Assembly (NCBI GenBank): GCA_002841375.1
Contig: PGZO01000002.1
Location: 62,001-126,000 of the forward strand
Direction of reading: 5' to 3'
From: Firmicutes bacterium HGW-Firmicutes-7
GTDB lineage: Bacteria > Bacillota > Clostridia > Lachnospirales > Vallitaleaceae
DNA: 64,000 bases
Shown in pieces: positions 1 through 64,000 of this stretch. How positions within the stretch are numbered: position 1 is the first letter of the stretch; every line of letters starts with the position of its first letter. The notes under the pieces are model-generated. The model ran no database searches. It was not told the origin of the DNA and was given only the letters and a program-made list of their open reading frames with translations. Made by a program: the position numbers and the translations under genes.

Positions 1-1
1 T

Positions 2-454
2 GTGAAGGTTATGAGGAGGGTTGCTCTGGCATCTGAAAACTCACTAAACTATCAACAAATGCTTAAGAAAATATCAAAAGTTCAAGACAACACTATAGCA
101 AATGCAGTAAGCTATTCAGCCTGTAGTACTGCTATGAACTTAGGCGCAAAAGCAATCATTTGTCCGACACATAGTGGAAAAACTGTTAAACTTATTTCCA
201 TGTTTAGGCCAAGTGTACCAATCATTGCTTTAACAACAAATGAAAGAACACAAAGACATATGCAATTAAATTGGGGTGTTATTCCAATTCTTATTTCAGA
301 AGAGACGTCCTCAGATGTTTTATTTTATAAATCAATTCAAAAAGCAAAATCAATGGGTCTTGTCAGTCCAAAAGATTTGGTAGTAATTACTGCAGGCATA
401 CCTCTGGGTGTAGCAGGTTCAACCAATCTTATGAAAATTCAAGAAGTCACTTAA
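2..454 (+). CDS. pyk: Pyruvate kinase, C-terminal part (5' end outside window)
   Basis: The visible 150 residues match the C-terminal alpha/beta domain of pyruvate kinase, the glycolytic enzyme that makes pyruvate and ATP from phosphoenolpyruvate and ADP. Recognisable stretches are the domain start with TIANAVSYSA, the strand AKAIICPTHSGKT, RPSVPIIALT and the closing VVITAGIPLGVAGSTN. The catalytic TIM barrel and the B domain lie left of the window, so the GTG at base 2 is not taken as the real start. The gene stops without the extra phosphohistidine-type domain found at the C-terminus of Bacillus pyruvate kinases. A hairpin terminator follows 25 bases after the stop. Confidence 0.93.
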   Translation: MKVMRRVALASENSLNYQQMLKKISKVQDNTIANAVSYSACSTAMNLGAKAIICPTHSGKTVKLISMFRPSVPIIALTTNERTQRHMQLNWGVIPILISEETSSDVLFYKSIQKAKSMGLVSPKDLVVITAGIPLGVAGSTNLMKIQEVT

Positions 455-480
455 TAAAATCAGCACTGCTTAAATATTTA

Positions 481-507
481 ATGGCCACCTCTTTTCAAGG
501 TGGCCAT
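481..507 (+). terminator. Hairpin terminator after pyk
   Basis: A perfect 10-bp stem, ATGGCCACCT paired with AGGTGGCCAT around a 7-base loop, lies 26 bases after the pyk stop codon. The downstream T content is only moderate (TATGTATT), so termination strength is uncertain. It also lies beyond the 3' end of the convergent YibE/F gene and may serve both. Confidence 0.7.
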
Positions 508-548
508 TATGTATTACACGAGTACGCCTAATTCTACTACTCACTTAT

Positions 549-1709
549 TTAACGCTCTACATGGTTATTGTTAGAACTAATAGTCGTCTTCTTTAACTTA
601 TTAAAATAAGCTGCTAAAAATGCAGTAATAGGAATTGTAGCTACAAGGCCTATTGTTCCTGCTAACGCTCTTACAATTTCAACGACAATCAAATCATAAT
701 TAATTGTCTCAACAAGTGGCTTATTATAAGCAAGAATTAAAATCAATACATTTAATGATGAACCAGTATAAGCTAAAACTAAAGTATTTACCATGGTCCC
801 CATGATATCTCTACCAATATTCATCCCGGATTGAAATAACTGCTTAATACCCATGCCAGGGTTGGCGGTCTTCACTTCAACAATTGCAGAAGAAATTGAC
901 ATACTTACGTCCATCACGGCACCTAAAGTACCGAGTAAAATAGAAGCAAAAAGTAATCCACTAAAATTAAATTGTGTGCCTTGTGGAATAAATGAAAGCA
1001 ACTGTACCTCTTCGTAGGAAAAACCAATAAGCTTTGCATAAGAACTAAAGGTATATGCTAAAACACCTGCTACCAATACACCTGCTAAAGTGCCAAGAAT
1101 GGAGGTCAATGACTTTTTACTAAAACCACTAATAATCACGATAGTTGTAATTGCAATTCCTGAAGCAATAAGTACCGATAAAATGATGGGATCTTGCCCC
1201 ATTAGTATTCTTGGCAAAAACACCTTCAAAACCAATACTGCTGTTACGATAAGTGAAATTAATGCTTTTAGCCCCTTCAGCCTTCCGATTGCAACTACAA
1301 GAAGCGTAAAAATAACAATCATGTAAATAATAAATCGGTCTCTCCTATAACTTACTATGTAAGCATTATACACAATGGTTTCACTTTCATCCAGTTCAAG
1401 ATATAAAAGCACCTCGTCTCCTACATGCGCTTCTATATGTGGTGATGAGCTTTCAAAAACATCCTCGACCTTAATAGTTTGATCTTTATATCGAGCATCC
1501 GTTATCTTCGCCGTATATTTTATACTTGTTGTTTCATAGCCAGTGTCGTCGTTTGTTGTTTTACCTAATTCCTCAATAATCTCTGCGCTAAATAGTTCAC
1601 CTTCATCGCTGAGATGATTTCCTTTTGTTGGTTGTATCAAGATCCATATTAAAATACCAATTGCACTAATAGCTACTAAATACTTTACCCATTCTTTATT
1701 TAAATGCAT
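549..1709 (-). CDS. YibE/F family membrane protein
   Basis: A 386-residue protein with one N-terminal membrane anchor (residues about 9-26), an extracytoplasmic beta-rich region of roughly 100 residues, then about seven membrane helices from residue 126 to the end. This anchor-soluble-multihelix plan and sequence such as GALGAVMDVSMSISSA-like (here LGTLGAVMDVSMSISSAIVE) are typical of the YibE/F family (Pfam YibE_F), whose biochemical role is not established. It starts 15 bases after the V-type ATPase subunit D gene on the same strand, so it is probably the last gene of that operon. Whether it is linked to ion movement is only an inference from this position. Confidence 0.85.
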   Translation of the reverse strand: MHLNKEWVKYLVAISAIGILIWILIQPTKGNHLSDEGELFSAEIIEELGKTTNDDTGYETTSIKYTAKITDARYKDQTIKVEDVFESSSPHIEAHVGDEVLLYLELDESETIVYNAYIVSYRRDRFIIYMIVIFTLLVVAIGRLKGLKALISLIVTAVLVLKVFLPRILMGQDPIILSVLIASGIAITTIVIISGFSKKSLTSILGTLAGVLVAGVLAYTFSSYAKLIGFSYEEVQLLSFIPQGTQFNFSGLLFASILLGTLGAVMDVSMSISSAIVEVKTANPGMGIKQLFQSGMNIGRDIMGTMVNTLVLAYTGSSLNVLILILAYNKPLVETINYDLIVVEIVRALAGTIGLVATIPITAFLAAYFNKLKKTTISSNNNHVER

Positions 1710-1723
1710 CTTTATCTCCTTAC

Positions 1724-2338
1724 TTAACTTTTATGTCTTTTAATGACTTTAAGTCTTGTAAACTCTTCTCTTTCTTTTTCTTCTAACGCATTTTGAATAT
1801 CTTTTGTTAACTTTTCATAACGTGGAATCATAATATTCATCAATGCATTGGCTCTCTTTTGAGTCCTTTTAATATTAACTGCTAATCTATAAATAGCATT
1901 TTCAAATTCTGCTAATTCTAATGTTAATTGTTTGACTTTTTCAAATTTACTATAGGCATCATCCAAAGAAATAGTCGTTCTTGCAAAGCCATACTGTGGT
2001 TTTAAAGGCTCCTTTGGTAAACTTACCATCGGAATTTCAACCCCCATAATACTACGAACCTTTATTTCAACTCGATCTTCTTCTTGAATCGAGTGACCGA
2101 TTTGCTCGACAGTATTAATTCCTATTGATATATTCGCTTGTTGCAAGGCTTTATAGGCCTCTCTAAAAGTGGAATCAATATGGTTTTGAATTTCTTCGGC
2201 CTTAGCGATTAAGGCCATCATTTCTGTAACCAAAATATTTCTTTTTTTATCTAATAACTCATATCCTTGTTCTGACAAGGCAAGCGTATTTTTAGCAACG
2301 ATCAAATTACCCTTGGTTGGAAATAATATGTTTTCCAA
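1724..2338 (-). CDS. ntpD: V-type ATP synthase subunit D
   Basis: Subunit D forms the central rotor stalk of the V1 part of the ATPase, linking the A3B3 catalytic head to the membrane ring. The 204-residue protein is almost entirely helical, begins with the family pattern FPTKGNLIVAKNTLALSEQG-like and ends in a long charged helix (NIKRTQKRANALMNI... then KEREEFTRLKVIKRHK), as expected for a two-helix coiled coil. Length is normal for the family (about 200-215). It lies 40 bases downstream of subunit B and is the last ATPase subunit gene of the operon. Confidence 0.95.
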   Translation of the reverse strand: MENILFPTKGNLIVAKNTLALSEQGYELLDKKRNILVTEMMALIAKAEEIQNHIDSTFREAYKALQQANISIGINTVEQIGHSIQEEDRVEIKVRSIMGVEIPMVSLPKEPLKPQYGFARTTISLDDAYSKFEKVKQLTLELAEFENAIYRLAVNIKRTQKRANALMNIMIPRYEKLTKDIQNALEEKEREEFTRLKVIKRHKS

Positions 2339-2378
2339 AATGCATCACATTCCTTTTTATAACGGTTTGGTTTAAGCA

Positions 2379-3758
2379 CTAAGCTTTAGGTTTATAATAC
2401 TTATCAAGTACTTCTTCGCCTATTCGGTCCAGTTCATCCCTAGGTAAGATGCCTAACAAGTCCCAACCTATGTCTAGCGTACCATCCATAATTCGATTTT
2501 CATCTTTTGATTGAGCAACAAATCTTTCTTCAAAATTCTTGCCAAAAGACATATATAGTGCATCCATATCTGACAACTCATCTTCTCCAATAACAGAAGC
2601 TAATGCCTTTACTTCTTGTACATGTGCATAAGAAGCAAAAAGTTGATTGGCTATTTGAGGATGATCATCCCTTGTAAATCCCTGCCCAATACCATCCTTC
2701 ATAAGCCTTGATAATGAAGGCAATACGATGATTGGTGGGTATACACCTTTTTGATGCAGCCCTCTATCTAATACAATTTGCCCTTCAGTTATATAACCTG
2801 TTAAGTCGGGAATGGGGTGAGTAATATCATCATTTGGCATGGTTAAAATTGGTATTTGTGTAATAGAACCTTCTCTATCCTTTAACATTCCTGCACGCTC
2901 ATATAATGAAGCTAAATCACTATACATATAACCAGGGAAGCCTTTTCTACTTGGAATTTCTCCTTTAGAGGATGAAATTTCCCTCAGCGCCTCACAATAG
3001 GAAGTCATATCCGTTAAAATAACCAAAACATGCATATTATGTTCAAATGCCAAGTATTCAGCTGCTGTAAGCGCACATCTTGGGGTAACAATTCTCTCAA
3101 CAACAGGATCGTTTGCTAAATTTAAGAACATAACAACTTTTTGTAAAACGCCACTTTCTTGAAAACTTCTTTTAAAGAAATCTGCGACATCATTTTTAAC
3201 ACCCATCGCTGCAAAAACGATAACAAAATCCTTATGCTCATCTGCAGAAAGTTGAGCTTGTTTAACAATTTGAACTGCCAGCTGATCATGAGGCAATCCA
3301 TTCCCAGAAAAAACTGGTAACTTTTGTCCTCTAATTAACGTCGTTAATCCATCAATAGCCGAAATTCCTGTCTGTATATAGTTTCTTGGATATTTTCTAG
3401 AAATAGGATTAATAGGATTGCCATTTACATCCCAATTCACATTGGCCATAATATCACCTAATCCATCTATAGGTCTACCAAGTCCATCCATCGTACGTCC
3501 AAGTATTTCTTTTGACAGTCCAATTTCTAACGCCTTTCCTAAAAACCTCGTCCTCGTATTAGAGCTTGACATTCCGGTAGTTCCTTCGAAGACTTGAATA
3601 ACGGCAATATCGTCTTGAATCTCTATGACTCTACCGGCTCTTTTTTCACCACTTTCAAGGGTAATTTCAACCATCTCTTCATAAGACGCATCTTTAACAC
3701 CTTGTACTATTACGATAGATCCTGTAACTTCTTTGAGCCCTAAATATTCAATATTCAT
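2379..3758 (-). CDS. ntpB: V-type ATP synthase subunit B
   Basis: Subunit B is the non-catalytic nucleotide-site subunit of the A3B3 hexamer. The protein has 459 residues. Instead of a Walker A loop it has [14 protein letters not shown], the usual B-subunit replacement, followed by [18 protein letters not shown] and the conserved [18 protein letters not shown] and [16 protein letters not shown]-terminal beta-barrel residues 1-75 match the family. The start codon overlaps the subunit A stop codon by one base (both at 3758), indicating translational coupling. Confidence 0.97.
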
Positions 3759-5545
3759 TAGCTATTCACCCTTTCGAAACTTCTGTAACTTTCAATTAAA
3801 CCGTTACATAAGTCATCAATTTTTACATATAACTCGTCAAAAGCCTCTAAATGCTCGTTGTCATAATTATATTTCATTTTTACAAGCTCATCAAAAATTC
3901 CTGTTTTTCTAAGTTGAGATACAGGAATACCCTTTCCTAACAAATTAGCCCCTTGCTCATGTAGGTATAAAATCGCTTGCATCATTTTAAACTGTTTTTC
4001 TATTGGTACAAAAGTATCTATATCATGAAAGGCATTCTGTTGTAAAAATCCTGTTCTTATAAGCTTGGAGGTTTCTAATATTAGCTTTTGTTCTTCAGGT
4101 AATATATCTGCTCCAATGAGCTTTACAATTTCCATAAGTTTGCTTTCTTCTTGTAGCAACCTTGCAATATGATTTCTTACCTTAAAAAATTCTGATGATA
4201 CTTGGCTTTCATACCAATCCTCTAAATCATCTGTATATTCACTATAACTATTCAACCAATTAATAGCAGGATAATGTCTTGAATAAGCCAATTGCCTATC
4301 AAGGGCCCAAAAACATCTAACGAATCTTTTTGTGTTTTGCGTGACTGGTTCTGAGAAGTCCCCACCTTGAGGAGATACAGCACCGATAATACTAACAGAA
4401 CCTTCTGAATTATTTAAATTATCAACATATCCTGCTCTTTCGTAAAACTGTGATAGCCTTGATGGTAAATATGCCGGAAATCCTTCCTCAGCAGGCATTT
4501 CTTCAAGTCTACCTGAAATTTCTCTCAGTGCTTCAGCCCAACGCGAGGTAGAGTCTGCCATAACTGCTACATGATAGCCCATATCCCTAAAATATTCTGC
4601 TATAGTAATACCTGTATATATAGATGCTTCACGAGCAGCTACAGGCATATTAGAAGTATTCGCTATAAGAACCGTTCGCTCCATTAGGGGTTTCCCAGAT
4701 TTAGGATCAATAAGATCTGGAAAGTCCTCAAGAACTTCAGTAATCTCATTTCCTCTTTCACCACAACCAATGTATACAATGATATCAGCATCACACCATT
4801 TTGCTAGTTGATGTTGTGTCATCGTTTTTCCAGTACCAAAACCACCTGGTACAGCAGCTGTACCTCCTTTGGCAATTGGAAATAATGTATCAATAATACG
4901 TTGCCCTGTTACTAAGGGCTTATCTAGTCTTCTTCTATGTGAAAAGGGTCTTGGCTTTCTAACTGGCCATAGTTGAAATAAAGTTAAATCAATGATATCA
5001 TCATATTTATTTTTTATTTTTACAATTACATCATTTACGGTATAGCTTCCATTTTTCGCAGTAAAAACAACGGTACCTTCAAGATCAGGCTTAATCATAA
5101 TTTTATGTTTTACAAGCTCAGTTTCTTGTACTAATGCATAAATATCTCCACCTTTAAGGAAATCTCCTTCTTGTACGATAATGTCAACGTCCCATTTTTT
5201 ACTACTATCTAAAGACTCCGTATCTAACCCTCTACTTATAAATGAACCAGATTTTTCTTCAATATTTTTAAGTGGTCTTTGAATTCCATCAAATACGCCA
5301 CCAATAATTCCTGGACCTAATTGTAACGATAAGGGTTCACCACTTGAATAAACAGGTTCTCCAACTTTTAATCCTGTTGTGGACTCATATACTTGAACAA
5401 TAACATTTTCATTCTCTAAGCTTATGACCTCACCAATCAATTTTTCCTTTCCTACTAAAACCATTTCAAGCATTTGAAATTGATTGCTTCCTCTTACAGT
5501 AATAACCGGTCCATTGACACCTGCTATTTTGCCTTTTTGCTCCAC
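3758..5545 (-). CDS. ntpA: V-type ATP synthase catalytic subunit A
   Basis: Catalytic ATPase subunit of V1. The 595-residue protein has the Walker A loop GGFGTGKT at residues 234-241, the downstream [20 protein letters not shown], the Walker B region [20 protein letters not shown] and the arginine-finger neighbourhood LSQFYERAG. The A-specific non-homologous insertion (about residues 105-195, with [17 protein letters not shown] and DLEGTVVF) is present, separating it from F-type beta subunits. It follows subunit E by 30 bases. Coupling ion cannot be read from this subunit. Confidence 0.98.
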
Positions 5546-5575
5546 ATTAACACCTTCTTTGTTTTTTCATACTTT

Positions 5576-6175
5576 TTACATTTCTACTTGAATTTGACAA
5601 CGCTGTAAAAAAGATGGTTTTTGATCTTCTAACCTTTTTGAATAAGAATCATCAATAAATTGATTTTTGGTTTTATTCATAATCTTGCATCCGCCAAGCA
5701 TTTCGATATTTTTATTTTCGATCTTGATAGGTTGATTAAAAATCTCTTTTAACGGATCTAAATATTTTTCATCTGAATAACTGATGATGATCTCTATTTC
5801 ACCTGGCCCGATATCTTCAATATTTTTCTTAATCAACCCTACAAGCTCGTCAAAGTAGCCCTCACTTTGCGTATGTATTTTCAATTTATCTTTCGTTAAC
5901 TGAAAAACAGCCGCGATGACTTCTGATCTTTTGTTTAATAATTTCATTTTATTATCCATAACCACCTTAGACATAATTTCATTTTTTTCTTTGTCAATTT
6001 TCTTTAGGCTATTTTGGATAAGGTTATAGTTCTCTGTTAAATATTCCGTTTGTTTTTTATCATATTCAACTTTATTGTTTTCAATAATATCTCCAAGTAA
6101 CGCCTTTTTTTTTGCTGCAACGTCCTTCATGATATCATTTGCAAAGCGTTCTAATTTTTCTTCTACGATTTTCAT
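5576..6175 (-). CDS. ntpE: V-type ATP synthase subunit E
   Basis: Peripheral stalk subunit that pairs with the G/H subunit to hold the A3B3 head stationary. The 199-residue protein has a long charged N-terminal helix (residues about 1-100, many Lys/Glu, e.g. KVEYDKKQTEYLTENYNL) and a C-terminal alpha/beta domain ending near GGCKIMNKTKNQFIDDS, the usual E-subunit signature. It lies 10 bases downstream of subunit F in the operon. Sequence conservation of this family is low, so identity rests on architecture plus operon position. Confidence 0.92.
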   Translation of the reverse strand: MKIVEEKLERFANDIMKDVAAKKKALLGDIIENNKVEYDKKQTEYLTENYNLIQNSLKKIDKEKNEIMSKVVMDNKMKLLNKRSEVIAAVFQLTKDKLKIHTQSEGYFDELVGLIKKNIEDIGPGEIEIIISYSDEKYLDPLKEIFNQPIKIENKNIEMLGGCKIMNKTKNQFIDDSYSKRLEDQKPSFLQRCQIQVEM

Positions 6176-6185
6176 AATTTACACC

Positions 6186-6494
6186 TCATATCTTTAATCC
6201 AATTGCTTCTCTAACATATTTTGTAATAGAATCTGGTGTTCTCCCAGTACCATGTCTATCTGGTATTTCAACAACCAAAGGTATATGATAATTCAACTTA
6301 ATATCTCCAATGATATCAGGTACGAGTTGTCCTAATTTTTCAGTGATTAGCAAAACACCTACTTCTCTATCTAAAAGCACTTGAGAAATCGCTTGTCTAA
6401 CCTCTTCAATTTCATGAACTACAACGCCCTCAATACCCGCAAGTCTAAAACCCGTACTTGTATCAACATTATCGCTGATTAAGAACATTTTCAT
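6186..6494 (-). CDS. V-type ATP synthase subunit F
   Basis: Central stalk subunit F (NtpG in Enterococcus nomenclature) that binds subunit D in the rotor. The 102-residue protein has the CheY-like fold expected of the family: DNVDTSTGFRLAGIEGV, a central GVLLITEKLGQLV strand and C-terminal PLVVEIPDRHGTGRTPDSI. Length is typical (about 100). It sits between subunit K and subunit E, 21 bases after K. Confidence 0.95.
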   Translation of the reverse strand: MKMFLISDNVDTSTGFRLAGIEGVVVHEIEEVRQAISQVLLDREVGVLLITEKLGQLVPDIIGDIKLNYHIPLVVEIPDRHGTGRTPDSITKYVREAIGLKI

Positions 6495-6515
6495 AAAATC
6501 ACTCCTAGTTTGCCA

Positions 6516-6941
6516 TTATTGACCTAAAATCATAATAGATATAATTAATCCATATATAGCTATACCTTCTGCTAAACCAACAAATATAACCGTTTTACCA
6601 AGTAGTTTTTCATTTTCACTAATTGCGCCTATTGCTGCTGATCCTGATACTGCTACTGCAATACCTGCACCTATACAAGCCAATCCAGTAGATAAAGCTG
6701 CCGCTAAATATCTAAATCCATCAATATTTGGTGCGCCTGCAAGTTCCGCTCCTGCTGCTGAAGCCGCGCCTCCTCCAAATAATGCAACTGCTGCTACAAT
6801 CATAAGAGCAAAAAAGGTTGATAAGTTTACCCCTAAGAATTTTTTAATTTTTGAACCTTCTAATTGACGCTTTATACCATAAATGCCTACGCCTACTGTA
6901 CTTAAAACCAAAACCATTGCTAAAATAATAACTATTTTCAT
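6516..6941 (-). CDS. ntpK: V-type ATP synthase membrane ring subunit K (c-type proteolipid)
   Basis: The 141-residue protein has four predicted membrane helices: residues about 2-23, 40-57, 77-99 and 118-140. The last two form a c-subunit hairpin; the ion-binding carboxylate is the Glu in GLAEGIAIYG of the last helix. The first hairpin has no carboxylate, so there is one ion site per four helices, as in V-type rings. Compared with sodium-binding rings, the partner helix reads IGAGIAVAVSG with no Gln at the position where Na+ rings usually have one, which favours proton coupling, but this is an alignment by eye. It lies between subunits I and F. Confidence 0.93.
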   Translation of the reverse strand: MKIVIILAMVLVLSTVGVGIYGIKRQLEGSKIKKFLGVNLSTFFALMIVAAVALFGGGAASAAGAELAGAPNIDGFRYLAAALSTGLACIGAGIAVAVSGSAAIGAISENEKLLGKTVIFVGLAEGIAIYGLIISIMILGQ

Positions 6942-6993
6942 TTACATTTCCTCCTTAATTTCTCATGTTATTATATTAATATTTATCTGTCAC

Positions 6994-8928
6994 TTAAGCT
7001 TTTACTTTTTTAATCGCTAAAAAAGGTTTAAATTCACTTCCGTCACCTTCAAAAAATCTACTAAAAAGTTCGTAGTATTCAAGCCTTAAACCTTGTATCC
7101 CTACAATTAAACCTTCTAGTGCGATGATTAGAACATTACCAAAAATCATAACAAGTAAGCTCCCAACGCCTCCTGACGACTCTGCTACCATGTCAGATAA
7201 CATATGAAAAGCAATGATTAATCCAACATGATTTAAGGCAAATGCCCCAACTCTCATGAAGGAGATGGTGTTGCTGAGGATTGCCAATATGGTTTCTATG
7301 AGCTCAAATGCCGATTCTATAAAAAATCCTGTTTTATCCTCTGGCAAAAATTCTTTTCTGCTTTCAAGAAATTTTTGCAATGGATGAGACATTAAAATAA
7401 TTCCAAAGGAAATAATGATTAAAAGTATTGCAGGTAATAATGTGGTTTCAAGTACGAATACCTTAGCCAATACGACATACAAAATCGAAAAATATACAAC
7501 AATACCTACTAACCCATTTCTATCGAAAAGAAACCGTCCTATTTTCTTATTCTTAATGGAATTTATCATATTTAAAATCATTGCAATGATAATTAAAATA
7601 ACACCAAATGCAATTGCAATTGCTAAGAAAGATGTTTTGTGTTCCATAGGATTAATCATTGGGATAAACGGCAACACATGCCTTAACAGTTCTTCATTTC
7701 CAAATATAGATCCATAAAATAATCCTGAAACCATAGAACTTGCTCCTAAATAAATGGCGATATGCCCAAGAGCTGAACCTGATTTTTTAAACAACAAGTA
7801 ACCTAATAGTGCAATTACGAACCCTTGACCTACATCACCAAACATCACACCAAACATTAGTAAATAAGTAATTCCGACAAATGCTGTTGGATCTAATTCA
7901 TGATAAGACGGAATACCATACATGGCAACTAATGCCTCAAATGGTTTAAAAAAGCTATTATTTTTCAGCTTTGTAGGAGGTGTGAGTCTCTTAATTGTCT
8001 CATCTTCTTCTACTAAAAAGGAGTACGCATCAGAAACCTTCATTTTGTTTACAAAATCATTTAATTGGCTATGGGGAATCCAGCCAGTAATATAAAAAGT
8101 TTCTAGTGAATGTACCGCATACGTACGAACTGTAAAAATATGATTTAACTTATGAATAATACCATATAGCTTAGATATTCTTTCTTGATGGATAACACTA
8201 AAATTATTGATCTTATCATTGATTTGTTCTAGTTCTTCTCTTAACGAGCCTAGTTCTTTTTCAATCGCGTAAAGCGCTTCTTTGGGATAACCTTTTACCT
8301 CCTCAGAAATTCTTATTCTAGTAAAATATAAAGAGGCAAACAAGCTATCAATTTCTCCTCTTACCATATTCGGCATAAAATACATAAGGAAAACATCGTC
8401 CTCTTCTCTAAACACTTCAATAACAATAAGTTCTAAATTTTCGTTATACTGCTCAATACGTTGAAATGATTCTTTTGGCATTTTTCCGAATCTAAATTTC
8501 ATAAAATCTAAATCAAACAGTTTATCCACTTCAACGTCAAGGCCTTGAATAGGTATGATTTGTTTTTTAATTTGTTCTTTATGATCAATTTGTGCTTCTA
8601 TATCTTGTTTTCTTTGAATTAATGTATCCATGACGCCAATATGTTCATCAAGGTCTGCCTCAACTGTTTCAAAATCCAAAGCATCATGAACTTCTTCATC
8701 AATAAAAGTTGTATTAATATTTAAATCCTTGCATAATACACTAACTTTTTTAAGTAAAATATCGTATGGATTATAAACATCGAAGGGCATTAAACCTTTT
8801 ACAGAATCTAATATTGAAAAGGCTCTAACCAACTGAATCTCAAAAGGTATGATATTGTTTATAACAAAAGCATCAATTTCCTTTAGCGGTCCTGCAACAT
8901 TAATAAAATACATTTTCTCTACAGCCAC
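6994..8928 (-). CDS. ntpI: V-type ATP synthase subunit I (a subunit, stator)
   Basis: Membrane stator that provides the ion half-channels next to the K ring. The 644-residue protein has a cytoplasmic N-terminal half (residues 1-350) with coiled-coil stretches around 90-120 and 215-260, then seven to eight membrane helices. Conserved family points seen are FGVMFGDVGQG at the start of the membrane domain, ESAFELIETILAILSNTISFMRVGAFALNH with the essential channel Arg (FMRVGAFAL), and the GLIVGIQGLRLEYYELFSRFF end. Subunit C lies 15 bases upstream. Confidence 0.97.
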   Translation of the reverse strand: MAVEKMYFINVAGPLKEIDAFVINNIIPFEIQLVRAFSILDSVKGLMPFDVYNPYDILLKKVSVLCKDLNINTTFIDEEVHDALDFETVEADLDEHIGVMDTLIQRKQDIEAQIDHKEQIKKQIIPIQGLDVEVDKLFDLDFMKFRFGKMPKESFQRIEQYNENLELIVIEVFREEDDVFLMYFMPNMVRGEIDSLFASLYFTRIRISEEVKGYPKEALYAIEKELGSLREELEQINDKINNFSVIHQERISKLYGIIHKLNHIFTVRTYAVHSLETFYITGWIPHSQLNDFVNKMKVSDAYSFLVEEDETIKRLTPPTKLKNNSFFKPFEALVAMYGIPSYHELDPTAFVGITYLLMFGVMFGDVGQGFVIALLGYLLFKKSGSALGHIAIYLGASSMVSGLFYGSIFGNEELLRHVLPFIPMINPMEHKTSFLAIAIAFGVILIIIAMILNMINSIKNKKIGRFLFDRNGLVGIVVYFSILYVVLAKVFVLETTLLPAILLIIISFGIILMSHPLQKFLESRKEFLPEDKTGFFIESAFELIETILAILSNTISFMRVGAFALNHVGLIIAFHMLSDMVAESSGGVGSLLVMIFGNVLIIALEGLIVGIQGLRLEYYELFSRFFEGDGSEFKPFLAIKKVKA

Positions 8929-8943
8929 TTCATAACCTCCCTT

Positions 8944-9996
8944 CTATAATATATGCCCAATTAATTGTTTTCTTATCTCATCAGGTGGTACCTGGTAACG
9001 TACACCTTCAATAATCGCAATGATATTATTAATTTCCATTTCTTTTATTACAATATAGCCAACAATAGGCGCTAATGAATAGGGATAGCTTTGCACATTT
9101 TTATACTGAATTTTCAATAGATACATTATAAACTCGTGCTCCCATAGATTTGGATCTACCCCTAAATAATTACGATAATAGGTTTCTTGAACCATTTCAA
9201 TCACTTCTTGCTCATCTTTTGCTTCAACCATTTTCATTAATTCTTGCTTCTTTAATTTGTAAGATAAGGGAATCAAATATCGATAGAGTATTTCTTTATT
9301 CGTGTTATAATATTTTGTCCCTCTATAAATCCACAAAATATTTCGAAGATCAGCCTCAGCACCAATAATCGAACTTACTATGTCTCGATCCTTACCTCTT
9401 ACTTCTTTATTCAGTTGACTCATTAATTTATTATAATAGTATAAATCCAAAGCCATTTCAGCAGAAAACAAATCAATATGCGTTGAATCAATCAATAAGG
9501 GCTTCAATATATTATAAAAATTCGTCCCTTTAACGCTCTGTATGAGCTCATCAACAGTTTTTGACTTTAAAGATTCATTAAAGTTAATTTTACTGTATTT
9601 GCTAATAAAAAGTGTCTGTCTGTCTATTTCCTCAAGATGTTTTCCCATTTGAAGCGTACGCAACATTTTTTTTAAATCTTCAATCTCTTGCTTCCTATAT
9701 ACATACCGATAAATTAGTTTGTCCTTTCCTTTTAAATATCGCGCAATTTTTAATGTGTCTGATATTTCTGCTCTATAGAGTAGAATTTCAAGATACCCTC
9801 TATGAACACTTTTTTCATTTAAATCTTTTAAGGTTTCACCATAATAAGTATTACTTTTTAGGTAAGCAGCAATTTCATTAACGCTACTTTTAACCATCAT
9901 ATTTCTATAATCATCCTCTGAAAGCATTTTCCCCTTCATAGCTCTAATCTTTGAGCTAAGATGACTATGTTTGAAAATCTTCATCATAAAAATCAC
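8944..9996 (-). CDS. ntpC: V-type ATP synthase subunit C
   Basis: Subunit C/AC39 joins the rotor shaft to the membrane ring. The 350-residue, all-helical protein shows the family features MLSEDDYRNMMVKSSVNEIAAYL near the N-terminus, ADLRNILWIYRGTKYY in the middle and the C-terminal IVGYIVIKEMEINNIIAIIEG. Length is typical (about 330-350). Its start overlaps the stop of the upstream GH gene (ATGA type, 9993-9996). In many clostridial operons C follows E; here it precedes I, a different gene order. Confidence 0.93.
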   Translation of the reverse strand: MIFMMKIFKHSHLSSKIRAMKGKMLSEDDYRNMMVKSSVNEIAAYLKSNTYYGETLKDLNEKSVHRGYLEILLYRAEISDTLKIARYLKGKDKLIYRYVYRKQEIEDLKKMLRTLQMGKHLEEIDRQTLFISKYSKINFNESLKSKTVDELIQSVKGTNFYNILKPLLIDSTHIDLFSAEMALDLYYYNKLMSQLNKEVRGKDRDIVSSIIGAEADLRNILWIYRGTKYYNTNKEILYRYLIPLSYKLKKQELMKMVEAKDEQEVIEMVQETYYRNYLGVDPNLWEHEFIMYLLKIQYKNVQSYPYSLAPIVGYIVIKEMEINNIIAIIEGVRYQVPPDEIRKQLIGHIL

Positions 9997-10304
9997 CTCT
10001 TAAGAACAGCTTCAACTAGGCTATTAGCCCATTCCTCACATTTTTCTTCATAATGCTTTTGAATACTTTGAACTCTGGAAATGCATTCAGCCTCTTTAAC
10101 TTGGGCTTCTTTTTTAACTTCATTGATTTCAGCATCTCTAATTGTTTTTATTTTTTTATTCGTATCATCAAGTATCGTCTCTTTTAATTGTTTCAAGCTT
10201 TGATCTAATTCATTTTTTCGATCAAGCTTTTCTTGTTCAGCACTATCCATTACTTTCTGTGCTTGGTTTTCTATATAAATAATCTTTTTAATCACTTCTT
10301 CCAA
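9993..10304 (-). CDS. V-type ATP synthase subunit G/H (peripheral stalk)
   Basis: A 103-residue, highly charged helix-only protein, the pattern of the small stalk subunit called H in bacterial V-type synthases (NtpF-like), which forms a heterodimeric coiled coil with subunit E. It has no hydrophobic anchor. Position as first gene of the operon and four-base overlap with subunit C support the call, since sequence alone is not distinctive. The ribosome site AAAGGAGATGAACATTC precedes the start. Confidence 0.85.
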   Translation of the reverse strand: MEEVIKKIIYIENQAQKVMDSAEQEKLDRKNELDQSLKQLKETILDDTNKKIKTIRDAEINEVKKEAQVKEAECISRVQSIQKHYEEKCEEWANSLVEAVLKR

Positions 10305-10387
10305 GAATGTTCATCTCCTTTAAAGTCATCAATTTTTAGCACCACTTCTAATCATATCAAATTTTGACATTAAACTCAATAAAAAAA

Positions 10388-13300
10388 TCAACTATTTAGT
10401 ATCTTTTCCCATATTTCCGTCTTAGTATGTTCTTTTAGTTGTTTATACTCATTCCCCGGAACACCTTTTTCAAATCGACAAACGGGCAAATATTGACAAA
10501 AATCACAGCCTGTTTCACGCTTTCTTTTATATGGATGAACCGATAGATTTCCCTCAATGATTGATGTGCCAATTTCTTTTACCTTCTCTGATACAAATTG
10601 CTTAAGAACTTCAAATTGTTCAATAGATGCCACACTGGAGGTTTTCGTTAACGCGCCATCCACTGTTAAAGCTACTGGAATAATATCTGATGCTTTTTCA
10701 ATACTTGCATCCATTTTTTTAATAATGTGTTGCTGATCAAGCACTAACCCCTTTAGCTTTAATTGCTTCATAATCAGCTTCTCTATTTGTTGTTTATTTC
10801 GTACAGGTACATCTTTAATAATGGGGTCATCAATGTGAAAATAAAATACACCTGCTGGAACAACTTTTTTATGTGATTCATTGGACTTTTTTAGCTCTGT
10901 AACTGAATTTAAATATATAAACAACTGAAGTTGCAGCCCATAATATAATGCAACCAAATCAAAGTTTTGGTTCCCTGACTTATAATCAACAACGGTTAAA
11001 TATAATGCATCCTCATCCTCATAGGCATCTACTCTATCAACGCGTCCGTTGAGCTTCATCGTTTTATTATTGGAAAAATCAATTGTTAAGGCTTCAATTT
11101 TATCTCTGTTGGCATCAAAAGCAAGCTCATATTCAATAGGTCTAAATTCGCCCATAGCTATTTGACCTGCAATGGCCCAAAGGGCTCTTTTTGTAACTCT
11201 AATTAATCTCTTGACTAAGTAAATATTTCTTGAGTTACTCGTAAAGATACCTCTATGTTCTTCTTCTACTACTTCATTTACCGCTTCTTCTACAAGCATA
11301 TCTCTCACATCATCTTGTAGGTTTTTCCAATCCAATCCTCTTGCTTCAATTTTTCTCGAACATTTATCAATAGCTTTGTGAAATAATGTCCCTATATCTG
11401 GCATTTTTATAGAATAGTCTAACCTTTCCTTGAGGTTAAGTCCATAATCCATAAAATGAGCAAATGGGCATTTTGCAAATGATTCAAGTCTGGATACACT
11501 ATTATTAAGTTCGTTACCATAAATAGCCTCCACCGCAGAAGGACACAAATCAATTTCATCATTATTATCTGTTAATGCTTTCTCAAAGTAATGAATAATT
11601 CCGCTCCAATTCTCTTCATTGTAATACCAACGATATAATCCCTTCAATTGCATGTCATCTTGAATAGAATCTACGTGCTTAAGTTTATTTACCATTTGAT
11701 AAAAGGTCGGCTTTGGTTTATTTACAACACATTTATTCAAATAAATCTCATCAAGATCAATTATTTTAATCTGTGAATACATTTTTTTAATCGAATAAAA
11801 TAATAAAGAAGGGCGCATTGACTTCCCTTGTAAGTCTGATTTGGAATAGCTTAAATAAAGCTTTTCACTTACTCTAGTAAGCGCCATATATAAGCTGAAT
11901 TGTTCTTTAAATACATTTTCCTTATTATCTGGTGCTAGTTTAATCCCTAATGACTTTAATTGTACTCTTTCTAAATCTGATATTATATTTGGTTTATCTA
12001 TTACTTTAGGTACTTTTCCCTCATTAAACCCGATAACAAAAAGCGCTTTCGTTTCCTTTAGCCTTGTTCTTTCTAAATCACCAACAACAACTTGATCCAA
12101 ACCAGGTGGCACTAATCCCATTTCACATTCCTCTAAGCCCGCTTGAAGTAATGCTGAATATATTTTTGTAGATGCCGTTTGATCACCTAATATTTCCACA
12201 ATTTGATCCAGTATTTCAACGACCATCTTATATATTTGTTCATATTCCTTTTGATATAATAACTGTCCATCTTTTTCAAAAGCCAATACAAGTTGATTAA
12301 TCTTGCCTTCTACATCAAGGGCTCTCATAAATTGAAATAGTCCCTTTGTGATTTTTACAACTGTGCTTTCTTTTGTATAAATGGCTTCCCTAAGTTGTAG
12401 GAGTGGTGATATTATTTGTTCCTTTACGTTATTAATGTTGTCCATTATACATTTGGCATATGCAGATTCTTTGGCTAGTCCTGGATAGGGCCGTTCCCAC
12501 GGCATTTCCCATGCCTTACGGCCTCTTATTCCATATGCTAACACATAGTTTTCAATACGATCCATTGCTTCTTGACTAATATCCAAAAATCCGGTCTTAA
12601 TATATCTAAATACGCTCGAATAATCAAAATCCTTATTGATAATTTCAAGGGCTGATGTTAGTAGCTCTACTAATGGATGAAGCAAAATTGTTTTTTTCTT
12701 ATCCATAAAATAAGGGATTTCATATTGATCAAAAATTTGTTTTATGATTGTTTCATACCCAATAAGGTCACCTGATACAACGGCAATATCCTTGTATCGA
12801 TATTTTTTTTCATAAATTAGTTTCATAATCGAATCTGCTACATATTGTATTTCTTTTCTCATATTTGAGGCTTGACACATAATAAGTCCTTGAGGCTTAT
12901 AGGGATAAACTTCATAAGGATACCGATATATATTTTTTTCTAAATGTGCAATTTCCGAATTATTTTTGAATCGATAGGGGCTGTAATCATCAATCCATGA
13001 AAATGGCATAATTTGAACTTTTTCTTTTGAAGCAATCTCTAGAAGTTGGTTAAGCACTTTTTTACTTTCATAAAACAACTGGCTTTCATCCTCAAAATCA
13101 TTTGGATCTTCTTTTGAATCAAGAGTAAGCACGATATGTACATTTCTAGATTTTTTTAATAGTTCCCCAATAACCTTGAATTGTATTGGTGTAAATCCAT
13201 AAAAACCGTCTATAAAAATATCTGCATCTTTTAACCATTTATTCCTTGATATTCCTTCAATAAGTAAATCCATTGTATTCTCAGATGTAATATATTTTTC

Positions 13301-13810
13301 ACTTAAATAATTCTTATAATCCTTTAATAACATTGCGGCATCATTGATTTTTTCTTTAAGTAATGTGCTCTTAATTTCTTCATTTATTTTTTTGAAGTCA
13401 TCCTCTTGCCAGTTATATTGATACAGCTCTGTAAGAAGCCCTTTTAGTTCCTTAACATAACCCTTTTTTCTAATATTACTACCGGCAATCGTATATTTAT
13501 CTTTTGCATCTTCTACAATCTTTCTAATGACCATGCCCTTTCCGGTTTCTTTTAGTAGGGTTTTATTAGCCAAGGCTAGATCATCATATATTCTATAAGC
13601 AAGCCTTCCAAAACTTAGTATTTCTATATTCATGATCCCCTTTCTAGGGTGAAGCTGAATTAAGTCTTGTTGCGTTTGCAGTGTGAATTGTTCAGGTACA
13701 ATTACTAAAAAAGGTAAGCTTTTCTCACTTAAAGATTGTTTAATCATTAAGTCATGAATATAATGCGTTTTACCTGCGCCAGAACTACCTAATATTAGTT
13801 GTAATCCCAA
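10388..13810 (-). CDS. addB: ATP-dependent helicase/nuclease subunit AddB
   Basis: AddB works with AddA in resection of double-strand breaks before RecA loading. The 1140-residue protein begins with a Walker A loop GSSGAGKT at residues 8-15, has an inactivated helicase-like core, and ends with a RecB-type nuclease domain containing VVDYKSGNQNFD (catalytic Asp and Lys). Four cysteines of the iron-sulphur staple are present: one in SFAKCPFAHF (about residue 785) and three at about 1102, 1105 and 1111 (CDFCQYLPVC). Length is normal (about 1150). addA is not adjacent: downstream is the V-ATPase operon, upstream a deacetylase. Confidence 0.96.
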   Translation of the reverse strand: MGLQLILGSSGAGKTHYIHDLMIKQSLSEKSLPFLVIVPEQFTLQTQQDLIQLHPRKGIMNIEILSFGRLAYRIYDDLALANKTLLKETGKGMVIRKIVEDAKDKYTIAGSNIRKKGYVKELKGLLTELYQYNWQEDDFKKINEEIKSTLLKEKINDAAMLLKDYKNYLSEKYITSENTMDLLIEGISRNKWLKDADIFIDGFYGFTPIQFKVIGELLKKSRNVHIVLTLDSKEDPNDFEDESQLFYESKKVLNQLLEIASKEKVQIMPFSWIDDYSPYRFKNNSEIAHLEKNIYRYPYEVYPYKPQGLIMCQASNMRKEIQYVADSIMKLIYEKKYRYKDIAVVSGDLIGYETIIKQIFDQYEIPYFMDKKKTILLHPLVELLTSALEIINKDFDYSSVFRYIKTGFLDISQEAMDRIENYVLAYGIRGRKAWEMPWERPYPGLAKESAYAKCIMDNINNVKEQIISPLLQLREAIYTKESTVVKITKGLFQFMRALDVEGKINQLVLAFEKDGQLLYQKEYEQIYKMVVEILDQIVEILGDQTASTKIYSALLQAGLEECEMGLVPPGLDQVVVGDLERTRLKETKALFVIGFNEGKVPKVIDKPNIISDLERVQLKSLGIKLAPDNKENVFKEQFSLYMALTRVSEKLYLSYSKSDLQGKSMRPSLLFYSIKKMYSQIKIIDLDEIYLNKCVVNKPKPTFYQMVNKLKHVDSIQDDMQLKGLYRWYYNEENWSGIIHYFEKALTDNNDEIDLCPSAVEAIYGNELNNSVSRLESFAKCPFAHFMDYGLNLKERLDYSIKMPDIGTLFHKAIDKCSRKIEARGLDWKNLQDDVRDMLVEEAVNEVVEEEHRGIFTSNSRNIYLVKRLIRVTKRALWAIAGQIAMGEFRPIEYELAFDANRDKIEALTIDFSNNKTMKLNGRVDRVDAYEDEDALYLTVVDYKSGNQNFDLVALYYGLQLQLFIYLNSVTELKKSNESHKKVVPAGVFYFHIDDPIIKDVPVRNKQQIEKLIMKQLKLKGLVLDQQHIIKKMDASIEKASDIIPVALTVDGALTKTSSVASIEQFEVLKQFVSEKVKEIGTSIIEGNLSVHPYKRKRETGCDFCQYLPVCRFEKGVPGNEYKQLKEHTKTEIWEKILNS

Positions 13811-13967
13811 TTATATCACCTCGTAATTCATCATTATTAATTATCTCTATTGCTTTCAAAAAATAACGAGACACAAGGCTAAAATTTGACTATTTAGCTT
13901 CATGCCCCATTGCATAAATATCATCTGGTTGTATACTTTTGACCTATAACCATATTATAGGCCTGTT

Positions 13968-15098
13968 TTAGTATAAATACAACTCATAATTGTTTAGTTT
14001 TTCTGCATTAACCTTTTCTTTAAGCTCCTCTGGAACAGCTATTCTTTCTGGGTTTCCATCAGATATATATTTCATATCCTTATGATCTTCATAGTATGTC
14101 AGCCACCACCAAAGATCCCCTTCCGCTCCCTCTGAACCTCTAACTCTTGGGCAATTAAAAGCATCAAAATCAACATGTATTGGTGCAACCATCGGCCCGC
14201 TTGGTCCTTCTCTAAATCCTAGCTGATATTCATAATTATTCCCTTCAAAGGAGCCATTTACTACAAACTTTCTATACGCTTCCTCTGGTCTAATACCATG
14301 AGGATAAGTAATTGTATTGACAACATAACCTGGTATGGTTGTTTTAATTAATGTATCTACTTTGCCAATTTCTTCTTGAACTTGTTCTCCCGTAAGCTGA
14401 GACAACTTAGGATGGGTATTCGTGTGATTACCAATTTGATAACCGTTATCTACCAGCCACTTCAGTCTCTCTTCATAAGCTCCAGCTCCTTCAAACGCGC
14501 CATTACCACCGTTTATATAAAGGATCGCTTCTTTCCCAAAATCAGGATTAACCTTGTAAAATTCTTCAAGCAAATATATTGCAGTTCCCTTTTTGGGTAC
14601 AAGCTTTCCTCCAACCTCTTCCAATGAAAAGGTTGTGCTAAGCCCATCATCAAAAGTAAGAACGATAGGTGTAAATCCAGCTTCAACCTTAATATTGCTA
14701 TTTTTATAATCCTCCATAGATATTAAGCGATAGCCATGCTCATATAAATAATTTAAATCTTTAACAAAATCAGTCTCTGTTCTATGATAAGGTGGCTGGT
14801 CACTAATTCCATGATACATTACAACCATAATATGCCCAGCTTCATAAGGCTTTACTTCTTCATAATTAATTTCTACTTCAGCTTGACGATCCTCCTCTTT
14901 TTGAAGTGTAGTATCGTCTTCTGGAAGATCTGCTTCTGGCAGTACTTCTTCAAGTGAAGGATTTTCGTTAATCTTAGGCAGTTCCTTTGAACAACCTACT
15001 AATATAAAAGTGAGCAAAAGTAATAAATAAGGAATTTTTTTAATTTTCAAAATAATACCTCTTTTGTATTTTATTTTTTGTGATGTTGACTTTATCAT
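13968..15098 (-). CDS. Polysaccharide deacetylase lipoprotein (NodB family)
   Basis: A 376-residue exported protein. The N-terminus has a hydrophobic stretch ending in a lipobox (FILVGCS), then a low-complexity acidic linker (residues 40-80) and a NodB-type carbohydrate esterase domain. Metal-site motifs are IVLTFDDGLS (the double Asp) and GNHTNTHPKLSQL (the HxxxH). The C-terminal part (FEGNNYEYQLGFREGPSG...) is that of clostridial PdaA/YheN-like deacetylases that modify peptidoglycan or other wall glycans. Start choice is open: ATG at 15098 has AGGATAGGA upstream, but a TTG at 15050, seven bases after AGAGG, would give a cleaner signal peptide (MKIKKIPYLLLLL). Substrate is not known from sequence. 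Confidence 0.9.
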   Translation of the reverse strand: MIKSTSQKIKYKRGIILKIKKIPYLLLLLTFILVGCSKELPKINENPSLEEVLPEADLPEDDTTLQKEEDRQAEVEINYEEVKPYEAGHIMVVMYHGISDQPPYHRTETDFVKDLNYLYEHGYRLISMEDYKNSNIKVEAGFTPIVLTFDDGLSTTFSLEEVGGKLVPKKGTAIYLLEEFYKVNPDFGKEAILYINGGNGAFEGAGAYEERLKWLVDNGYQIGNHTNTHPKLSQLTGEQVQEEIGKVDTLIKTTIPGYVVNTITYPHGIRPEEAYRKFVVNGSFEGNNYEYQLGFREGPSGPMVAPIHVDFDAFNCPRVRGSEGAEGDLWWWLTYYEDHKDMKYISDGNPERIAVPEELKEKVNAEKLNNYELYLY

Positions 15099-15158
15099 AT
15101 TTTCCTATCCTTAACAATACACTATAATAATTAGAAGTATTTAGGTTAAGGAGGCTTT

Positions 15159-15593
15159 ATGGGTTCAACTAAAATTTTAGTATTTCGTTTGAAGGAAATC
15201 ATTTATACCGTTTTGTTCATTGGCTTGGGTGTGCTCTTAATACTATTATTAGTTTTTATGTTTTCTAAGAAAGATAAAACTATACCTACACTCGAATACG
15301 TACCAGGAGTGTATTCCTCTTCGGTCTTACTCGATAACCAGCCCATTAATGTTGAAGTAATTGTAGATAGAAATCATATCAATTCTGTAAAATTAATTGA
15401 TTTAAATACTACAACAGAAACATTATTTCCACTATTAAAAGAAGCAATGAGCAACATCGAAACACAGCTAACAGGAGATGCAACCATAGCGACATTGGAA
15501 ATCAAATCTGAGTTCAAATACACATCAGCATTACTTCTTGAAGCCATTAATGGAGCATTATCAAAAGCATCAATCGAAGCAGTACATAAATAA
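15159..15593 (+). CDS. Membrane-anchored FMN-binding-like domain protein without the flavinylation motif
   Basis: A 144-residue protein with one N-terminal membrane helix (about residues 12-34) and an extracytoplasmic alpha/beta domain. The order of elements (YVPGVYSSSVLL, VEVIVDRNHINSVKLID, then YTSALLLEAINGAL) resembles the FMN-binding domain of RnfG/NqrC-type proteins, but the SGAT threonine that carries FMN is replaced: the matching place reads IKSEFKYTSALLLEAI. It is therefore unlikely to be a covalent flavoprotein. AAGGAGG is 4 bases before the ATG. It is divergent from the deacetylase and ends 3 bases before the convergent 91-residue gene. Function unknown. Confidence 0.75.
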   Translation: MGSTKILVFRLKEIIYTVLFIGLGVLLILLLVFMFSKKDKTIPTLEYVPGVYSSSVLLDNQPINVEVIVDRNHINSVKLIDLNTTTETLFPLLKEAMSNIETQLTGDATIATLEIKSEFKYTSALLLEAINGALSKASIEAVHK

Positions 15594-15595
15594 CG

Positions 15596-15871
15596 TTATA
15601 GTTTCCAATTAAGCCAATACAAATCAAGCTCTTCATTAACAATTGCAGAATAATACTTATCAACAATTTCAAATAGCTCAGATTCATCTTCTAGCTTTAT
15701 TGTAATAGAATTAGCACTCTTGCTGATTCTTTTATTTTTATCTTTCGTCGTTTCGATATACTTATCAAGATTTGCCAGAAAAGTTTGTTTGTGATCCTTT
15801 GTAATTTCTTCATAACCATCCATCTCAGCAACTAATTCTTCAATAAACTCATCTTTTGAAAATTTTATCAT
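15596..15871 (-). CDS. Small hypothetical protein (91 residues)
   Basis: A soluble, charged, mainly helical protein of 91 residues that I do not recognise. It has no Cys, no membrane helix and no known motif; the C-terminus is aromatic (DLYWLNWKL). The ATG has GAGGTGAACGT upstream, an acceptable ribosome site. Its stop codon lies 3 bases from the stop of the convergent FMN-binding-like gene. Upstream, 51 bases away, is the lipid kinase on the same strand. Confidence 0.7.
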   Translation of the reverse strand: MIKFSKDEFIEELVAEMDGYEEITKDHKQTFLANLDKYIETTKDKNKRISKSANSITIKLEDESELFEIVDKYYSAIVNEELDLYWLNWKL

Positions 15872-15922
15872 ACGTTCACCTCATATTTTTATTTGTATAT
15901 AATACTAAATCATGTACTATTA

Positions 15923-16819
15923 TTACGCTGAAATAACCTTGAGTTTTTTTTGTAACACTTTAATTTTCAGCGGAAAATCAGGTCCAACTTCACCATCAAT
16001 ATCTGACTCTTCAAAGGTTTCTAGCCCTTCAAGACATTCTATATCAATCTTGTTAATTTGATAATACACAACGTTTTTATCATCTAAATGCTCCCCGGTA
16101 ATAATTTTACGAAATAAGGTTGGCAAATAATTTATTGAACATTCTTTTATACCAACAAAGTCCATATAACCATCATCTAAAGCTGCCTCTTTTGCGATTT
16201 TATTAAAACCTCCAGCACTAGAACCATTTAATAGGAGAAACAAGAAAAAATAATCATCAATAATATTTTCACCTGTATCAATCTTAAATCTTATTCTTCT
16301 AAATTTAGGCAATTGTTGTACGCCTTTAATGTAATATGCTAATTTCCCTAAGGTGTTTTTAAACTCAATATCAATATTTTGAGATATGTTTGTAAACAAA
16401 CCTCCGCAACATACATTGATAAAATATTTATCGTTTACCTTTCCAACATCAATTTCTCGTATTTTCATTTCTGATAGAAGCTCAACTGCCTCTGAAAAAT
16501 TAAATGGAATACCTAAGTGATTTGCGAAATCATTGGCAGTCCCTGCCGGAATAACACCTAGAGGTAAGTCAATATTGTTGTTGATCATGGAGTTGACAAT
16601 TTGATTAACAGAACCGTCCCCTCCCGCTACTATAATTGCTTTACAATCCGTAAGGTCCTTGTCTAGGAGACAAGTTGAGAAATCAATGGTTTCTTTCGTT
16701 CTTAAAACCCGAACTTCATAACCTTTATCTTGAAAAACCTCTATAAAATAATCAATTTTACTTGGAAAAGTTCTTGCCCCTGCCATTGGATTGTAGATTA
16801 ACTGAACATATTTACCCAT
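15923..16819 (-). CDS. Diacylglycerol kinase-family lipid kinase (YegS/DgkB type)
   Basis: A 298-residue protein of the DAGK catalytic family. It has the N-terminal strand YVQLIYNPMAGAR, the nucleotide-binding loop IIVAGGDGSVNQIVNSMI and PLGVIPAGTANDFANHLGIP (GGDGT-like and GTxNDF motifs), and a beta-sandwich C-terminal lobe with INVCCGGLFTN and DGYMDFVGIK. Members phosphorylate diacylglycerol or related lipids on the inner membrane face; the exact lipid cannot be told from sequence. It starts at ATG with AAGGAAAAA upstream. Confidence 0.92.
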   Translation of the reverse strand: MGKYVQLIYNPMAGARTFPSKIDYFIEVFQDKGYEVRVLRTKETIDFSTCLLDKDLTDCKAIIVAGGDGSVNQIVNSMINNNIDLPLGVIPAGTANDFANHLGIPFNFSEAVELLSEMKIREIDVGKVNDKYFINVCCGGLFTNISQNIDIEFKNTLGKLAYYIKGVQQLPKFRRIRFKIDTGENIIDDYFFLFLLLNGSSAGGFNKIAKEAALDDGYMDFVGIKECSINYLPTLFRKIITGEHLDDKNVVYYQINKIDIECLEGLETFEESDIDGEVGPDFPLKIKVLQKKLKVISA

Positions 16820-16972
16820 TTTTTTCCTTCTTTCTATACGATCTATTACACATAAATGACATTCATGCGCTTTCTCTCACCCTAATTATTATATCACATT
16901 TCTCTGATAATCCAATAATTTAAATTATAATCTTAACGCTTAGCCTTTAATAGGCTAAACACATATCTAGCA

Positions 16973-17032
16973 AAATGCACCCCCTTTTTGTTGTTCACTT
17001 TAATACTTGCAAACAACATTGGGCGTGCATTT
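16973..17032. repeat. Nested inverted repeat after the transaldolase gene
   Basis: AAATGCAC (16973-16980) and GTGCATTT (17025-17032) form an outer 8-bp stem; inside, GTTGTT and AACAAC form a second stem around a 15-base AT-rich centre. It lies just after the stop of the transaldolase gene. A second perfect hairpin TTAGCCT/AGGCTAA lies at about 16939-16957. Neither has a clear T-run on the minus strand, so calling them terminators would be a guess. Confidence 0.5.
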
Positions 17033-17059
17033 CATAAAATTACTCAACTTATCTTTTCT

Positions 17060-17704
17060 TTATTTAGGAACACTTTCCCAATCTTTTAAAAATCTTTGAA
17101 TGCCTATATCCGTTAATGGATGCTTCAGCATTTGCACAATTACACCATAAGGAATCGTAGCGATATGTGAGCCTGCTTTTGCTGCATCAAGAACATGAAT
17201 TGGATTTCTTATGCTAGCTGAAATTATTTCTGTCTCTATACCATGAATATCAAAAATTGCAGCAATATCAGCTACTAAGTCCATTCCTACAGAGCCAATA
17301 TCATCTATTCTACCTAGAAATGGGCTCACATAGGTTGCGCCTGCTCTAGCAGCCATTAATGCTTGAGGTGCTGAAAAAATCAACGTTACATTTGTTTTAA
17401 TACCTTCTGCTGAAAAGATCTTAACTGCTTTTAGACCCTCTTGTGTAATTGGAACTTTTATAACAATGTTTTTATGAAGCTTAGATAATTTTCTGCCCTC
17501 ATTAACCATACCCTCTGCCTCTAAACTAATTACCTCAGCGCTGATTGGTCCATCTACAATGCGTGTAATCTCTTGAACAACTTCCTCAAAAACCCTGCCT
17601 TCTTTAGCTATTAACGAAGGATTTGTCGTAACGCCAGAAATAATTCCCATATCATTGGCCATCTTAATCTCTTCTACATTTGCTGTATCAATAAAGAACT
17701 TCAT
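17060..17704 (-). CDS. fsa: Fructose-6-phosphate aldolase/transaldolase (TalC/FSA family)
   Basis: A 214-residue single-domain TIM-barrel aldolase. It begins [14 protein letters not shown], has [13 protein letters not shown], the catalytic Lys in [36 protein letters not shown] and the C-terminal helix [15 protein letters not shown], all typical of the short TalC/FSA group. Clostridial members usually act as transaldolases in the non-oxidative pentose phosphate pathway, which fits the transketolase gene 28 bases upstream. A GTG nine bases further upstream is in frame, but the ATG at 17704 has GGGAG at the right distance and gives the family N-terminus. Confidence 0.95.
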
Positions 17705-17732
17705 TAAGCTCACTCCCTTTCTCTTTAATATA

Positions 17733-19709
17733 TTAATTGTTTACTAACAACTCCCCTTGTTTTATTACATTCTCAACGGTTAATCCCATTAATTCATATA
17801 CCTTATTAGCGGGACCAGAGGCACCAAAAGAATCAATTCCTATAACTTTTCCCTTTTTGCCGACGTATTTATACCATCCCATAGTTGTGCCCGCTTCAAC
17901 TGCAATTATTTTAGCATCTTCTGGTAATATTTGATTTTGATAAGCTTGAGGTTGTTCATCAAATAGTTTCCAAGAAGGCATGCTGACAACTCTCGTTGAT
18001 ATTCCTTTTAATTCTAATGCTTTTGCTGCTTCATAAATCAATTCAACTTCTGAACCAGAAGCAACAAGGATTAAATCTACATCTTTACTTTCTTCTTTAA
18101 TGATATAAGCTCCCTTATACAATCCTTCTCCCGAAGTATCGTACTGTGTTAAGTTTTGTCTTGATAAAATTAATGCAGTCGGTGTCGACGCACTTGTCAG
18201 TGCCATATACCATGCTGCCGCGGTTTCTTTCGCATCAGCAGGGCGAATAACATTAAAATTAGGAATACTTCTAAGCATCGTTAGTTGTTCAATAGGTTGA
18301 TGCGTTGGACCATCTTCACCAACACCAATACTATCATGTGTCATAATATATATTACTGGCAAATTCATTAATGATGCTAAGCGCATGGAAGGTTTCATAT
18401 AATCACTAAACACAAAAAATCCTGCTACATAAGGAATTAACCCTCCATGTAGTGCAATGCCGTTTGCCATTGCAGTCATTGCGTGTTCCCTTACCCCAAA
18501 ATGCAAATTCGAACCACTATGATCTTCTTTACCAAAATGTCCTCGATCTTCCATAATGGTCTTTGTAGAAGGTGATAAATCAGCAGATCCACCGATCAAA
18601 TTGGGTACTGCTTTTGATAGCTTATTTAAAACTTCATAGGAGGATACTCTTGTCGCTTTTGCGCCTTCATAACGCCAAAAATCTTTGATTTTCAATATAT
18701 CTTCTAAGTAATCGTTGCCCAACCATTTTTGAAGGTCCTTTGCTAGGTCTTGATGCGTGAGCGTATATTGTGCATATAGTTTATTCCAATCCGCTTCCTC
18801 TTCTTCCAAACGAGATACTACTGTAGCCATATGCTCTGTAACAGAAGTTGGAATTGTAAAAGGTTGTGCTGTCCAACCAAAAAATTCTTTTGTTGCTATT
18901 ATATTTGCATCACCAAGGGGTTCTCCATGAGCAGATGCTTTTCCTTGCTTCGTTGGGCAACCATATCCAATCAACGTTGTTACTTTTATTAACGTCGGTT
19001 TTTGCGTTTCCTTTTTAGCTGCTTCAATTGCTTTTTCTATTGCATCCGTATCATTGCCATCCGAAATTTCAATTACTTGCCATCCATAAGCTTCAAATCT
19101 CTTTGAAACATCTTCTCTAAAAGCAATATCTGTATCCCCTTCGATGGAAATTGAATTAGAGTCATAAAATAATACTAACTTTCCAAGGCCTAGCGTACCT
19201 GCTAAAGATGCTGCCTCACCTGATATCCCTTCCATTAAGCATCCATCCCCACATAAAGCATAAGTATAGTGGTCCATAATGTTAAAGCCTTCACGGTTAA
19301 ATTTACTCCCTAGATAGCTTTCTGCTAAAGCCATTCCAACTGCTGTAGCAATACCTTGACCAAGTGGGCCTGTCGTCATTTCTACACCAGTAGTATGGCC
19401 ATATTCTGGATGACCTGGTGTTTTACTTCCTAGCTGCCTAAATTGTTTAATATCTTCAATCGTAAGTCCATATCCAAATAAATGTAATAATGAATACAAA
19501 AGCATTGAGCCATGACCTGCTGACAAAACGAATCTATCTCTATTAATCCATTTTGGATTGTTAGGATTATGCTTCATATGTTTTGCCCATAAAGTATAAG
19601 CCATTGGTGCAGCACCCATAGGTAACCCTGGATGCCCAGAGTTGGCTTTTTGAATAGCTTCTGCGGATAAAACTCTTATTGCGTTTATCGTATCTTGATC
19701 TAATTTCAT
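17733..19709 (-). CDS. tkt: Transketolase
   Basis: Thiamine diphosphate enzyme moving two-carbon units between sugar phosphates. The 658-residue protein has the three usual domains: ThDP-binding with [33 protein letters not shown] and [19 protein letters not shown]; the pyrimidine domain with [14 protein letters not shown] and [18 protein letters not shown]; and the C-terminal domain from about residue 525. The start was moved to ATG 19709 ([12 protein letters not shown]), seven bases after AAGGAG; the longer frame adds 12 unlikely residues. It forms an operon with the transaldolase gene. Confidence 0.97.
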
Positions 19710-19835
19710 TGTTATACTCCTTATTATAATATAAAAAGCTTTCAATTATGAAAAGCTAATAGTAACAAATTTGATAGATAGTGTTTACAGCTGTATATTA
19801 ATACACTAAAGTATAGCTGTCAATCTTTTCTTTGA

Positions 19836-21038
19836 CTAATGTCTTATTAAACCTGACACTTTAGTCTTGAAAATTGGTAAATCTGGATTTTGTTCAATTA
19901 AATCTAATATCTCTAATAGCTTCTTAGAATAGTTTCTTACAGTAGTGCGTTCTTTATCCGTTTTACTACATTCAATCATAACTAAATTATAAATTGTTGT
20001 TAGATCTACTGGTGCTCTATAGTGATAATGACTACTATGGATTGCCATTATTTTTTCTGTAATTTTAAAGTAATCTTCTTGTTCGAACGCATTCAACTCA
20101 ATGACCGGTTGTCTTAGATTTGCAACTTGACCTTTTCCGCCTGAGATCTTAGAGCCAATACGTTGGTTTAACGCATTATAACTTTTGAAACCCTTTTCTT
20201 CATTTATAAAAAGTTCTTTCGTCCCTGCAAAGATAAAACCACATTTTTCAAGTTCTCCTGTTCCACAGGCATCCATAATATATCTAATGTTTGCATAGGT
20301 TTTTAGTCTAGTATCCGCTCTATTTCCCATTACCATTTCAAGCTCGTCTATAAAAATCATTATACCAGAATACCCAATCAAAGATAGCAATGTAATGAAT
20401 CCTCTAAATACATTAATAGCATTTTCTATATCTACCGAACCTTTTACATTTAGTCGCTTCTTAAGTTCATAAGGAACATTTTTATCTCCCTTAATCCATG
20501 ATGCAGCAATATTAGAAAGCTCATAATCATTGTTAATTTTTGCTCTAATATAAGTAAGTAGCACCATTGCAAAAGCATTGTTATAATCGTTTAAGGCTGC
20601 AATTACACTATAAATATCTTTTGATGCAGAATTCATTTCCTTTTCTTTTTTTATATTCTTTAGCCAATTTTCAAAAATTTCTTCAAAGTTCGTTCCTTTA
20701 CTTTGATGGTCTGATTTAATTTCGAGGTTACTCATAATTGCAGTATATAAGCCATCAAATTTACTAAAATTAAAACCACCAGTAATAGATAACGATGCCA
20801 CAACAAAGCCTTCATTAATAGCTCTTTGTTTCATATAATTAAGCATAAAGGATTTTCCCGTACCGTATTCCCCTTTAACGAACTTTACCGCACCAAATCC
20901 ATTATTTTTAATTTCCTCAAGCATATTTGTAAGTTCTTCCATTTCTTGCGTCCTACCAACAATAAGCTCATCAAGAACGGTATCTGGTATAACACCCATT
21001 CTTAATGCATTTAGTATTTTCGATGTTTGATCCTTCAT
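19836..21038 (-). CDS. Orphan BrxD-like (BREX) P-loop ATPase
   Basis: A 400-residue AAA-type ATPase resembling BrxD, the ATP-binding protein of BREX phage defence (DUF2791 group). The N-terminus ILNALRMGVIPDTVLDELIVGR, the Walker A loop VKGEYGTGKSFML, the Walker B strand IMIFIDELEMVMG, an NIRYIMDACGTG region and a sensor-like GFIFAGTKELF follow the family order. No other BREX gene (pglZ, brxC, methylase, brxL) is near; the neighbours are tkt and a YigZ homologue. The start is ATG 21038 rather than a TTG 15 bases upstream. Base composition looks like its neighbours, so it may be an old resident. Function here is unknown. Confidence 0.78.
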   Translation of the reverse strand: MKDQTSKILNALRMGVIPDTVLDELIVGRTQEMEELTNMLEEIKNNGFGAVKFVKGEYGTGKSFMLNYMKQRAINEGFVVASLSITGGFNFSKFDGLYTAIMSNLEIKSDHQSKGTNFEEIFENWLKNIKKEKEMNSASKDIYSVIAALNDYNNAFAMVLLTYIRAKINNDYELSNIAASWIKGDKNVPYELKKRLNVKGSVDIENAINVFRGFITLLSLIGYSGIMIFIDELEMVMGNRADTRLKTYANIRYIMDACGTGELEKCGFIFAGTKELFINEEKGFKSYNALNQRIGSKISGGKGQVANLRQPVIELNAFEQEDYFKITEKIMAIHSSHYHYRAPVDLTTIYNLVMIECSKTDKERTTVRNYSKKLLEILDLIEQNPDLPIFKTKVSGLIRH

Positions 21039-21139
21039 ATGATTACCGTCCAACTTTTTAGATTTGCTTTATCTACTCTAACTAATTATACCAAAAAAAA
21101 AACAACTTTGATAGTTGCATTAAGAGTTTTTTCGAGAAA

Positions 21140-21802
21140 TTACGTCATATTGCTCACTATTACTTCTTCGTTTACTGTTGCCACGTAAAGATAACCTTCT
21201 GTTTTAATATTTGCTTTACCATTTGAAAGTTCAATTATTTCATTTTTTATTTTTTCGGACAGAGCTTGTTCTAAAAAAAGGATTAACGTAACTTTCTCTA
21301 AATACAACGTATCATAAATCATTTGGTTACTACTATGTAAAAGATATTCTATTTTAGGCAGTAAGGCATATTCAACTTCTACCTTAATCTTTTCACACAT
21401 AGTACTTTCATAAATAGTTGCTTCTCCTAAACAAGTTTTCACAGCATCGGTATAAGCCTTAATTAAACCACCAGTTCCTAAAAGGACGCCCCCAAAGTAT
21501 CTAGTAACAACTGCTACGACATTTTTCAATCCTGCACCCTTAAGAACTTCAAGCATCGGTTTACCAGCAGTACCCGATGGTTCTTTATCATCATTAAATC
21601 TTTCAATAGATTGATCATTTAATCCAACAATATATGCAAAACAGTTATGGTTTGCATCAAAGTGTTTTTTTCTAATGCTTAGAATATATTCCATTGCTTC
21701 TTCTTCAGTTTCAACTTGAATAAGGCTACAAAGAAACTTAGATTTTTTTTGTACAATTTGATGACTAACCTCATCGCGTATTGTATTGTATCGCTCAAGC
21801 AT
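21140..21802 (-). CDS. YigZ/IMPACT family protein
   Basis: A 220-residue protein with an N-terminal UPF0029/IMPACT domain: KKSKFLCSLIQVETEEEA, HFDANHNCFAYIVG, the signature NDDKEPSGTAGKPMLEVL and VTRYFGGVLLGTGGLIKAY. The C-terminal 70 residues form the DUF1949 ferredoxin-like domain (LLPKIEYLL...). The family (YvyE in Bacillus, YigZ in E. coli) has been linked to translation or RNA binding, but no activity is settled. Twelve bases separate it from the downstream PfkB-like gene. Confidence 0.93.
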   Translation of the reverse strand: MLERYNTIRDEVSHQIVQKKSKFLCSLIQVETEEEAMEYILSIRKKHFDANHNCFAYIVGLNDQSIERFNDDKEPSGTAGKPMLEVLKGAGLKNVVAVVTRYFGGVLLGTGGLIKAYTDAVKTCLGEATIYESTMCEKIKVEVEYALLPKIEYLLHSSNQMIYDTLYLEKVTLILFLEQALSEKIKNEIIELSNGKANIKTEGYLYVATVNEEVIVSNMT

Positions 21803-21813
21803 TCCTTCATCCC

Positions 21814-22773
21814 CTACTTTTCTTGGCTATTATACATTTCTACTAGTTTCATTTTATGATAGAGTTCATCTATATCTCTTCTTTGACAGATTTGGGGATA
21901 GTTAGAATACTGTGTTGAACCTTTAACTGCTCCAAGAAGCTTTGTCATTTTTTCCATTTCATATTTTCTTGAAACGCCTAGCGCTAATGCCCCTGCAATC
22001 AAATCTTTGCTTGCTGTGACATCAAGCTCTTTTGCAAATTTCCCATATTTCGCACTACATATTTTATTCTTAGATATTAGAAAAATATTTTTATTTTGGT
22101 TGTTATCATAAACTAAATATTTAACCTTATACGTAGCAGCAATCGTTCTAAGCGCATCGAATAGATTTTTATCTTCGTCCGTATCTTCAATTTCAAGCTC
22201 AGTTAAATCGTTACTATTAATTACAACGCCGTATGGATGTAACTCTAGTGACTTTCTTAATTCTATACCTGATAAAGAAGTGACTACTTTTTGATTATTA
22301 AGCTTTGATATAAAAATAATATCCTCAATAATCTTAATAGTAGCACCATCTGGCACTGTTTTACTACTAATAAGTACTGTATTTGCATCTTTTATATTAT
22401 TTTGAATTTTGTGTTTTAAATTTTTCATATCTTTATCATCAAAGATAAAGTTGTCATCAATAAACGTTGTTTCTGTCATATTTATTGAATCAATGATTTT
22501 TAGTTCTGACCTCGTTTCACTATCTTTCCATAGTAAATCACATTTTATTCTGCTCTTATCCATGAAATTTTTAATATATCGACCACCAATACCTCCTGCA
22601 ATGCCCAATACATAAGGTTCACCCTGGAGTAACTTAATCATATATGCCGAATAAACTGCGCTTTCGCCAACCACCAATCTGTAATCTTGAATATTATTTA
22701 CACCATTTATTTCTATGCCATCAACTATTGCTGTTTTATGCACAAATAAATTTAAAGCTACAATAAGAATCAT
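21814..22773 (-). CDS. PfkB-family protein with altered active-site loop
   Basis: A 319-residue ribokinase/PfkB-fold protein, most like 1-phosphofructokinase/tagatose-6-phosphate kinases (start LIVALNLFVHKTAIVDGIE, then YRLVVGESAVYSAYMIKLL and VLGIAGGIGGRYIKNF). The C-terminal signature that normally reads GAGD, forming the anion hole and catalytic base, reads TASKDLIAGALALG: the Asp is kept but both glycines are lost. The usual phosphosugar-binding N-terminal motif is also weak. It may be a regulatory or inactive member. It could instead have a changed substrate. It is downstream of the YigZ gene's opposite end, on the same strand, 12 bases away. Confidence 0.72.
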   Translation of the reverse strand: MILIVALNLFVHKTAIVDGIEINGVNNIQDYRLVVGESAVYSAYMIKLLQGEPYVLGIAGGIGGRYIKNFMDKSRIKCDLLWKDSETRSELKIIDSINMTETTFIDDNFIFDDKDMKNLKHKIQNNIKDANTVLISSKTVPDGATIKIIEDIIFISKLNNQKVVTSLSGIELRKSLELHPYGVVINSNDLTELEIEDTDEDKNLFDALRTIAATYKVKYLVYDNNQNKNIFLISKNKICSAKYGKFAKELDVTASKDLIAGALALGVSRKYEMEKMTKLLGAVKGSTQYSNYPQICQRRDIDELYHKMKLVEMYNSQEK

Positions 22774-22854
22774 TTATTTATCCTCACCTCATATTACTTA
22801 TTCAACTACTAAGAAACATTATATCTCACCCACAAATTAAAAACAAGTTCATGT

Positions 22855-22893
22855 CAAGAAAAAATAAGGACTTGAGCAACAGCTCAAATCCTT
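22855..22893 (-). terminator. Terminator of glnN
   Basis: On the minus strand a 12-bp stem, AAGGATTTGAGC with GCTCAAGTCCTT (one G-T pair) and a TGTT loop, is followed by ATTTTTTC. It lies 17 bases after the glnN stop codon. This is a classic intrinsic terminator. Confidence 0.9.
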
Positions 22894-22910
22894 AAAAATG
22901 AAAAATTATA

Positions 22911-25004
22911 TTAAACTCTAAATAGTAAATCTGAATATGTTGGGTAAGGCCAGTATGCTTCGCTTACTATTGATTCTAATGCATCACATGGCACTCTTAA
23001 ATCACCCATAGCAATGAATACTTTTTCTCTAAATGCAAATGCTTGATCTTCTATATCAGAATGACTTGTTGCACCTTCTACTTCAACTTCTAATGCTGCC
23101 ACTTTGTTTTGTACTTCAGCAATTAACGTAGATATTTTAATAAGCACTTCTTCTTGTGCAGTCGTTACTGCACTTGCAACTGCAGCTTTAATAGAACAAA
23201 TTGAATCAGCAAGCGTCGTAGCATATTCAATGCAGGCTGGAATGATTTCTTTTTTAGCCATTTCTACCATAGTAAGTGCTTCAATGTTTATTGTTTTAGC
23301 GTACTCTTCAAACATTATTTCTTGTCTTGCATCTATTTCCTCTTTTGTGAAAATTTTGTGATCCGTAAACAACTTCACATTTTCTTCATTATTGAAATAA
23401 GTTAATGCTTCAACAGTAGACTTAATGTTAGGAAGTCCTCTTTTCTCTGCTTCAACTACCCAATCTTCTGAATAACCATCTCCATTAAAAACGACTCTTT
23501 CATGTTTTTTCACTAACTTCGTGATAATTTCAATTAATTTAACATTAAAATCTTTTGCATTATCAAGTTCATCTGCAATTCTTTTTAAATGTTCTGCTAC
23601 AATTGTATTTAATACAATGTTACAGCCTGAAATAGATTGAGCTGAACCAACCATTCTAAATTCAAATTTGTTACCAGTAAATGCAAATGGTGAAGTACGG
23701 TTTCTATCTGTAACATCTTTAGGTAATATTGGAAGTGTAGAAACCCCAATGTTTAATACCCCTGCTTCTATACTTGCACTTAATTTTCCAGCAATAATTT
23801 GTTCAACAATATCATTTAACTGCTCACCTAAGAAAATCGAAATAATTGCTGGTGGTGCCTCATTTGCACCTAATCTATGGTCATTACCTGCATTTGCCGC
23901 TGACATTCTAAGAAGTGGTGCATATTCATCAACCGCAGAAATAATTGCTGCAAGGAACGTTAAAAATTGTGTATTATCATGTGGTGTTTTTCCTGGTTCA
24001 AGTAAATTCAAGCCATCATTTGTAGAAATTGACCAGTTGTTGTGTTTTCCTGATCCATTAACGCCTGCGAATGGTTTTTCATGTAATAAGCAAACTAAAT
24101 CATGATGGTTTGCAACTTTACACATCGTATCCATAACTAAGTGGTTATGATCTGTAGCAATATTGGTCGTTGAAAATATCGGCGCCATTTCATGTTGCGC
24201 AGGTGCAACTTCATTATGCTTTGTTTTTGATGTTACGCCAAGTTTCCAAAGCTCTTCATCAAGCTCCCTCATATAAGCTGAAATTCTTTCTTTAATGCTT
24301 CCAAAATAATGATCATCAAGCTCTTGACCTTTTGGCGGTTTAGCCCCGAAAAGAGTTCTTCCACTGAATATCAAATCTTTTCTATCTTGATACAATTTTT
24401 TATCAATTAAGAAATATTCTTGCTCTGGTCCAACTGTAGTCAATACCTTTGCTGTTGTTGTATTTCCAAACAATCTTAGAATTCTAAGTGCTTGAGCAGA
24501 GACAGCTTCCATTGAACGCAATAATGGTGTTTTTTTATCTAACGCTTCTCCTGTATATGAACAAAATGCTGTTGGTATACATAACGTTTCATCTTTAATA
24601 AATGCTGGTGAAGTACAATCCCAAGCTGTGTATCCTCTTGCTTCAAACGTTGCTCGAAGCCCTCCATTTGGAAAAGAGGAAGCATCTGGTTCACCTTGAA
24701 TCAATTCTTTGCCTGAAAATTCCATAACTGCTTTACCAATACCATCTGGAGATAAGAAAGAATCATGTTTTTCAGCTGTTTTCCCTGTCATTGGTTGAAA
24801 CCAATGTGTATAATGTGTTGCACCTTTTTCAATAGCCCAATCTTTCATGGAGTTTGCTACTACGTTTGCAACCTCTAGTTTAAGAAGTTCTCCATTGTCT
24901 ACAGTTCTTTTTAATGCCTTATAAATGTCTTTTGGAAGTCTTTCTTTCATTACCACATCACTAAAAACATTCGATCCAAAAACTTCACATACATTTGCAC
25001 TCAT
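22911..25004 (-). CDS. glnN: Glutamine synthetase type III (GSIII)
   Basis: Makes glutamine from glutamate, ammonia and ATP. At 697 residues it is a type III enzyme, much longer than GSI. Seen are the GSIII N-terminal part ([20 protein letters not shown]), [43 protein letters not shown] and [19 protein letters not shown], together with the long helical C-terminal extension (about residues 560-697). AGGAGG precedes the ATG. Its leader (25113-25196) carries a two-hairpin ANTAR-type element overlapping a terminator, so expression is probably controlled by the ANTAR protein encoded just upstream. Confidence 0.97.
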
Positions 25005-25112
25005 AATTGTATCCTCCTATAATATCCATAATATTTAACATATATTTTATTAGAATGTGCTTTATAATAGCCTAGCACATCTCATTTCTTATGTAAAACT
25101 GTCATAACAAAC

Positions 25113-25196
25113 AAAAAAAAAGCACTCAAGAAACCCTTGAGAACCCCATTGTTCTGAAAGCTATTAAATAATTATCAAAGTTCTTCCTTCAATAAT
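25113..25196 (-). promoter_or_regulatory. ANTAR-type antitermination element in the glnN leader
   Basis: Reading the minus strand: hairpin P1 (25196-25171) has a 10-bp stem with a six-base loop GAAGAA; hairpin P2 has the stem AGAAC/GTTCT around the six-base loop AATGGG (25150-25145), with A at loop position 1 and G at position 4 as in known ANTAR targets. P2 can extend (CTT/AAG) into the left arm of a terminator, CTCAAG-GGTTT-CTTGAG followed by nine T residues (25141-25113). P2 and the terminator therefore compete. P1 lacks A at loop position 1. The regulator gene ends about 50 bases upstream. The architecture matches ANTAR antitermination; the specific control of glnN is inferred. Confidence 0.75.
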
Positions 25197-25247
25197 ATAA
25201 TAATAATATACCATATCCCTTTAATAAGTGCAAGTATAAATTTCAAT

Positions 25248-25820
25248 TTAATCATCATACATAAGAATAATTGCTTCGGCAATTTTAATCATAGAAATTC
25301 CCTTATCCATACTTTGCTTTTGTATTCTCCTATGCGCTTCCTCCTCAGTTAATTCCATATTTTCAATTAATAGTTTTTTTGCTTTACTAATTAGTTCTCC
25401 TTTGTCCTTCCTATCTTTAAGACTGGCTACTTCATTTTCCAATTTATAAATACTTTTTGACGTCTTGACAAGGAACTCAATTGTATGTAAAAGTATTTTT
25501 TTATTGCATGGCTTAATCAAGGGCGCAAAAGTAGGTTCCTGACTCAGATTTACAAAATAGTGCATTTCATTTGAAGATAATAAAGCTACTACAGGGCAAG
25601 TTTTCTCAGAAATAAGAACCTCTGATATTTCATATCCGCTAATTCCTCTCATGGAATAATCAACAATCACCAAGTCAGGATAAACTGTGTTAACACGTCT
25701 TAAAAGTTCATATCCATCTTTTGTTTCTGCTATTACGTTAAACCCATTTTCTATTAAAAATTGCCCAAGCTGCCGTGAAACTTTTTCATTTGAAGATCCA
25801 ATAATGACTCGTATACTCAT
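25248..25820 (-). CDS. ANTAR-domain response regulator (NitR-like antiterminator)
   Basis: A 190-residue two-domain protein. Residues 1-115 form a receiver domain (VIVDYSMRGISG with the phospho-acceptor Asp, VVALLSSNE with a Ser at the switch position, and PLIKPCNKKILL with the conserved Lys). Residues about 130-188 form an ANTAR RNA-binding domain (LISKAKKLLIENMELTEEEAHRRIQKQSMDKGIS). Such proteins bind paired hairpins and block terminators. Its position between glnA and glnN matches the known glnA-nitR arrangement of Clostridium. ATG at 25820 is preferred over an in-frame TTG six bases upstream because AAAGGGTG is then correctly spaced. Confidence 0.93.
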   Translation of the reverse strand: MSIRVIIGSSNEKVSRQLGQFLIENGFNVIAETKDGYELLRRVNTVYPDLVIVDYSMRGISGYEISEVLISEKTCPVVALLSSNEMHYFVNLSQEPTFAPLIKPCNKKILLHTIEFLVKTSKSIYKLENEVASLKDRKDKGELISKAKKLLIENMELTEEEAHRRIQKQSMDKGISMIKIAEAIILMYDD

Positions 25821-25911
25821 TTGCAAAACACCCTTTATCAGTCTTTAGCTACATAAAATCAGATTATACTTACTCATAGAGTGTCACCCTATCGCTTGTG
25901 CAATAGGATAA

Positions 25912-27243
25912 CTAATAGCTAGAAATATATTTTTCAATTTCCCAATCATGCACCTGTGAAGAATATTCTTGCCATTCAATCATTTTTGCTTTTTCAAAGC
26001 TTTTATAAACATCTCCAAGCGCTTCTTGAATGACATCATCATTTGAAAGTTCAATGATCGCTTCCTTTAAATTACTTGGCAAATGTTGTTCTAGATCCAC
26101 TAACTCTTTTACCTTTGATAATCGTTCTGACCCTTTTATTTCTGGCGGATCAATTTTATTTTTGATACCACTTAAGCCTGCCTTTAATATTGCAGCAATT
26201 GCTAAATATGGATTACAAGATGGATCAGGACTTCTAAGTTCTATTACTGAGTTTTCATTGATCGTACTAGGAATTCTAATTAATGGACAAGTATTAAACT
26301 TCGACCATCCTATATAAGTAGGTGCTTCAAATCCAGGTACCAGTCTTTTATAAGAGTTTACTGTAGGGTTTGTTACAGCTGTAACAGCCTTAATATGTTC
26401 AAGCAATCCTCCTATGAAATAGTAAGCTGTTTCTGATAATTTATTTTCGTCTGTGGCATCATAAAAGACGTTTTTACCCTCTAAATCATACAAAGCCAAA
26501 TTGCAATGCATACCAGATCCGTTAACGCCAAATATTGGTTTTGGCATAAAAGTTGCGTGAAGTCCATGCTTTTGTGCTACCACCTTGACAGCTAACTTAA
26601 AAGTAATAATGTTATCCGCTGCTTGCAATGCACTACTTGATTTAAAATCAATCTCGTGTTGTCCATGTGCTTCTTCGTGATGAGAAGCTTGAATTTCAAA
26701 ACCCATTTCTTCAAGCGTTAACACCATATCTCTTCTTACATTCTCACCTAAGTCAATTGGTCCAAGATCAAAATATCCTGCCTTATCGTGGGTTACAGTT
26801 GTTGCGTGCCCATTTTCATCTGTATAAAATAAGAAAAACTCAAATTCAGGACCTAAATTTAATTCATAGCCCATATCGTTTGCTTCTTTAACAACATTTC
26901 TTAAAGCAGCTCTAGGATCTCCACTAAATGGCGTTCCATCAACTTTATAAATGTCACAAATAAGTCTTGCAACTTTTCCTTGATGTGGTCTCCAAGGAAA
27001 TATTGAAAACGTTGATAAATCTGGCCTTAAATACATGTCAGATTCTTCCTCTCTAACAAATCCAGCAATAGACGACCCATCAAATATTATCTCGTTATTT
27101 AATGCTTTTTCTAGTTGATCGACTGTTATTGCAACGTTTTTAAGTGTACCTAAAATGTCAACAAATTGCAGTCTTATAAATTTTACATCTTCTGACTTAA
27201 CCAATTCTCTAATATCATCTTTTGAATATGAATACTTTAACAC
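25912..27243 (-). CDS. glnA: Glutamine synthetase type I
   Basis: A 443-residue GSI of the Gram-positive alpha type (no C-terminal adenylylation extension). Motifs in order: FVDILGTLKNVAIT, IIFDGSSIAGF, LGPEFEFFLF, HHEEAHGQHEIDFK, GVNGSGMHCNLAL and the glutamate flap region NPTVNSYKRLVPGFEAPTYIGWS. The start is a GTG seven bases after AAGGAGG. The leader (27244-27360) contains a long inverted repeat. With glnN downstream, the organism has two different glutamine synthetases encoded within 4.5 kb around one ANTAR regulator. Confidence 0.97.
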   Translation of the reverse strand: MLKYSYSKDDIRELVKSEDVKFIRLQFVDILGTLKNVAITVDQLEKALNNEIIFDGSSIAGFVREEESDMYLRPDLSTFSIFPWRPHQGKVARLICDIYKVDGTPFSGDPRAALRNVVKEANDMGYELNLGPEFEFFLFYTDENGHATTVTHDKAGYFDLGPIDLGENVRRDMVLTLEEMGFEIQASHHEEAHGQHEIDFKSSSALQAADNIITFKLAVKVVAQKHGLHATFMPKPIFGVNGSGMHCNLALYDLEGKNVFYDATDENKLSETAYYFIGGLLEHIKAVTAVTNPTVNSYKRLVPGFEAPTYIGWSKFNTCPLIRIPSTINENSVIELRSPDPSCNPYLAIAAILKAGLSGIKNKIDPPEIKGSERLSKVKELVDLEQHLPSNLKEAIIELSNDDVIQEALGDVYKSFEKAKMIEWQEYSSQVHDWEIEKYISSY

Positions 27244-27289
27244 GTTATTTCCTCCTTATCGTCTAACTGCTTTACACAGTTTAATGATG

Positions 27290-27358
27290 AAAGGCATTTC
27301 CTTTCATTGTAACTATAGAAATATTCTTTCTCATAGAATTGAAATTTGAAATGCCTTT
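27290..27358 (-). promoter_or_regulatory. Long-range inverted repeat in the glnA leader
   Basis: Perfect 11-bp arms AAAGGCATTTC (27290-27300) and GAAATGCCTTT (27348-27358) enclose 47 AT-rich bases, 47 bases upstream of the glnA GTG. In RNA it would close a large stem with smaller hairpins inside. No ANTAR-type A1/G4 hexaloop pair and no T-run were found here, so its role is unclear. It could be an operator or leader structure. Confidence 0.45.
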
Positions 27359-27389
27359 GTTTATAAACATACTAAATAATATCGTCTGG

Positions 27390-27556
27390 AGTGGTGGTGC
27401 TTACTTCGTTAGTGTCAAAGGATACTCGCCCTCCGCATTCGCTACGAGCTCGTAACCTAACGCAAGCTTTGCTTGCCCATCAGTGGGTGCTCACACACCC
27501 ACTGATTTGGAAGTAAGTACCCCCACTAAAAGAAGTGGTGGTGCTTACTTCGTTAG
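27390..27556. repeat. Repeat cluster between glnA and dapL
   Basis: A 23-base sequence (AGTGGTGGTGCTTACTTCG plus TTAG) occurs at 27390-27412 and again at 27534-27556, 144 bases apart, with a diverged inverted copy at about 27510-27527. Between them are hairpins GCAAGC-TTT-GCTTGC and ATCAGTGGGTG/CACCCACTGAT, and a 27-base module at 27420-27446 that recurs at 34956-34982. The second copy abuts the dapL stop codon. The stretch holds no gene and is richer in G and C than its surroundings. It looks like a small non-coding repeat element. Confidence 0.75.
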
Positions 27557-27557
27557 G

Positions 27558-28796
27558 TTAAAATACAAATTGGACGTCTGATAATCTAGTATAGATTTCT
27601 TCAATTACTTGTTGCTCCTCTTGAAGGTCATATGCTAAAAATGTAACTGAAAAACGCACATATGCACCTGCATCATCCCAAGGAACCGTTGAGATTAATT
27701 TTTCTTTAATTAAATACTGCGAAAAATCTTCGGCTGTTTTAAATTTGATGCCGCCTTTTACACCCTTTGGTATGGATACATATAAATAAAAGGACCCTTT
27801 TGGTTTTTTAACGTCGAAGCCCACTTTTTTAAGAACGCCAACTAACAAATCATGTCTTCTTGAGTATTTTGCTGCAGTTGATTCTGTAATCCAATGATTT
27901 TCAAGGGCATAAATACCTGCTTTTTGAATTGCTTTAAATTGACCTGAATCGTTATTGTCCTTCACCGATGCAAAAGCACTAACTACGAGTGGGTTACCAA
28001 CAACAAATGCAATTCTCCAACCTGTCATATTAAAAGCCTTTGATAAGGAATGAATCTCCACACCAACCTTTTTGGCATTTGGTGTACTTAAGAAACTTAA
28101 AGGTTTAACACCATCAAAGGTTAATGCAGCATATGCGGCATCATGTACCACTATTAAATTATTTTCAGTTGCAAATTGTACAACTTCTTTGAAAAACACC
28201 TTTGTAGCACTTGCCCCAGTTGGATTGTTAGGATAATTGAGATATAGGAGCTTAGCGCGCTTTAATATTTCTTTTGGAATTGCTTTAAGATCTGGTAAAA
28301 AGTTGTTTTCTTTAAGTAACGGCATGTTATAAACATCGCCACCTAACCATTTTGTCATGGTTCCCATAATAGGATAACCTGGAACGGTCATTAACGTAAC
28401 GTCTCCAGGATTAATAAATGCCTGCGCCATCATTGCAAGTGCTGGTTTAGATCCAATTGCATGATTCACCTCAGTCTCAGCTTTTATCCCTTTTACACCA
28501 TATACATCTTCTAAATATTGAGCTGCCGCTAGTTTAAATTCATGAATGCCATTGTCAGCATAATTTCTATTTTCCCATTTAGCTGCTTCAATTGCTAATG
28601 TTTCTATAACGCCTTGATCAGCCATAGCATCTGGTTCCCCAACCCCCATATCAATAATTTCCATTTCTGGGTGTGCGATCATCGCGGCTTGTCTTGCTCG
28701 TTTAATTTTTTCAAACTTATAAAGAACAGTACTTTTACCAAATTGATCTCCACCAATTCTATCTGCAAAAAGCTGTTGAATATAGTTACCTGCCAT
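27558..28796 (-). CDS. dapL: LL-diaminopimelate aminotransferase
   Basis: PLP enzyme converting tetrahydrodipicolinate to LL-diaminopimelate in one step. The 412-residue fold-type I aminotransferase has EIIDMGVGEPDAMAD, YADNGIHEFKLAAAQYL, NYPNNPTGA, VVHDAAYAALTFDG and the PLP Lys in EIHSLSKAFNMTGWRIAF. These are DapL (YbgE-type) features rather than those of plain aspartate aminotransferases. Together with dapF 200 bases upstream on the same strand it supplies meso-diaminopimelate for peptidoglycan and lysine. AAGGAGG precedes the ATG. Confidence 0.93.
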   Translation of the reverse strand: MAGNYIQQLFADRIGGDQFGKSTVLYKFEKIKRARQAAMIAHPEMEIIDMGVGEPDAMADQGVIETLAIEAAKWENRNYADNGIHEFKLAAAQYLEDVYGVKGIKAETEVNHAIGSKPALAMMAQAFINPGDVTLMTVPGYPIMGTMTKWLGGDVYNMPLLKENNFLPDLKAIPKEILKRAKLLYLNYPNNPTGASATKVFFKEVVQFATENNLIVVHDAAYAALTFDGVKPLSFLSTPNAKKVGVEIHSLSKAFNMTGWRIAFVVGNPLVVSAFASVKDNNDSGQFKAIQKAGIYALENHWITESTAAKYSRRHDLLVGVLKKVGFDVKKPKGSFYLYVSIPKGVKGGIKFKTAEDFSQYLIKEKLISTVPWDDAGAYVRFSVTFLAYDLQEEQQVIEEIYTRLSDVQFVF

Positions 28797-28997
28797 CTTA
28801 TTGCCTCCTTTTTATCTAAAGTAATATACGAATACTAGTAACAATTGGATGACTCATAATAATGATACATCCTAATAAAGATAAATTATACTAATAATTG
28901 TTAGACATTACAATACTTTATTCCAACAAATACTAATATTTCATCCAAGCAGTCAAGAAGTTGGACACTTCCTTAGTAAGTTAAATTGTTTAATAAA

Positions 28998-29834
28998 TCA
29001 CAAAAGCCAAGTTCCTTCAAATACTGTTTGCGCAGGGCCTGTCATATATACGTGATTTGACTTTTCATCCCATTCAATCATTAAGTCTCCACCAATTAGA
29101 TGAAGGGTAGCTTTTCTGTTAGTCAGCCCATTAAGCACACAAGAAACTAATGTAGCACATGCGCCAGTACCACAAGCCAATGTTTCCCCTGCCCCTCTTT
29201 CCCAAACTCTCATATTGATGTTTTCTTCATCAACTACTTGGGCAAATTCTACATTTGTCTTTTTAGGAAATATAGAGGCAACTTCAACAAGAGGTCCAAT
29301 TTCTTCCAATGGGAACTTCATAACGTCCTTTACAAATGTTACTGCATGAGGATTGCCCATGGATACACATGTAAATTCATATTTCTTATTTAACACTTCT
29401 AATTGTTCCTTCTTTACAGGATATTTACTAGAAATTACAGGAATAAGAGAGGCTTCAAGAATCGGCTCCCCCATATCTACCTTAACAGACTTTACTTTAC
29501 CATCTTGGGTCGTTAAGTTAAGTATTTTCATCCCCGCTAAAGTTTCTATATTTATTATTTTTTTCTGAATTAAACCTTTATCATATACATACTTTCCAAC
29601 ACATCTTATGGCGTTTCCGCACATCTCTGATTCAGATCCATCCGAATTAAACATTCTCATTCTAAAGTCCCCACTATTAATGGAAGGAAGAATAAGAACA
29701 AGTCCATCTGAGCCAACCCCAAAATTCCTATTACTCATTTTAATAGCTAACTCAGTTGGATCTTCTACGATCTCATCAAATCCGTTTATATAAATATAAT
29801 CATTTCCACACCCTTGCATTTTAGTAAACTTCAC
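28998..29834 (-). CDS. dapF: Diaminopimelate epimerase
   Basis: Cofactor-free epimerase that makes meso-diaminopimelate from the LL form. The 278-residue protein has the two-lobed DapF fold with both catalytic cysteines: the first in [17 protein letters not shown] and the second in [18 protein letters not shown]. The N-terminus [17 protein letters not shown] is typical. Translation starts at a GTG, seven bases after AAGGAGG. A 200-base gap with no visible gene separates it from dapL. Confidence 0.98.
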
Positions 29835-29920
29835 GCTTTCTCCTCCTTAGTGGTACTATTTAATAACACTATTCATTATAAACTATTTTCCATATTATTT
29901 CAATAGATAATACCAAAAGG

Positions 29921-30646
29921 TTATCTTATAACATTCAATAACCCTTGCTCCGGAACATTAATATACTGTTCCGGTACCTCTCCATTAATTACACGATCAA
30001 CCAAAGTTACTTCTTGGCAAACTTTGACTTGTGCACTGCTTAGTGGAACGACAACTTGCATTGTCATATCAATTTCAATCCAAATTCTATGATTTATTTG
30101 ATTAATACCTGTTGCTACAAAGCTACTTTTATAATTCGTTGTAACCGTACCATATGGCAAAATACTTACATTAATATTAGGCCCATAATTTGAAAAAACA
30201 CTTTCTCCTAATAATCTTCCCAATGGAATAGATAAAATCTCTTGATCATACTTTCCGATATCGTCATTTATTTTATATATTATATCTGCGTTCATTTGAT
30301 TAATTAAAACAGCATTTACACCAAATGAAATCATTTCACCTTTTTCATTATAATAGTATGTAACGAACCCTTCTGTTGACGTACTATACTCTGTAAGTGT
30401 TTCTTCAATTGCTTCATTAATTATTTGATTAGACATGGTGGTTACTTTAAGCTTCGACATGGCCACAACCGTTTGCATTAGTTCATCTTCTATATATCGA
30501 AAAAATAAGACAATAAAAGCCATAACAATAAATAGCGTTATGATAGATTTAAATTTCCTCCGCTCTTTCCTAGGTTTTCTACCTTTAATTACTTTTGAAG
30601 TTAGAAAAGGATATTTTAGTAGTGGCTTCCTTCTGATAATAATCAC
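29921..30646 (-). CDS. yunB: Sporulation protein YunB
   Basis: A 241-residue protein with one membrane helix (about residues 33-52) followed by an extracytoplasmic domain with KVTTMSNQIINEAIEETL, VNAVLINQMNADI, IPLGRLLGES and HRIWIEIDMTMQVVVPL. This matches YunB, a sigma-E-controlled sporulation protein of Bacillus needed for efficient spore formation. The frame begins at a GTG with only a weak AAAGAAG ribosome site. The gene diverges from the PBP gene across a 215-base intergenic region that must hold promoters for both. Confidence 0.9.
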   Translation of the reverse strand: MIIIRRKPLLKYPFLTSKVIKGRKPRKERRKFKSIITLFIVMAFIVLFFRYIEDELMQTVVAMSKLKVTTMSNQIINEAIEETLTEYSTSTEGFVTYYYNEKGEMISFGVNAVLINQMNADIIYKINDDIGKYDQEILSIPLGRLLGESVFSNYGPNINVSILPYGTVTTNYKSSFVATGINQINHRIWIEIDMTMQVVVPLSSAQVKVCQEVTLVDRVINGEVPEQYINVPEQGLLNVIR

Positions 30647-30861
30647 TTCTTTTTGAAGTCATTATTATATATTATGCTTCTTATCTATTTTCGTTACACA
30701 TTAATCTATGATAATTATACAAAATGAGTAGTTCTAATTTATATACAGCCAGTCATCCTTTAATTTCTATCAAATATTAAATTTATACTACGAATTGTGA
30801 TTTTACTTCCACAATTGTATATTATTTGATATAATGATTTTGTTTAAAAAGGAGGACGCAA

Positions 30862-33462
30862 ATGAACTTTGAAAAAAAAGCAACAAAGAAGAAACAAGAA
30901 GCCATCAATTCGGCACCAAAAAAAAGAAACAAAAAAGTTGGTGTTACACTAATAAAAGTTTTTGCATTTTCTATCTTGTTAGCTGGAATTATTGGAATAG
31001 CAACGGGCCTTGGAATCGTTAAGGCAATTATTGATTCTGCACCCCCATTAGATTTAGAAGATGTCAACCCAGAAGGCTATGCTACTTTCATTTATGATCA
31101 AGAGGGAAAGGAAATTCAAAAGCTACATGGAGATGAAGCAAATCGAATATATGCTCAACTCGATCAAATCCCTCAACATTTACAAGATGCAGTAGTGGCC
31201 CTTGAAGATGAAAGATTTTGGAACCACAATGGAATTGATATTCAAGGTATTTTTAGAGCAATTTTTAAAAACATAAAAAGTGGGGATTTAACTGCTTCAG
31301 GCGCTAGTACATTAACACAACAAATAATTAAAAACAATGTACTTTCACCAGAAAAGAAATTTGAACGAAAAATACAAGAACAATATTTAGCAATTCAATT
31401 AGAAAAAGAAATAGACAAAAAGAAAATATTAGAATTATATTTAAACACCTCTGCTTTTGGACGTGGCACATATGGTGTCCAAGCAGCCGCAAATACTTAT
31501 TTTAATAAAGATGTATCTGATTTAACGATTGCTGAATCAGCTACAATTGCTTCTATAACACAAAGACCAAATTTTTACGATCCATTGCTCAATCCTGAGA
31601 ATAATAAGGAAAAGCAAAAAATTGTTCTTAATAAAATGCTTGAACAAGAATATATTAACCAAGCAGAATACGATGAAGCATTAGTTGAAGATGTATATGC
31701 ACATATCCAAATTATTAATCAAGATATTGTACAATCAGACTATTCCTACTTTGTTGATGAAGTTATTCGTGCAGTATTAGAAGATTTGAAAGAACAAAAA
31801 GGCTATAATGAAGGCGAAGCCTTTAACTTAATCTATCGTGGTGGCCTAAGTATTTATATGACACAAGACTTAGGCATGCAAAGTATTGTAGATGAAGTGT
31901 ATACAAATGAAGAATATTTTCCGCCTGCAAGTGAAATGTATGCTGTGAGAGTTATGTATACGATGTCCGTTCAACACGCCGACGGAACAACCAAACATCA
32001 TTATGATGAAACAGAGTTTCCTACAAAAGAAAAAGCAGATGCACATCTTGAGGCGCTTGAAGCTGAATGGGTTCAAGCAGGTGATGAAATACTAGCTGAA
32101 AAAGTGTTGTATATTCCTCAACCTCAATCCGCTATGGTCATTATGGACTACCATAATGGTCATGTTAAAGCAATTTCTGGTGGCCGCGGCGAAAAGATCG
32201 GTAACCAAACATTTAATAGAGCAACTCAAGCCAAAAGACAACCTGGTTCGGCCTTTAAAATATTAGCTGCATATTTACCAGCTATAGATACTATGGGGTA
32301 TACTTTAGCAACAGTAATTGACGATGTTCCTTTTACGGTAACAACAGGTGGGGTGCCTTATTCCCCTAAGAACTGGTATAACCATCAAGCCTTTAATTAT
32401 CGTGGATTAACGTCAGTTAGAACTTCAATAAAAGACTCTATGAATATAAATGCAGTAAAAACATTATATGATATAGGTGCTCAAACTGGTTTTGATTATT
32501 TATTGAATCTAGGCTTTACTAGTTTGGTAGATACTGAGGTCGTGAATGGTAAGACCTATACAGATAAAAACCTTGCGCTTGCATTAGGTGGCATTACCCA
32601 CGGTGTTTCTCCTTTAGAGCTCACTGCAGCTTACGGTGCTATTGCTAACAATGGCGTATATATCGAACCTGTATTTTACACAAAGGTATTAAACCATAAA
32701 GGTGCAATATTGTTAGAAAAAGAACCTATTTCAAGAACGGTTATGAAGGAAACGACATCTTTCTTACTTACAAGTGCTATGCAATCTGTAATTACTGGTG
32801 GAACAGGTACTATGGCTAATTTTAAATCCATGCCAATTGCCGGAAAAACCGGAACAACACAAGATGATGTCGACTTAATATTAACGGCCTATACACCCTA
32901 TTATGTTGCAACTGTCTGGATGGGCTATGATCAACCAAAATCAATGAATTATAGCCACTCTTATCACTCTGTAATATGGCGTGATGTAATGAAGCGAATA
33001 CACGAAGATTTACCTTATAAAGATTTCCCAAGGCCTAGTGGAATCGTATCTGCATCCGTATGTTCAGAATCTGGAAAACTAGCTGTTCCAGGTTTATGTG
33101 ACCAAGATCCAAGAGGTTCAACAATCGTAACTGAATACTTTGCCGCTGGAACTGTTCCAACTGAAAGCTGTGATGTGCATATTAAAGCAATCGTTTGTGA
33201 AGAATCCGGTCTATTCGCAACTGAATATTGTCCTGAACATACAAAGATAGAAAAAATATTTATACAAAGACCACAACCATTAATTCCTGCTAACTGGAAT
33301 CCAAATAGTCCACCTAGAATTGCAGATCACCAATACGAGCTACCAGAGTCAATGGTTGGTGAATACTGTAACATACATGGTCCAGCTTTTGAAGTACCAG
33401 TAGTAGATTTACCAGACCAATCAAATTTCAATCCACTAAAATATCCAGAAGACAACGACTAA
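30862..33462 (+). CDS. Class A penicillin-binding protein (PBP1A-type)
   Basis: Bifunctional peptidoglycan synthase of 866 residues. After a basic cytoplasmic tail and a membrane helix (about 36-60), the GT51 glycosyltransferase domain shows ALEDERFWNHNGIDIQGIFRA and GASTLTQQIIKNN. The transpeptidase domain has the SxxK serine in RQPGSAFKILAAY, the SxN motif in DSMNINAVKTL and the KTG motif in IAGKTGTTQDDVD. A Cys-containing C-terminal tail of about 120 residues (CSESGKLAVPGLC, CDVH, CEESGLFATEYC) follows, as in several clostridial PBPs. AAGGAGG is at a good distance from the ATG. Confidence 0.96.
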   Translation: MNFEKKATKKKQEAINSAPKKRNKKVGVTLIKVFAFSILLAGIIGIATGLGIVKAIIDSAPPLDLEDVNPEGYATFIYDQEGKEIQKLHGDEANRIYAQLDQIPQHLQDAVVALEDERFWNHNGIDIQGIFRAIFKNIKSGDLTASGASTLTQQIIKNNVLSPEKKFERKIQEQYLAIQLEKEIDKKKILELYLNTSAFGRGTYGVQAAANTYFNKDVSDLTIAESATIASITQRPNFYDPLLNPENNKEKQKIVLNKMLEQEYINQAEYDEALVEDVYAHIQIINQDIVQSDYSYFVDEVIRAVLEDLKEQKGYNEGEAFNLIYRGGLSIYMTQDLGMQSIVDEVYTNEEYFPPASEMYAVRVMYTMSVQHADGTTKHHYDETEFPTKEKADAHLEALEAEWVQAGDEILAEKVLYIPQPQSAMVIMDYHNGHVKAISGGRGEKIGNQTFNRATQAKRQPGSAFKILAAYLPAIDTMGYTLATVIDDVPFTVTTGGVPYSPKNWYNHQAFNYRGLTSVRTSIKDSMNINAVKTLYDIGAQTGFDYLLNLGFTSLVDTEVVNGKTYTDKNLALALGGITHGVSPLELTAAYGAIANNGVYIEPVFYTKVLNHKGAILLEKEPISRTVMKETTSFLLTSAMQSVITGGTGTMANFKSMPIAGKTGTTQDDVDLILTAYTPYYVATVWMGYDQPKSMNYSHSYHSVIWRDVMKRIHEDLPYKDFPRPSGIVSASVCSESGKLAVPGLCDQDPRGSTIVTEYFAAGTVPTESCDVHIKAIVCEESGLFATEYCPEHTKIEKIFIQRPQPLIPANWNPNSPPRIADHQYELPESMVGEYCNIHGPAFEVPVVDLPDQSNFNPLKYPEDND

Positions 33463-33473
33463 AGTAATTTTTT

Positions 33474-33515
33474 AACCAAAAAAATAAAGCTCTTAAGAGC
33501 TTTATTTTTTTGGTT
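33474..33515. terminator. Perfect 42-base palindromic bidirectional terminator
   Basis: Two 21-base arms, 33474-33494 and 33495-33515, are exact reverse complements with no spacer (core AGCTCTTAAGAGCT, flanks of A and T runs). It lies 11 bases after the PBP stop and contains the stop codon of the convergent spoVAE gene. T-runs follow the stem on both strands, so it can end transcription from both sides. Confidence 0.93.
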
Positions 33516-33867
33516 TTGAATCAAAGATAATGGCAGCTAAATATCCAAACAATATGGCTGCTGTGATACCTGCCGAAGTGGCCTTAAGCCCTCCTGTAAA
33601 AGCACCAATTAATCCTTCCTTGTCTACTTCTTTCATAACCCCTTCCCCTAACGCAAATCCAAACCCAATAATTGGCACAGTAGCACCCGCTCCTCCAAAG
33701 CTTTCAACATATTGATATAACCCTAACCCTGTTAGCAATGTACCTAGCACTACATAAAGTACAACAATTCTCGCAGGTAATAGCTTCGTTCTATCCATCA
33801 ATACTTGGGCTATGGTACAAATAATGCCTCCTGTAATAAACGCTTTAAAATATTCCATATTTGTCAC
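33502..33867 (-). CDS. spoVAE: Stage V sporulation protein AE (SpoVAEb)
   Basis: A 121-residue membrane protein with three to four helices, GGAGATVPIIGFGFALGEGVMKE and GAFTGGLKATSAGITAAILFGYL. This is the SpoVAEb type, paralogous to SpoVAC, and part of the inner spore membrane channel for calcium dipicolinate. It starts 8 bases after spoVAD. It is the last gene of the operon; no spoVAEa or spoVAF follows, since the next gene is the convergent PBP. Confidence 0.95.
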   Translation of the reverse strand: MTNMEYFKAFITGGIICTIAQVLMDRTKLLPARIVVLYVVLGTLLTGLGLYQYVESFGGAGATVPIIGFGFALGEGVMKEVDKEGLIGAFTGGLKATSAGITAAILFGYLAAIIFDSKPKK

Positions 33868-33875
33868 CTATCACT

Positions 33876-34883
33876 TTAGTTTTCTAATACAACACCATGG
33901 GCGATGCCAGGGATGCTTTCTCCTTCATTTGAACTAACTGTGCTCAACATGGCCCCAGTAGGTACAAACAACAGCTTATTAATTTCTTTATCTTCCATTT
34001 TTTCCAAAATATATCCTGCAAGTGTCACCGCCGAACAACCACAGCCACTTCCCCCTGCTAAAGTGTTTTGCGATTCTGAATCAAATATTTCCATCCCACA
34101 ATCAATATAATTACTTGTTAAATCATACCCCTCCTTCTTTACCAATTCTATTAAAAGCTTACTTCCATATTTACCTAAATCACCTGTTGCAATAAGATCT
34201 AAATCACTTGGCTGTTTACCCGTATCTTTGAAAAAGCTTACAATTGTATCTGCTGCTGCTGGGGCCATTACAGCACCCATATCCATTGGATCCATGGCAC
34301 CAAGGTCTACAATCTTACCCGGAATGGCATAAGTTATTTTAGGACCGGTTCCAATCTTCGAAACGATTACCGCGCCACTGCCTGTTACGGTCCATGTTGA
34401 CGTTGGTGGTCTTTGACTTCCGTATTCAAGTGGGAATCTAAATTGCTTTTCAGCACCACAAAAATGGCTTGAGGTTGTAGCCAAACAGTAGTCAGCAAAA
34501 CCTGCTTCAACTGTCATAGCTGCCAAAATTAGCGATTCACCCATGGTTGAACATGCACCATAAACACCGAAAAAAGGAACACCCAGAGGGCGAAGAGCAA
34601 AGCTAGTTCCAATCAATTGACTAAGAAGATCTCCTGAAAAAATATATCTTATATCCGATAAATTCAAACTTGCTTTTTTTATTGACATAAGAACGGCCTC
34701 TTTTAAAATTTTACTCTCTGCTTTTTCCCAAGAATCCTCTCCCCATAAAACATCTTCTAATATTTGATCAAAATAGCTTGCTAAAGGCCCTTCCCCCTCT
34801 TTAGGTCCTACGATAGCAGCATGGCTAACAATTTTTGGCATATTATCAAATTTAATCGTTTGTGTACCAACTTGTGTACCCAT
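33876..34883 (-). CDS. spoVAD: Stage V sporulation protein AD
   Basis: A 335-residue soluble protein with a thiolase-like fold that binds dipicolinate at the spore inner membrane in Bacillus. Seen are PFFGVYGACSTMGESLILAA, HFCGAEKQFRFPLEYGSQRPPTSTWTVTGSGA, LIATGDLGKYG and the C-terminal LAGGSGCGCSAVTLAGYIL, all typical of SpoVAD. It is separated from spoVAC by an unusually long 110-base gap that holds a dispersed repeat. Confidence 0.97.
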   Translation of the reverse strand: MGTQVGTQTIKFDNMPKIVSHAAIVGPKEGEGPLASYFDQILEDVLWGEDSWEKAESKILKEAVLMSIKKASLNLSDIRYIFSGDLLSQLIGTSFALRPLGVPFFGVYGACSTMGESLILAAMTVEAGFADYCLATTSSHFCGAEKQFRFPLEYGSQRPPTSTWTVTGSGAVIVSKIGTGPKITYAIPGKIVDLGAMDPMDMGAVMAPAAADTIVSFFKDTGKQPSDLDLIATGDLGKYGSKLLIELVKKEGYDLTSNYIDCGMEIFDSESQNTLAGGSGCGCSAVTLAGYILEKMEDKEINKLLFVPTGAMLSTVSSNEGESIPGIAHGVVLEN

Positions 34884-34905
34884 TTTCTTCCTCCATTTTT
34901 TATTA

Positions 34906-34982
34906 ATGACATTTTAATGTCAATGATACAAACCCTCAGTGTTCATTCGTGCAATGGATACTCGCCCTTCGCATTCGCTACG
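34906..34982. repeat. Spacer in the spoVA operon with a palindrome and a dispersed 27-base repeat
   Basis: Between spoVAC and spoVAD lies a palindrome TGACATTTTAATGTCA (about 34907-34922) and the 27-base module GGATACTCGCCCTTCGCATT plus CGCTACG at 34956-34982. The same module, with one difference (C for T), is at 27420-27446. The other spoVA genes are packed within 8-25 bases of each other, so this spacer is an insertion-like exception. Confidence 0.7.
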
Positions 34983-34993
34983 TAATTATTTTG

Positions 34994-35446
34994 CTAGCCA
35001 CCAAAGAAAAAATAAATAATGCCAACAACAACCGAAGAAATTGTTCCATAAACAATAACTGGCCCAGCAATGGTAAACATCTTTGCTCCAACACCAAGTA
35101 CATACCCTTCTTTTTTAAATTCTATTGCTGAAGCAACAATTGAATTCGCAAAACCAGTAATAGGAATAATTGAGCCAGCACCAGCAAATTCACCTAAGGA
35201 ATCATATAAATCCAATCCTGTGAAAAGAGAACCCAGGAATATCAGAAACATGCTTGTAATCATTGCAGCATCATCTTTATTGAAATCCCAATACTTTAGC
35301 ACATTAATAATGATTTGTCCTAAAACACATATTGCGCCCCCAACAACAAAAGCCTTTACACAATTAATCAGAAGCTTTGGTTTTGGCGAAGTGTTTTGAA
35401 CCATTTTATCATACTCTTTTTTCTTCTCAGATCCACTACTTTTCAT
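34994..35446 (-). CDS. spoVAC: Stage V sporulation protein AC
   Basis: A 150-residue membrane protein with about four helices after a charged N-terminal tail. Family stretches seen are NCVKAFVVGGAICVLGQIIINVL, SLFTGLDLYDSLGEFAGAGSIIPITGFANSIVASAIEFKKEG-type (two adjacent parts) and GVGAKMFTIAGPVIVYGT. SpoVAC acts as a mechanosensitive dipicolinate channel component in Bacillus spores. It follows spoVAB by 23 bases. Confidence 0.96.
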   Translation of the reverse strand: MKSSGSEKKKEYDKMVQNTSPKPKLLINCVKAFVVGGAICVLGQIIINVLKYWDFNKDDAAMITSMFLIFLGSLFTGLDLYDSLGEFAGAGSIIPITGFANSIVASAIEFKKEGYVLGVGAKMFTIAGPVIVYGTISSVVVGIIYFFFGG

Positions 35447-35469
35447 ATGTCACTGCCTTTCATTATTTA

Positions 35470-35901
35470 TTAATTTGAGTAAAACCCTTGTATTAAAAAG
35501 TACATTAGCGATCCCGTCATCTTACCAACTGCTAAACATACCATTAAAAAAACCAGTCCATTTTTCAAATAAATTCTTCTTGTGAGAATTGGAACAACAT
35601 CAAGAACTTCAGCAATAGAGACGGCAACGCTTCCTACAAATATACCTGAAAATAGGCCTACAAGAATTGTTCCTACGATTCCTAACCCAATTTCAATGGA
35701 AGTTATTAAAGTGATTCCCCCAAAAATCCCTCCATATAAAATACAATCTTCATAAATATACATTAACTTTTCAGTTTTAGTCTTTTGTGCCATTCTTGGA
35801 ACTACACCAAGTATTGCTATGAAGGCGAAAATTCCACCTGAAATGACTATACCACTTCCGAAGCCTATCATTATTAATACGATTATTTTTAATATAAACA
35901 T
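35470..35901 (-). CDS. spoVAB: Stage V sporulation protein AB
   Basis: A 143-residue membrane protein with four to five helices; GSGIVISGGIFAFIAILGVVPRM and GLFSGIFVGSVAVSIAEVLDVVPI are characteristic of SpoVAB. The start codon shares one base with the spoVAA stop (TAATG), so the two are coupled. The presence of AA and AB shows a Bacillus-like long spoVA operon rather than the short spoVAC-D-E form common in Clostridium. Confidence 0.94.
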   Translation of the reverse strand: MFILKIIVLIMIGFGSGIVISGGIFAFIAILGVVPRMAQKTKTEKLMYIYEDCILYGGIFGGITLITSIEIGLGIVGTILVGLFSGIFVGSVAVSIAEVLDVVPILTRRIYLKNGLVFLMVCLAVGKMTGSLMYFLIQGFYSN

Positions 35902-36518
35902 TATTTTTCTCCTTTAGTTTCTTTTAAGGTTTCAATAATGCTGTCATCCACTTGGTTTTCATAAAGTTTAAGCTCAACCTCAATTGGTGTGGGATCATTT
36001 GTAAATTTAATTTTAGAAAAATGATTGAAAAACACCGAGATTCCAACGGCTAGTCCGATAGAATATGAGATTTCAATAACATAGGGTTGCAAACGATCAC
36101 TACCGAGAAACATAAAATAGAACTTAGTAAAGACTTCTGGTAATTGAGTATCTGTATGGAAAGCCATAATAGCAACTGCACTTCCTGTTAATAACACCGC
36201 CCCTACAAAACAAACTTTTAGTAGGGTAAGCAGCTTGTTTTCCTTTTCTGCATGTTTCTTATAACATATAATCGTATCATTTTCGCCCAAATTATGAATA
36301 ATAACTTCACTATTTTTTTTATTTATTTCTTCAATGATATCAATTATTGAAATCAGATAATTCCTAGTAATTTCATCCGGAATAGTCATTAATTCAATTT
36401 TACTTATTTCTTCGATAATATCCTTAGGTCCCTGCATGGTTGCTACGTCTTTAATATATACATTTTTTTTACTAATAATGGTTGCCTTTTTGACTGTTTT
36501 CAAGTATATATGAATCAT
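35901..36518 (-). CDS. spoVAA: Stage V sporulation protein AA
   Basis: A 205-residue protein with a cytoplasmic N-terminal domain (about 1-95) and two membrane helices (about 100-122 and 145-165). IHIYLKTVKKATIISKKNVYIKDVA and YSIGLAVGISVFFNHFSK support SpoVAA. There is no good ribosome site in front of its ATG; it begins 6 bases after the stop codon of a 38-codon reading frame, so translation is probably coupled to that small gene. Confidence 0.92.
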   Translation of the reverse strand: MIHIYLKTVKKATIISKKNVYIKDVATMQGPKDIIEEISKIELMTIPDEITRNYLISIIDIIEEINKKNSEVIIHNLGENDTIICYKKHAEKENKLLTLLKVCFVGAVLLTGSAVAIMAFHTDTQLPEVFTKFYFMFLGSDRLQPYVIEISYSIGLAVGISVFFNHFSKIKFTNDPTPIEVELKLYENQVDDSIIETLKETKGEK

Positions 36519-36524
36519 GATTTT

Positions 36525-36641
36525 CTATATTAAGGTACCTTCATAGTATTTATCTTCTCTATCAGTAAGTTGCGTATAAGTAATGACTGAAATTGTAACA
36601 AGAGTTAAGACAACCAAAATAAGCATTATTATTTTTCTCAT
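36525..36641 (-). CDS. Small membrane protein (38 residues) at the head of the spoVA operon
   Basis: A reading frame of 38 codons, MRKIIMLILVVLTLVTISVI at the start and a polar tail TYTQLTDREDKYYEGTLI. It has one membrane helix (residues 4-21) and a short acidic tail. The ATG is preceded by GGAGGGATGAT, a strong ribosome site with good spacing, while the next gene, spoVAA, lacks one and begins 6 bases after this stop. A sigma-G-like promoter lies 31-61 bases upstream of the ATG. I do not recognise the protein; the genetic setting suggests a forespore membrane peptide. Confidence 0.72.
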   Translation of the reverse strand: MRKIIMLILVVLTLVTISVITYTQLTDREDKYYEGTLI

Positions 36642-36671
36642 ATCATCCCTCCATTGCGTATAGATTCTTTT

Positions 36672-36702
36672 TATTGTAATCATTTTACTCAATTTCTATA
36701 CA
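36672..36702 (-). promoter_or_regulatory. Candidate sigma-F/sigma-G promoter of the spoVA operon
   Basis: On the minus strand GTATA (36701-36697), an 18-base spacer and TACAATA (36678-36672) match the Bacillus sigma-G consensus (GHATR, N18, CATWHTA) at 10 of 12 positions. It lies between the sigF terminator and the small membrane-protein gene that opens the spoVA operon. Known sigma-G control of spoVA in other spore formers fits. Confidence 0.45.
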
Positions 36703-36730
36703 AGAAAATCTTTGTTGCAGTAATCTCAAA

Positions 36731-36760
36731 AAAAAAGAAAAAAAGACATGGTTGTCTTTT
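36731..36760 (-). terminator. Terminator after sigF
   Basis: On the minus strand AAAAGACA-ACCA-TGTCTTTT is followed by a run TTTCTTTTTTTTT. It is 35 bases after the sigF stop and separates the spoIIA operon from spoVA. In Bacillus the spoIIA and spoVA operons are also adjacent but separately controlled. Confidence 0.85.
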
Positions 36761-36794
36761 ATAGAATTTTATCTATTCATTTGTGCGTACGTCA

Positions 36795-37514
36795 TTACGA
36801 TAATTTTTTCTTCATATTCTCCAGAATTTTTTTTTCTAAACGTGATACTTGAACTTGTGAAATCCCAAGCTTCTCTGCAATCTCTGTTTGCGTTTTATCT
36901 TGGAAATATCTTAAAGAAATAATCTCTTTTTCCTTTGGTGCTAGCTGTGCCATAATTTCCCTTAATGCTAGTAGATCAACCATTTTACTACTTTCATCTT
37001 CTAAACTTTTTATTTTATCTAATAAATAAATTGGATTCCCATCACCTTGGTAAATCGTTTTATGAAGTGATTCAACATCGGTGGAAGATTCAAGCGCCAT
37101 AACTACTTCTTCAACTGAACTTCCAATTGCACGCGCGATTTCATCAATAGTAGGCTCTCTTCCATATTGATTATTAAGAACTTCTCTTGTTATTCTTGCT
37201 TTATTTCCCATTTCTTTAAGAGACCTGCTAACCTTAATCATTCCATCATCTCTAATAAACCGCTTAATTTCTCCAATAATCATAGGAACTGCATAGGTTG
37301 AAAATTGTACTTGATACGATAAATCAAACTTATCTATTGCTTTAAGTAGTCCAATACATCCAATTTGAAAAAGATCATCTAGTTCATAGCCCCTATTTGT
37401 AAACCTTCTAACTATACTCCAAATAAGTCCAATGTTTTCTTTTACCAGCGTTTCCCTCGCTTCAAGATGACCCGCTTGCGAATGTATTATTAACTGCAAA
37501 GTTCCTTTATTCAT
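36795..37514 (-). CDS. sigF: RNA polymerase sigma factor sigma-F (SpoIIAC)
   Basis: Forespore-specific sigma factor of 239 residues. Region 2 shows [20 protein letters not shown] and [40 protein letters not shown] and [11 protein letters not shown] are classic SigF/SigG sequences; region 4 has [24 protein letters not shown]. The start was set to ATG 37514 instead of a GTG at 37538: GAGGAAG is then correctly placed and the N-terminus matches SigF length. The start overlaps the 3' end of spoIIAB by 8 bases. Confidence 0.96.
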
Positions 37515-37965
37515 TACATGCTTCCTCTTTTGTTGCACGAAGGCTAAGTAAAGTTTTTTTCATCATAACCGTTGTACCACAACCTTCAACAGATTCAACC
37601 TCAACATTATCCATAAACGCTTCCATTACCGTAAATCCCATTCCCGACCTTTCCATATTAGGTTTGGAGGTAAATAATGGTTGTCTTGCCTCTTCAATAT
37701 TGGATATACCTTTCCCATGATCTTCAATTTCAACATAAATAACATCATCTACGATCTTGCAGTAGATATAAACTTTTCCTGGATACATTTCATATCCATG
37801 AATAATTGCATTCGTAACAGCTTCTGAAATCGAAGTTTTTATATCAGCTAATTCCTCTATGGTTGGATCAAGCTGAGCTACAAACGCTGCAACAACGACT
37901 CTTGCAAAACCTTCATTTTGTGATTTACTATCAAATTCAATTTTCATTTCATTTTCAAATTTCAT
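37507..37965 (-). CDS. spoIIAB: Anti-sigma-F factor SpoIIAB
   Basis: Serine kinase and anti-sigma factor holding sigma-F inactive before septation. The 152-residue GHKL-fold protein shows the N box [20 protein letters not shown], the G1 box [19 protein letters not shown] and the G2 region [15 protein letters not shown]. Length is typical (about 146). It lies between spoIIAA and sigF and overlaps the latter, as in Bacillus. Confidence 0.98.
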
Positions 37966-37984
37966 TGTTATCCCCCACTTTCTT

Positions 37985-38323
37985 TTAGACTAATCTTTTA
38001 ATAGCATCTTGAACACTTTCATAGTTTTTTACTAATCTATAAATGCCCGAAAGCTTTAATACTCTTTGAATGTTACTGTTTACATTAATAAGTCCAACAT
38101 CACCACCCATTTGCTTCATTTTTTTATATCTTCCCATAATGACGCCAATGCCTGAGCTATCCATAAATACAGTATTAGAAAAATCAAATATTAACACTTT
38201 TATCGAATTCATTGCAATAAGTTGATCTAGCCTGTCCCTTATTTCTTCAGCTTTATGATGATCAATTTCAGCGTCTAACCTAACGATCATGTTCCTATGC
38301 TTAATCTCATATGTTAAACTCAT
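37985..38323 (-). CDS. spoIIAA: Anti-sigma-F factor antagonist SpoIIAA
   Basis: A 112-residue STAS-domain protein. [20 protein letters not shown] contains the conserved Ser that SpoIIAB phosphorylates. First gene of the spoIIA operon, 19 bases before spoIIAB, with GGAGGAGAG in front of the ATG. Dephosphorylation by SpoIIE (not in the window) would release sigma-F. A sigma-H promoter is expected in the 250-base upstream region but I could not identify one with confidence. Confidence 0.97.
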
Positions 38324-38536
38324 AGGTCTCTCCTCCTTATTCTTCGTTACAAGATATTATTATAATATATCACAAGCTTGTTTACAATATGTTTTTTTAA
38401 TATTTACACCCTTATTAATAAATACGCTCCATTTATTTACATTATAATACATAATAATTGTAATTTCATCATTTTATTATTGTATCTGGTTTAAGCAAAT
38501 CATATGTGGGGATCTTTTCATACAATACATATACTC

Positions 38537-38566
38537 AAAAAAAATACCACTTGTTAAGTGGTATTT
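38537..38566 (-). terminator. Terminator of the TPR protein gene
   Basis: On the minus strand a perfect 11-bp stem AAATACCACTT/AAGTGGTATTT with a 3-base loop is followed by TTTTTG. It is 10 bases after the stop codon of the TPR protein gene. Confidence 0.9.
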
Positions 38567-38575
38567 AAGGTAATA

Positions 38576-39943
38576 TTATTGTAATTGAGATAACTGCCAC
38601 GTTGCATCTTTAACTCGAATTGAGTTTGGATAATTGACTATTAAAGAATTAAAATCCCTCTTGGCTTCTTCTACTTGTGCCAGCTTCGTATAGGCAACGC
38701 CTCTATAGTATAATGCTTTGTCTGAATAATATGCATCCTGAACAAGTTTTAGCGATAAATTATATTGTTCAATTGCTTGCTCATAATTTGAATTATTCAA
38801 GCTATATCCTTTGTTATAAGCATTTACTGCAACTTTTTCATACACTTCATTTTTTAAGGACTCATATAACTCGTAAAATGGTGTTCCTTCAACTCTAGTT
38901 ACATCAATACTATATAAAGCTTCTGCCGAACTAACAAGGTCATTGTTGTCTTTGAATTGTAAGGCCGCTAATATCTTAGATGTATCGCCTTGAATATCTT
39001 GTGATGCTATCAAATCAGTTTCTAACTTATTATTCGCCTGCGTTAACTCTTGCACTTTAGCCGTTTCATTTTCAAGTGCAGCTGCATTTTCCTTTAATAA
39101 AGCTGCAGAATTCGTTATTTGTTCCTCAAGTGATATATTCTTACTTTTTAGCGCTTTTAGTTGACTAGGAGAAATCAAGAAAATTGCAAGTCCTAAACCA
39201 ACAACTGCGCCAACTGCTACAAGAATTACCTGATGCCATGAAGAACTAACAAAAACCGGTACTCTTCTAGCAAAAGAGACATCTTCTTGATGCTTTCGTT
39301 CTTGCTCTTCACTCGTTTCTTTTACAGTCTCATCCGTTATTGAATCATAATATTTTCTTGCAATATAATTGTTCTTATCAATTAACAGTACTTTTTGCAA
39401 CGTACTTTGAGCTTTTTGTATTTGCTGTTCATTAATGTAGCATAGCGATAGAAGTAAATAAGCTTTTATAAACTTAGGATTTAAACTAATAGCCTTCTTT
39501 AACTGTATAGCAGCTAGATCTTCATTCGATTGTTGCGTGTGTACAAGTGCTTGATTATATCTTTTTATCGCACTGCTTAGTTTTTCTAAATGAGCTTGAT
39601 TTTCTTGGATATCTTTCAAGTATCTTTCGGCAGCGTTATCTGTCGGATCTAGATGCTTACTAATAACCCATTGCTGAAGGGCTAATACAGTTTCTCCAAT
39701 CTCGAAATAAACTAACCCCAACAGATTTCTTGCTTCAATATTATTTTTATCATACCGTATGCTTTTTTGCAAGGTGTTGATAGCTCCACTTAAATCACGC
39801 ACATTAGAAAGCTGTAATCCTTGATTGTAAAAGGCTTTCGATACCATTTTAATTTTTTCATATACTTGGAAAAAAATCTTGCAATGCTCACAGAACCCAT
39901 CATTATTTAAGCCTTGTCCGCATTTAGGACATAAGTTTGACAT
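38576..39943 (-). CDS. Zinc-ribbon, TPR and coiled-coil membrane protein
   Basis: A 455-residue protein with four parts: an N-terminal zinc ribbon (CPKCGQGLNNDGFCEHC), TPR repeats to about residue 200, one membrane helix (about 235-255, VILVAVGAVVGLGLAIFLI), and an extracytoplasmic half made of a coiled coil (about 265-320) followed by further TPRs. The zinc ribbon is thus cytoplasmic and the last TPRs outside. It probably organises a protein complex across the membrane, but no partner is evident. Start set to ATG 39943; a GTG three codons upstream is in frame. Confidence 0.85.
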   Translation of the reverse strand: MSNLCPKCGQGLNNDGFCEHCKIFFQVYEKIKMVSKAFYNQGLQLSNVRDLSGAINTLQKSIRYDKNNIEARNLLGLVYFEIGETVLALQQWVISKHLDPTDNAAERYLKDIQENQAHLEKLSSAIKRYNQALVHTQQSNEDLAAIQLKKAISLNPKFIKAYLLLSLCYINEQQIQKAQSTLQKVLLIDKNNYIARKYYDSITDETVKETSEEQERKHQEDVSFARRVPVFVSSSWHQVILVAVGAVVGLGLAIFLISPSQLKALKSKNISLEEQITNSAALLKENAAALENETAKVQELTQANNKLETDLIASQDIQGDTSKILAALQFKDNNDLVSSAEALYSIDVTRVEGTPFYELYESLKNEVYEKVAVNAYNKGYSLNNSNYEQAIEQYNLSLKLVQDAYYSDKALYYRGVAYTKLAQVEEAKRDFNSLIVNYPNSIRVKDATWQLSQLQ

Positions 39944-39957
39944 TGATAACACCCACT

Positions 39958-40101
39958 TTACTTATCATTTTTTATTTCTTTTACCATCTCACTTAAAATA
40001 TCTGTCATATCTTTAGAATTGTAATCATAAATTGCTTGTTCAGCATCTTCAATCTCTAAACAAGGCTTAAATTTCTTAATTTCTTCTTCAAAATTAATCA
40101 T
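39958..40101 (-). CDS. Small acidic protein (47 residues) after folC
   Basis: A 47-codon frame beginning MINFEEEIKKFKPCLEIED and ending MVKEIKNDK. It is acidic, helical and soluble. The ATG follows the folC stop codon directly (TAAATG) and is preceded by AGGAGG at 8 bases, a near-ideal ribosome site. The following TPR gene starts 14 bases after its stop, so the three genes look like one operon. I do not know a function. Confidence 0.78.
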   Translation of the reverse strand: MINFEEEIKKFKPCLEIEDAEQAIYDYNSKDMTDILSEMVKEIKNDK

Positions 40102-41391
40102 TTAACGAACCTCCTGCAATATTTTTTTAATCTCGCCAACGAGATATAATGAACCTACACAACATAGCAATCTGTTTTCAACCTTATAATGCTTATTAAT
40201 TGCTTTTTCTATGTCAATTTCTATGTGAATATTTTTAAAACCATATTTTATAAAACTATTCTTTAATGAGTCAGTATCTAAGCATCTAGAATCGTTAACC
40301 CTAGTAAGTACAATTTCATCAATGTTTGAACATAGACTTAGTGCTTTTACCATCAAATCATATTCTTTATTTTTCATTGCAGTAAAAAGAATTGTAATTC
40401 TTCGATGGGCAAAACATTCCTTAATATTTTCAATAAAAGTCTTAATTCCACTCTCATTATGTGCTCCGTCTAAAACAATCCAATCATTAATGAATTCCAT
40501 TCGACCAGGCCAGTAAAACTTATTAAGCGCTTTCTCTATAGTACCGACATTTATTGGATATTCATATCGCAAAGCTTCTACAGTGTTTAAAGCTGTCGCC
40601 ACATTCATAATTTGATATGTTGCACACGTGTTTAGAGAAATCTTATCATAATAATAATACTTGTTATTTAATGAAAAATCAATGCTTTTATCTGTCCTTT
40701 TTAAAATAGTATAATTAAGGGGCATAACTTCTTCTAGAATCGAATTTTTCTCTTTACATATTTTTTTAATTACTGTCAAAACAATATCCTCTTGTTTAGA
40801 AATAACAGTTGGGCATCCATGTTTTATAATTCCACTCTTTTCTATTGCTATCTTCTCAAGTGTATCACCTAATATCTCTGTGTGATCTAAACCTATTTGT
40901 GTAATTACTGATACTAACGGATTTTCAATAATATTCGTAGCATCTAGCCTTCCGCCTAAGCCTGTTTCAAGTATAATTAACTCAATTTTTTGCTCTGCAA
41001 AATATTGAATAGCTATTACAAATAACACCTCAAAAAAGGATGGATGATTAAAACCTACTTTTATCATTTCATCAATAACCTTTTTTACTTTATTAAATGT
41101 ATTTGTTAATTCAACATCACTAATATCTAGATTATTTATCTTTATACGTTCATTAATTTTAATCAGATGTGGTGAAGTAAAAAGTCCTACTTTAATGTTT
41201 GCCTCCGTATAAATAAAAGATAGCATTGTGCATACTGATCCTTTACCGTTCGTTCCAGCAACATGTATGTATTTCAACTTCAGCTGAGGATTATCAAGCC
41301 TCCATAATAATTCCTTTATATTTTGATGTCCTGACTTTTTCCCAAACAATGGAATAGATAATATATATTCAACACACTCCGTATAATTCAT
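40102..41391 (-). CDS. folC: Folylpolyglutamate synthase/dihydrofolate synthase
   Basis: ATP-dependent ligase adding glutamate to folates. The 429-residue Mur-ligase-type protein has MNYTECVEYILSIPLFG at the start, the P-loop HVAGTNGKGSVCTML, FTSPHLIKINERIKIN, ETGLGGRLDATNII, IGLDHTEILGDTLEKIA and WIVLDGAHNESGI. The longer frame to 41469 adds residues foreign to the family; ATG 41391 has GAGGAG upstream and gives the usual N-terminus. Confidence 0.95.
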   Translation of the reverse strand: MNYTECVEYILSIPLFGKKSGHQNIKELLWRLDNPQLKLKYIHVAGTNGKGSVCTMLSFIYTEANIKVGLFTSPHLIKINERIKINNLDISDVELTNTFNKVKKVIDEMIKVGFNHPSFFEVLFVIAIQYFAEQKIELIILETGLGGRLDATNIIENPLVSVITQIGLDHTEILGDTLEKIAIEKSGIIKHGCPTVISKQEDIVLTVIKKICKEKNSILEEVMPLNYTILKRTDKSIDFSLNNKYYYYDKISLNTCATYQIMNVATALNTVEALRYEYPINVGTIEKALNKFYWPGRMEFINDWIVLDGAHNESGIKTFIENIKECFAHRRITILFTAMKNKEYDLMVKALSLCSNIDEIVLTRVNDSRCLDTDSLKNSFIKYGFKNIHIEIDIEKAINKHYKVENRLLCCVGSLYLVGEIKKILQEVR

Positions 41392-41635
41392 TAAAGCTAT
41401 CTCCTCTATGTATGCGGCAAATTTACAATTGTTTTTACTTACTTTATCATTTTTTATTATGAACATCAATGATTTTCTCCCTTAGACTTCATTAATAGAT
41501 ATATTTTTTGCATCTTTAGCCTATAATATAAGTACCTAATTTAATTAACACTTTATTAACAATTCTATCTTTGTTTTGCCTTGATATTCGATTACAATAA
41601 ATAATAATACCAATAAATTTTGAGGAGGAATTAGC

Positions 41636-43042
41636 ATGGATGAACAAACAAACAAAAGTACAAGCAATAATGAAAACAATAGTATAAATGATCCTAACAA
41701 TGATCAAGAAAATGAAATAAAATACGATACCACGCATCAAGAATCTGAACCAATAGCAAATGACATAACTACCTTAGATCATACCTTGGAAGAACCTATT
41801 TCAACAAGCAATTTAAAAGAAAAGAAAAAAATACATCCCATATTAAAAGTAGCTTCCTTTTTCATATTATTTACTTTCTTAGGTGGCGTGTTATTTGGCG
41901 GAGGATATTTTACCGCGCTATACTTTGGGGATACTTTTATCTCTGACTTCATCAAGATTGATACCAAGCAAAATGATAATAACAATATCGTACAAATTCG
42001 TCAAATCAACCCCGATGTTGCCAAAAATCTTGAAGCTTATTACACAGCGCCTGTTGTAATATCAGATGCCGTTGGTCCTTCAGTCGTAACAATTACAAGT
42101 ACCCTTAAAGACAAATTTATGTCCTTTAATGGTTCAAGTTATTTCAATGAAGGTTCAGGTTCAGGAATAATTTTTGACATTGATAATGATAATCTATTCG
42201 TGGTAACTAATCATCATGTTATCGATGGTGCTATTAAAGTAGATGTAACCTTTATGGGTGGTGATACCTTTGAAGCAAAAGTCCTTGGTTATGATTCAAC
42301 TATGGACATTGCAGTCCTTTCCATCAACTTAGCTGATATTGACCAAGAGATTATGGCAAAAGTTGCTATTGCTTCTTTTGGTAATTCAGATGAATTAAGA
42401 GTTGGAGAACTTGCCGTAGCAATTGGCAGCCCTCTAGGAAAAGCATTTAGTAATTCCATTACTGTTGGGGTTATTAGTGCGGTGGACCGCATCATCAGTA
42501 TTGATAGCTCAGATCTTAAATTAATTCAAACCGATGCCGCAATCAATCCGGGAAATAGCGGAGGCGCTTTGGTTAATACCGATGGATTAATTATTGGCAT
42601 CAATACTGCAAAGTATATTGATACTGATGTTGAAGGAATGGGCTTTGCTATTCCAATTAACACTGCTCGACCAATCATAGATAAAATTCTTAATTCAAAA
42701 GAAGGCTCTGATGTTGCTAGCACCGTTTCTGATGATCGACCATTTTTAGGGGTAGGCATTGCAGATATTACGCAAGAAATTTATGTTCAAACAGGCATGC
42801 CATTTGGCGTATACGTCACAGATGTTTTTAGTAACTCTGGTGCCGAAGAAGCAGGTATTAAACCTGGTGATATTATCTTTTCAATTGGAGATAATAAAGT
42901 GTTAAAATCTAATGATCTCATTACACATGTTAGCACGTATAAAGTTGGAGACATCATTACCATAAGTATTGCTCGGGATAGTAAAATGATCGATGTAAAA
43001 GCACCGCTGTATAAGTATAGTGATGTTATGGCAGAAGAGTAA
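41636..43042 (+). CDS. htrA: HtrA/DegP-type membrane-anchored serine protease
   Basis: A 468-residue protein: a polar, Asn/Asp-rich cytoplasmic tail (1-65), one membrane helix (about 70-92), a trypsin-like S1C protease domain (about 130-345) and a C-terminal PDZ domain (about 365-460, FGVYVTDVFSNSGAEEAGIKPGDII). The catalytic triad is visible: His in VVTNHHVIDGA, Asp in DSTMDIAVLSI and Ser in NPGNSGGALVNT. Such proteases degrade misfolded envelope proteins. TGAGGAGG precedes the ATG. Its terminator lies at 43207-43250, beyond an inserted palindromic element. Confidence 0.95.
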   Translation: MDEQTNKSTSNNENNSINDPNNDQENEIKYDTTHQESEPIANDITTLDHTLEEPISTSNLKEKKKIHPILKVASFFILFTFLGGVLFGGGYFTALYFGDTFISDFIKIDTKQNDNNNIVQIRQINPDVAKNLEAYYTAPVVISDAVGPSVVTITSTLKDKFMSFNGSSYFNEGSGSGIIFDIDNDNLFVVTNHHVIDGAIKVDVTFMGGDTFEAKVLGYDSTMDIAVLSINLADIDQEIMAKVAIASFGNSDELRVGELAVAIGSPLGKAFSNSITVGVISAVDRIISIDSSDLKLIQTDAAINPGNSGGALVNTDGLIIGINTAKYIDTDVEGMGFAIPINTARPIIDKILNSKEGSDVASTVSDDRPFLGVGIADITQEIYVQTGMPFGVYVTDVFSNSGAEEAGIKPGDIIFSIGDNKVLKSNDLITHVSTYKVGDIITISIARDSKMIDVKAPLYKYSDVMAEE

Positions 43043-43072
43043 TCTTTTGTATCACATTATATATGAGAAATA

Positions 43073-43194
43073 TGGTTGTAGTGTCAAAAGTAAGTTCGTT
43101 CTAATTCTTACACAACATATAGCGATGGTTAAAGCATCCATGCACTATATGCTGTGCAAGAAAGAACAACTATATACTTTTGACACTATAACCA
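43073..43194. mobile_element. 122-bp palindromic repeat element (MITE-like)
   Basis: The ends are TGGTTGTAGTGTCAAAAGTA (43073-43092) and, inverted at 43175-43194, the same 20 bases with one change. The arms continue to pair inward through CATATAG, so nearly the whole element is one imperfect hairpin. A 26-base copy of the left end occurs at 54842-54867 and a 17-base copy at about 46578-46594. There is no transposase gene. It sits between the htrA stop codon and the htrA terminator. A target duplication is not obvious. Confidence 0.75.
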
Positions 43195-43206
43195 AACATC
43201 TGAATT

Positions 43207-43250
43207 AAAATAAAACATGCAGGACTTTAAAGTTCGGCATGTTTTATTTT
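43207..43250. terminator. Terminator downstream of htrA
   Basis: Perfect 14-bp arms AAAATAAAACATGC (43207-43220) and GCATGTTTTATTTT (43237-43250), with T-run on the plus strand. It is 165 bases after the htrA stop; the palindromic element at 43073-43194 separates them. Confidence 0.85.
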
Positions 43251-43401
43251 TATAGTTAATAGTTCGTTAATGTGTAATTCAAGGATGTTTTTCTTAATAC
43301 CTTTGATAGGTTAGTTTTGAAATGCATGTTGTGAAATTTGGTGTAGTTTGTTTTTTAACTTTCAAACCTTCCTGTTAGTTTTGGATGGTTGTTCTTTTAT
43401 T

Positions 43402-43473
43402 GAGGAGGGATAGGTTCATTTTTCTGGCCTTTCCCTTCGGCCGGTCGGGCGAAAAATGAACCTATCCCTCCTC
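43402..43473. repeat. 72-bp hairpin with perfect 23-bp arms
   Basis: Arms 43402-43424 and 43451-43473 are exact reverse complements (GAGGAGGGATAGGTTCATTT plus TTC) around a GC-rich 26-base centre that contains GGCC twice. It is in a gene-free stretch (43043-43877) between htrA and the valS 3' end. GC content is far above the surroundings. It is not followed by a T-run. Confidence 0.85.
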
Positions 43474-43695
43474 CGTCATGAACCTCAACTTTTCAGTCTA
43501 AGAGCATAATAAAACCGACAGGGTTTTATATCCCATTCATTTTATTTATCCTAGTTTTCTAATTTTATTAATGATCTTAGCTTTCATCTTGAACTTACCT
43601 CAATATATCATCTCATCATCTATCTTCTGAAATTTCCACAACGATACCGAGGTATTTTTATGGCACCCCAATGCATTTTCCTACAGCAAAATTGG

Positions 43696-43780
43696 TATGG
43701 GGGGCGTTCTAAACGTTCAGGAGTAAGTGGCCCCCTATTTGCGCACGGACGCGCAACTTGGGGGTAGAATGCCCCCCATA
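43696..43780. repeat. 85-bp nested GC-rich palindrome
   Basis: Outer arms TATGGGGGGCGTTCTA (43696-43711) and TAGAATGCCCCCCATA (43765-43780) pair with one mismatch. Inner arms CCCCCTATTTGCGC (43731-43744) and GCGCAACTTGGGGG (43751-43764) pair with three mismatches. A 19-base unpaired segment lies between outer and inner left arms. No gene is present from 43043 to 43877; the rest of the stretch is ordinary AT-rich sequence in which I see nothing else. Confidence 0.8.
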
Positions 43781-43877
43781 TCATATTTGCAAAAGCCATA
43801 TCCCAATAAAAATATCGACAACCTTACACTTTCTATAACTTATGGACCATCACTTAAATCTGAACTAGCACTTGATG

Positions 43878-46520
43878 CTATTTAGTTAATCCTCTAAGTC
43901 TCTCTTGAACCTGTTCCATCATTTGCGCATACTTCACAAGTTTTTCTCTCTCCTCCTGAATAACCTTCTCTGGAGCCTTACTTACAAAACGCTCATTCGA
44001 TAGTTTTTGCTCAACTCTATCCAATTCCTTTTGAAGCTTTTCCTTTTCACCAGTTAATCTTTCAATTTCCTTGTCAAGATCTACAAGCTCTGTAAAAGGC
44101 ATATAAATTGAAGCATTTGGAATGACAGCCGATACAGCATCTTCATCAATTCCATCCTTCGTTTTTTGAATAATCACCTCGCTAGCATAGCTAAGAGTTG
44201 CAAAAAAGACCTTCCCCTCAGAAAATACTTGACGTACATAATCATCTTGAGATACTACATATACCTTTGCCTTTTTTGAAGGAGGTACATTCATGCCAGC
44301 TCTAACATTACGAATAGACCTTACCGCTTCTTTTATAAGGCTTATTGCATTTTCTTCATCCTCAAAATTCCACGCATCTATATACGCTGGCCAGGTTGAA
44401 ATCATAATTGATGGTTCTACATCTTGGAGGGTTGTAAATATTTCTTCTGTAATAAAGGGCATAACTGGATGTAGTAGTTTCAATGATTGAATTAATACAG
44501 TTTTTAATGTCCATATAGCAGCTCTTTTTGTCGTATCCTCACTATTATAGAGCCTTGGTTTTACCATCTCAATATACCAATCACAAAATTCTTCCCAAAT
44601 AAAATCATATAACTTCTGAACAGCTATACCTAGATCATAATGATCCATATTTTCTGTTACTTCTTTTGCAAGTGTATTCGCCTTTGATAAAATCCATTTA
44701 TCAGCAGGAGTCAATTCGCTTAGTGGTACTTCCTTGATTTCTTCTCCTTCAAGGTTCATCATAATGAATCTCGAAGCGTTCCACACCTTATTTGCAAAGT
44801 TTCTACTAGCCTCTACTCTTTCATAATAAAAGCGCATATCATTTCCCGGCGCATTTCCTGTAACAAGCGTAAACCTTAAAGCATCTGCACCATATTGCTC
44901 TATAACTTCTAATGGATCAATACCATTACCAAGTGACTTACTCATTTTTCTTCCATCTGAATCTCTTACAAGACCATGAATAAGTACTGTCTTAAATGGA
45001 ATCTCTCCCATAAACTCTAAACCAGAAAACACCATTCTAACTACCCAGAAGAAAATAATGTCATACCCTGTAACTAAAACACTTGTCGGGTAAAAATAAT
45101 CTACATCAGGTGTTTTTTCCGGCCACCCCAACGTAGAAAATGGCCATAACGCTGAACTAAACCATGTATCCAATGAGTCCTCATCTTGTTTGATATCCGT
45201 ACTGTAGCATTTATCACACTGTACTGGGGCCTCTTTTTGGATCATGATTTCCCCACACTCTTTGCAATAATAGGCGGGTATTCTATGGCCCCACCATAGT
45301 TGTCTTGAAATACACCAATCTCTAATATTTTCCAACCAATGTAAATATGTTTTTCCATATCTTTCTGGTACAAATTTTAGCGTTCCATTTTTAAGCGCGG
45401 CAATTGCGGGTTTTGCTAACTCTTCCATTTTTACAAACCATTGCTGTTTAATTAATGGTTCAATAACTGTATTACATCTATCATGCGTTCCTACATTATG
45501 TGTATGATCTTCTACCTTAGCCAGCAAATTTTCTTCATTTAGTTGTTCAACAATACGCTTCCTTGCTTCGTATCGATCTAACCCCTCGTAGTTTCCACCA
45601 TTAGAATTAATTGTTCCATCATCATTAATAACATTGATTTGAGGAAGATTATGACGAAGTCCAACTTCGAAGTCATTCGGATCATGGGCTGGCGTAATTT
45701 TTACTACGCCTGTTCCAAAAGCCTTATCAACATAATGATCTGCAATAATTGGAATTTGTTTATTAACTATTGGTAGGGTAACCTTTTTTCCAATTAGGTG
45801 TTGATATCTTTCATCGTCAGGATGAACCGCAATAGCAACATCTCCTAACATCGTTTCTGGTCTTGTAGTTGCCAACTGAAGAAAGCCTTCTTCTCCTACA
45901 AGAGGATACTTAATGTGATAAAAATGCCCTTTCTTTTCTTCATGTTCAACTTCTGCTTCTGATATGGTTGTTTGACATACTGGGCACCAGTTGATAATTC
46001 TTGAGCCTTGATATATATAACCTTTATCATAGTATTTAACAAAAACCTCTAACACTGCGTCTGATAGTCCTTCATCTAAAGTAAATCTTTCACGTTCCCA
46101 GTCACAGGAAGCACCCAGCTTTTTAAGCTGATCAATAATAATACCACCGTATTCATCTTTCCACGCCCATGCTTTTTCCATAAAGCCTTCTCTGCCGAGC
46201 GACTCTTTGGTATGACCTTCTTCTGCCATTTTCTTAACTATTTTCACCTCTGTCGCAATGCTTGCGTGGTCTGTGCCTGGTTGCCATAGCGCTTCAAAAC
46301 CTTGCATTCTTTTCCATCTTATTAATATATCTTGAAGGGTATTATCAAGCGCATGTCCCATATGCAACTGCCCCGTAATATTAGGTGGTGGTATTACTAT
46401 TGTATACGGCTTTTTCACTTTATTTGCTTCTGCATGAAAATAATTGTTTTCGATCCATTTATCATATAATTTATCTTCAACTGCTGACGGATTATATACC
46501 TTTTCTAATTCTTTACTCAT
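43878..46520 (-). CDS. valS: Valyl-tRNA synthetase
   Basis: Class I synthetase of 880 residues charging tRNA-Val. It has the HIGH motif as [19 protein letters not shown], the editing (CP1) domain with [21 protein letters not shown] and [35 protein letters not shown], and KMSKSLGN. The C-terminal coiled-coil arm specific to ValRS is present (about 815-880). A T-box leader with a GTA specifier codon lies about 380 bases upstream, with a small membrane-protein gene in between. Confidence 0.98.
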
Positions 46521-46577
46521 ATTATGCCTCCTAAAAAGTAGCGTTGTTTTTATTATTTCTCATTATTGCTTATCGTA

Positions 46578-46594
46578 TTTGACACTACAACCAT
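46578..46594 (-). repeat. Solo end of the palindromic repeat family
   Basis: On the minus strand TGGTTGTAGTGTCAAA matches the outer end of the 122-bp element at 43073. Only one end is present here, between the small membrane-protein gene and valS. It may be a decayed copy or one half of a recombined element. Confidence 0.55.
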
Positions 46595-46812
46595 TATTTA
46601 ATAAATATTATTATTATACCTCCCGAAATAACCATAACTGCCCCAATTGTTCGAACTGCTAACATTGCATTGTTGACAAGTATCAAAAAATCATTATCTT
46701 CGGAACCTTTTGAATTATGATTAATTGATTTTTCATTATTCCTAGATACTATTCTAGCGCCAAAGAACAAAATTGCTCCAACAACCAATAGAATCATACC
46801 AATAATATACAT
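46594..46812 (-). CDS. Small two-helix membrane protein upstream of valS
   Basis: A 72-residue protein with a hydrophobic helix at each end (MYIIGMILLVVGAILFFGAR and IGAVMVISGGIIIIFIK) and a polar Asn/Lys/Ser-rich middle. The start chosen is the second of two adjacent ATGs, six bases after AGGAGG; the ORF can be extended but without a ribosome site. It is between the T-box leader and valS, so it is probably cotranscribed under valine tRNA control. I do not recognise a family. Confidence 0.7.
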   Translation of the reverse strand: MYIIGMILLVVGAILFFGARIVSRNNEKSINHNSKGSEDNDFLILVNNAMLAVRTIGAVMVISGGIIIIFIK

Positions 46813-46901
46813 CATATACCTCCTTATACTCAAATATTGTAAAAGTTTGCAATTTTGTACAATTTTTTTCAATTACTTATGCAGAACTTTTCTACGAAAT
46901 T

Positions 46902-47150
46902 AAAAAAAGTCTTATCATCCTTAAAAGGACGATAAAACCGTGGTACCACCTTAATTCCTAGTTAAATCTAACTAAGCTCTCATAACGTATAACGTCGTCA
47001 CACGCTTCATCTTACTTAAATTTCTGATGAAGTGCTCCAAAGCTACCTTCTATCAACACCTTTTCTAGAAAACCTTCCAGCCAGCGAGTTTTCTTCTCTA
47101 TAGATGGTATTGATTTACTCCTCTTTATCATTGCATTTATCATTATAATT
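46902..47150 (-). promoter_or_regulatory. T-box riboswitch (valine type) of the valS operon
   Basis: On the minus strand the leader contains a long Stem I (ATCAATACC pairing with GGTGTTGAT, apical GAAAAC/GTTTTC), the specifier loop with GAA-G-GTA (GTA at 47046-47044, a valine codon), the T-box sequence AAGGTGGTACCACGG (46952-46938), and a terminator with stem TTATCGTCCTT/AAGGATGATAA (46935-46912) followed by seven T residues. Uncharged tRNA-Val should pair with the specifier and T-box and prevent termination. Downstream genes are the 72-residue membrane protein and valS. Confidence 0.95.
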
Positions 47151-47208
47151 ATCTTATATATTATAGGATAGGTATATTATTGTCAACAATAAATTAGGAG
47201 GAAGACCG

Positions 47209-47847
47209 TTAATTCCCTCTTTTTAATAATTTACTTGCAGCAAGTGCCTTTACGATTGAAGGGGCGATAGAACACAGAATAATACAAGATACTAGATCGC
47301 CAATAATACTTAGTGAAAAACCATAGTATACTGCCATTTTAAATGTAAATGCTTTTGTAAGGTATAAGGCATTAATAATATATAGGTATGGTACTCCACA
47401 TAAATAAATAACAGCTATACCTGGTAATGCTGCAACCAAATAAGTAGTAAATGTATTCTTATTAAGCCTTTCAACGATTAAACCTGTAACATATGCAGCG
47501 GCTGCAAAACCTATTAAATACCCAAATGTTGGTTGAAATATATACCCAATTCCTCCTCCTTGAGTGAATACTGGTACACCAATTAGTCCAATCAAAATAT
47601 ACACCAACTGAGATAATAACCCCAATCTAGATCCTAATAGTATTCCTGAAAAAATGGCAAAGAATACTTGCATTGTAAAAGGTACATATGGCAAAGGAAT
47701 TTTAATCCATGCACCAATTGCTGTTAATGCAGCAAATAATGCTGCGTAAGTAAGATTTCTAGCATTCTTTTCGACTTTAGAAATAATAAGCGTAAAAATG
47801 CCTAAAAGTGCAATAAATACTAAAATAGATACGATCCATGTCCACAT
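47209..47847 (-). CDS. bioY: Biotin transporter BioY (ECF S component)
   Basis: Substrate-binding membrane component of an energy-coupling factor biotin transporter. The 212-residue protein has six predicted helices and the family pattern LTYAALFAALTAIGAWIKIP, PYVPFTMQVFFAIFSGILLG, GGIGYIFQPTFGYLIGF and a C-terminal helix with GDLVSCII. No biotin synthesis gene and no ECF ATPase gene are near, so it would use a shared EcfAAT module. The start is ATG 47847 (after AGAGG), not the TTG at 47856. A BirA-like operator and promoter lie just upstream. Confidence 0.95.
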   Translation of the reverse strand: MWTWIVSILVFIALLGIFTLIISKVEKNARNLTYAALFAALTAIGAWIKIPLPYVPFTMQVFFAIFSGILLGSRLGLLSQLVYILIGLIGVPVFTQGGGIGYIFQPTFGYLIGFAAAAYVTGLIVERLNKNTFTTYLVAALPGIAVIYLCGVPYLYIINALYLTKAFTFKMAVYYGFSLSIIGDLVSCIILCSIAPSIVKALAASKLLKRGN

Positions 47848-47884
47848 AATTGTCAACCTCTTTTGTTAGTTTTAGTTTACAATC

Positions 47885-47913
47885 AGTATAATAAATACTC
47901 CATGTAATGTCAA
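47885..47913 (-). promoter_or_regulatory. Promoter of bioY
   Basis: On the minus strand TTGACA (47913-47908), a 17-base spacer and TATACT (47890-47885). The -35 box lies inside the downstream arm of the operator-like inverted repeat at 47898-47946, so a bound repressor would block it. The bioY ATG is 38 bases after the -10 box. Confidence 0.8.
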
Positions 47914-47946
47914 CATTTTTTTATATAAAGTTGACATTACATGGAG
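47898..47946. promoter_or_regulatory. BirA-like biotin operator upstream of bioY
   Basis: Perfect 17-bp arms CTCCATGTAATGTCAAC (47898-47914) and its reverse complement (47930-47946) are separated by 15 AT-only bases. The inner part, TGTCAAC-N15-GTTGACA, has the arm type and spacing of BirA biotin operators (TGTTAAC-like halves about 15 bases apart). It overlaps the -35 box of bioY. It also lies just after the arsC-like gene, so it could form a hairpin in that transcript. Confidence 0.72.
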
Positions 47947-47952
47947 CCATTT

Positions 47953-48363
47953 TTATAATGCTATTTCATTGTTTGAAATCCTAGCCGCCAAATCTTTGAT
48001 TTTCGCTTCAATAGTCTTAGCAGTTTGAATAAATACTTCGTCACCTTTTCCTGTAGGATCATCTAATCCCCAATCTTCCACATGTTTAGAAGGTAAATAA
48101 GGGCAAACAACATTACAGCCCATTTTAATTGCAATATCAATAGGTGGAATATCTTCTATCAGCTTTGAATGATGCGTCGCGTTCATGTCAACGCCAAATA
48201 GCTCCTTCATAATTCTTACTGCATCTTGATTAATTTGAGGTTTTAACTCTGTACCTGCTGAATAAGCTTCAAATATATCTGAAGCAAATAATTTTCCTAA
48301 AGCTTCAGCCATTTGAGACCGACATGAATTGTGTACGCAAATAAATGCTACTTTTGGTATCAT
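47953..48363 (-). CDS. arsC: Arsenate reductase/low-molecular-weight phosphatase (ArsC, thioredoxin type)
   Basis: A 136-residue LMW phosphatase-fold protein. The active loop is CVHNSCRSQMAEA (CX5R), and a second cysteine pair appears in KMGCNVVCPYLP, the redox cysteines used by thioredoxin-coupled arsenate reductases; EDWGLDDPTGKGDE contains the general acid Asp. No arsR, arsB or acr3 gene is adjacent, so it is a lone arsC. A Fur-like box sits in its promoter region. A protein tyrosine phosphatase is a less likely alternative. Confidence 0.9.
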   Translation of the reverse strand: MIPKVAFICVHNSCRSQMAEALGKLFASDIFEAYSAGTELKPQINQDAVRIMKELFGVDMNATHHSKLIEDIPPIDIAIKMGCNVVCPYLPSKHVEDWGLDDPTGKGDEVFIQTAKTIEAKIKDLAARISNNEIAL

Positions 48364-48403
48364 TGTATACCTCCTTGTACATTATGATTATATACTTATA
48401 ATG

Positions 48404-48418
48404 TGATAATTATTCTCA
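48404..48418. promoter_or_regulatory. Fur/PerR-like 7-1-7 box upstream of arsC
   Basis: TGATAATTATTCTCA matches the TGATAAT-N-ATTATCA palindrome at 14 of 15 positions. It is 41 bases upstream of the arsC ATG, close to a TATAAT-like sequence on the minus strand. Such short AT-rich boxes arise by chance in this genome, so support is limited. Confidence 0.35.
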
Positions 48419-48485
48419 TTTGTCAATAGGCATCACCATTACTTAACACAAAATTTACACATGGAATAACTCCTCCTCCTTATAG

Positions 48486-49760
48486 CTAAACACGCTTATT
48501 TATCATAATACTTAGTATGAGCTTATCTGTTTCTTCCATGCCCTTAGATCCGATATATGTAAGGTTTTCAATGCTTTTTTCAATGTCTTCATCAATGATC
48601 CCATCATTTTTCGAAATTTGAACATTGTTGAGTGAAAGTAGGGTAGCGTTAAAAGCCGATTCAACTACGGTTGCAACCTTCAGTGCACAGCCAGTTTTAG
48701 CACCGTCACAAATCATGCCACTAACATCACCAATGACATTTTTAATTGTTGAAAATATTTGATGTAAACTACCTCCCATTAATAGTGTCATACCACATCC
48801 CGAGCCAATAGCCGCTGCGATTGCACCACATAATGCTGATAGCCTTCCTAACCTCTTTTTAATATGAATTGCTACTAAATGGCTTAGTATTAAAGCCCTC
48901 GCTAATGCTTCATCAGATTTGCCTAACCGCTCTGCCACCGCAACTACAGGCAACGTAACGGTTATTCCTTGATTACCGCTTCCTGAATTCGTCATTACTG
49001 GTGACATACAACCATCCATTCTCGCATCCGAAGCAGCCGCTGTTAAACGTATGGCATAGTTTTTTATATCATCTGAAAGAAACTGGCTATCAATATTCTT
49101 TTGAAAGGTCTTTCCAACTTTAAGTCCATAATCTTTATCTAATCCTTCAAGGGCAATGCTTTTATTCATCTTAGCGCCTTCAAGCGTGAATTTAATATCT
49201 TCAAAGTCCACGCTTTGAGCAAAGTCATATATTTCTCTAATACTTATATCATGATCTATTGTCTCGTCTAGATAATCTTCTGCCGATTCTTTTGAAAAAA
49301 GCACCTCTTTATCTCTTTTTACACAAACAATGTTGGTATGATTATCTTGTATGATCACTAGTGCCTCATGATCTTTCCCCGAAACGATTGCCTCAATATA
49401 AAGCTTGCTATTGTTATTTGAAATTTCCATTTCAACAAATCCTTTATTAATTAAAGCTTTTGAAATTAATACATCCTCTTCCTGAACACATTGCAATACC
49501 TGTAACCCAGCTTCTTCTTTACCGATTAAGTATCCAAGCGTAGCTGCCATAGGAATACCAACTTCCTTAGTACCAGGAATACCAACACCCATCGCATTTT
49601 TTATAATATTAGGACTTAACCTTAAAACAACTTTTTCTACTGCTTCTCCAAGAACAGATCTTGCTTTTGCAACACATAATGCAATTGCAACAGGTTCAGT
49701 ACATCCAGTTGCAGGTATGACCTCTTCACTTAATAATTTAAGATATCCATTGAAATCCAT
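48486..49760 (-). CDS. L-cysteine desulfidase family protein (UPF0597/CyuA-like)
   Basis: A 424-residue protein related to the alpha chain of iron-sulphur L-serine dehydratases. Conserved features are VIPATGCTEPVAIALCVAKAR, GIPGTKEVGIPMAATLGYL, MDGCMSPVMTNSGSGNQGI, LCGAIAAAIGSGCGMTLLMGG and GMICDGAKTGCALKVATVVE with cysteines that bind a 4Fe-4S cluster in studied relatives. Such enzymes break down L-cysteine to pyruvate, sulphide and ammonia. L-serine as substrate is an alternative. Confidence 0.9.
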   Translation of the reverse strand: MDFNGYLKLLSEEVIPATGCTEPVAIALCVAKARSVLGEAVEKVVLRLSPNIIKNAMGVGIPGTKEVGIPMAATLGYLIGKEEAGLQVLQCVQEEDVLISKALINKGFVEMEISNNNSKLYIEAIVSGKDHEALVIIQDNHTNIVCVKRDKEVLFSKESAEDYLDETIDHDISIREIYDFAQSVDFEDIKFTLEGAKMNKSIALEGLDKDYGLKVGKTFQKNIDSQFLSDDIKNYAIRLTAAASDARMDGCMSPVMTNSGSGNQGITVTLPVVAVAERLGKSDEALARALILSHLVAIHIKKRLGRLSALCGAIAAAIGSGCGMTLLMGGSLHQIFSTIKNVIGDVSGMICDGAKTGCALKVATVVESAFNATLLSLNNVQISKNDGIIDEDIEKSIENLTYIGSKGMEETDKLILSIMINKRV

Positions 49761-49905
49761 AAACGTCCTTCTTTCTCTATTATTAGATTAATAATATAAA
49801 TATTCCTTGTTACCTTTGACAAATACAATGATTTTTTTCATTAATATTACTAGAATATGACATTGATACATATAATATAATATCAATATAAAGGGAGGTC
49901 TTTTT

Positions 49906-50079
49906 ATGAAGATATTAAAACATTCATTAAACGCTAGAACCAACCTTAATTTGACTTTATTTTCTAATATTAAAATTAACTTGTCTTTAATACCAACTTT
50001 AAAATTGAAGCCTCTCCATTTTGTAATATTCCTTGAAGTTTTCATACTACTTTTAGGACATATTGAACTAATCCCATAA
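49906..50079 (+). CDS. Small hydrophobic protein (57 residues)
   Basis: A 57-codon frame starting MKILKHSLNARTNLNLTLFS with a hydrophobic C-terminal half (PLHFVIFLEVFILLLGHIEL). AAAGGGAGG is 5 bases before the ATG and a GC-rich hairpin (50091-50108) follows 11 bases after the stop, so the unit looks like a small independent gene. The opposite-strand frame here (49788-50090) has no ribosome site. No family is recognised; a sporulation or toxin-like membrane peptide is possible. Confidence 0.55.
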   Translation: MKILKHSLNARTNLNLTLFSNIKINLSLIPTLKLKPLHFVIFLEVFILLLGHIELIP

Positions 50080-50090
50080 ATTTCTTTCAT

Positions 50091-50108
50091 GGGCGGATTA
50101 TTCCGCCC
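50091..50108 (+). terminator. Hairpin after the 57-residue gene
   Basis: GGGCGG-ATTATT-CCGCCC forms a perfect 6-bp GC stem, followed by TAATCTCTTTC, a weak T-run. It is 11 bases after the small gene's stop. Confidence 0.55.
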
Positions 50109-50119
50109 TAATCTCTTTC

Positions 50120-50142
50120 ATAACGCGCTGACAAGCGCTCTT
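50120..50142. repeat. Dispersed 23-base repeat, copy 1
   Basis: ATAACGCGCTGACAAGCGCT plus CTT. The same 23 bases with one change (G for C) are at 55006-55028, where they form part of a terminator hairpin. Here no full hairpin partner is present. Confidence 0.6.
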
Positions 50143-50305
50143 AAATGATATAACTTTCCTTTTCCTTTACTCTATTCATTAAATATGTTTTAATCATATT
50201 GTAGGTTTTATACATAAGCCTGTCAATAACCAAATGATTATATATAATAAGGAATCAATAGTGCCTCATTTTGGCGCTTAGATTTGAAAGAAAGGAAATG
50301 TTTTA

Positions 50306-52480
50306 ATGAATAAAATATTAGTATTAGCTGAAAAACCTTCTGTTGGTAGAGATCTAGCGCGAGTTCTTAAATGTTCTAAGAAGGGAAATGGGTTCTTAGA
50401 GGGTGAGAATTACATTGTCACTTGGGCCTTGGGTCATCTTGTTACGCTTGCAGATCCTGAAAAGTACGATTCAAAATATAAATCATGGCAAATGGAAGAC
50501 TTACCCATGTTACCTCCTACGCTAAAGTTAGATGTTATAGGAAAAACAAGCAAGCAATTTCATGCAGTCAAAACCCAATTGTTACGATCAGATGTTAAAG
50601 AAATCATTATTGCAACAGATGCAGGTCGTGAAGGAGAGCTTGTTGCAAGATGGATTATTGAGAAATCTTCAGTCAAAAAGCCAATTAAACGACTTTGGAT
50701 CTCCTCAGTTACAGATCAAGCAATTAAAAATGGATTTAAGACACTTAAACCTGGTGTCCAATATAATAATCTTTTTAGTGCTGCTGTAGCTCGAGCTGAA
50801 GCGGATTGGTATGTTGGCTTGAATGCAACTAGGGCATTAACCTGTAAATATAACGCTCAGTTATCTTGTGGTAGAGTTCAAACACCAACGCTTGCCATCA
50901 TTGCGGGAAGAGAAAAAGAAATACAAAGCTTTAAATCTTTAGACTATTTTGGTATTACAGCCGCAGTAACTGGATTCACCCTTTCATGGAGGGATTCGAC
51001 TACAAATGAAGCTAGATGCTTCGATAAAGACAAATGCGAGAGAATCATAAAGTCGTTAGGCAATCAAAAATGTGAAGTTGTTTCTATGACGAAAACTCCT
51101 AAAAAATCTTATGCACCTAAGCTTTACGACCTTACTGAACTCCAAAGAGACGCAAACAAATTTTTCGGGTTTTCTGCCAAGGATACCTTATCAATTATGC
51201 AAACCTTATATGAAAGACATAAAGTATTAACCTATCCAAGAACGGACTCAAGGTATATTACGACTGATTTAGTCCCTACTCTAAAGGATCGTTTAAAAGC
51301 ATGCTCTATTGGTAACTATTCAAAGTTCACAAGAAAACTTTTATTATCCCCTATTATAGCCAACAGCTCTTTTGTCGATAATAGCAAGGTCTCTGATCAT
51401 CACGCAATTATTCCAACTGAAGAAACAGTATTGCTTTCTTCTTTATCGGACAAAGAGTTTAAAATATACGACTTAGTAGTGAAGCGTTTTATCGCTGTTC
51501 TATATCCACCTTTTGAATATACTTCTGTTACTTTAAAGAGTAAAATTGGAAAAGAATTTTTCTTTGCAAAAGGAAAGATTGTTCAAACAGACGGTTGGAA
51601 AGCAGTTTATGGTAATACTGTAGCAGATGATGACGATTCAAATGACCAACGTTTACCTGAGGTAAAACAAGGAGATATCCTTCCATTAGTTGCGCTTGAA
51701 ATGACTCAAGGTAAGACTAAACCACCCGCTCCTTTCAACGAGGCGTCCTTATTAACTGCTATGGAAAGCCCCGGAAAATACACCAATAGTCAAAATCCTG
51801 AATTAATTAAGACACTTGGTGACACTGGTGGTCTGGGCACTGTTGCTACCCGTGCTGATATAATTGAAAAATTATTTGATAGTTTTCTTATAGAAAAGAG
51901 AAATAATTCAATTTATATGACTTCAAAAGGCCTTCAACTTCTTGGACTTGTACCTGAAGAACTAAAATCTCCATTACTTACCGCAAAATGGGAACAAAAT
52001 CTTGCAAACATTTCAAAGGGGACTTTAAGTAAAAAAATATTTATAGATGAAATGAAAGCTTACACACAAAAAATTGTGATTGATATTAAAAATAGTACTG
52101 ATCAATTTAAGCATAATAACTTATCTGGTAACAAATGTCCTGATTGTGGAAAATTCATGCTTGAAGTGAATGGTAAAAAAGGTAAAATGCTCGTATGTCA
52201 AGATAGGGATTGTGGATATAGAAAAAGCGAAGTTATTGTTACGAATGCAAGATGTCCTAACTGTCATAAAAAACTCGAGCTGCGTGGACAAGGTGAGGGA
52301 CAAATTTTCTTCTGTAAATGTGGCCATAGAGAAAAGCTTTCTGCTTTTAATGAACGTAGAAAAGAAAGTAATCAAAATGTTTCTAAGAAGGACGTGTCCA
52401 AATATCTTAATCAACAAGAAAAGAAAGCAGATGAAAATATAAATTCTGCCTTCGCGGATATGTTAAATAAATTCAAGTAA
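50306..52480 (+). CDS. topB: DNA topoisomerase III
   Basis: Type IA topoisomerase of 724 residues. The Toprim domain shows LAEKPSVGRDLARVL and IIATDAGREGELVARW; the active-site Tyr is in LTYPRTDSRYI; SDHHAIIPTEE, ESPGKYTNSQNPELIKTLGDTGGLG-type sequence and GTVATRADIIEKLF complete the core. The C-terminus has two zinc ribbons (CPDCGKFMLE...CQDRDCGY and CPNCHKKLELR...CKCG), typical of Gram-positive TopB. It unlinks replication and recombination intermediates. Confidence 0.97.
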   Translation: MNKILVLAEKPSVGRDLARVLKCSKKGNGFLEGENYIVTWALGHLVTLADPEKYDSKYKSWQMEDLPMLPPTLKLDVIGKTSKQFHAVKTQLLRSDVKEIIIATDAGREGELVARWIIEKSSVKKPIKRLWISSVTDQAIKNGFKTLKPGVQYNNLFSAAVARAEADWYVGLNATRALTCKYNAQLSCGRVQTPTLAIIAGREKEIQSFKSLDYFGITAAVTGFTLSWRDSTTNEARCFDKDKCERIIKSLGNQKCEVVSMTKTPKKSYAPKLYDLTELQRDANKFFGFSAKDTLSIMQTLYERHKVLTYPRTDSRYITTDLVPTLKDRLKACSIGNYSKFTRKLLLSPIIANSSFVDNSKVSDHHAIIPTEETVLLSSLSDKEFKIYDLVVKRFIAVLYPPFEYTSVTLKSKIGKEFFFAKGKIVQTDGWKAVYGNTVADDDDSNDQRLPEVKQGDILPLVALEMTQGKTKPPAPFNEASLLTAMESPGKYTNSQNPELIKTLGDTGGLGTVATRADIIEKLFDSFLIEKRNNSIYMTSKGLQLLGLVPEELKSPLLTAKWEQNLANISKGTLSKKIFIDEMKAYTQKIVIDIKNSTDQFKHNNLSGNKCPDCGKFMLEVNGKKGKMLVCQDRDCGYRKSEVIVTNARCPNCHKKLELRGQGEGQIFFCKCGHREKLSAFNERRKESNQNVSKKDVSKYLNQQEKKADENINSAFADMLNKFK

Positions 52481-52483
52481 GAT

Positions 52484-52586
52484 TAAGGGGACAGGCACCT
52501 TTATCTTTCGCAAGTATAATTAGCTAAATTATTCGGAAGACATAGCATCAGAAAGGACAAAGGGGACTGTCCCCTTTGTCCTTTCT
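52484..52586. repeat. REP-like pair and bidirectional terminator between topB and lysC
   Basis: AGAAAGGACAAAGGGGA (52550-52566) and its exact reverse complement (52570-52586) form a 17-bp stem with a CTG loop, placed between the convergent topB and aspartokinase genes. A related sequence AAGGGGACAGGCACCTTTAT at about 52484-52503 is an imperfect inverted match to it. The GGGGACAG/GTCCCC theme resembles short REP-like palindromes common in Firmicutes genomes. Confidence 0.75.
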
Positions 52587-52587
52587 C

Positions 52588-53790
52588 TTAATCTAGTTCA
52601 AATGCTTTATGTAAAGCCGCTACGGACTTCTCAAGATCTGAATTTTTTACAAGGCATGATATTGTTGATAAGGAGTCTGCTGTTTGAAGGATTTCTACAT
52701 CTACTTCTGACAAGCACCTTATAATTCTCGCCATTACGCCTGGGACTCCTGTCATTTTTTCTCCAATTATTGTAACCTTACAACAATCGTCAATAAATGA
52801 AAATGTTGCCAAATATTTTTCCAATACTTCTATTGCTGTTTTTTTCTTATGTGCTTCTATAGTAAACACTCTTCTCTTCGGAAAGATATTAATTATGTCT
52901 ATTGAAACATCTCTACTCGCCAATTCTTGAAAGAATTGCTCATCATCAATATCGCCCTCAACTAAGAACTGTACTCTATTGCCCCTATGGGCAATGCTAG
53001 TAATAATTTTATCACTAAGGTATTTCTTTTTATCTAACTTTTCATATCTCGTTATATTTGTTCCCTCTAGATCGCTAAAGGTATTTTTAATAATTAGAGG
53101 CAAGCCTGCTCTTCTTGCAATTTCTACAGCTCTTGGATGAATCACCTTTGCCCCACTATCTGCCATTTGAAACACCTCTGTATAACTTATTTCTTCTATG
53201 GTTTTAGCTGCTCTACATATTCTTGGATCTGCCGTCATAATTCCTTCAACATCTGTATAAATTTCAACTGACTCAGCATTTAATGCCTCGCCTAATAAAA
53301 CAGCAGAAGTATCACTTCCACCACGTCCAATGGTTGTAACTTCATTGTTCGTTCCTCTACCTTGAAATCCAGCTACAACAGGTATATATCCTTCCTTCAT
53401 TACTGCCAACAGGTTGGTTGTGTCAACATCAATAATTTCAGCATTCAAGTGATTATTATTTGTAATAATTCCAGCAGTACCTCCTGTCATTGCATATGGC
53501 TTAATTCCTTCTTTTACTAGCATATTACACAAAACAACTGCCGAAATTATTTCACCACAAGCCATTAACAAATCGACTTCTCGAGGAGAAACCTTACGCT
53601 CATCTTCTTTAATTAAGTTTAATAATGTATCTGTTGCATAAGGTTGAGGGGATCTGCCCATTGCAGATACGACTACAACCACCCCATCATAATCTTTTTG
53701 TGCCTCAAATATTTTTTTTATTGCACATTCTCTGCTTTCTTGCGTAGCGAGAGAAGTTCCACCAAATTTTTGCACTAATATTTTCATCAT
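52588..53790 (-). CDS. lysC: Aspartate kinase
   Basis: First enzyme of the aspartate pathway. The 400-residue protein has ILVQKFGGTSLA, VVVVSAMGRSPQPYATDTL, GRGGSDTSAVLLGEAL, EIYTDVEGIMTADPRI and two C-terminal ACT domains (IDIINIFPKRRVFTIE and VTIIGEKMTGVPGVMARIIRCL) that bind a feedback amino acid, likely lysine or threonine. Two ATGs in a row follow AAGGATGTGTA; the first is given. It supplies DapF/DapL upstream intermediates encoded 24 kb away. Confidence 0.96.
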   Translation of the reverse strand: MMKILVQKFGGTSLATQESRECAIKKIFEAQKDYDGVVVVVSAMGRSPQPYATDTLLNLIKEDERKVSPREVDLLMACGEIISAVVLCNMLVKEGIKPYAMTGGTAGIITNNNHLNAEIIDVDTTNLLAVMKEGYIPVVAGFQGRGTNNEVTTIGRGGSDTSAVLLGEALNAESVEIYTDVEGIMTADPRICRAAKTIEEISYTEVFQMADSGAKVIHPRAVEIARRAGLPLIIKNTFSDLEGTNITRYEKLDKKKYLSDKIITSIAHRGNRVQFLVEGDIDDEQFFQELASRDVSIDIINIFPKRRVFTIEAHKKKTAIEVLEKYLATFSFIDDCCKVTIIGEKMTGVPGVMARIIRCLSEVDVEILQTADSLSTISCLVKNSDLEKSVAALHKAFELD

Positions 53791-54002
53791 TACACATCCT
53801 TATCATATTTATAACTTGATTAATTATAGTCTATTTTAAGATTTCTAATAAATGCTATCATAGAAATGATTTGTTTTCAACTACTAATATTTCAATTCCG
53901 TTAAAAAAATAAAATTGTTTTGTATTGACAATATAATCTCTTTAGTTCAATATTAAAAGGATTGTAATTGATCTATTACATAACATGGAGGATATAACGA
54001 AA

Positions 54003-54872
54003 ATGAGCCAAAAAAAGGCAGTAATATATATGGTATTAGCAGCAATTCTATGGAGCACAGCTGGCATGTTAATTAAACTAGTAAGCCTGCACCCAATGGC
54101 TATAGCAGGAATTCGAAGTGGTATAGCAGCGATTGTAATGTTGCCCTTTGTTCGCATCAATAAGAATTTATTTACAAAAAACAAACTGTTAGCAGCGCTC
54201 TTTTATTCCTTAACGGTCATACTGTTTGTTAATGCAAATAAACTAACGACTTCCGTCAATGCAATTTTCTTGCAATTTACAGCACCCATTTGGGTTGCGC
54301 TTTTTTCTAGATGGTTTCTAAAGTCAAAGATTCGTCGCTCTGATTGGGTTGCCATAATTGTGATTTTTTTAGGAATGGGGTTGTTTTTCATAGACAATCT
54401 AAGCTCTGGTCGACTAATAGGTAATATACTAGGCTTAATTAGTGGTTTTACCTTTGCAGGGATGATTGTTTCATTCAAGCAACAAGAAAAGGGTGCTACA
54501 ATTGGTGCGATATTCGTTGGAAATGTTTTTAATGCAGTTTTATGCTTACCTTTTTATTTCTTAGCAATACCAAATACAAAGAGCCTGTTGGGCCTTGTAC
54601 TACTAGGAGTTTTCCAAGTTGGTATCGCCTATATTCTATATGCAAAAGCTATTGAACATTTAACGGTTATTGAAGGTATTTTAATACCGGCTTTAGAACC
54701 AATACTTAACCCAGTATGGGTACTTTTAATTATCCACGAAGTACCTAGTTCAAAAGCTATAGTTGGTGGCATTATTGTCATTTCTGCACTTATTACTAGA
54801 AGTATCTATCAAACAAAAGTAAACTCAAATAATGCACCACACGAACTTACTTTTGACACTACAACCACATGA
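54003..54872 (+). CDS. EamA/DMT-family transporter
   Basis: A 289-residue membrane protein with ten predicted helices in two EamA repeats (AAILWSTAGMLIKLVSLHPMAIAGIRSG; FSRWFLKSKIRRSDWVAIIVIFLGMG; FQVGIAYILYAKAIEHLTVIEGILIPALEPILNPVWVLL). Substrates vary in the family (metabolites, amino acids) and cannot be told here. The start is ATG 54003, about 10 bases after GGAGG; the ATG at 53985 overlaps that site. The last ten or so codons (HELTFDTTTT) and the stop lie in a 26-base copy of the palindromic repeat seen at 43073. Confidence 0.9.
   Translation: MSQKKAVIYMVLAAILWSTAGMLIKLVSLHPMAIAGIRSGIAAIVMLPFVRINKNLFTKNKLLAALFYSLTVILFVNANKLTTSVNAIFLQFTAPIWVALFSRWFLKSKIRRSDWVAIIVIFLGMGLFFIDNLSSGRLIGNILGLISGFTFAGMIVSFKQQEKGATIGAIFVGNVFNAVLCLPFYFLAIPNTKSLLGLVLLGVFQVGIAYILYAKAIEHLTVIEGILIPALEPILNPVWVLLIIHEVPSSKAIVGGIIVISALITRSIYQTKVNSNNAPHELTFDTTTT
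54842..54867 (-). repeat. Copy of palindromic-repeat end forming the 3' end of the EamA gene
   Basis: These 26 bases are the exact reverse complement of 43073-43098 (TGGTTGTAGTGTCAAAAGTA plus AGTTCG). They encode the C-terminal residues ELTFDTTT of the EamA transporter and the stop TGA follows at once. The opposite half of the element is missing. Confidence 0.8.
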
Positions 54873-54884
54873 AAATATATTCAA

Positions 54885-54940
54885 AAAAAGAACATCCCTC
54901 TTTTCCTGATTAAGCACCATTAATAGGGGACGTTCTTTTT
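54885..54940 (+). terminator. Terminator after the EamA gene
   Basis: AAAAAGAACATCCC (54885-54898) and GGGGACGTTCTTTTT (54926-54940) pair with one mismatch, ending in a T-run. A second hairpin, GTAGGAAAG-TTCTA-CTTTCCTAC, follows at about 54946-54968. Confidence 0.8.
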
Positions 54941-54976
54941 GTCCAGTAGGAAAGTTCTACTTTCCTACGAAGCCAT

Positions 54977-55031
54977 AAAAAGAGCGTTGAAAAATTATAA
55001 TCTTTATAACGCGCTGACAAGGGCTCTTTTT
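54977..55031 (-). terminator. Terminator of the zinc-ribbon gene, containing the 23-base repeat
   Basis: On the minus strand AAAAAGAGC (55031-55023) pairs with GCTCTTTTT (54985-54977); inner GCGTTATAAAG/ATAATTTTTCAACGC-type pairing extends it. The 23-base dispersed repeat (55006-55028) is one arm. The site is 8 bases after the stop of the zinc-ribbon gene. Confidence 0.7.
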
Positions 55032-55038
55032 GTTACAA

Positions 55039-55551
55039 TTACATCATGTCGTATATCAAATCACTAATAAGTACAAGTACTGTAGCTCCGAATATTATTC
55101 CTAATACAATATAAATAACTGTCAATAGCAAGCCTGCAATAGCTAAATTTTTCTTATTCTTATTAACATTTTTTCCAAAAGCCCATACAAATAATAAAAT
55201 GATGTTTAATATTGGAATAGATAATAATAAGAAAGTACCAATATACCCCATGACACTCATAGGCTTTGTTAAGTCTTCCGGTAAAATTTCCTTTTCCACT
55301 TTTTGTTGTGGCGCAGGTTTATCCTTTTGCACAATTTCTTTCTTGACGTTTTGTTTCAATTCTGGTTTTTCTTCAGGTATGGCAACAGGTTCTATTACAT
55401 ATGCTGGTGCCTCTACTGGATCCGGTACAAAAACCGGTATCGGATCCCGAGCTGGTTTTGTTTCCTCTACTTTACTTGAATTCTTATTACCGCAATTTGA
55501 ACAAAAAAGAGATTCATCTTGCATTTGCTTCCCACATTGTTCACAAAACAT
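55039..55551 (-). CDS. Zinc-ribbon membrane protein
   Basis: A 170-residue protein: an N-terminal zinc ribbon (MFCEQCGKQMQDESLFCSNCG), a Pro/Glu/Lys-rich linker (about 30-95) and two membrane helices (about 103-128 and 138-160) with the pattern SVMGYIGTFLLLSIPILNIILLFVWAF-like (split here as SVMGYIGTFLLL and IPILNIILLFVWAFG). Such zinc-ribbon plus two-helix proteins are common in Clostridia and have no known function. AAGGAGA is in front of the ATG. Confidence 0.85.
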   Translation of the reverse strand: MFCEQCGKQMQDESLFCSNCGNKNSSKVEETKPARDPIPVFVPDPVEAPAYVIEPVAIPEEKPELKQNVKKEIVQKDKPAPQQKVEKEILPEDLTKPMSVMGYIGTFLLLSIPILNIILLFVWAFGKNVNKNKKNLAIAGLLLTVIYIVLGIIFGATVLVLISDLIYDMM

Positions 55552-55656
55552 AATTTGTTCTCCTTTCTTTCACCCCTTTGATATCCTTAGAATATTATAA
55601 ATTCACCAAATTGTCAAGAGTTGTCTAATATTACGTAATAGTAAGACAACTTGTCT

Positions 55657-56325
55657 TTAATATATACCCTCTTCTTTATTTTTCTGATTATTTACGATTG
55701 CAATTCCTGCACTTGCCCCTATTCGAGTTGCACCTGCTTCAATCACTGCCATTGCAGTATCATAATCTCTTACCGCACCTGATGCCTTTACACCAACTAC
55801 GCTACCTACGGTTTTTCTCATTAACAGGATATCACTTATCGTAGCTCCACCTGTACTAAATCCTGTTGAAGTTTTTACAAAATCTGCACCAGCTGCTACT
55901 GATAATTCACAAGCTTTCACTTTCTCTTCCTCCGTAAGCAAGCAGGTTTCAAGTATTACTTTTACAATAGCCCCTTTTGCAGCTTTAACAACGCCTTCAA
56001 TATCAGTTAAAACATCATCATACTTTTTATCCTTTAATGCACCTATATTAATGACCATATCAATTTCATCTGCACCTGCCTCAATTGCTTGCAACGTTTC
56101 AAAAGCCTTCACTTCTGCTGATACAGCACCAAGTGGAAAACCTACAACTGTACATACTTTTACATCAGTTCCAAGTAACTGCTCTCTTACAAGCTTCGTA
56201 TAATATTGATTTACACATACAGAAGCGAAACTATATGTTTTTGCTTCCTCGCATATTTTTATTATTTCATCTTGTGTAGCATTAGCTTTTAAGATGGTAT
56301 GATCAATGTACTTTGCAACATTCAT
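55657..56325 (-). CDS. deoC: Deoxyribose-phosphate aldolase
   Basis: Cleaves 2-deoxyribose-5-phosphate to acetaldehyde and glyceraldehyde-3-phosphate in deoxynucleoside breakdown. The 222-residue class I aldolase has [60 protein letters not shown], the Schiff-base Lys in [15 protein letters not shown] and [13 protein letters not shown]. The start is ATG 56325 (seven bases after GGAGG); the longer frame adds 11 foreign residues. No other deo gene is near. Confidence 0.96.
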
Positions 56326-56402
56326 AATAGTACCTCCATTTTCTTTATCATAAGACAAGTTTAATTGTTATTTAAAGCTAAGTCAAATTTTTTTTGTTAA
56401 TA

Positions 56403-56578
56403 TGTATAATACACTTCATTTTGGCAAAACTATTTACTACAGGAAACCTAATTAAATAGATTGTTCGGTTGTAAGGAATTTATTTTTGCCAATGTTATAG
56501 GTTACAAGGTTTCCTGTTAATATGTTCTCCCCCCACATGAGAAAGTGTCTATATAAAAAATAGACACTTTCTTTTATT
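56403..56578 (+). ncRNA. Candidate structured RNA with pseudoknot potential and its own terminator
   Basis: After a TATAAT sequence (56405-56410) four segments occur in A-B-A'-B' order: TTGGCAAAA (56421-56429), ACAGGAAACCT (56439-56449), TTTTGCCAA (56484-56492) and AGGTTTCCTGT (56507-56517). Both pairs are perfect (9 and 11 bp) and interleaved, as in a pseudoknot. TTGTAA/TTACAA adds an inner stem. A strong terminator follows (56541-56578). The piece is 100 bases upstream of the SpoIID-like gene and could be a small RNA or a leader regulator. Alternatively the 11-bp arms could be the ends of a small repeat element. Confidence 0.45.
56541..56578 (+). terminator. Intrinsic terminator upstream of the SpoIID-like gene
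   Basis: GAAAGTGTCTAT (56541-56552) and ATAGACACTTTC (56560-56571) form a perfect 12-bp stem with a 7-base loop, followed by TTTTATTAT. There is no plus-strand gene upstream that it could serve other than the candidate RNA. Confidence 0.88.
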
Positions 56579-56621
56579 ATATCTCATATACTATAATGAA
56601 TATTTAATATAAAGGTGTTTT

Positions 56622-57890
56622 ATGCGACGACGTATGATCTATCCAGCTCAAAATGAAACACAATCACTTGGTCAGCTAACTGTAAATGCGCGGACCGAGG
56701 TTGGATATACCCCCATTAATGGAGCAACTGTTTCCATTTCAAGAACAGGAACAACTGACACAATTGAGGAACTCACTACTGATACTTCAGGGCAAACACC
56801 AGTTATTGACTTACCTTGTCCGCCAATACAATACAGTCTTGAACCTAACAATCCTCAACCTTATTCAGAATATACCGTAACAGTAAATGCTCCTGGTTAC
56901 GAGCCGGTAATCGTATCAGGGACTCAAATACTACCTGATTCTACCGCAATTCAAGATGTATCTATTTTACCTCAAGATCAGACTACTGTTTCGTCCTTAC
57001 AACAAATAGTAATAGCCATTAGTCCTCACACGTTATATGGAAATTTCCCTCCTAAAATACCTGAAAGTCCAGTTAAAGAAGATGTTGAGGAAGGCTTCAT
57101 TGTATTAGAACGTCCTGTAATTCCTGCAACTATTGTTGTACATGAAGGTCCTCCAGATGATCCTTTGGGTAGAAATTACTATGTCCCATTTAAGGATTAC
57201 ATTAAAAATGTAGCCTCTTCAGAAATATACTCTACTTGGCCTGTAAGTACAATTCAAGCTAACATACTCGCCATTCTATCCTTTACATTAAACCGTGTAT
57301 ATACAGAATGGTACCGTGCAAAAGGCAAAAACTTTACAATAACCAATTCAACCGCTTATGATCAAGCCTTTTCATTTGGCAGAAACATCTATAGAAATAT
57401 TTCTGCAGAGGTTGATGCTCTTTTTGTAAATTATATTTCTAAACCTGGCATCAAACAACCTTTATTTACTCAATATTGTGATGGTTCCAGAGTTGAATGC
57501 CCAACATGGTTAAGTCAATGGGGTAGTAGATATTTAGGTTCCCAAGGTTATTCTACGATAAATATACTTAAAAACTATTATGGTCAAGATGTTTTTCTTA
57601 GCACTGCTGAAAGAGTAGCTGGCATTCCCGCCTCCTTTCCAGGCACGAATTTGCAAGTAGGTTCTAGAGGCACAGCAGTAAGAATAATACAAAATCAACT
57701 TAATGCAATTTCTAATAAATTCCCTGCAATTCCTAGGATAAGAGTAGATGGTGTGTTTGGTCAAAACACTAGAAACGCTGTTCAAACCTTTCAGCGCGTA
57801 TTTTACTTACCACAAACAGGCATTGTAGATTATCCAACTTGGTATAAAATTTCCGATATTTTTACAGCAGTTGAACGGCTTGCAGCATAA
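56622..57890 (+). CDS. SpoIID-like protein with peptidoglycan-binding domain
   Basis: A 422-residue protein. Residues about 15-115 resemble a carboxypeptidase-like/beta-sandwich domain (LGQLTVNARTEVGYTPINGATVSIS). Residues 185-330 look like the SpoIID/LytB wall-hydrolase-associated domain (YVPFKDYIKNVASSEIYSTW, ANILAILSFTLNRVYTEWY, NSTAYDQAFSF). Residues 345-415 form a PG_binding_1 domain (LQVGSRGTAVRIIQNQLNAI, VDGVFGQNTRNAVQTFQRVF). No signal peptide is seen, as is common for spore-specific wall proteins. It probably acts on spore or cell-wall peptidoglycan. Confidence 0.85.
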   Translation: MRRRMIYPAQNETQSLGQLTVNARTEVGYTPINGATVSISRTGTTDTIEELTTDTSGQTPVIDLPCPPIQYSLEPNNPQPYSEYTVTVNAPGYEPVIVSGTQILPDSTAIQDVSILPQDQTTVSSLQQIVIAISPHTLYGNFPPKIPESPVKEDVEEGFIVLERPVIPATIVVHEGPPDDPLGRNYYVPFKDYIKNVASSEIYSTWPVSTIQANILAILSFTLNRVYTEWYRAKGKNFTITNSTAYDQAFSFGRNIYRNISAEVDALFVNYISKPGIKQPLFTQYCDGSRVECPTWLSQWGSRYLGSQGYSTINILKNYYGQDVFLSTAERVAGIPASFPGTNLQVGSRGTAVRIIQNQLNAISNKFPAIPRIRVDGVFGQNTRNAVQTFQRVFYLPQTGIVDYPTWYKISDIFTAVERLAA

Positions 57891-57901
57891 TAGAGTAAAT
57901 A

Positions 57902-57953
57902 AAAAAAGCGACTACTATATACTTAGAAATACGTATATCCATGTCGCTTTTTT
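57902..57953. terminator. Bidirectional terminator
   Basis: AAAAAAGCGAC (57902-57912) and GTCGCTTTTTT (57943-57953) are perfect arms; ATATAC/GTATAT pairs inside. It lies between the SpoIID-like gene (plus) and the small 51-residue gene (minus) and can terminate both. Confidence 0.88.
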
Positions 57954-57969
57954 ATAGTTAATGATAACC

Positions 57970-58125
57970 CTATTTATCTAGTGCTCCACCTGTCTTTTTA
58001 TTTTTAAAAGCCTTATGGCTTTTTCCAATACTTTTATCTGGTCTCACATTGGTATCACTACTCATACTTGCTTTTTTCTTTTCTTCAATTAATTTTTTCA
58101 TCATTTCTATATTTTTGTCTGACAT
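57970..58125 (-). CDS. Small basic protein (51 residues)
   Basis: A 51-codon frame beginning MSDKNIEMMKKLIEEKKKAS and ending KNKKTGGALDK. It is Lys-rich and soluble, probably partly disordered. AAAGGAG is 7 bases before the ATG and a terminator follows. The N-terminal MSDKN-MMKKLIEEKK and the C-terminal KTGGA-DK look like a conserved small clostridial family, but I cannot name a function. Confidence 0.8.
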   Translation of the reverse strand: MSDKNIEMMKKLIEEKKKASMSSDTNVRPDKSIGKSHKAFKNKKTGGALDK

Positions 58126-58259
58126 GATTTTACTCCTTTATTATATAATCAAGCAATCTTCTTCTAATAATTTCGCATACATTACGAACTTATCGTTAAA
58201 ATTATTATACCACACTACCTTCTTGTTGGGTATCACAACTTCTAAATAAACCCGACAGA

Positions 58260-59288
58260 TCACTTTATCTCATAGCCTTCCCCCGAATATGAAAAAGCAT
58301 CTTTAACACCCGTTGTCAGATAAATTTTCTTGTCTGTAGATATAAATATTGCTTCTACATTATGTAAATCTTCTACAAATTTTAATCCTTCTTCAATACC
58401 CATTAAAAAAACACCTGTTGATAATGCATCTGCATACGCTGAATTTTCTGTAACTATTGTGACAGATGCTACATTATTTTCAACTGGATAACCTGATGTT
58501 GTATCTAGAATATGATGGTATAAAATTCCATCCTGGATAAAATTCCTCTCATAAATCCCTGACGTAACAATCGATCTGTTGCTCTGCGCTATAACACCTA
58601 AATAATCTTCACTTGATTTATATGGATCTCTAACTCCGATTTTAAAATTTTGCCCGTCTGGTTTTGATCCATGGCATAAGATATTTCCACCTAGATTAAT
58701 AAGCGCAAATTCATAGCCCATTTCGCTAATTAGTGCTGACATGACATCCGCTGCATAACCTTTTGCTATTCCTCCAAGGTCTATCATCATTCCTTCACGT
58801 TCAAGCTTAATAGATTTATCTTGTTCATTAAGGGTGATGTCCTCAATGCCAATTAAAGAAAGCGTACTTTCAATGCGTTCTGCGTTGGGTACTTTAGCAT
58901 TTTCAAAGCCAATATTCCAAAGCTTTACCAGTGCCCCAACAGAAATGTCAAATCTATTGTTGGTTAACTTTGTATATTCAATACCTTTTTGAATAAGGTA
59001 AAAGGTTTCATCACTTACAACTACAGCCCCTTTACCAGCCATAATATTAATTTGCTCAACTTCACTATTCACTTCCTGATTAATCGTCATGCTTTTTTCA
59101 ATATTTGAAAGCTTATCAAATAAAATTTTAAATTTTTCTTCTTCAACTTCTTTTTCTGAATAGATTGTAATCGTTACAAAGGTTCCAAGAACAAAACCTT
59201 CACTGGAATATTGTTGGTACACCTTGTTATTACAGGAGGTAGATAGCATTGAAATAATAATCATAATTAATAAAGCTGTTTTTTTCAT
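58260..59288 (-). CDS. apbE: FAD:protein FMN transferase (ApbE), lipoprotein
   Basis: Attaches FMN covalently to Thr of target proteins such as RnfG/NqrC. The 342-residue lipoprotein has a lipobox (SMLSTSCNN), then FVLGTFVTITIYS, FDISVGALVKLWNIG, DLGGIAKGYAADVM, ALINLGGNILCHG, the metal site HHILDTTSGYPVENNVASVT and ADALSTGVFLMG. The start is ATG 59288 with GGAG six bases upstream. No Rnf or Nqr gene is in the window; the only FMN-binding-like protein here (15159) lacks the target Thr motif. Confidence 0.95.
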   Translation of the reverse strand: MKKTALLIMIIISMLSTSCNNKVYQQYSSEGFVLGTFVTITIYSEKEVEEEKFKILFDKLSNIEKSMTINQEVNSEVEQINIMAGKGAVVVSDETFYLIQKGIEYTKLTNNRFDISVGALVKLWNIGFENAKVPNAERIESTLSLIGIEDITLNEQDKSIKLEREGMMIDLGGIAKGYAADVMSALISEMGYEFALINLGGNILCHGSKPDGQNFKIGVRDPYKSSEDYLGVIAQSNRSIVTSGIYERNFIQDGILYHHILDTTSGYPVENNVASVTIVTENSAYADALSTGVFLMGIEEGLKFVEDLHNVEAIFISTDKKIYLTTGVKDAFSYSGEGYEIK

Positions 59289-59511
59289 ATTGTTCTCCAT
59301 ATATTAATATTGCTATTTGTTTACATTATATCATTCTACCTAAAACACAATTAATCTTCAAGTTAATTTTAATTAAATTAATTGCATATTTTTATTTATA
59401 GTGCTAATACTAGAGAATGCAAGCGTAGGTTGGAAGGATTTATTATAAAATGCTAGTACCTTCCTTAACTAAAGCTCATAACAAATTACTAGATGAAAGG
59501 GATGATATATT

Positions 59512-59922
59512 TTGAAAGCACAAGAAATTATGACAACAGAGGTTGTCTCTGTTGATAAAAAAGCATCAATTCGCGATGCTGCTATGAAAATGGCTGAATC
59601 CGATGTTGGTTCAGTGATAGTAAATGATAACAAATCCTTAGTGGGAATTATAACAGATCGTGATATTACCATTAGAGGTGTAGCAGAAAATACTGACTTA
59701 AACAATGTTACTTGTGAAAAGGTCATGTCCAAAAATGTTGTAACAGCAAATTCCAATACTGATATGGAAGATGTAATTGATCTTATGTCAGAGCACCAAA
59801 TAAAACGTGTACCAATTGTAGAAAATGAGAATGTTATAGGCATGATTTCCTTAAGAGATATATCCCAAACGATTGAATGGGATGATGAAGCAGGAGAAGT
59901 ATTAAATGACATAACGGACTAG
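59512..59922 (+). CDS. CBS-domain pair protein
   Basis: A 136-residue protein made of two CBS domains (MTTEVVSVDKKASIRDAAMKMAESDVGSVIV, GIITDRDITIRGVA; MSKNVVTANSNTDMEDVIDLMSEHQIKRVPIVE, MISLRDIS), written here in parts. CBS pairs bind adenosyl ligands and act as sensors. Translation starts at a TTG, ten bases after AAAGGG. It stands alone and ends with a strong terminator. Partner protein unknown. Confidence 0.9.
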   Translation: MKAQEIMTTEVVSVDKKASIRDAAMKMAESDVGSVIVNDNKSLVGIITDRDITIRGVAENTDLNNVTCEKVMSKNVVTANSNTDMEDVIDLMSEHQIKRVPIVENENVIGMISLRDISQTIEWDDEAGEVLNDITD

Positions 59923-59931
59923 TGGATAGCT

Positions 59932-59979
59932 GGTATGATTTGAGGAACCTACTCGTTCCTTTAGTCATACCTTTTTTTT
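59932..59979 (+). terminator. Terminator of the CBS gene
   Basis: GGTATGA...GAGGAAC pairs with GTTCCTT...TCATACC as a long stem with small internal loops, followed by eight T residues. Confidence 0.92.
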
Positions 59980-60039
59980 CATCCAAGTAGCACGTCCTAT
60001 ATTTCTTGGTTTAATATGCTTGACTGCACAAACAAATAA

Positions 60040-60070
60040 GGACATGGTAGGAGGCTCTAAATACCATGCC
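60040..60070 (-). terminator. Terminator of the truncated L,D-transpeptidase gene
   Basis: On the minus strand GGCATGGTA and TACCATGTCC pair around a 12-base loop, followed by TTATTTGTTTG. It is 17 bases after the stop codon. Confidence 0.7.
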
Positions 60071-60086
60071 TAAAAAGAAGTTTTCT

Positions 60087-60455
60087 CTATTCGAATAAAG
60101 TAATATCTAAAGCTTCATAAAATTCTGCATTAATATACTTGGTTTTAGTTAAACCTTTATCTTTTTGAAATTTTGTTACTGCACTTTGCATGCCCAATCC
60201 ATATTTACCATCTACCCAACCTGTATAATAGCCAAGCTCTTTTAAACGTTCTTGAATTGCATAAACATCAGAGCCAATTGCACCAGGCTTTAATGTTCTA
60301 AACCCATCTCCAAAGGGACCATAGGCACCTTTAATAATGGTTACCTCTGTGCCAACATTTACGGTTTTTTTAAGTTCTTTAGCATCATCATTATACATAC
60401 GAATACAGCCCTTAGAAAGGGATTTTCCAATGGACCACGGTTCATCTGTAACGCA
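60087..60455 (-). pseudogene. 3' fragment of an L,D-transpeptidase (YkuD) gene cut by the mobile element
   Basis: From codon [20 protein letters not shown] onward the frame encodes the end of a YkuD L,D-transpeptidase domain, with the catalytic Cys in SKGCIRMYN and [10 protein letters not shown], followed by a peptidoglycan-binding domain ([36 protein letters not shown]). The homology stops abruptly just before TDEPW, exactly where the conserved HGT should be; upstream sequence belongs to the serine recombinase end. The 5' half, with the signal and the catalytic His, is not in the window. The frame runs on to 60560 by chance. Confidence 0.88.
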
Positions 60456-60480
60456 TACCAAAACCATAAATATATTGTTT
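60446..60480. other. Probable element attachment junction (attR or attL)
   Basis: The 25-35 bases between the last recognisable transpeptidase codons (ending at about 60450 on the plus strand) and the recombinase stop codon (60481) must hold the recombination point of the element. Serine recombinases use a two-base core, which cannot be fixed without the other junction. The recombinase ends about 30 bases from the host gene, the usual layout for integrases next to their att site. Confidence 0.7.
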
Positions 60481-62073
60481 TTAAATATTCCAATGTATAA
60501 CAACTTCTTGATTGTCAATCTCGTCCTTTTGTCCAACCTCAATGTAATCAATAAAATCATCGGCCATTTCCCTTGTTAACACGGTAAGATCTTTATGTTT
60601 ACTTAATAACTTACCAACATCAATCTTTTTATTTGCCTGATTTTCATTTAAGGTAATCTGCTTTTTCAACTTACTTATAGCCTTTTGGTAATTTAATAAT
60701 TCAGCATCAAAGTTTTGTTTTAAAAAAATAAAATCATTTTCTGTTATAATACCCTTTACCTTATCTATATAAAGAGAAGACAAGGCATTAACTATATCGT
60801 TATGCTTCATTTCTAAGTTTTTCAAATCACTTTCTTTTGAAATAATTTCTTTCTTCAATCCCTCTTTATCGCTCAACTCCTTAGCTAGTTTATCTAAATC
60901 TTCACTCTCGTTAATATAATTATTAACTAGTTTATTTATTCTGTCCAGAATAATCTCATGCAAGATATCAATTTTAATAATATGACTGGTACATCCCTTG
61001 TTTCGTGTCTTGAATGCAAACTGGCATCTAAGTATATTATTAGACTTACTCATATTAGAAGTACAATCTAAACATTTAACTTTACTAGCAAGTACATGTG
61101 CTTTTGCAAGGTTTCCCTCTTCCGAAGAACAAACTTTACGGTTAGCTTCACGTAATTTCTTTACCCTGTAAAAAATCTCTGGATTAATAATTGGATCGTG
61201 GCAGTTTTTAACAACAATCCATTCACTTTCTGGTAGTTTTATTGTTTTTTTACTTTTATAGCTAACCTTCTTCTCCTTACATTGCACCATATGCCCTATA
61301 TACACCTGGTTAACTAACATACTTTGGATTGTAGTACGTCCCCATACTCCATATCTGTCAGAAAATTGTGCCCCATTAGGATTTTTAAAATTAAACCCTT
61401 TTTGTTTTTTATATTGGGTAGGTGTTGGAATCTTTTCAGAGGTTAAAATATCTGTAATTTGCAAATATCCATATCCCTCTAGATATAAATCGAAAATTTT
61501 TCTAACAACTTCAGCTGCTGGCTCGTCGATGAGAAATTTATGTTTGTTCTGAGGATCCTTTTTGTATCCGTAAGGAGCAAAGGCTCCTGTAAACAACCCT
61601 TTTTCTTTTTTTTGTTTAAAAACATATCTAATATTCTCTGATAAATCTTCACTATACCATTCATTAATTAATCCATTTATCTGTCTTGACTTTTTATTTC
61701 CCGGCACCTTTGTATCAACATTATCCACTACTCCTACAAATCTAATTCCAAGTAGTGGAAACAATCCATGGATATACTTTTCTACACTTTCCATATCCCT
61801 AGTAAATCGGGACTGTGTTTTACATAGAACGATATTAAACTCTAATCTTTTGGCAGCTTTTATCATAGAATTAAAAGCCGGTCTACCCTCAAATCCCGAA
61901 TAATCATCGTCAACATAAACTTCATGTATCTCAATATTGTTTCTAGTGGCATATTCGATAAGGAGCTCTTTTTGGTTCTGAATGCTCTGGCTCTCGTCAA
62001 GTTTACCTTCTTTATCTAAATCTTCTTTAGATAACCGGCAATATAATGCAGCTCTATTCACATCCTTCATCAT
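60481..62073 (-). CDS. Large serine recombinase
   Basis: A 530-residue site-specific recombinase. The N-terminal resolvase domain (about 5-150) has the nucleophile Ser in [10 protein letters not shown] and the Arg motif [14 protein letters not shown]; the recombinase domain (about 165-270) has [12 protein letters not shown] and [18 protein letters not shown]; a zinc ribbon (CLDC...[12 protein letters not shown]) sits at about 335-370, followed by a coiled-coil region (about 390-470). It resembles phage, ICE and skin-type integrases. AAGGAGG is 14 bases before the ATG, longer than usual. It lies directly beside the disrupted transpeptidase gene. Confidence 0.95.
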
Positions 62074-62155
62074 AATACTATATCATACCTCCTTAAAGCA
62101 CGAGGTAGATTATTATTTTCTCTCGACCTCATTGTAATACAAAACTGAATTAACT

Positions 62156-62296
62156 TCAATAATTAACTGTGGCCTTATTAGCTATACTCTTATTCTCTTT
62201 ATTGTTCTTTAATATGTATTTCAATGTATTTTTGATTGCCTTTTCTTTTATTGCTTCATTATACTTATAAATATCTTTTACTATCACGTTTGACAT
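62156..62296 (-). CDS. Small basic protein (46 residues) of the element
   Basis: A 46-codon frame, MSNVIVKDIYKYNEAIKEKA to IANKATVNY, Lys- and Asn-rich and probably helical. The ATG at 62296 has AAAGGA nine bases upstream; the longer frame to 62362 has no ribosome site. It is 82 bases upstream of the recombinase gene on the same strand. No family is recognised; a small DNA-binding or recombination accessory protein is possible. Confidence 0.6.
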   Translation of the reverse strand: MSNVIVKDIYKYNEAIKEKAIKNTLKYILKNNKENKSIANKATVNY

Positions 62297-62846
62297 GTAA
62301 TCACATCCTTTCGTTTTAAGTTCTTTAATTCTAATATATTCAAAAGTAAATAAAAAAAGCATAGCTTAAACCATCAAAACATATTTTGTTTTTTGATGAT
62401 ATTAAACTTTCAAAATTGATTTGGTCTATTAACAGAATAGTTACTGGAAACGATGTAAAATTATAAACGGAATGATATCAGTACAAACCTGTTAATTAAT
62501 CATTCCACAAAAGATCAATATTTTCATAGATATTTCCAAGCACTTCCATTTCGATATTATTTATATAACCTCCTTATTTTATAAATTAAAAAAGATAGCT
62601 ATTTAATTAGCCATCCTAATGTTTTTAACTTTATTAATATTTATTTTTCTTTCAATAACCTTTTCATAAGAACATCCCTATACCAACAAAAATCATATTT
62701 ACACATAGCTATAGTCTAAATTGATTTTTAATTACTATAGAATTGTTTAAGAGACTTTACAGTGTTCAAACGGCTTTAGTTAGAAATCCATAATGCTTCT
62801 CTTCCCTACACGCACTCTCCCAATGCTGATCATAAGAGACTGAATA
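62297..62846. other. Gene-free part of the mobile element
   Basis: About 550 AT-rich bases without a convincing gene. It holds a weak hairpin CATCAAAA/TTTTTGATG (about 62373-62399), a terminator at 62588-62615, and a lone AGGAGG at about 62570 that leads only to a 17-codon frame. Nothing else was recognised. Confidence 0.6.
62588..62615 (-). terminator. Terminator downstream of the HepT/MntA pair
   Basis: On the minus strand GATGGCTA-ATTAAA-TAGCTATC (62615-62594) forms an 8-bp stem with one G-T pair, followed by TTTTTTAATTT. It lies 365 bases after the hepT stop codon. Confidence 0.75.
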
Positions 62847-62955
62847 ACATTTGAACCCGGCAATTTATTTGGACTCCGCATACCGATGAGCGGAGATACA
62901 TTTGAACCCAGCGACTTATTTAGAATCCGCATACTGGTAAGCGGAGATACATTTG
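62847..62955. repeat. 51-bp tandem repeat, two full copies and a start of a third
   Basis: Copies begin with ACATTTG at 62847, 62898 and 62949, an exact 51-base period. Full copies differ at about ten positions. Each contains a small hairpin (TCCGC...GCGGA) whose stem is kept although its loop differs, and ends with GCGGAGAT. They lie 26 bases after the hepT stop codon. There is no cas gene and the copies touch without spacers, so this is not CRISPR. Confidence 0.85.
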
Positions 62956-62980
62956 TTGGCAGTTGCCTACTTCATTATAC

Positions 62981-63391
62981 CTATAACTCTAATTCATCCT
63001 CTTCTTCAATATCCCTCGATTTTACTGCTCCTTGATCTAGAATTTCATATTGTTTAACTATGTTATTACAAAATTTTTCAAGTTCTGGTATGTCTTTTGT
63101 AGCAGTAGCCCATATTTCATCAAGATCTAAACTATCATATTCATGAGCAAAGATATTTCTAATACCTCTTATGCTTTGCCAAGGAATTTCAGAATAAAAG
63201 TCTTTAAACTCTGTTGTGAGATGTTTTGAAAGCTCCCCTATTTGTTGAATACACATATTAATAGCATGTTTATATACTATATTGTTTTTATATGTTTGAA
63301 AATCATCATTTATGCTATTTCTGATACTAGAAATGTCAGCAGAATAACTCAAAATACGCTTAAGAATTGTATAGTTTTTATTGTTTTTCAT
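62981..63391 (-). CDS. hepT: HepT-type HEPN ribonuclease toxin
   Basis: A 136-residue helical HEPN/DUF86 protein. The RX4-6H motif with the following Tyr is present in RGIRNIFAHEYDSLD (R-N-I-F-A-H-E-Y), which in HepT is the ribonuclease centre and also carries the Tyr adenylylated by MntA. SQIGELSKHL-like sequence (QQIGELSKHLTTEF) is typical. The start overlaps the end of the antitoxin gene by 14 bases. It belongs to the mobile element and probably helps keep it in the host or acts against phage. Confidence 0.9.
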   Translation of the reverse strand: MKNNKNYTILKRILSYSADISSIRNSINDDFQTYKNNIVYKHAINMCIQQIGELSKHLTTEFKDFYSEIPWQSIRGIRNIFAHEYDSLDLDEIWATATKDIPELEKFCNNIVKQYEILDQGAVKSRDIEEEDELEL

Positions 63392-63674
63392 AAATCAATA
63401 CCCTCTCTTTTTTAATTTCCTTTTTAAAATCATTTTTAAGCCCTCCTGAAGTAACAAGATCAATATTCTTATGAAGTTGATTTTGGATATCAAGTCTAAG
63501 TCCCGATAATGCAAATAAACCAATAGGATTACCCACTGTATCAACTTCTAGATCAATGTCACTCTTATCTGTTGCACTTCCTCTAGCATATGAACCAAAA
63601 AGATACACCTTATTGATACCACGTGCCTTTGCCAATGGCGTTACGGCATCACTTATTTGTTCTATGGTAAGCAT
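63378..63674 (-). CDS. mntA: MntA-type nucleotidyltransferase antitoxin
   Basis: A 98-residue minimal nucleotidyltransferase. The GSX10DXD motif is seen in YLFGSYARGSATDKSDIDLEVD, written here in parts as FGSYARGS and KSDIDLEVD. MntA proteins neutralise HepT by adding AMP to its Tyr. AAGGAGG is 6 bases before the ATG. Antitoxin-first order with overlap to hepT is the usual layout. Confidence 0.92.
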   Translation of the reverse strand: MLTIEQISDAVTPLAKARGINKVYLFGSYARGSATDKSDIDLEVDTVGNPIGLFALSGLRLDIQNQLHKNIDLVTSGGLKNDFKKEIKKERVLIYEKQ

Positions 63675-64000
63675 GATATCCCTCCTTCTAGTGGTTTAGA
63701 CACTTCCATGTTTTAAAAAGTATTAAATCTACAAATAATATATCTATGAATATTATACACCAAAATATTTCTCAATGAAACACCAAGACAAAAAAACTAT
63801 AATACTTCTCATCTTTTTATAAGGAGGCAAGCAAAAGATTGGTTATCTTTTCTACATTTTAACTAATACAATATCTTGTAAAAATAAAAAATACATCTTG
63901 GCATAGATATAGTGCAAATCTATTTTTTATTACTACAAGAACTGTAGAAAGCTTTTAAAAATCAATTAATTTTACAGTACTCAGGTGATCCTGGTTAGTT
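63675..64000. other. Non-coding end of the window
   Basis: About 325 AT-rich bases upstream of mntA. It should hold the mntA promoter (AT-rich, not fixed). A perfect AAGGAGG at 63823-63829 on the plus strand is followed only by very short frames. No gene is seen up to the right edge; the mobile element continues beyond it. Confidence 0.6.

Follow-up and report, generated by a model that had tools for sequence, protein, structure and literature searches.

C-rich single-stranded regions that pair with Shine-Dalgarno sequences are the mode of action of the small RNAs (sRNAs) RoxS and FsrA, as set out in an excerpt of PMC10433868. CsfG was once listed as an orphan riboswitch upstream of ylbH and was later shown to be an sRNA of endospore formers, according to a part of PMC3574147. 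In C. difficile, a sigma-K promoter drives sleC, and a sigma-K -10 element reads CATATAAT, according to the section of PMC3789822 on which we draw. Here, we describe an intergenic region beside a sleC-like gene that an earlier note had read as a pseudoknotted RNA with the layout of a riboswitch, leader attenuator or small RNA. Genome comparison gives good support to a real, strongly conserved small-RNA gene that is structured and terminator-ended. Our best reading, to which we give about an even chance, is a stand-alone sRNA that pairs through its C-rich tail with ribosome-binding sites.

The locus between deoC and sleC

The window, meaning the whole 64,000-nt stretch of DNA that was analysed, belongs to the genome designated G000. 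The features of the locus, in window coordinates, are as follows.

55657–56328, minus strand: deoC, divergent neighbour upstream (TIGR00126, E=3.7e-84)
56405–56410, plus strand: candidate -10 element TATAAT of the RNA in this genus, read from the sequence (6/6 bases kept in the congener G001)
56421–56429, plus strand: arm A (TTGGCAAAA), opposite the TGG..TATACT/GATACT/TATAAT element when aligned to relatives; in G001 its first base differs
56439–56449, plus strand: arm B, 5' strand of closing helix P1 (covariation, 10 sequences)
56450–56506, plus strand: interior enclosed by P1, holding A' (56484–56492) and TATAGGTTAC (56496–56505)
56507–56517, plus strand: arm B', 3' strand of closing helix P1 (covariation, 10 sequences)
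56522–56538, plus strand: C-rich tail ATGTTCTCCCCCCACAT, candidate seed (TGTTCTCCCC in 10/10)
56539–56573, plus strand: intrinsic terminator of the RNA (terminator scan, repeat search)
56585–56592, plus strand: CATATACT, sigma-E/K-like -10 element of sleC, 3' of the RNA terminator
56622–57890, plus strand: sleC-like spore cortex-lytic enzyme precursor (PDB 9h68_A, E=1.1e-129; PG_binding_1)

By homology, the spore gene beside the RNA is of the sleC type, the closest solved chain to its product being 9h68_A, 'Spore cortex-lytic enzyme pre-pro-form' (E=1.1e-129). The repeat search recovered both perfect inverted repeats in the interleaved A-B-A'-B' order previously described, namely A/A' at 56421–56429 and 56484–56492 (TTGGCAAAA/TTTTGCCAA, 9 bp) and B/B' at 56439–56449 and 56507–56517 (ACAGGAAACCT/AGGTTTCCTGT, 11 bp). 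The strong terminator said to follow them was scored at 56539–56573 with 14 pairs (arms 56540–56552 and 56560–56572), against an average of 0.1 terminators per shuffle, and it indeed has no gene to serve, since no coding gene precedes it on the plus strand. The TATAAT in front is likewise present at 56405–56410, though the consensus promoter scan reported no plus-strand promoter there. Used as a -10 element, it would put the transcript start near 56416, with arm A included. With moderate confidence we place the small-RNA gene at 56421–56573, its 5' end being uncertain and lying near either 56416 or 56436.

Chance expectation was assessed with 2000 dinucleotide shuffles of the 137 bases 5' of the terminator. 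A perfect stem of at least 11 bp arose in 0.85% of these and one of at least 9 bp in 7.6%, so B/B' by itself exceeds chance whereas A/A' by itself does not convincingly do so; two interleaved stems of at least 9 bp each arose in 0.1%. The 170-nt fold had a z-score of -3.7, with 1/200 shuffles folding equally well, a score to which the terminator contributes.

Other features of the window were recorded in passing. A T-box leader lies at 46922–47140 on the minus strand (131.7 bits). An L,D-transpeptidase end (YkuD and PG_binding_1) with a frame cut N-terminally was found at 60087–60449 and 60481–62073, both on the minus strand; G001 has an uninterrupted 241-codon frame, and in G000 the other half is about 55 kb away, continuing to G000:C28:177549. 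The 13-bp direct repeat ACGGTTCATCTGT (60437–60449) stands at both ends of the insert that splits this gene. A relaxase (PF03432) and a ParA-type ATPase are encoded within the insert, which therefore resembles integrated elements of the conjugative or mobilisable kind; the window end carries a large serine recombinase. Two tandem 51-nt units, 84% identical, occupy 62847–62948 inside this putative mobile element.

Conservation, structure and distribution of the RNA

The earlier note would have given up its proposal had the region been unconserved, and the region proved to be conserved in 10 genomes. Positions 56422–56549 are identical between G000 and G001 at 128/128 bases, compared with 547/672 in deoC and 1046/1272 in sleC (81–82%), a pattern indicative of strong purifying selection acting on non-coding sequence from 56422 onward. 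Immediately upstream, positions 56411–56421 keep 6/11 bases and the TATAAT keeps 6/6. The RNA-bearing genomes are 9/22 of the window's family (3/8 genera) and G042 of another family.

P1, the B/B' helix, is common to all ten RNAs. In the ten-sequence alignment 100/100 cells pair, and both sides have changed in 4/10 pairs, a number reached by 5/500 shuffles; the covariation score of 0.340 was reached by 0/500. Slid controls of P1 had 29.5–58% of cells paired. With nine sequences, 3/10 pairs had changed on both sides and 100% of cells paired, and within genus g3 alone variation was one-sided only. In G042 the helix is extended to 14 bp (ACAGAGATACAAAT/ATTTGTATCTCTGT). Comparative sequence analysis therefore supports helix B/B' by covariation, and the covariance check that had been suggested for homologous regions came out differently for the two pairs, with B varying with compensation and A without it.

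The distance between the 10-bp P1 strands is 59 nt in g1 (the window's genus), 123 nt in g5, 127–134 nt in g3 and 340 nt in G042. The motif TATAGGTT from TATAGGTTAC of the interior, or a close form of it, recurs. P1 is followed by the C-rich tail, in which UGUUCUCCCC and the core TGTTCTCCCC each occur in 10/10 sequences 3' of P1, and then by a terminator-like hairpin. T-rich sequence follows this hairpin in nine of the ten RNAs; G005 is the exception, where a T-run comes only after a second hairpin. The tail sits outside P1 and the terminator stem and is predicted to be accessible. Its flanking ATGT/ACAT could form a 4-bp hairpin in 8/9 family sequences, which is absent in G042. A 14-bp inner hairpin and a long-range CAACC/GGUUG pairing are possible in 6/6 g3 sequences; both are hardly variable and give no covariation evidence among these six. 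Read as a small protein, the interior was not conserved by eye.

As a separate observation, the inner hairpin of the six g3 RNAs (L120, L116, L119, L121, L122 and L117) contains ATG(G/A)ATAATAAATTAGCCTTTATATA, readable as the short peptide start M(D/N)NKLAFI in frames of differing length. By eye, this reading is apparently absent from the g1, g5 and G042 RNAs.

Several searches bear on distribution. A search with the tail pattern matched 8/22 family genomes. The covariance model R1 matched 12/22 at E≤1, nine of them convincing; the matches in G004, G018 and G010 were dropped as false on reading the sequence, and a second match in G017 (E=0.64) was dropped unread. Over 391 genomes of the class the model returned only G000 and G373, the latter judged false on the same grounds. 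Over 392 genomes of the order it returned the nine, the new genome G042 and G743, the last a false match consisting of a tRNA and a terminator. In 162 of the 196 genomes searched by BLASTN there were matches at E≤1, almost all of them short. Those taken further were G001 and five g3 genomes, all five sharing query part 94–144; other short matches were left out, among them some with E values better than the 0.0035 of G009 (G100, G182, G186, G076, G036 and G075). Because strict filters were applied whenever more than 40 genomes were searched, absence elsewhere is not firm. Reading by eye about 430 bases 5' of deoC revealed no such RNA in G016, G012, G010, G014 and G018 or in G002, G015, G007 and G006; this reading left out family genomes G004, G008, G011 and G019. 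A pattern search of genome contigs found 7 stretches; 4 belong to Vallitalea/Vallitaleaceae records, and the remaining 3 looked like chance matches on inspection by eye. A phage origin was also considered and dropped: AATATGTTCTCCCCC occurs in 23 stretches of viral contigs, none of which was seen to have P1 and a terminator within 40 bases on either side.

The earlier note had recognised no known riboswitch class, and Rfam agreed, giving no credible family for the window and relatives at gathering or relaxed thresholds. The best relaxed match in G013 was a microRNA model (26.8 bits against a cut-off of 79), and a minus-strand purine-riboswitch match, at 23.1 bits, fell well short of its cut-off of 37, so that no aptamer class could be assigned. 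The RsaE model had no match at E≤10 in the window, G013 or G005, and homology to RsaE/RoxS was thus not found. Literature searches of open-licence PMC papers, including those on Vallitalea, yielded no description of this RNA. Judged on the genomes searched, it is a lineage-specific small-RNA family outside the recognition of Rfam 15.

Candidate functions and the relation to sleC

Comparison shows that P1 holds the 5' end against the 3' part and encloses an interior whose length and sequence differ from lineage to lineage. In the stand-alone sRNA that we favour, the transcript would start at a housekeeping-type promoter, end at the terminator and act in trans. The C-rich tail would pair with the G-rich Shine-Dalgarno sequences of other mRNAs and block their translation, as RoxS/RsaE and FsrA do, a mode that we infer because a C-rich, nearly invariant stretch before a terminator is typical of such sRNAs. 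sleC would be transcribed separately, from a sigma-K-type promoter 3' of the RNA terminator. Several points weigh against this reading, among them the outcome of the target searches given below. Proximity to sleC and co-occurrence with it also fit a cis-acting or sleC-linked role or shared ancestry, the aligned -10 element is poor in the window's genus (AAAACT), the first hairpin of G005 has no T-run, and G042 does not have the exact YTCATATAMT element seen before other sleC genes.

Target searches were conducted with the tail. With one mismatch allowed, the 12-mer complement occurred 96 times in the nine family genomes that carry the RNA and its control 95 times, so there was no enrichment; where matches were listed, one in each genome was the RNA gene itself. 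The counts in G006, which does not carry the RNA, were 72 and 10. The pattern GGGGGAGN{4,9}ATG matched 200 times in the nine genomes and its control 86 times, a surplus that ordinary Shine-Dalgarno sequences would be expected to produce. The matches listed left out rows of G003, G009 and G017. One hundred stretches were read (16 from G000, 30 from G001, 11 from G005, 27 from G013, 16 from G021, which had 36 matches in all, and none from G020), giving 65 start-codon readings of at least 60 aa from five genomes, two of which were second starts of the same frame. Among these 65 readings of the matches listed, no gene with GGGGGAG before its start was common to g1, g3 and g5. Homologous pairs among the readings of the matches listed numbered three between G000 and G001 and one between G001 and G021 (63%), and three weaker cross-genus pairs (26–42%), again among the matches listed, were transporter paralogues by eye.

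In 6S RNA (RF00013), too, a long closing helix surrounds an internal region, and its length is similar to that of the g3 and g5 RNAs. A 6S-like or scaffold RNA with a structural or protein-binding role is an unlikely alternative. P1 and the tail would then be the parts that contact a protein, with the interior as filler, which would account for the constancy of P1 and the tail around an interior of 59 to 340 nt; this constancy suits a seed-bearing sRNA equally well. The RNA is not 6S itself, for the single match above the Rfam cut-off lies elsewhere in 22/22 family genomes (at C30:138720-138895 in G000) and RF00013 had no match at the sRNA locus. The Rfam search also identified no known protein-binding motif.

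We regard it as distinctly unlikely that the RNA is a cis-acting leader of sleC, whether riboswitch, attenuator or antiterminated leader, with the terminator as control point. Position speaks for it: sleC is the next gene 3' of the RNA in 9/10 genomes, and a second family shows the order deoC-RNA-sleC as well. The RNA is moreover present in exactly the 9/22 family genomes that have sleC at E≤1e-10, and because of this co-occurrence and the gene order a functional link to sleC may exist. A switch could also be imagined from the nested folds of the window RNA, which are mutually exclusive and 2.9 kcal/mol apart, B/B' (-21.8 kcal/mol) being preferred over A/A' (-18.9 kcal/mol). However, only short A/T pairings (7–10 bp) among those listed touch the terminator, arm A is not conserved outside g1, and no Rfam riboswitch matched. 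YTCATATAMT, a sigma-E/K-like element, stands 5' of sleC and after the terminator in 9/9 family genomes, G005 included. G042 favours a leader to the extent that its sleC has no exact copy of this motif, although the looser CATATTCC and CATATATT are present. A riboswitch or leader would be expected to have a same-strand gene directly downstream in every copy, and G005 departs from this: it keeps the RNA beside deoC although the next two downstream genes (GH94 family and LacI family) are on the opposite strand and some 4 kb separate the RNA from sleC. The sigma-K-like -10 element after the terminator and the G005 arrangement indicate that sleC probably does not need the RNA's transcript. Among the three layouts first proposed, a small RNA fits best, and a leader or riboswitch is disfavoured because of the absent Rfam match, the separate promoter-like element of sleC and the 4-kb separation in G005.

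The sleC gene itself is split near residue ~300 in G005 (L115:6400-7305 and 11092-11472) and G009 (L116:3010-3933 and 10414-10800). The two inserts differ, each encodes a large serine recombinase close to the C-terminal half, and they resemble the skin-type intervening elements of sporulation genes. That of G009 carries GerA, spore-permease and GerAC germination-receptor genes.

The pseudoknot that gave the earlier note its heading did not hold up among relatives, where A/A' is confined to the two g1 genomes. An H-type pseudoknotted RNA in g1, with arm A pairing with A', is in our view highly doubtful. Both stems are perfect in the window, the loops of 9, 34 and 14 nt are compatible, interleaved stems of this length are rare in shuffles (the 0.1% given above), and the TATAAT at 56405 could start the RNA 5' of arm A. 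Against it stands the 7.6% chance rate for a single 9-bp stem. G001 keeps 8/9 A/A' pairs but has lost the outermost one through the change at base 56421, and A/A' shows no covariation, whereas an H-type fold would be expected to keep both stems with compensation. Arm A also aligns with a segment of the relatives that, read by eye, is promoter-like: TGG and then a -10-like TATACT, GATACT or TATAAT, 6–7 bases before P1, the corresponding bases in the window's genus being AAAACT. In the seven family relatives outside g1 (7/8 of all relatives outside it), this segment is complementary to the RNA over 7 bases at most. G042 does offer nine bases, GATATAATA (1153–1161 with 1315–1323), with a perfect interior complement in A-B-A'-B' order; they include the -10-like TATAAT, and would hence be untranscribed by that promoter, and the interior is 340 nt long and AT-rich, so the match is taken as chance and leaves the likelihood of a pseudoknot unchanged. 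A pseudoknot of A/A' with B/B' is therefore not supported by the related sequences, and A/A' appears to be at most a genus-specific feature, given the at most 7 complementary bases in the family relatives and the pair lost in G001.

A wider conjecture, to which we give little credence, is an undescribed Lachnospirales RNA family whose function would reside solely in P1, the C-rich tail and the terminator, with the interior of 59 to 340 nt as an exchangeable cassette; in g1 the lost promoter segment would in addition have become arm A of the transcript and then part of a genus-specific pseudoknot that could toggle access to the tail. That the region is a repeat element or a functionless chance cluster of hairpins is scarcely credible and was rejected: it is intergenic and AT-rich, but BLASTN with 231 bases found a single full-length copy in the genome (40 further matches were short), the 11-bp arm has no further copy within the window, so that the arms are not the repeat copies against which the earlier note had cautioned, and the 128/128 conservation and covarying P1 argue for function.

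The locus would thus add a covariation-supported RNA family, new to Rfam 15, from poorly studied spore formers. It illustrates that genome comparison can separate a leader-looking RNA from the adjacent spore gene, and the free change of the interior marks which parts of the RNA deserve study. The C-rich tail leads to a specific, testable prediction on post-transcriptional control in these bacteria.

Comparison with described small RNAs

Like RoxS/RsaE and FsrA, as they are presented in an excerpt of PMC10433868, the RNA is terminator-ended and has a conserved C-rich stretch suited to G-rich Shine-Dalgarno sequences. Unlike them, it has one C-run where they have three, a long-range closing helix, a variable interior and targets that are putative, and no covariance-model relation to them was found. 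The CsfG locus is ylbG-ylbH, and no similarity to CsfG was seen through Rfam, which may or may not hold that RNA. CsfG nevertheless offers a useful precedent, for the two share conserved CU-rich stretches, a spore-former setting, an intergenic position and an initial interpretation as a leader, as far as a part of PMC3574147 describes CsfG. By description, in an excerpt of PMC10267692, the RNA can also be likened to SpoX and SpoY of Clostridioides difficile, clostridial sRNAs that base-pair at the 5' UTR of mRNAs.
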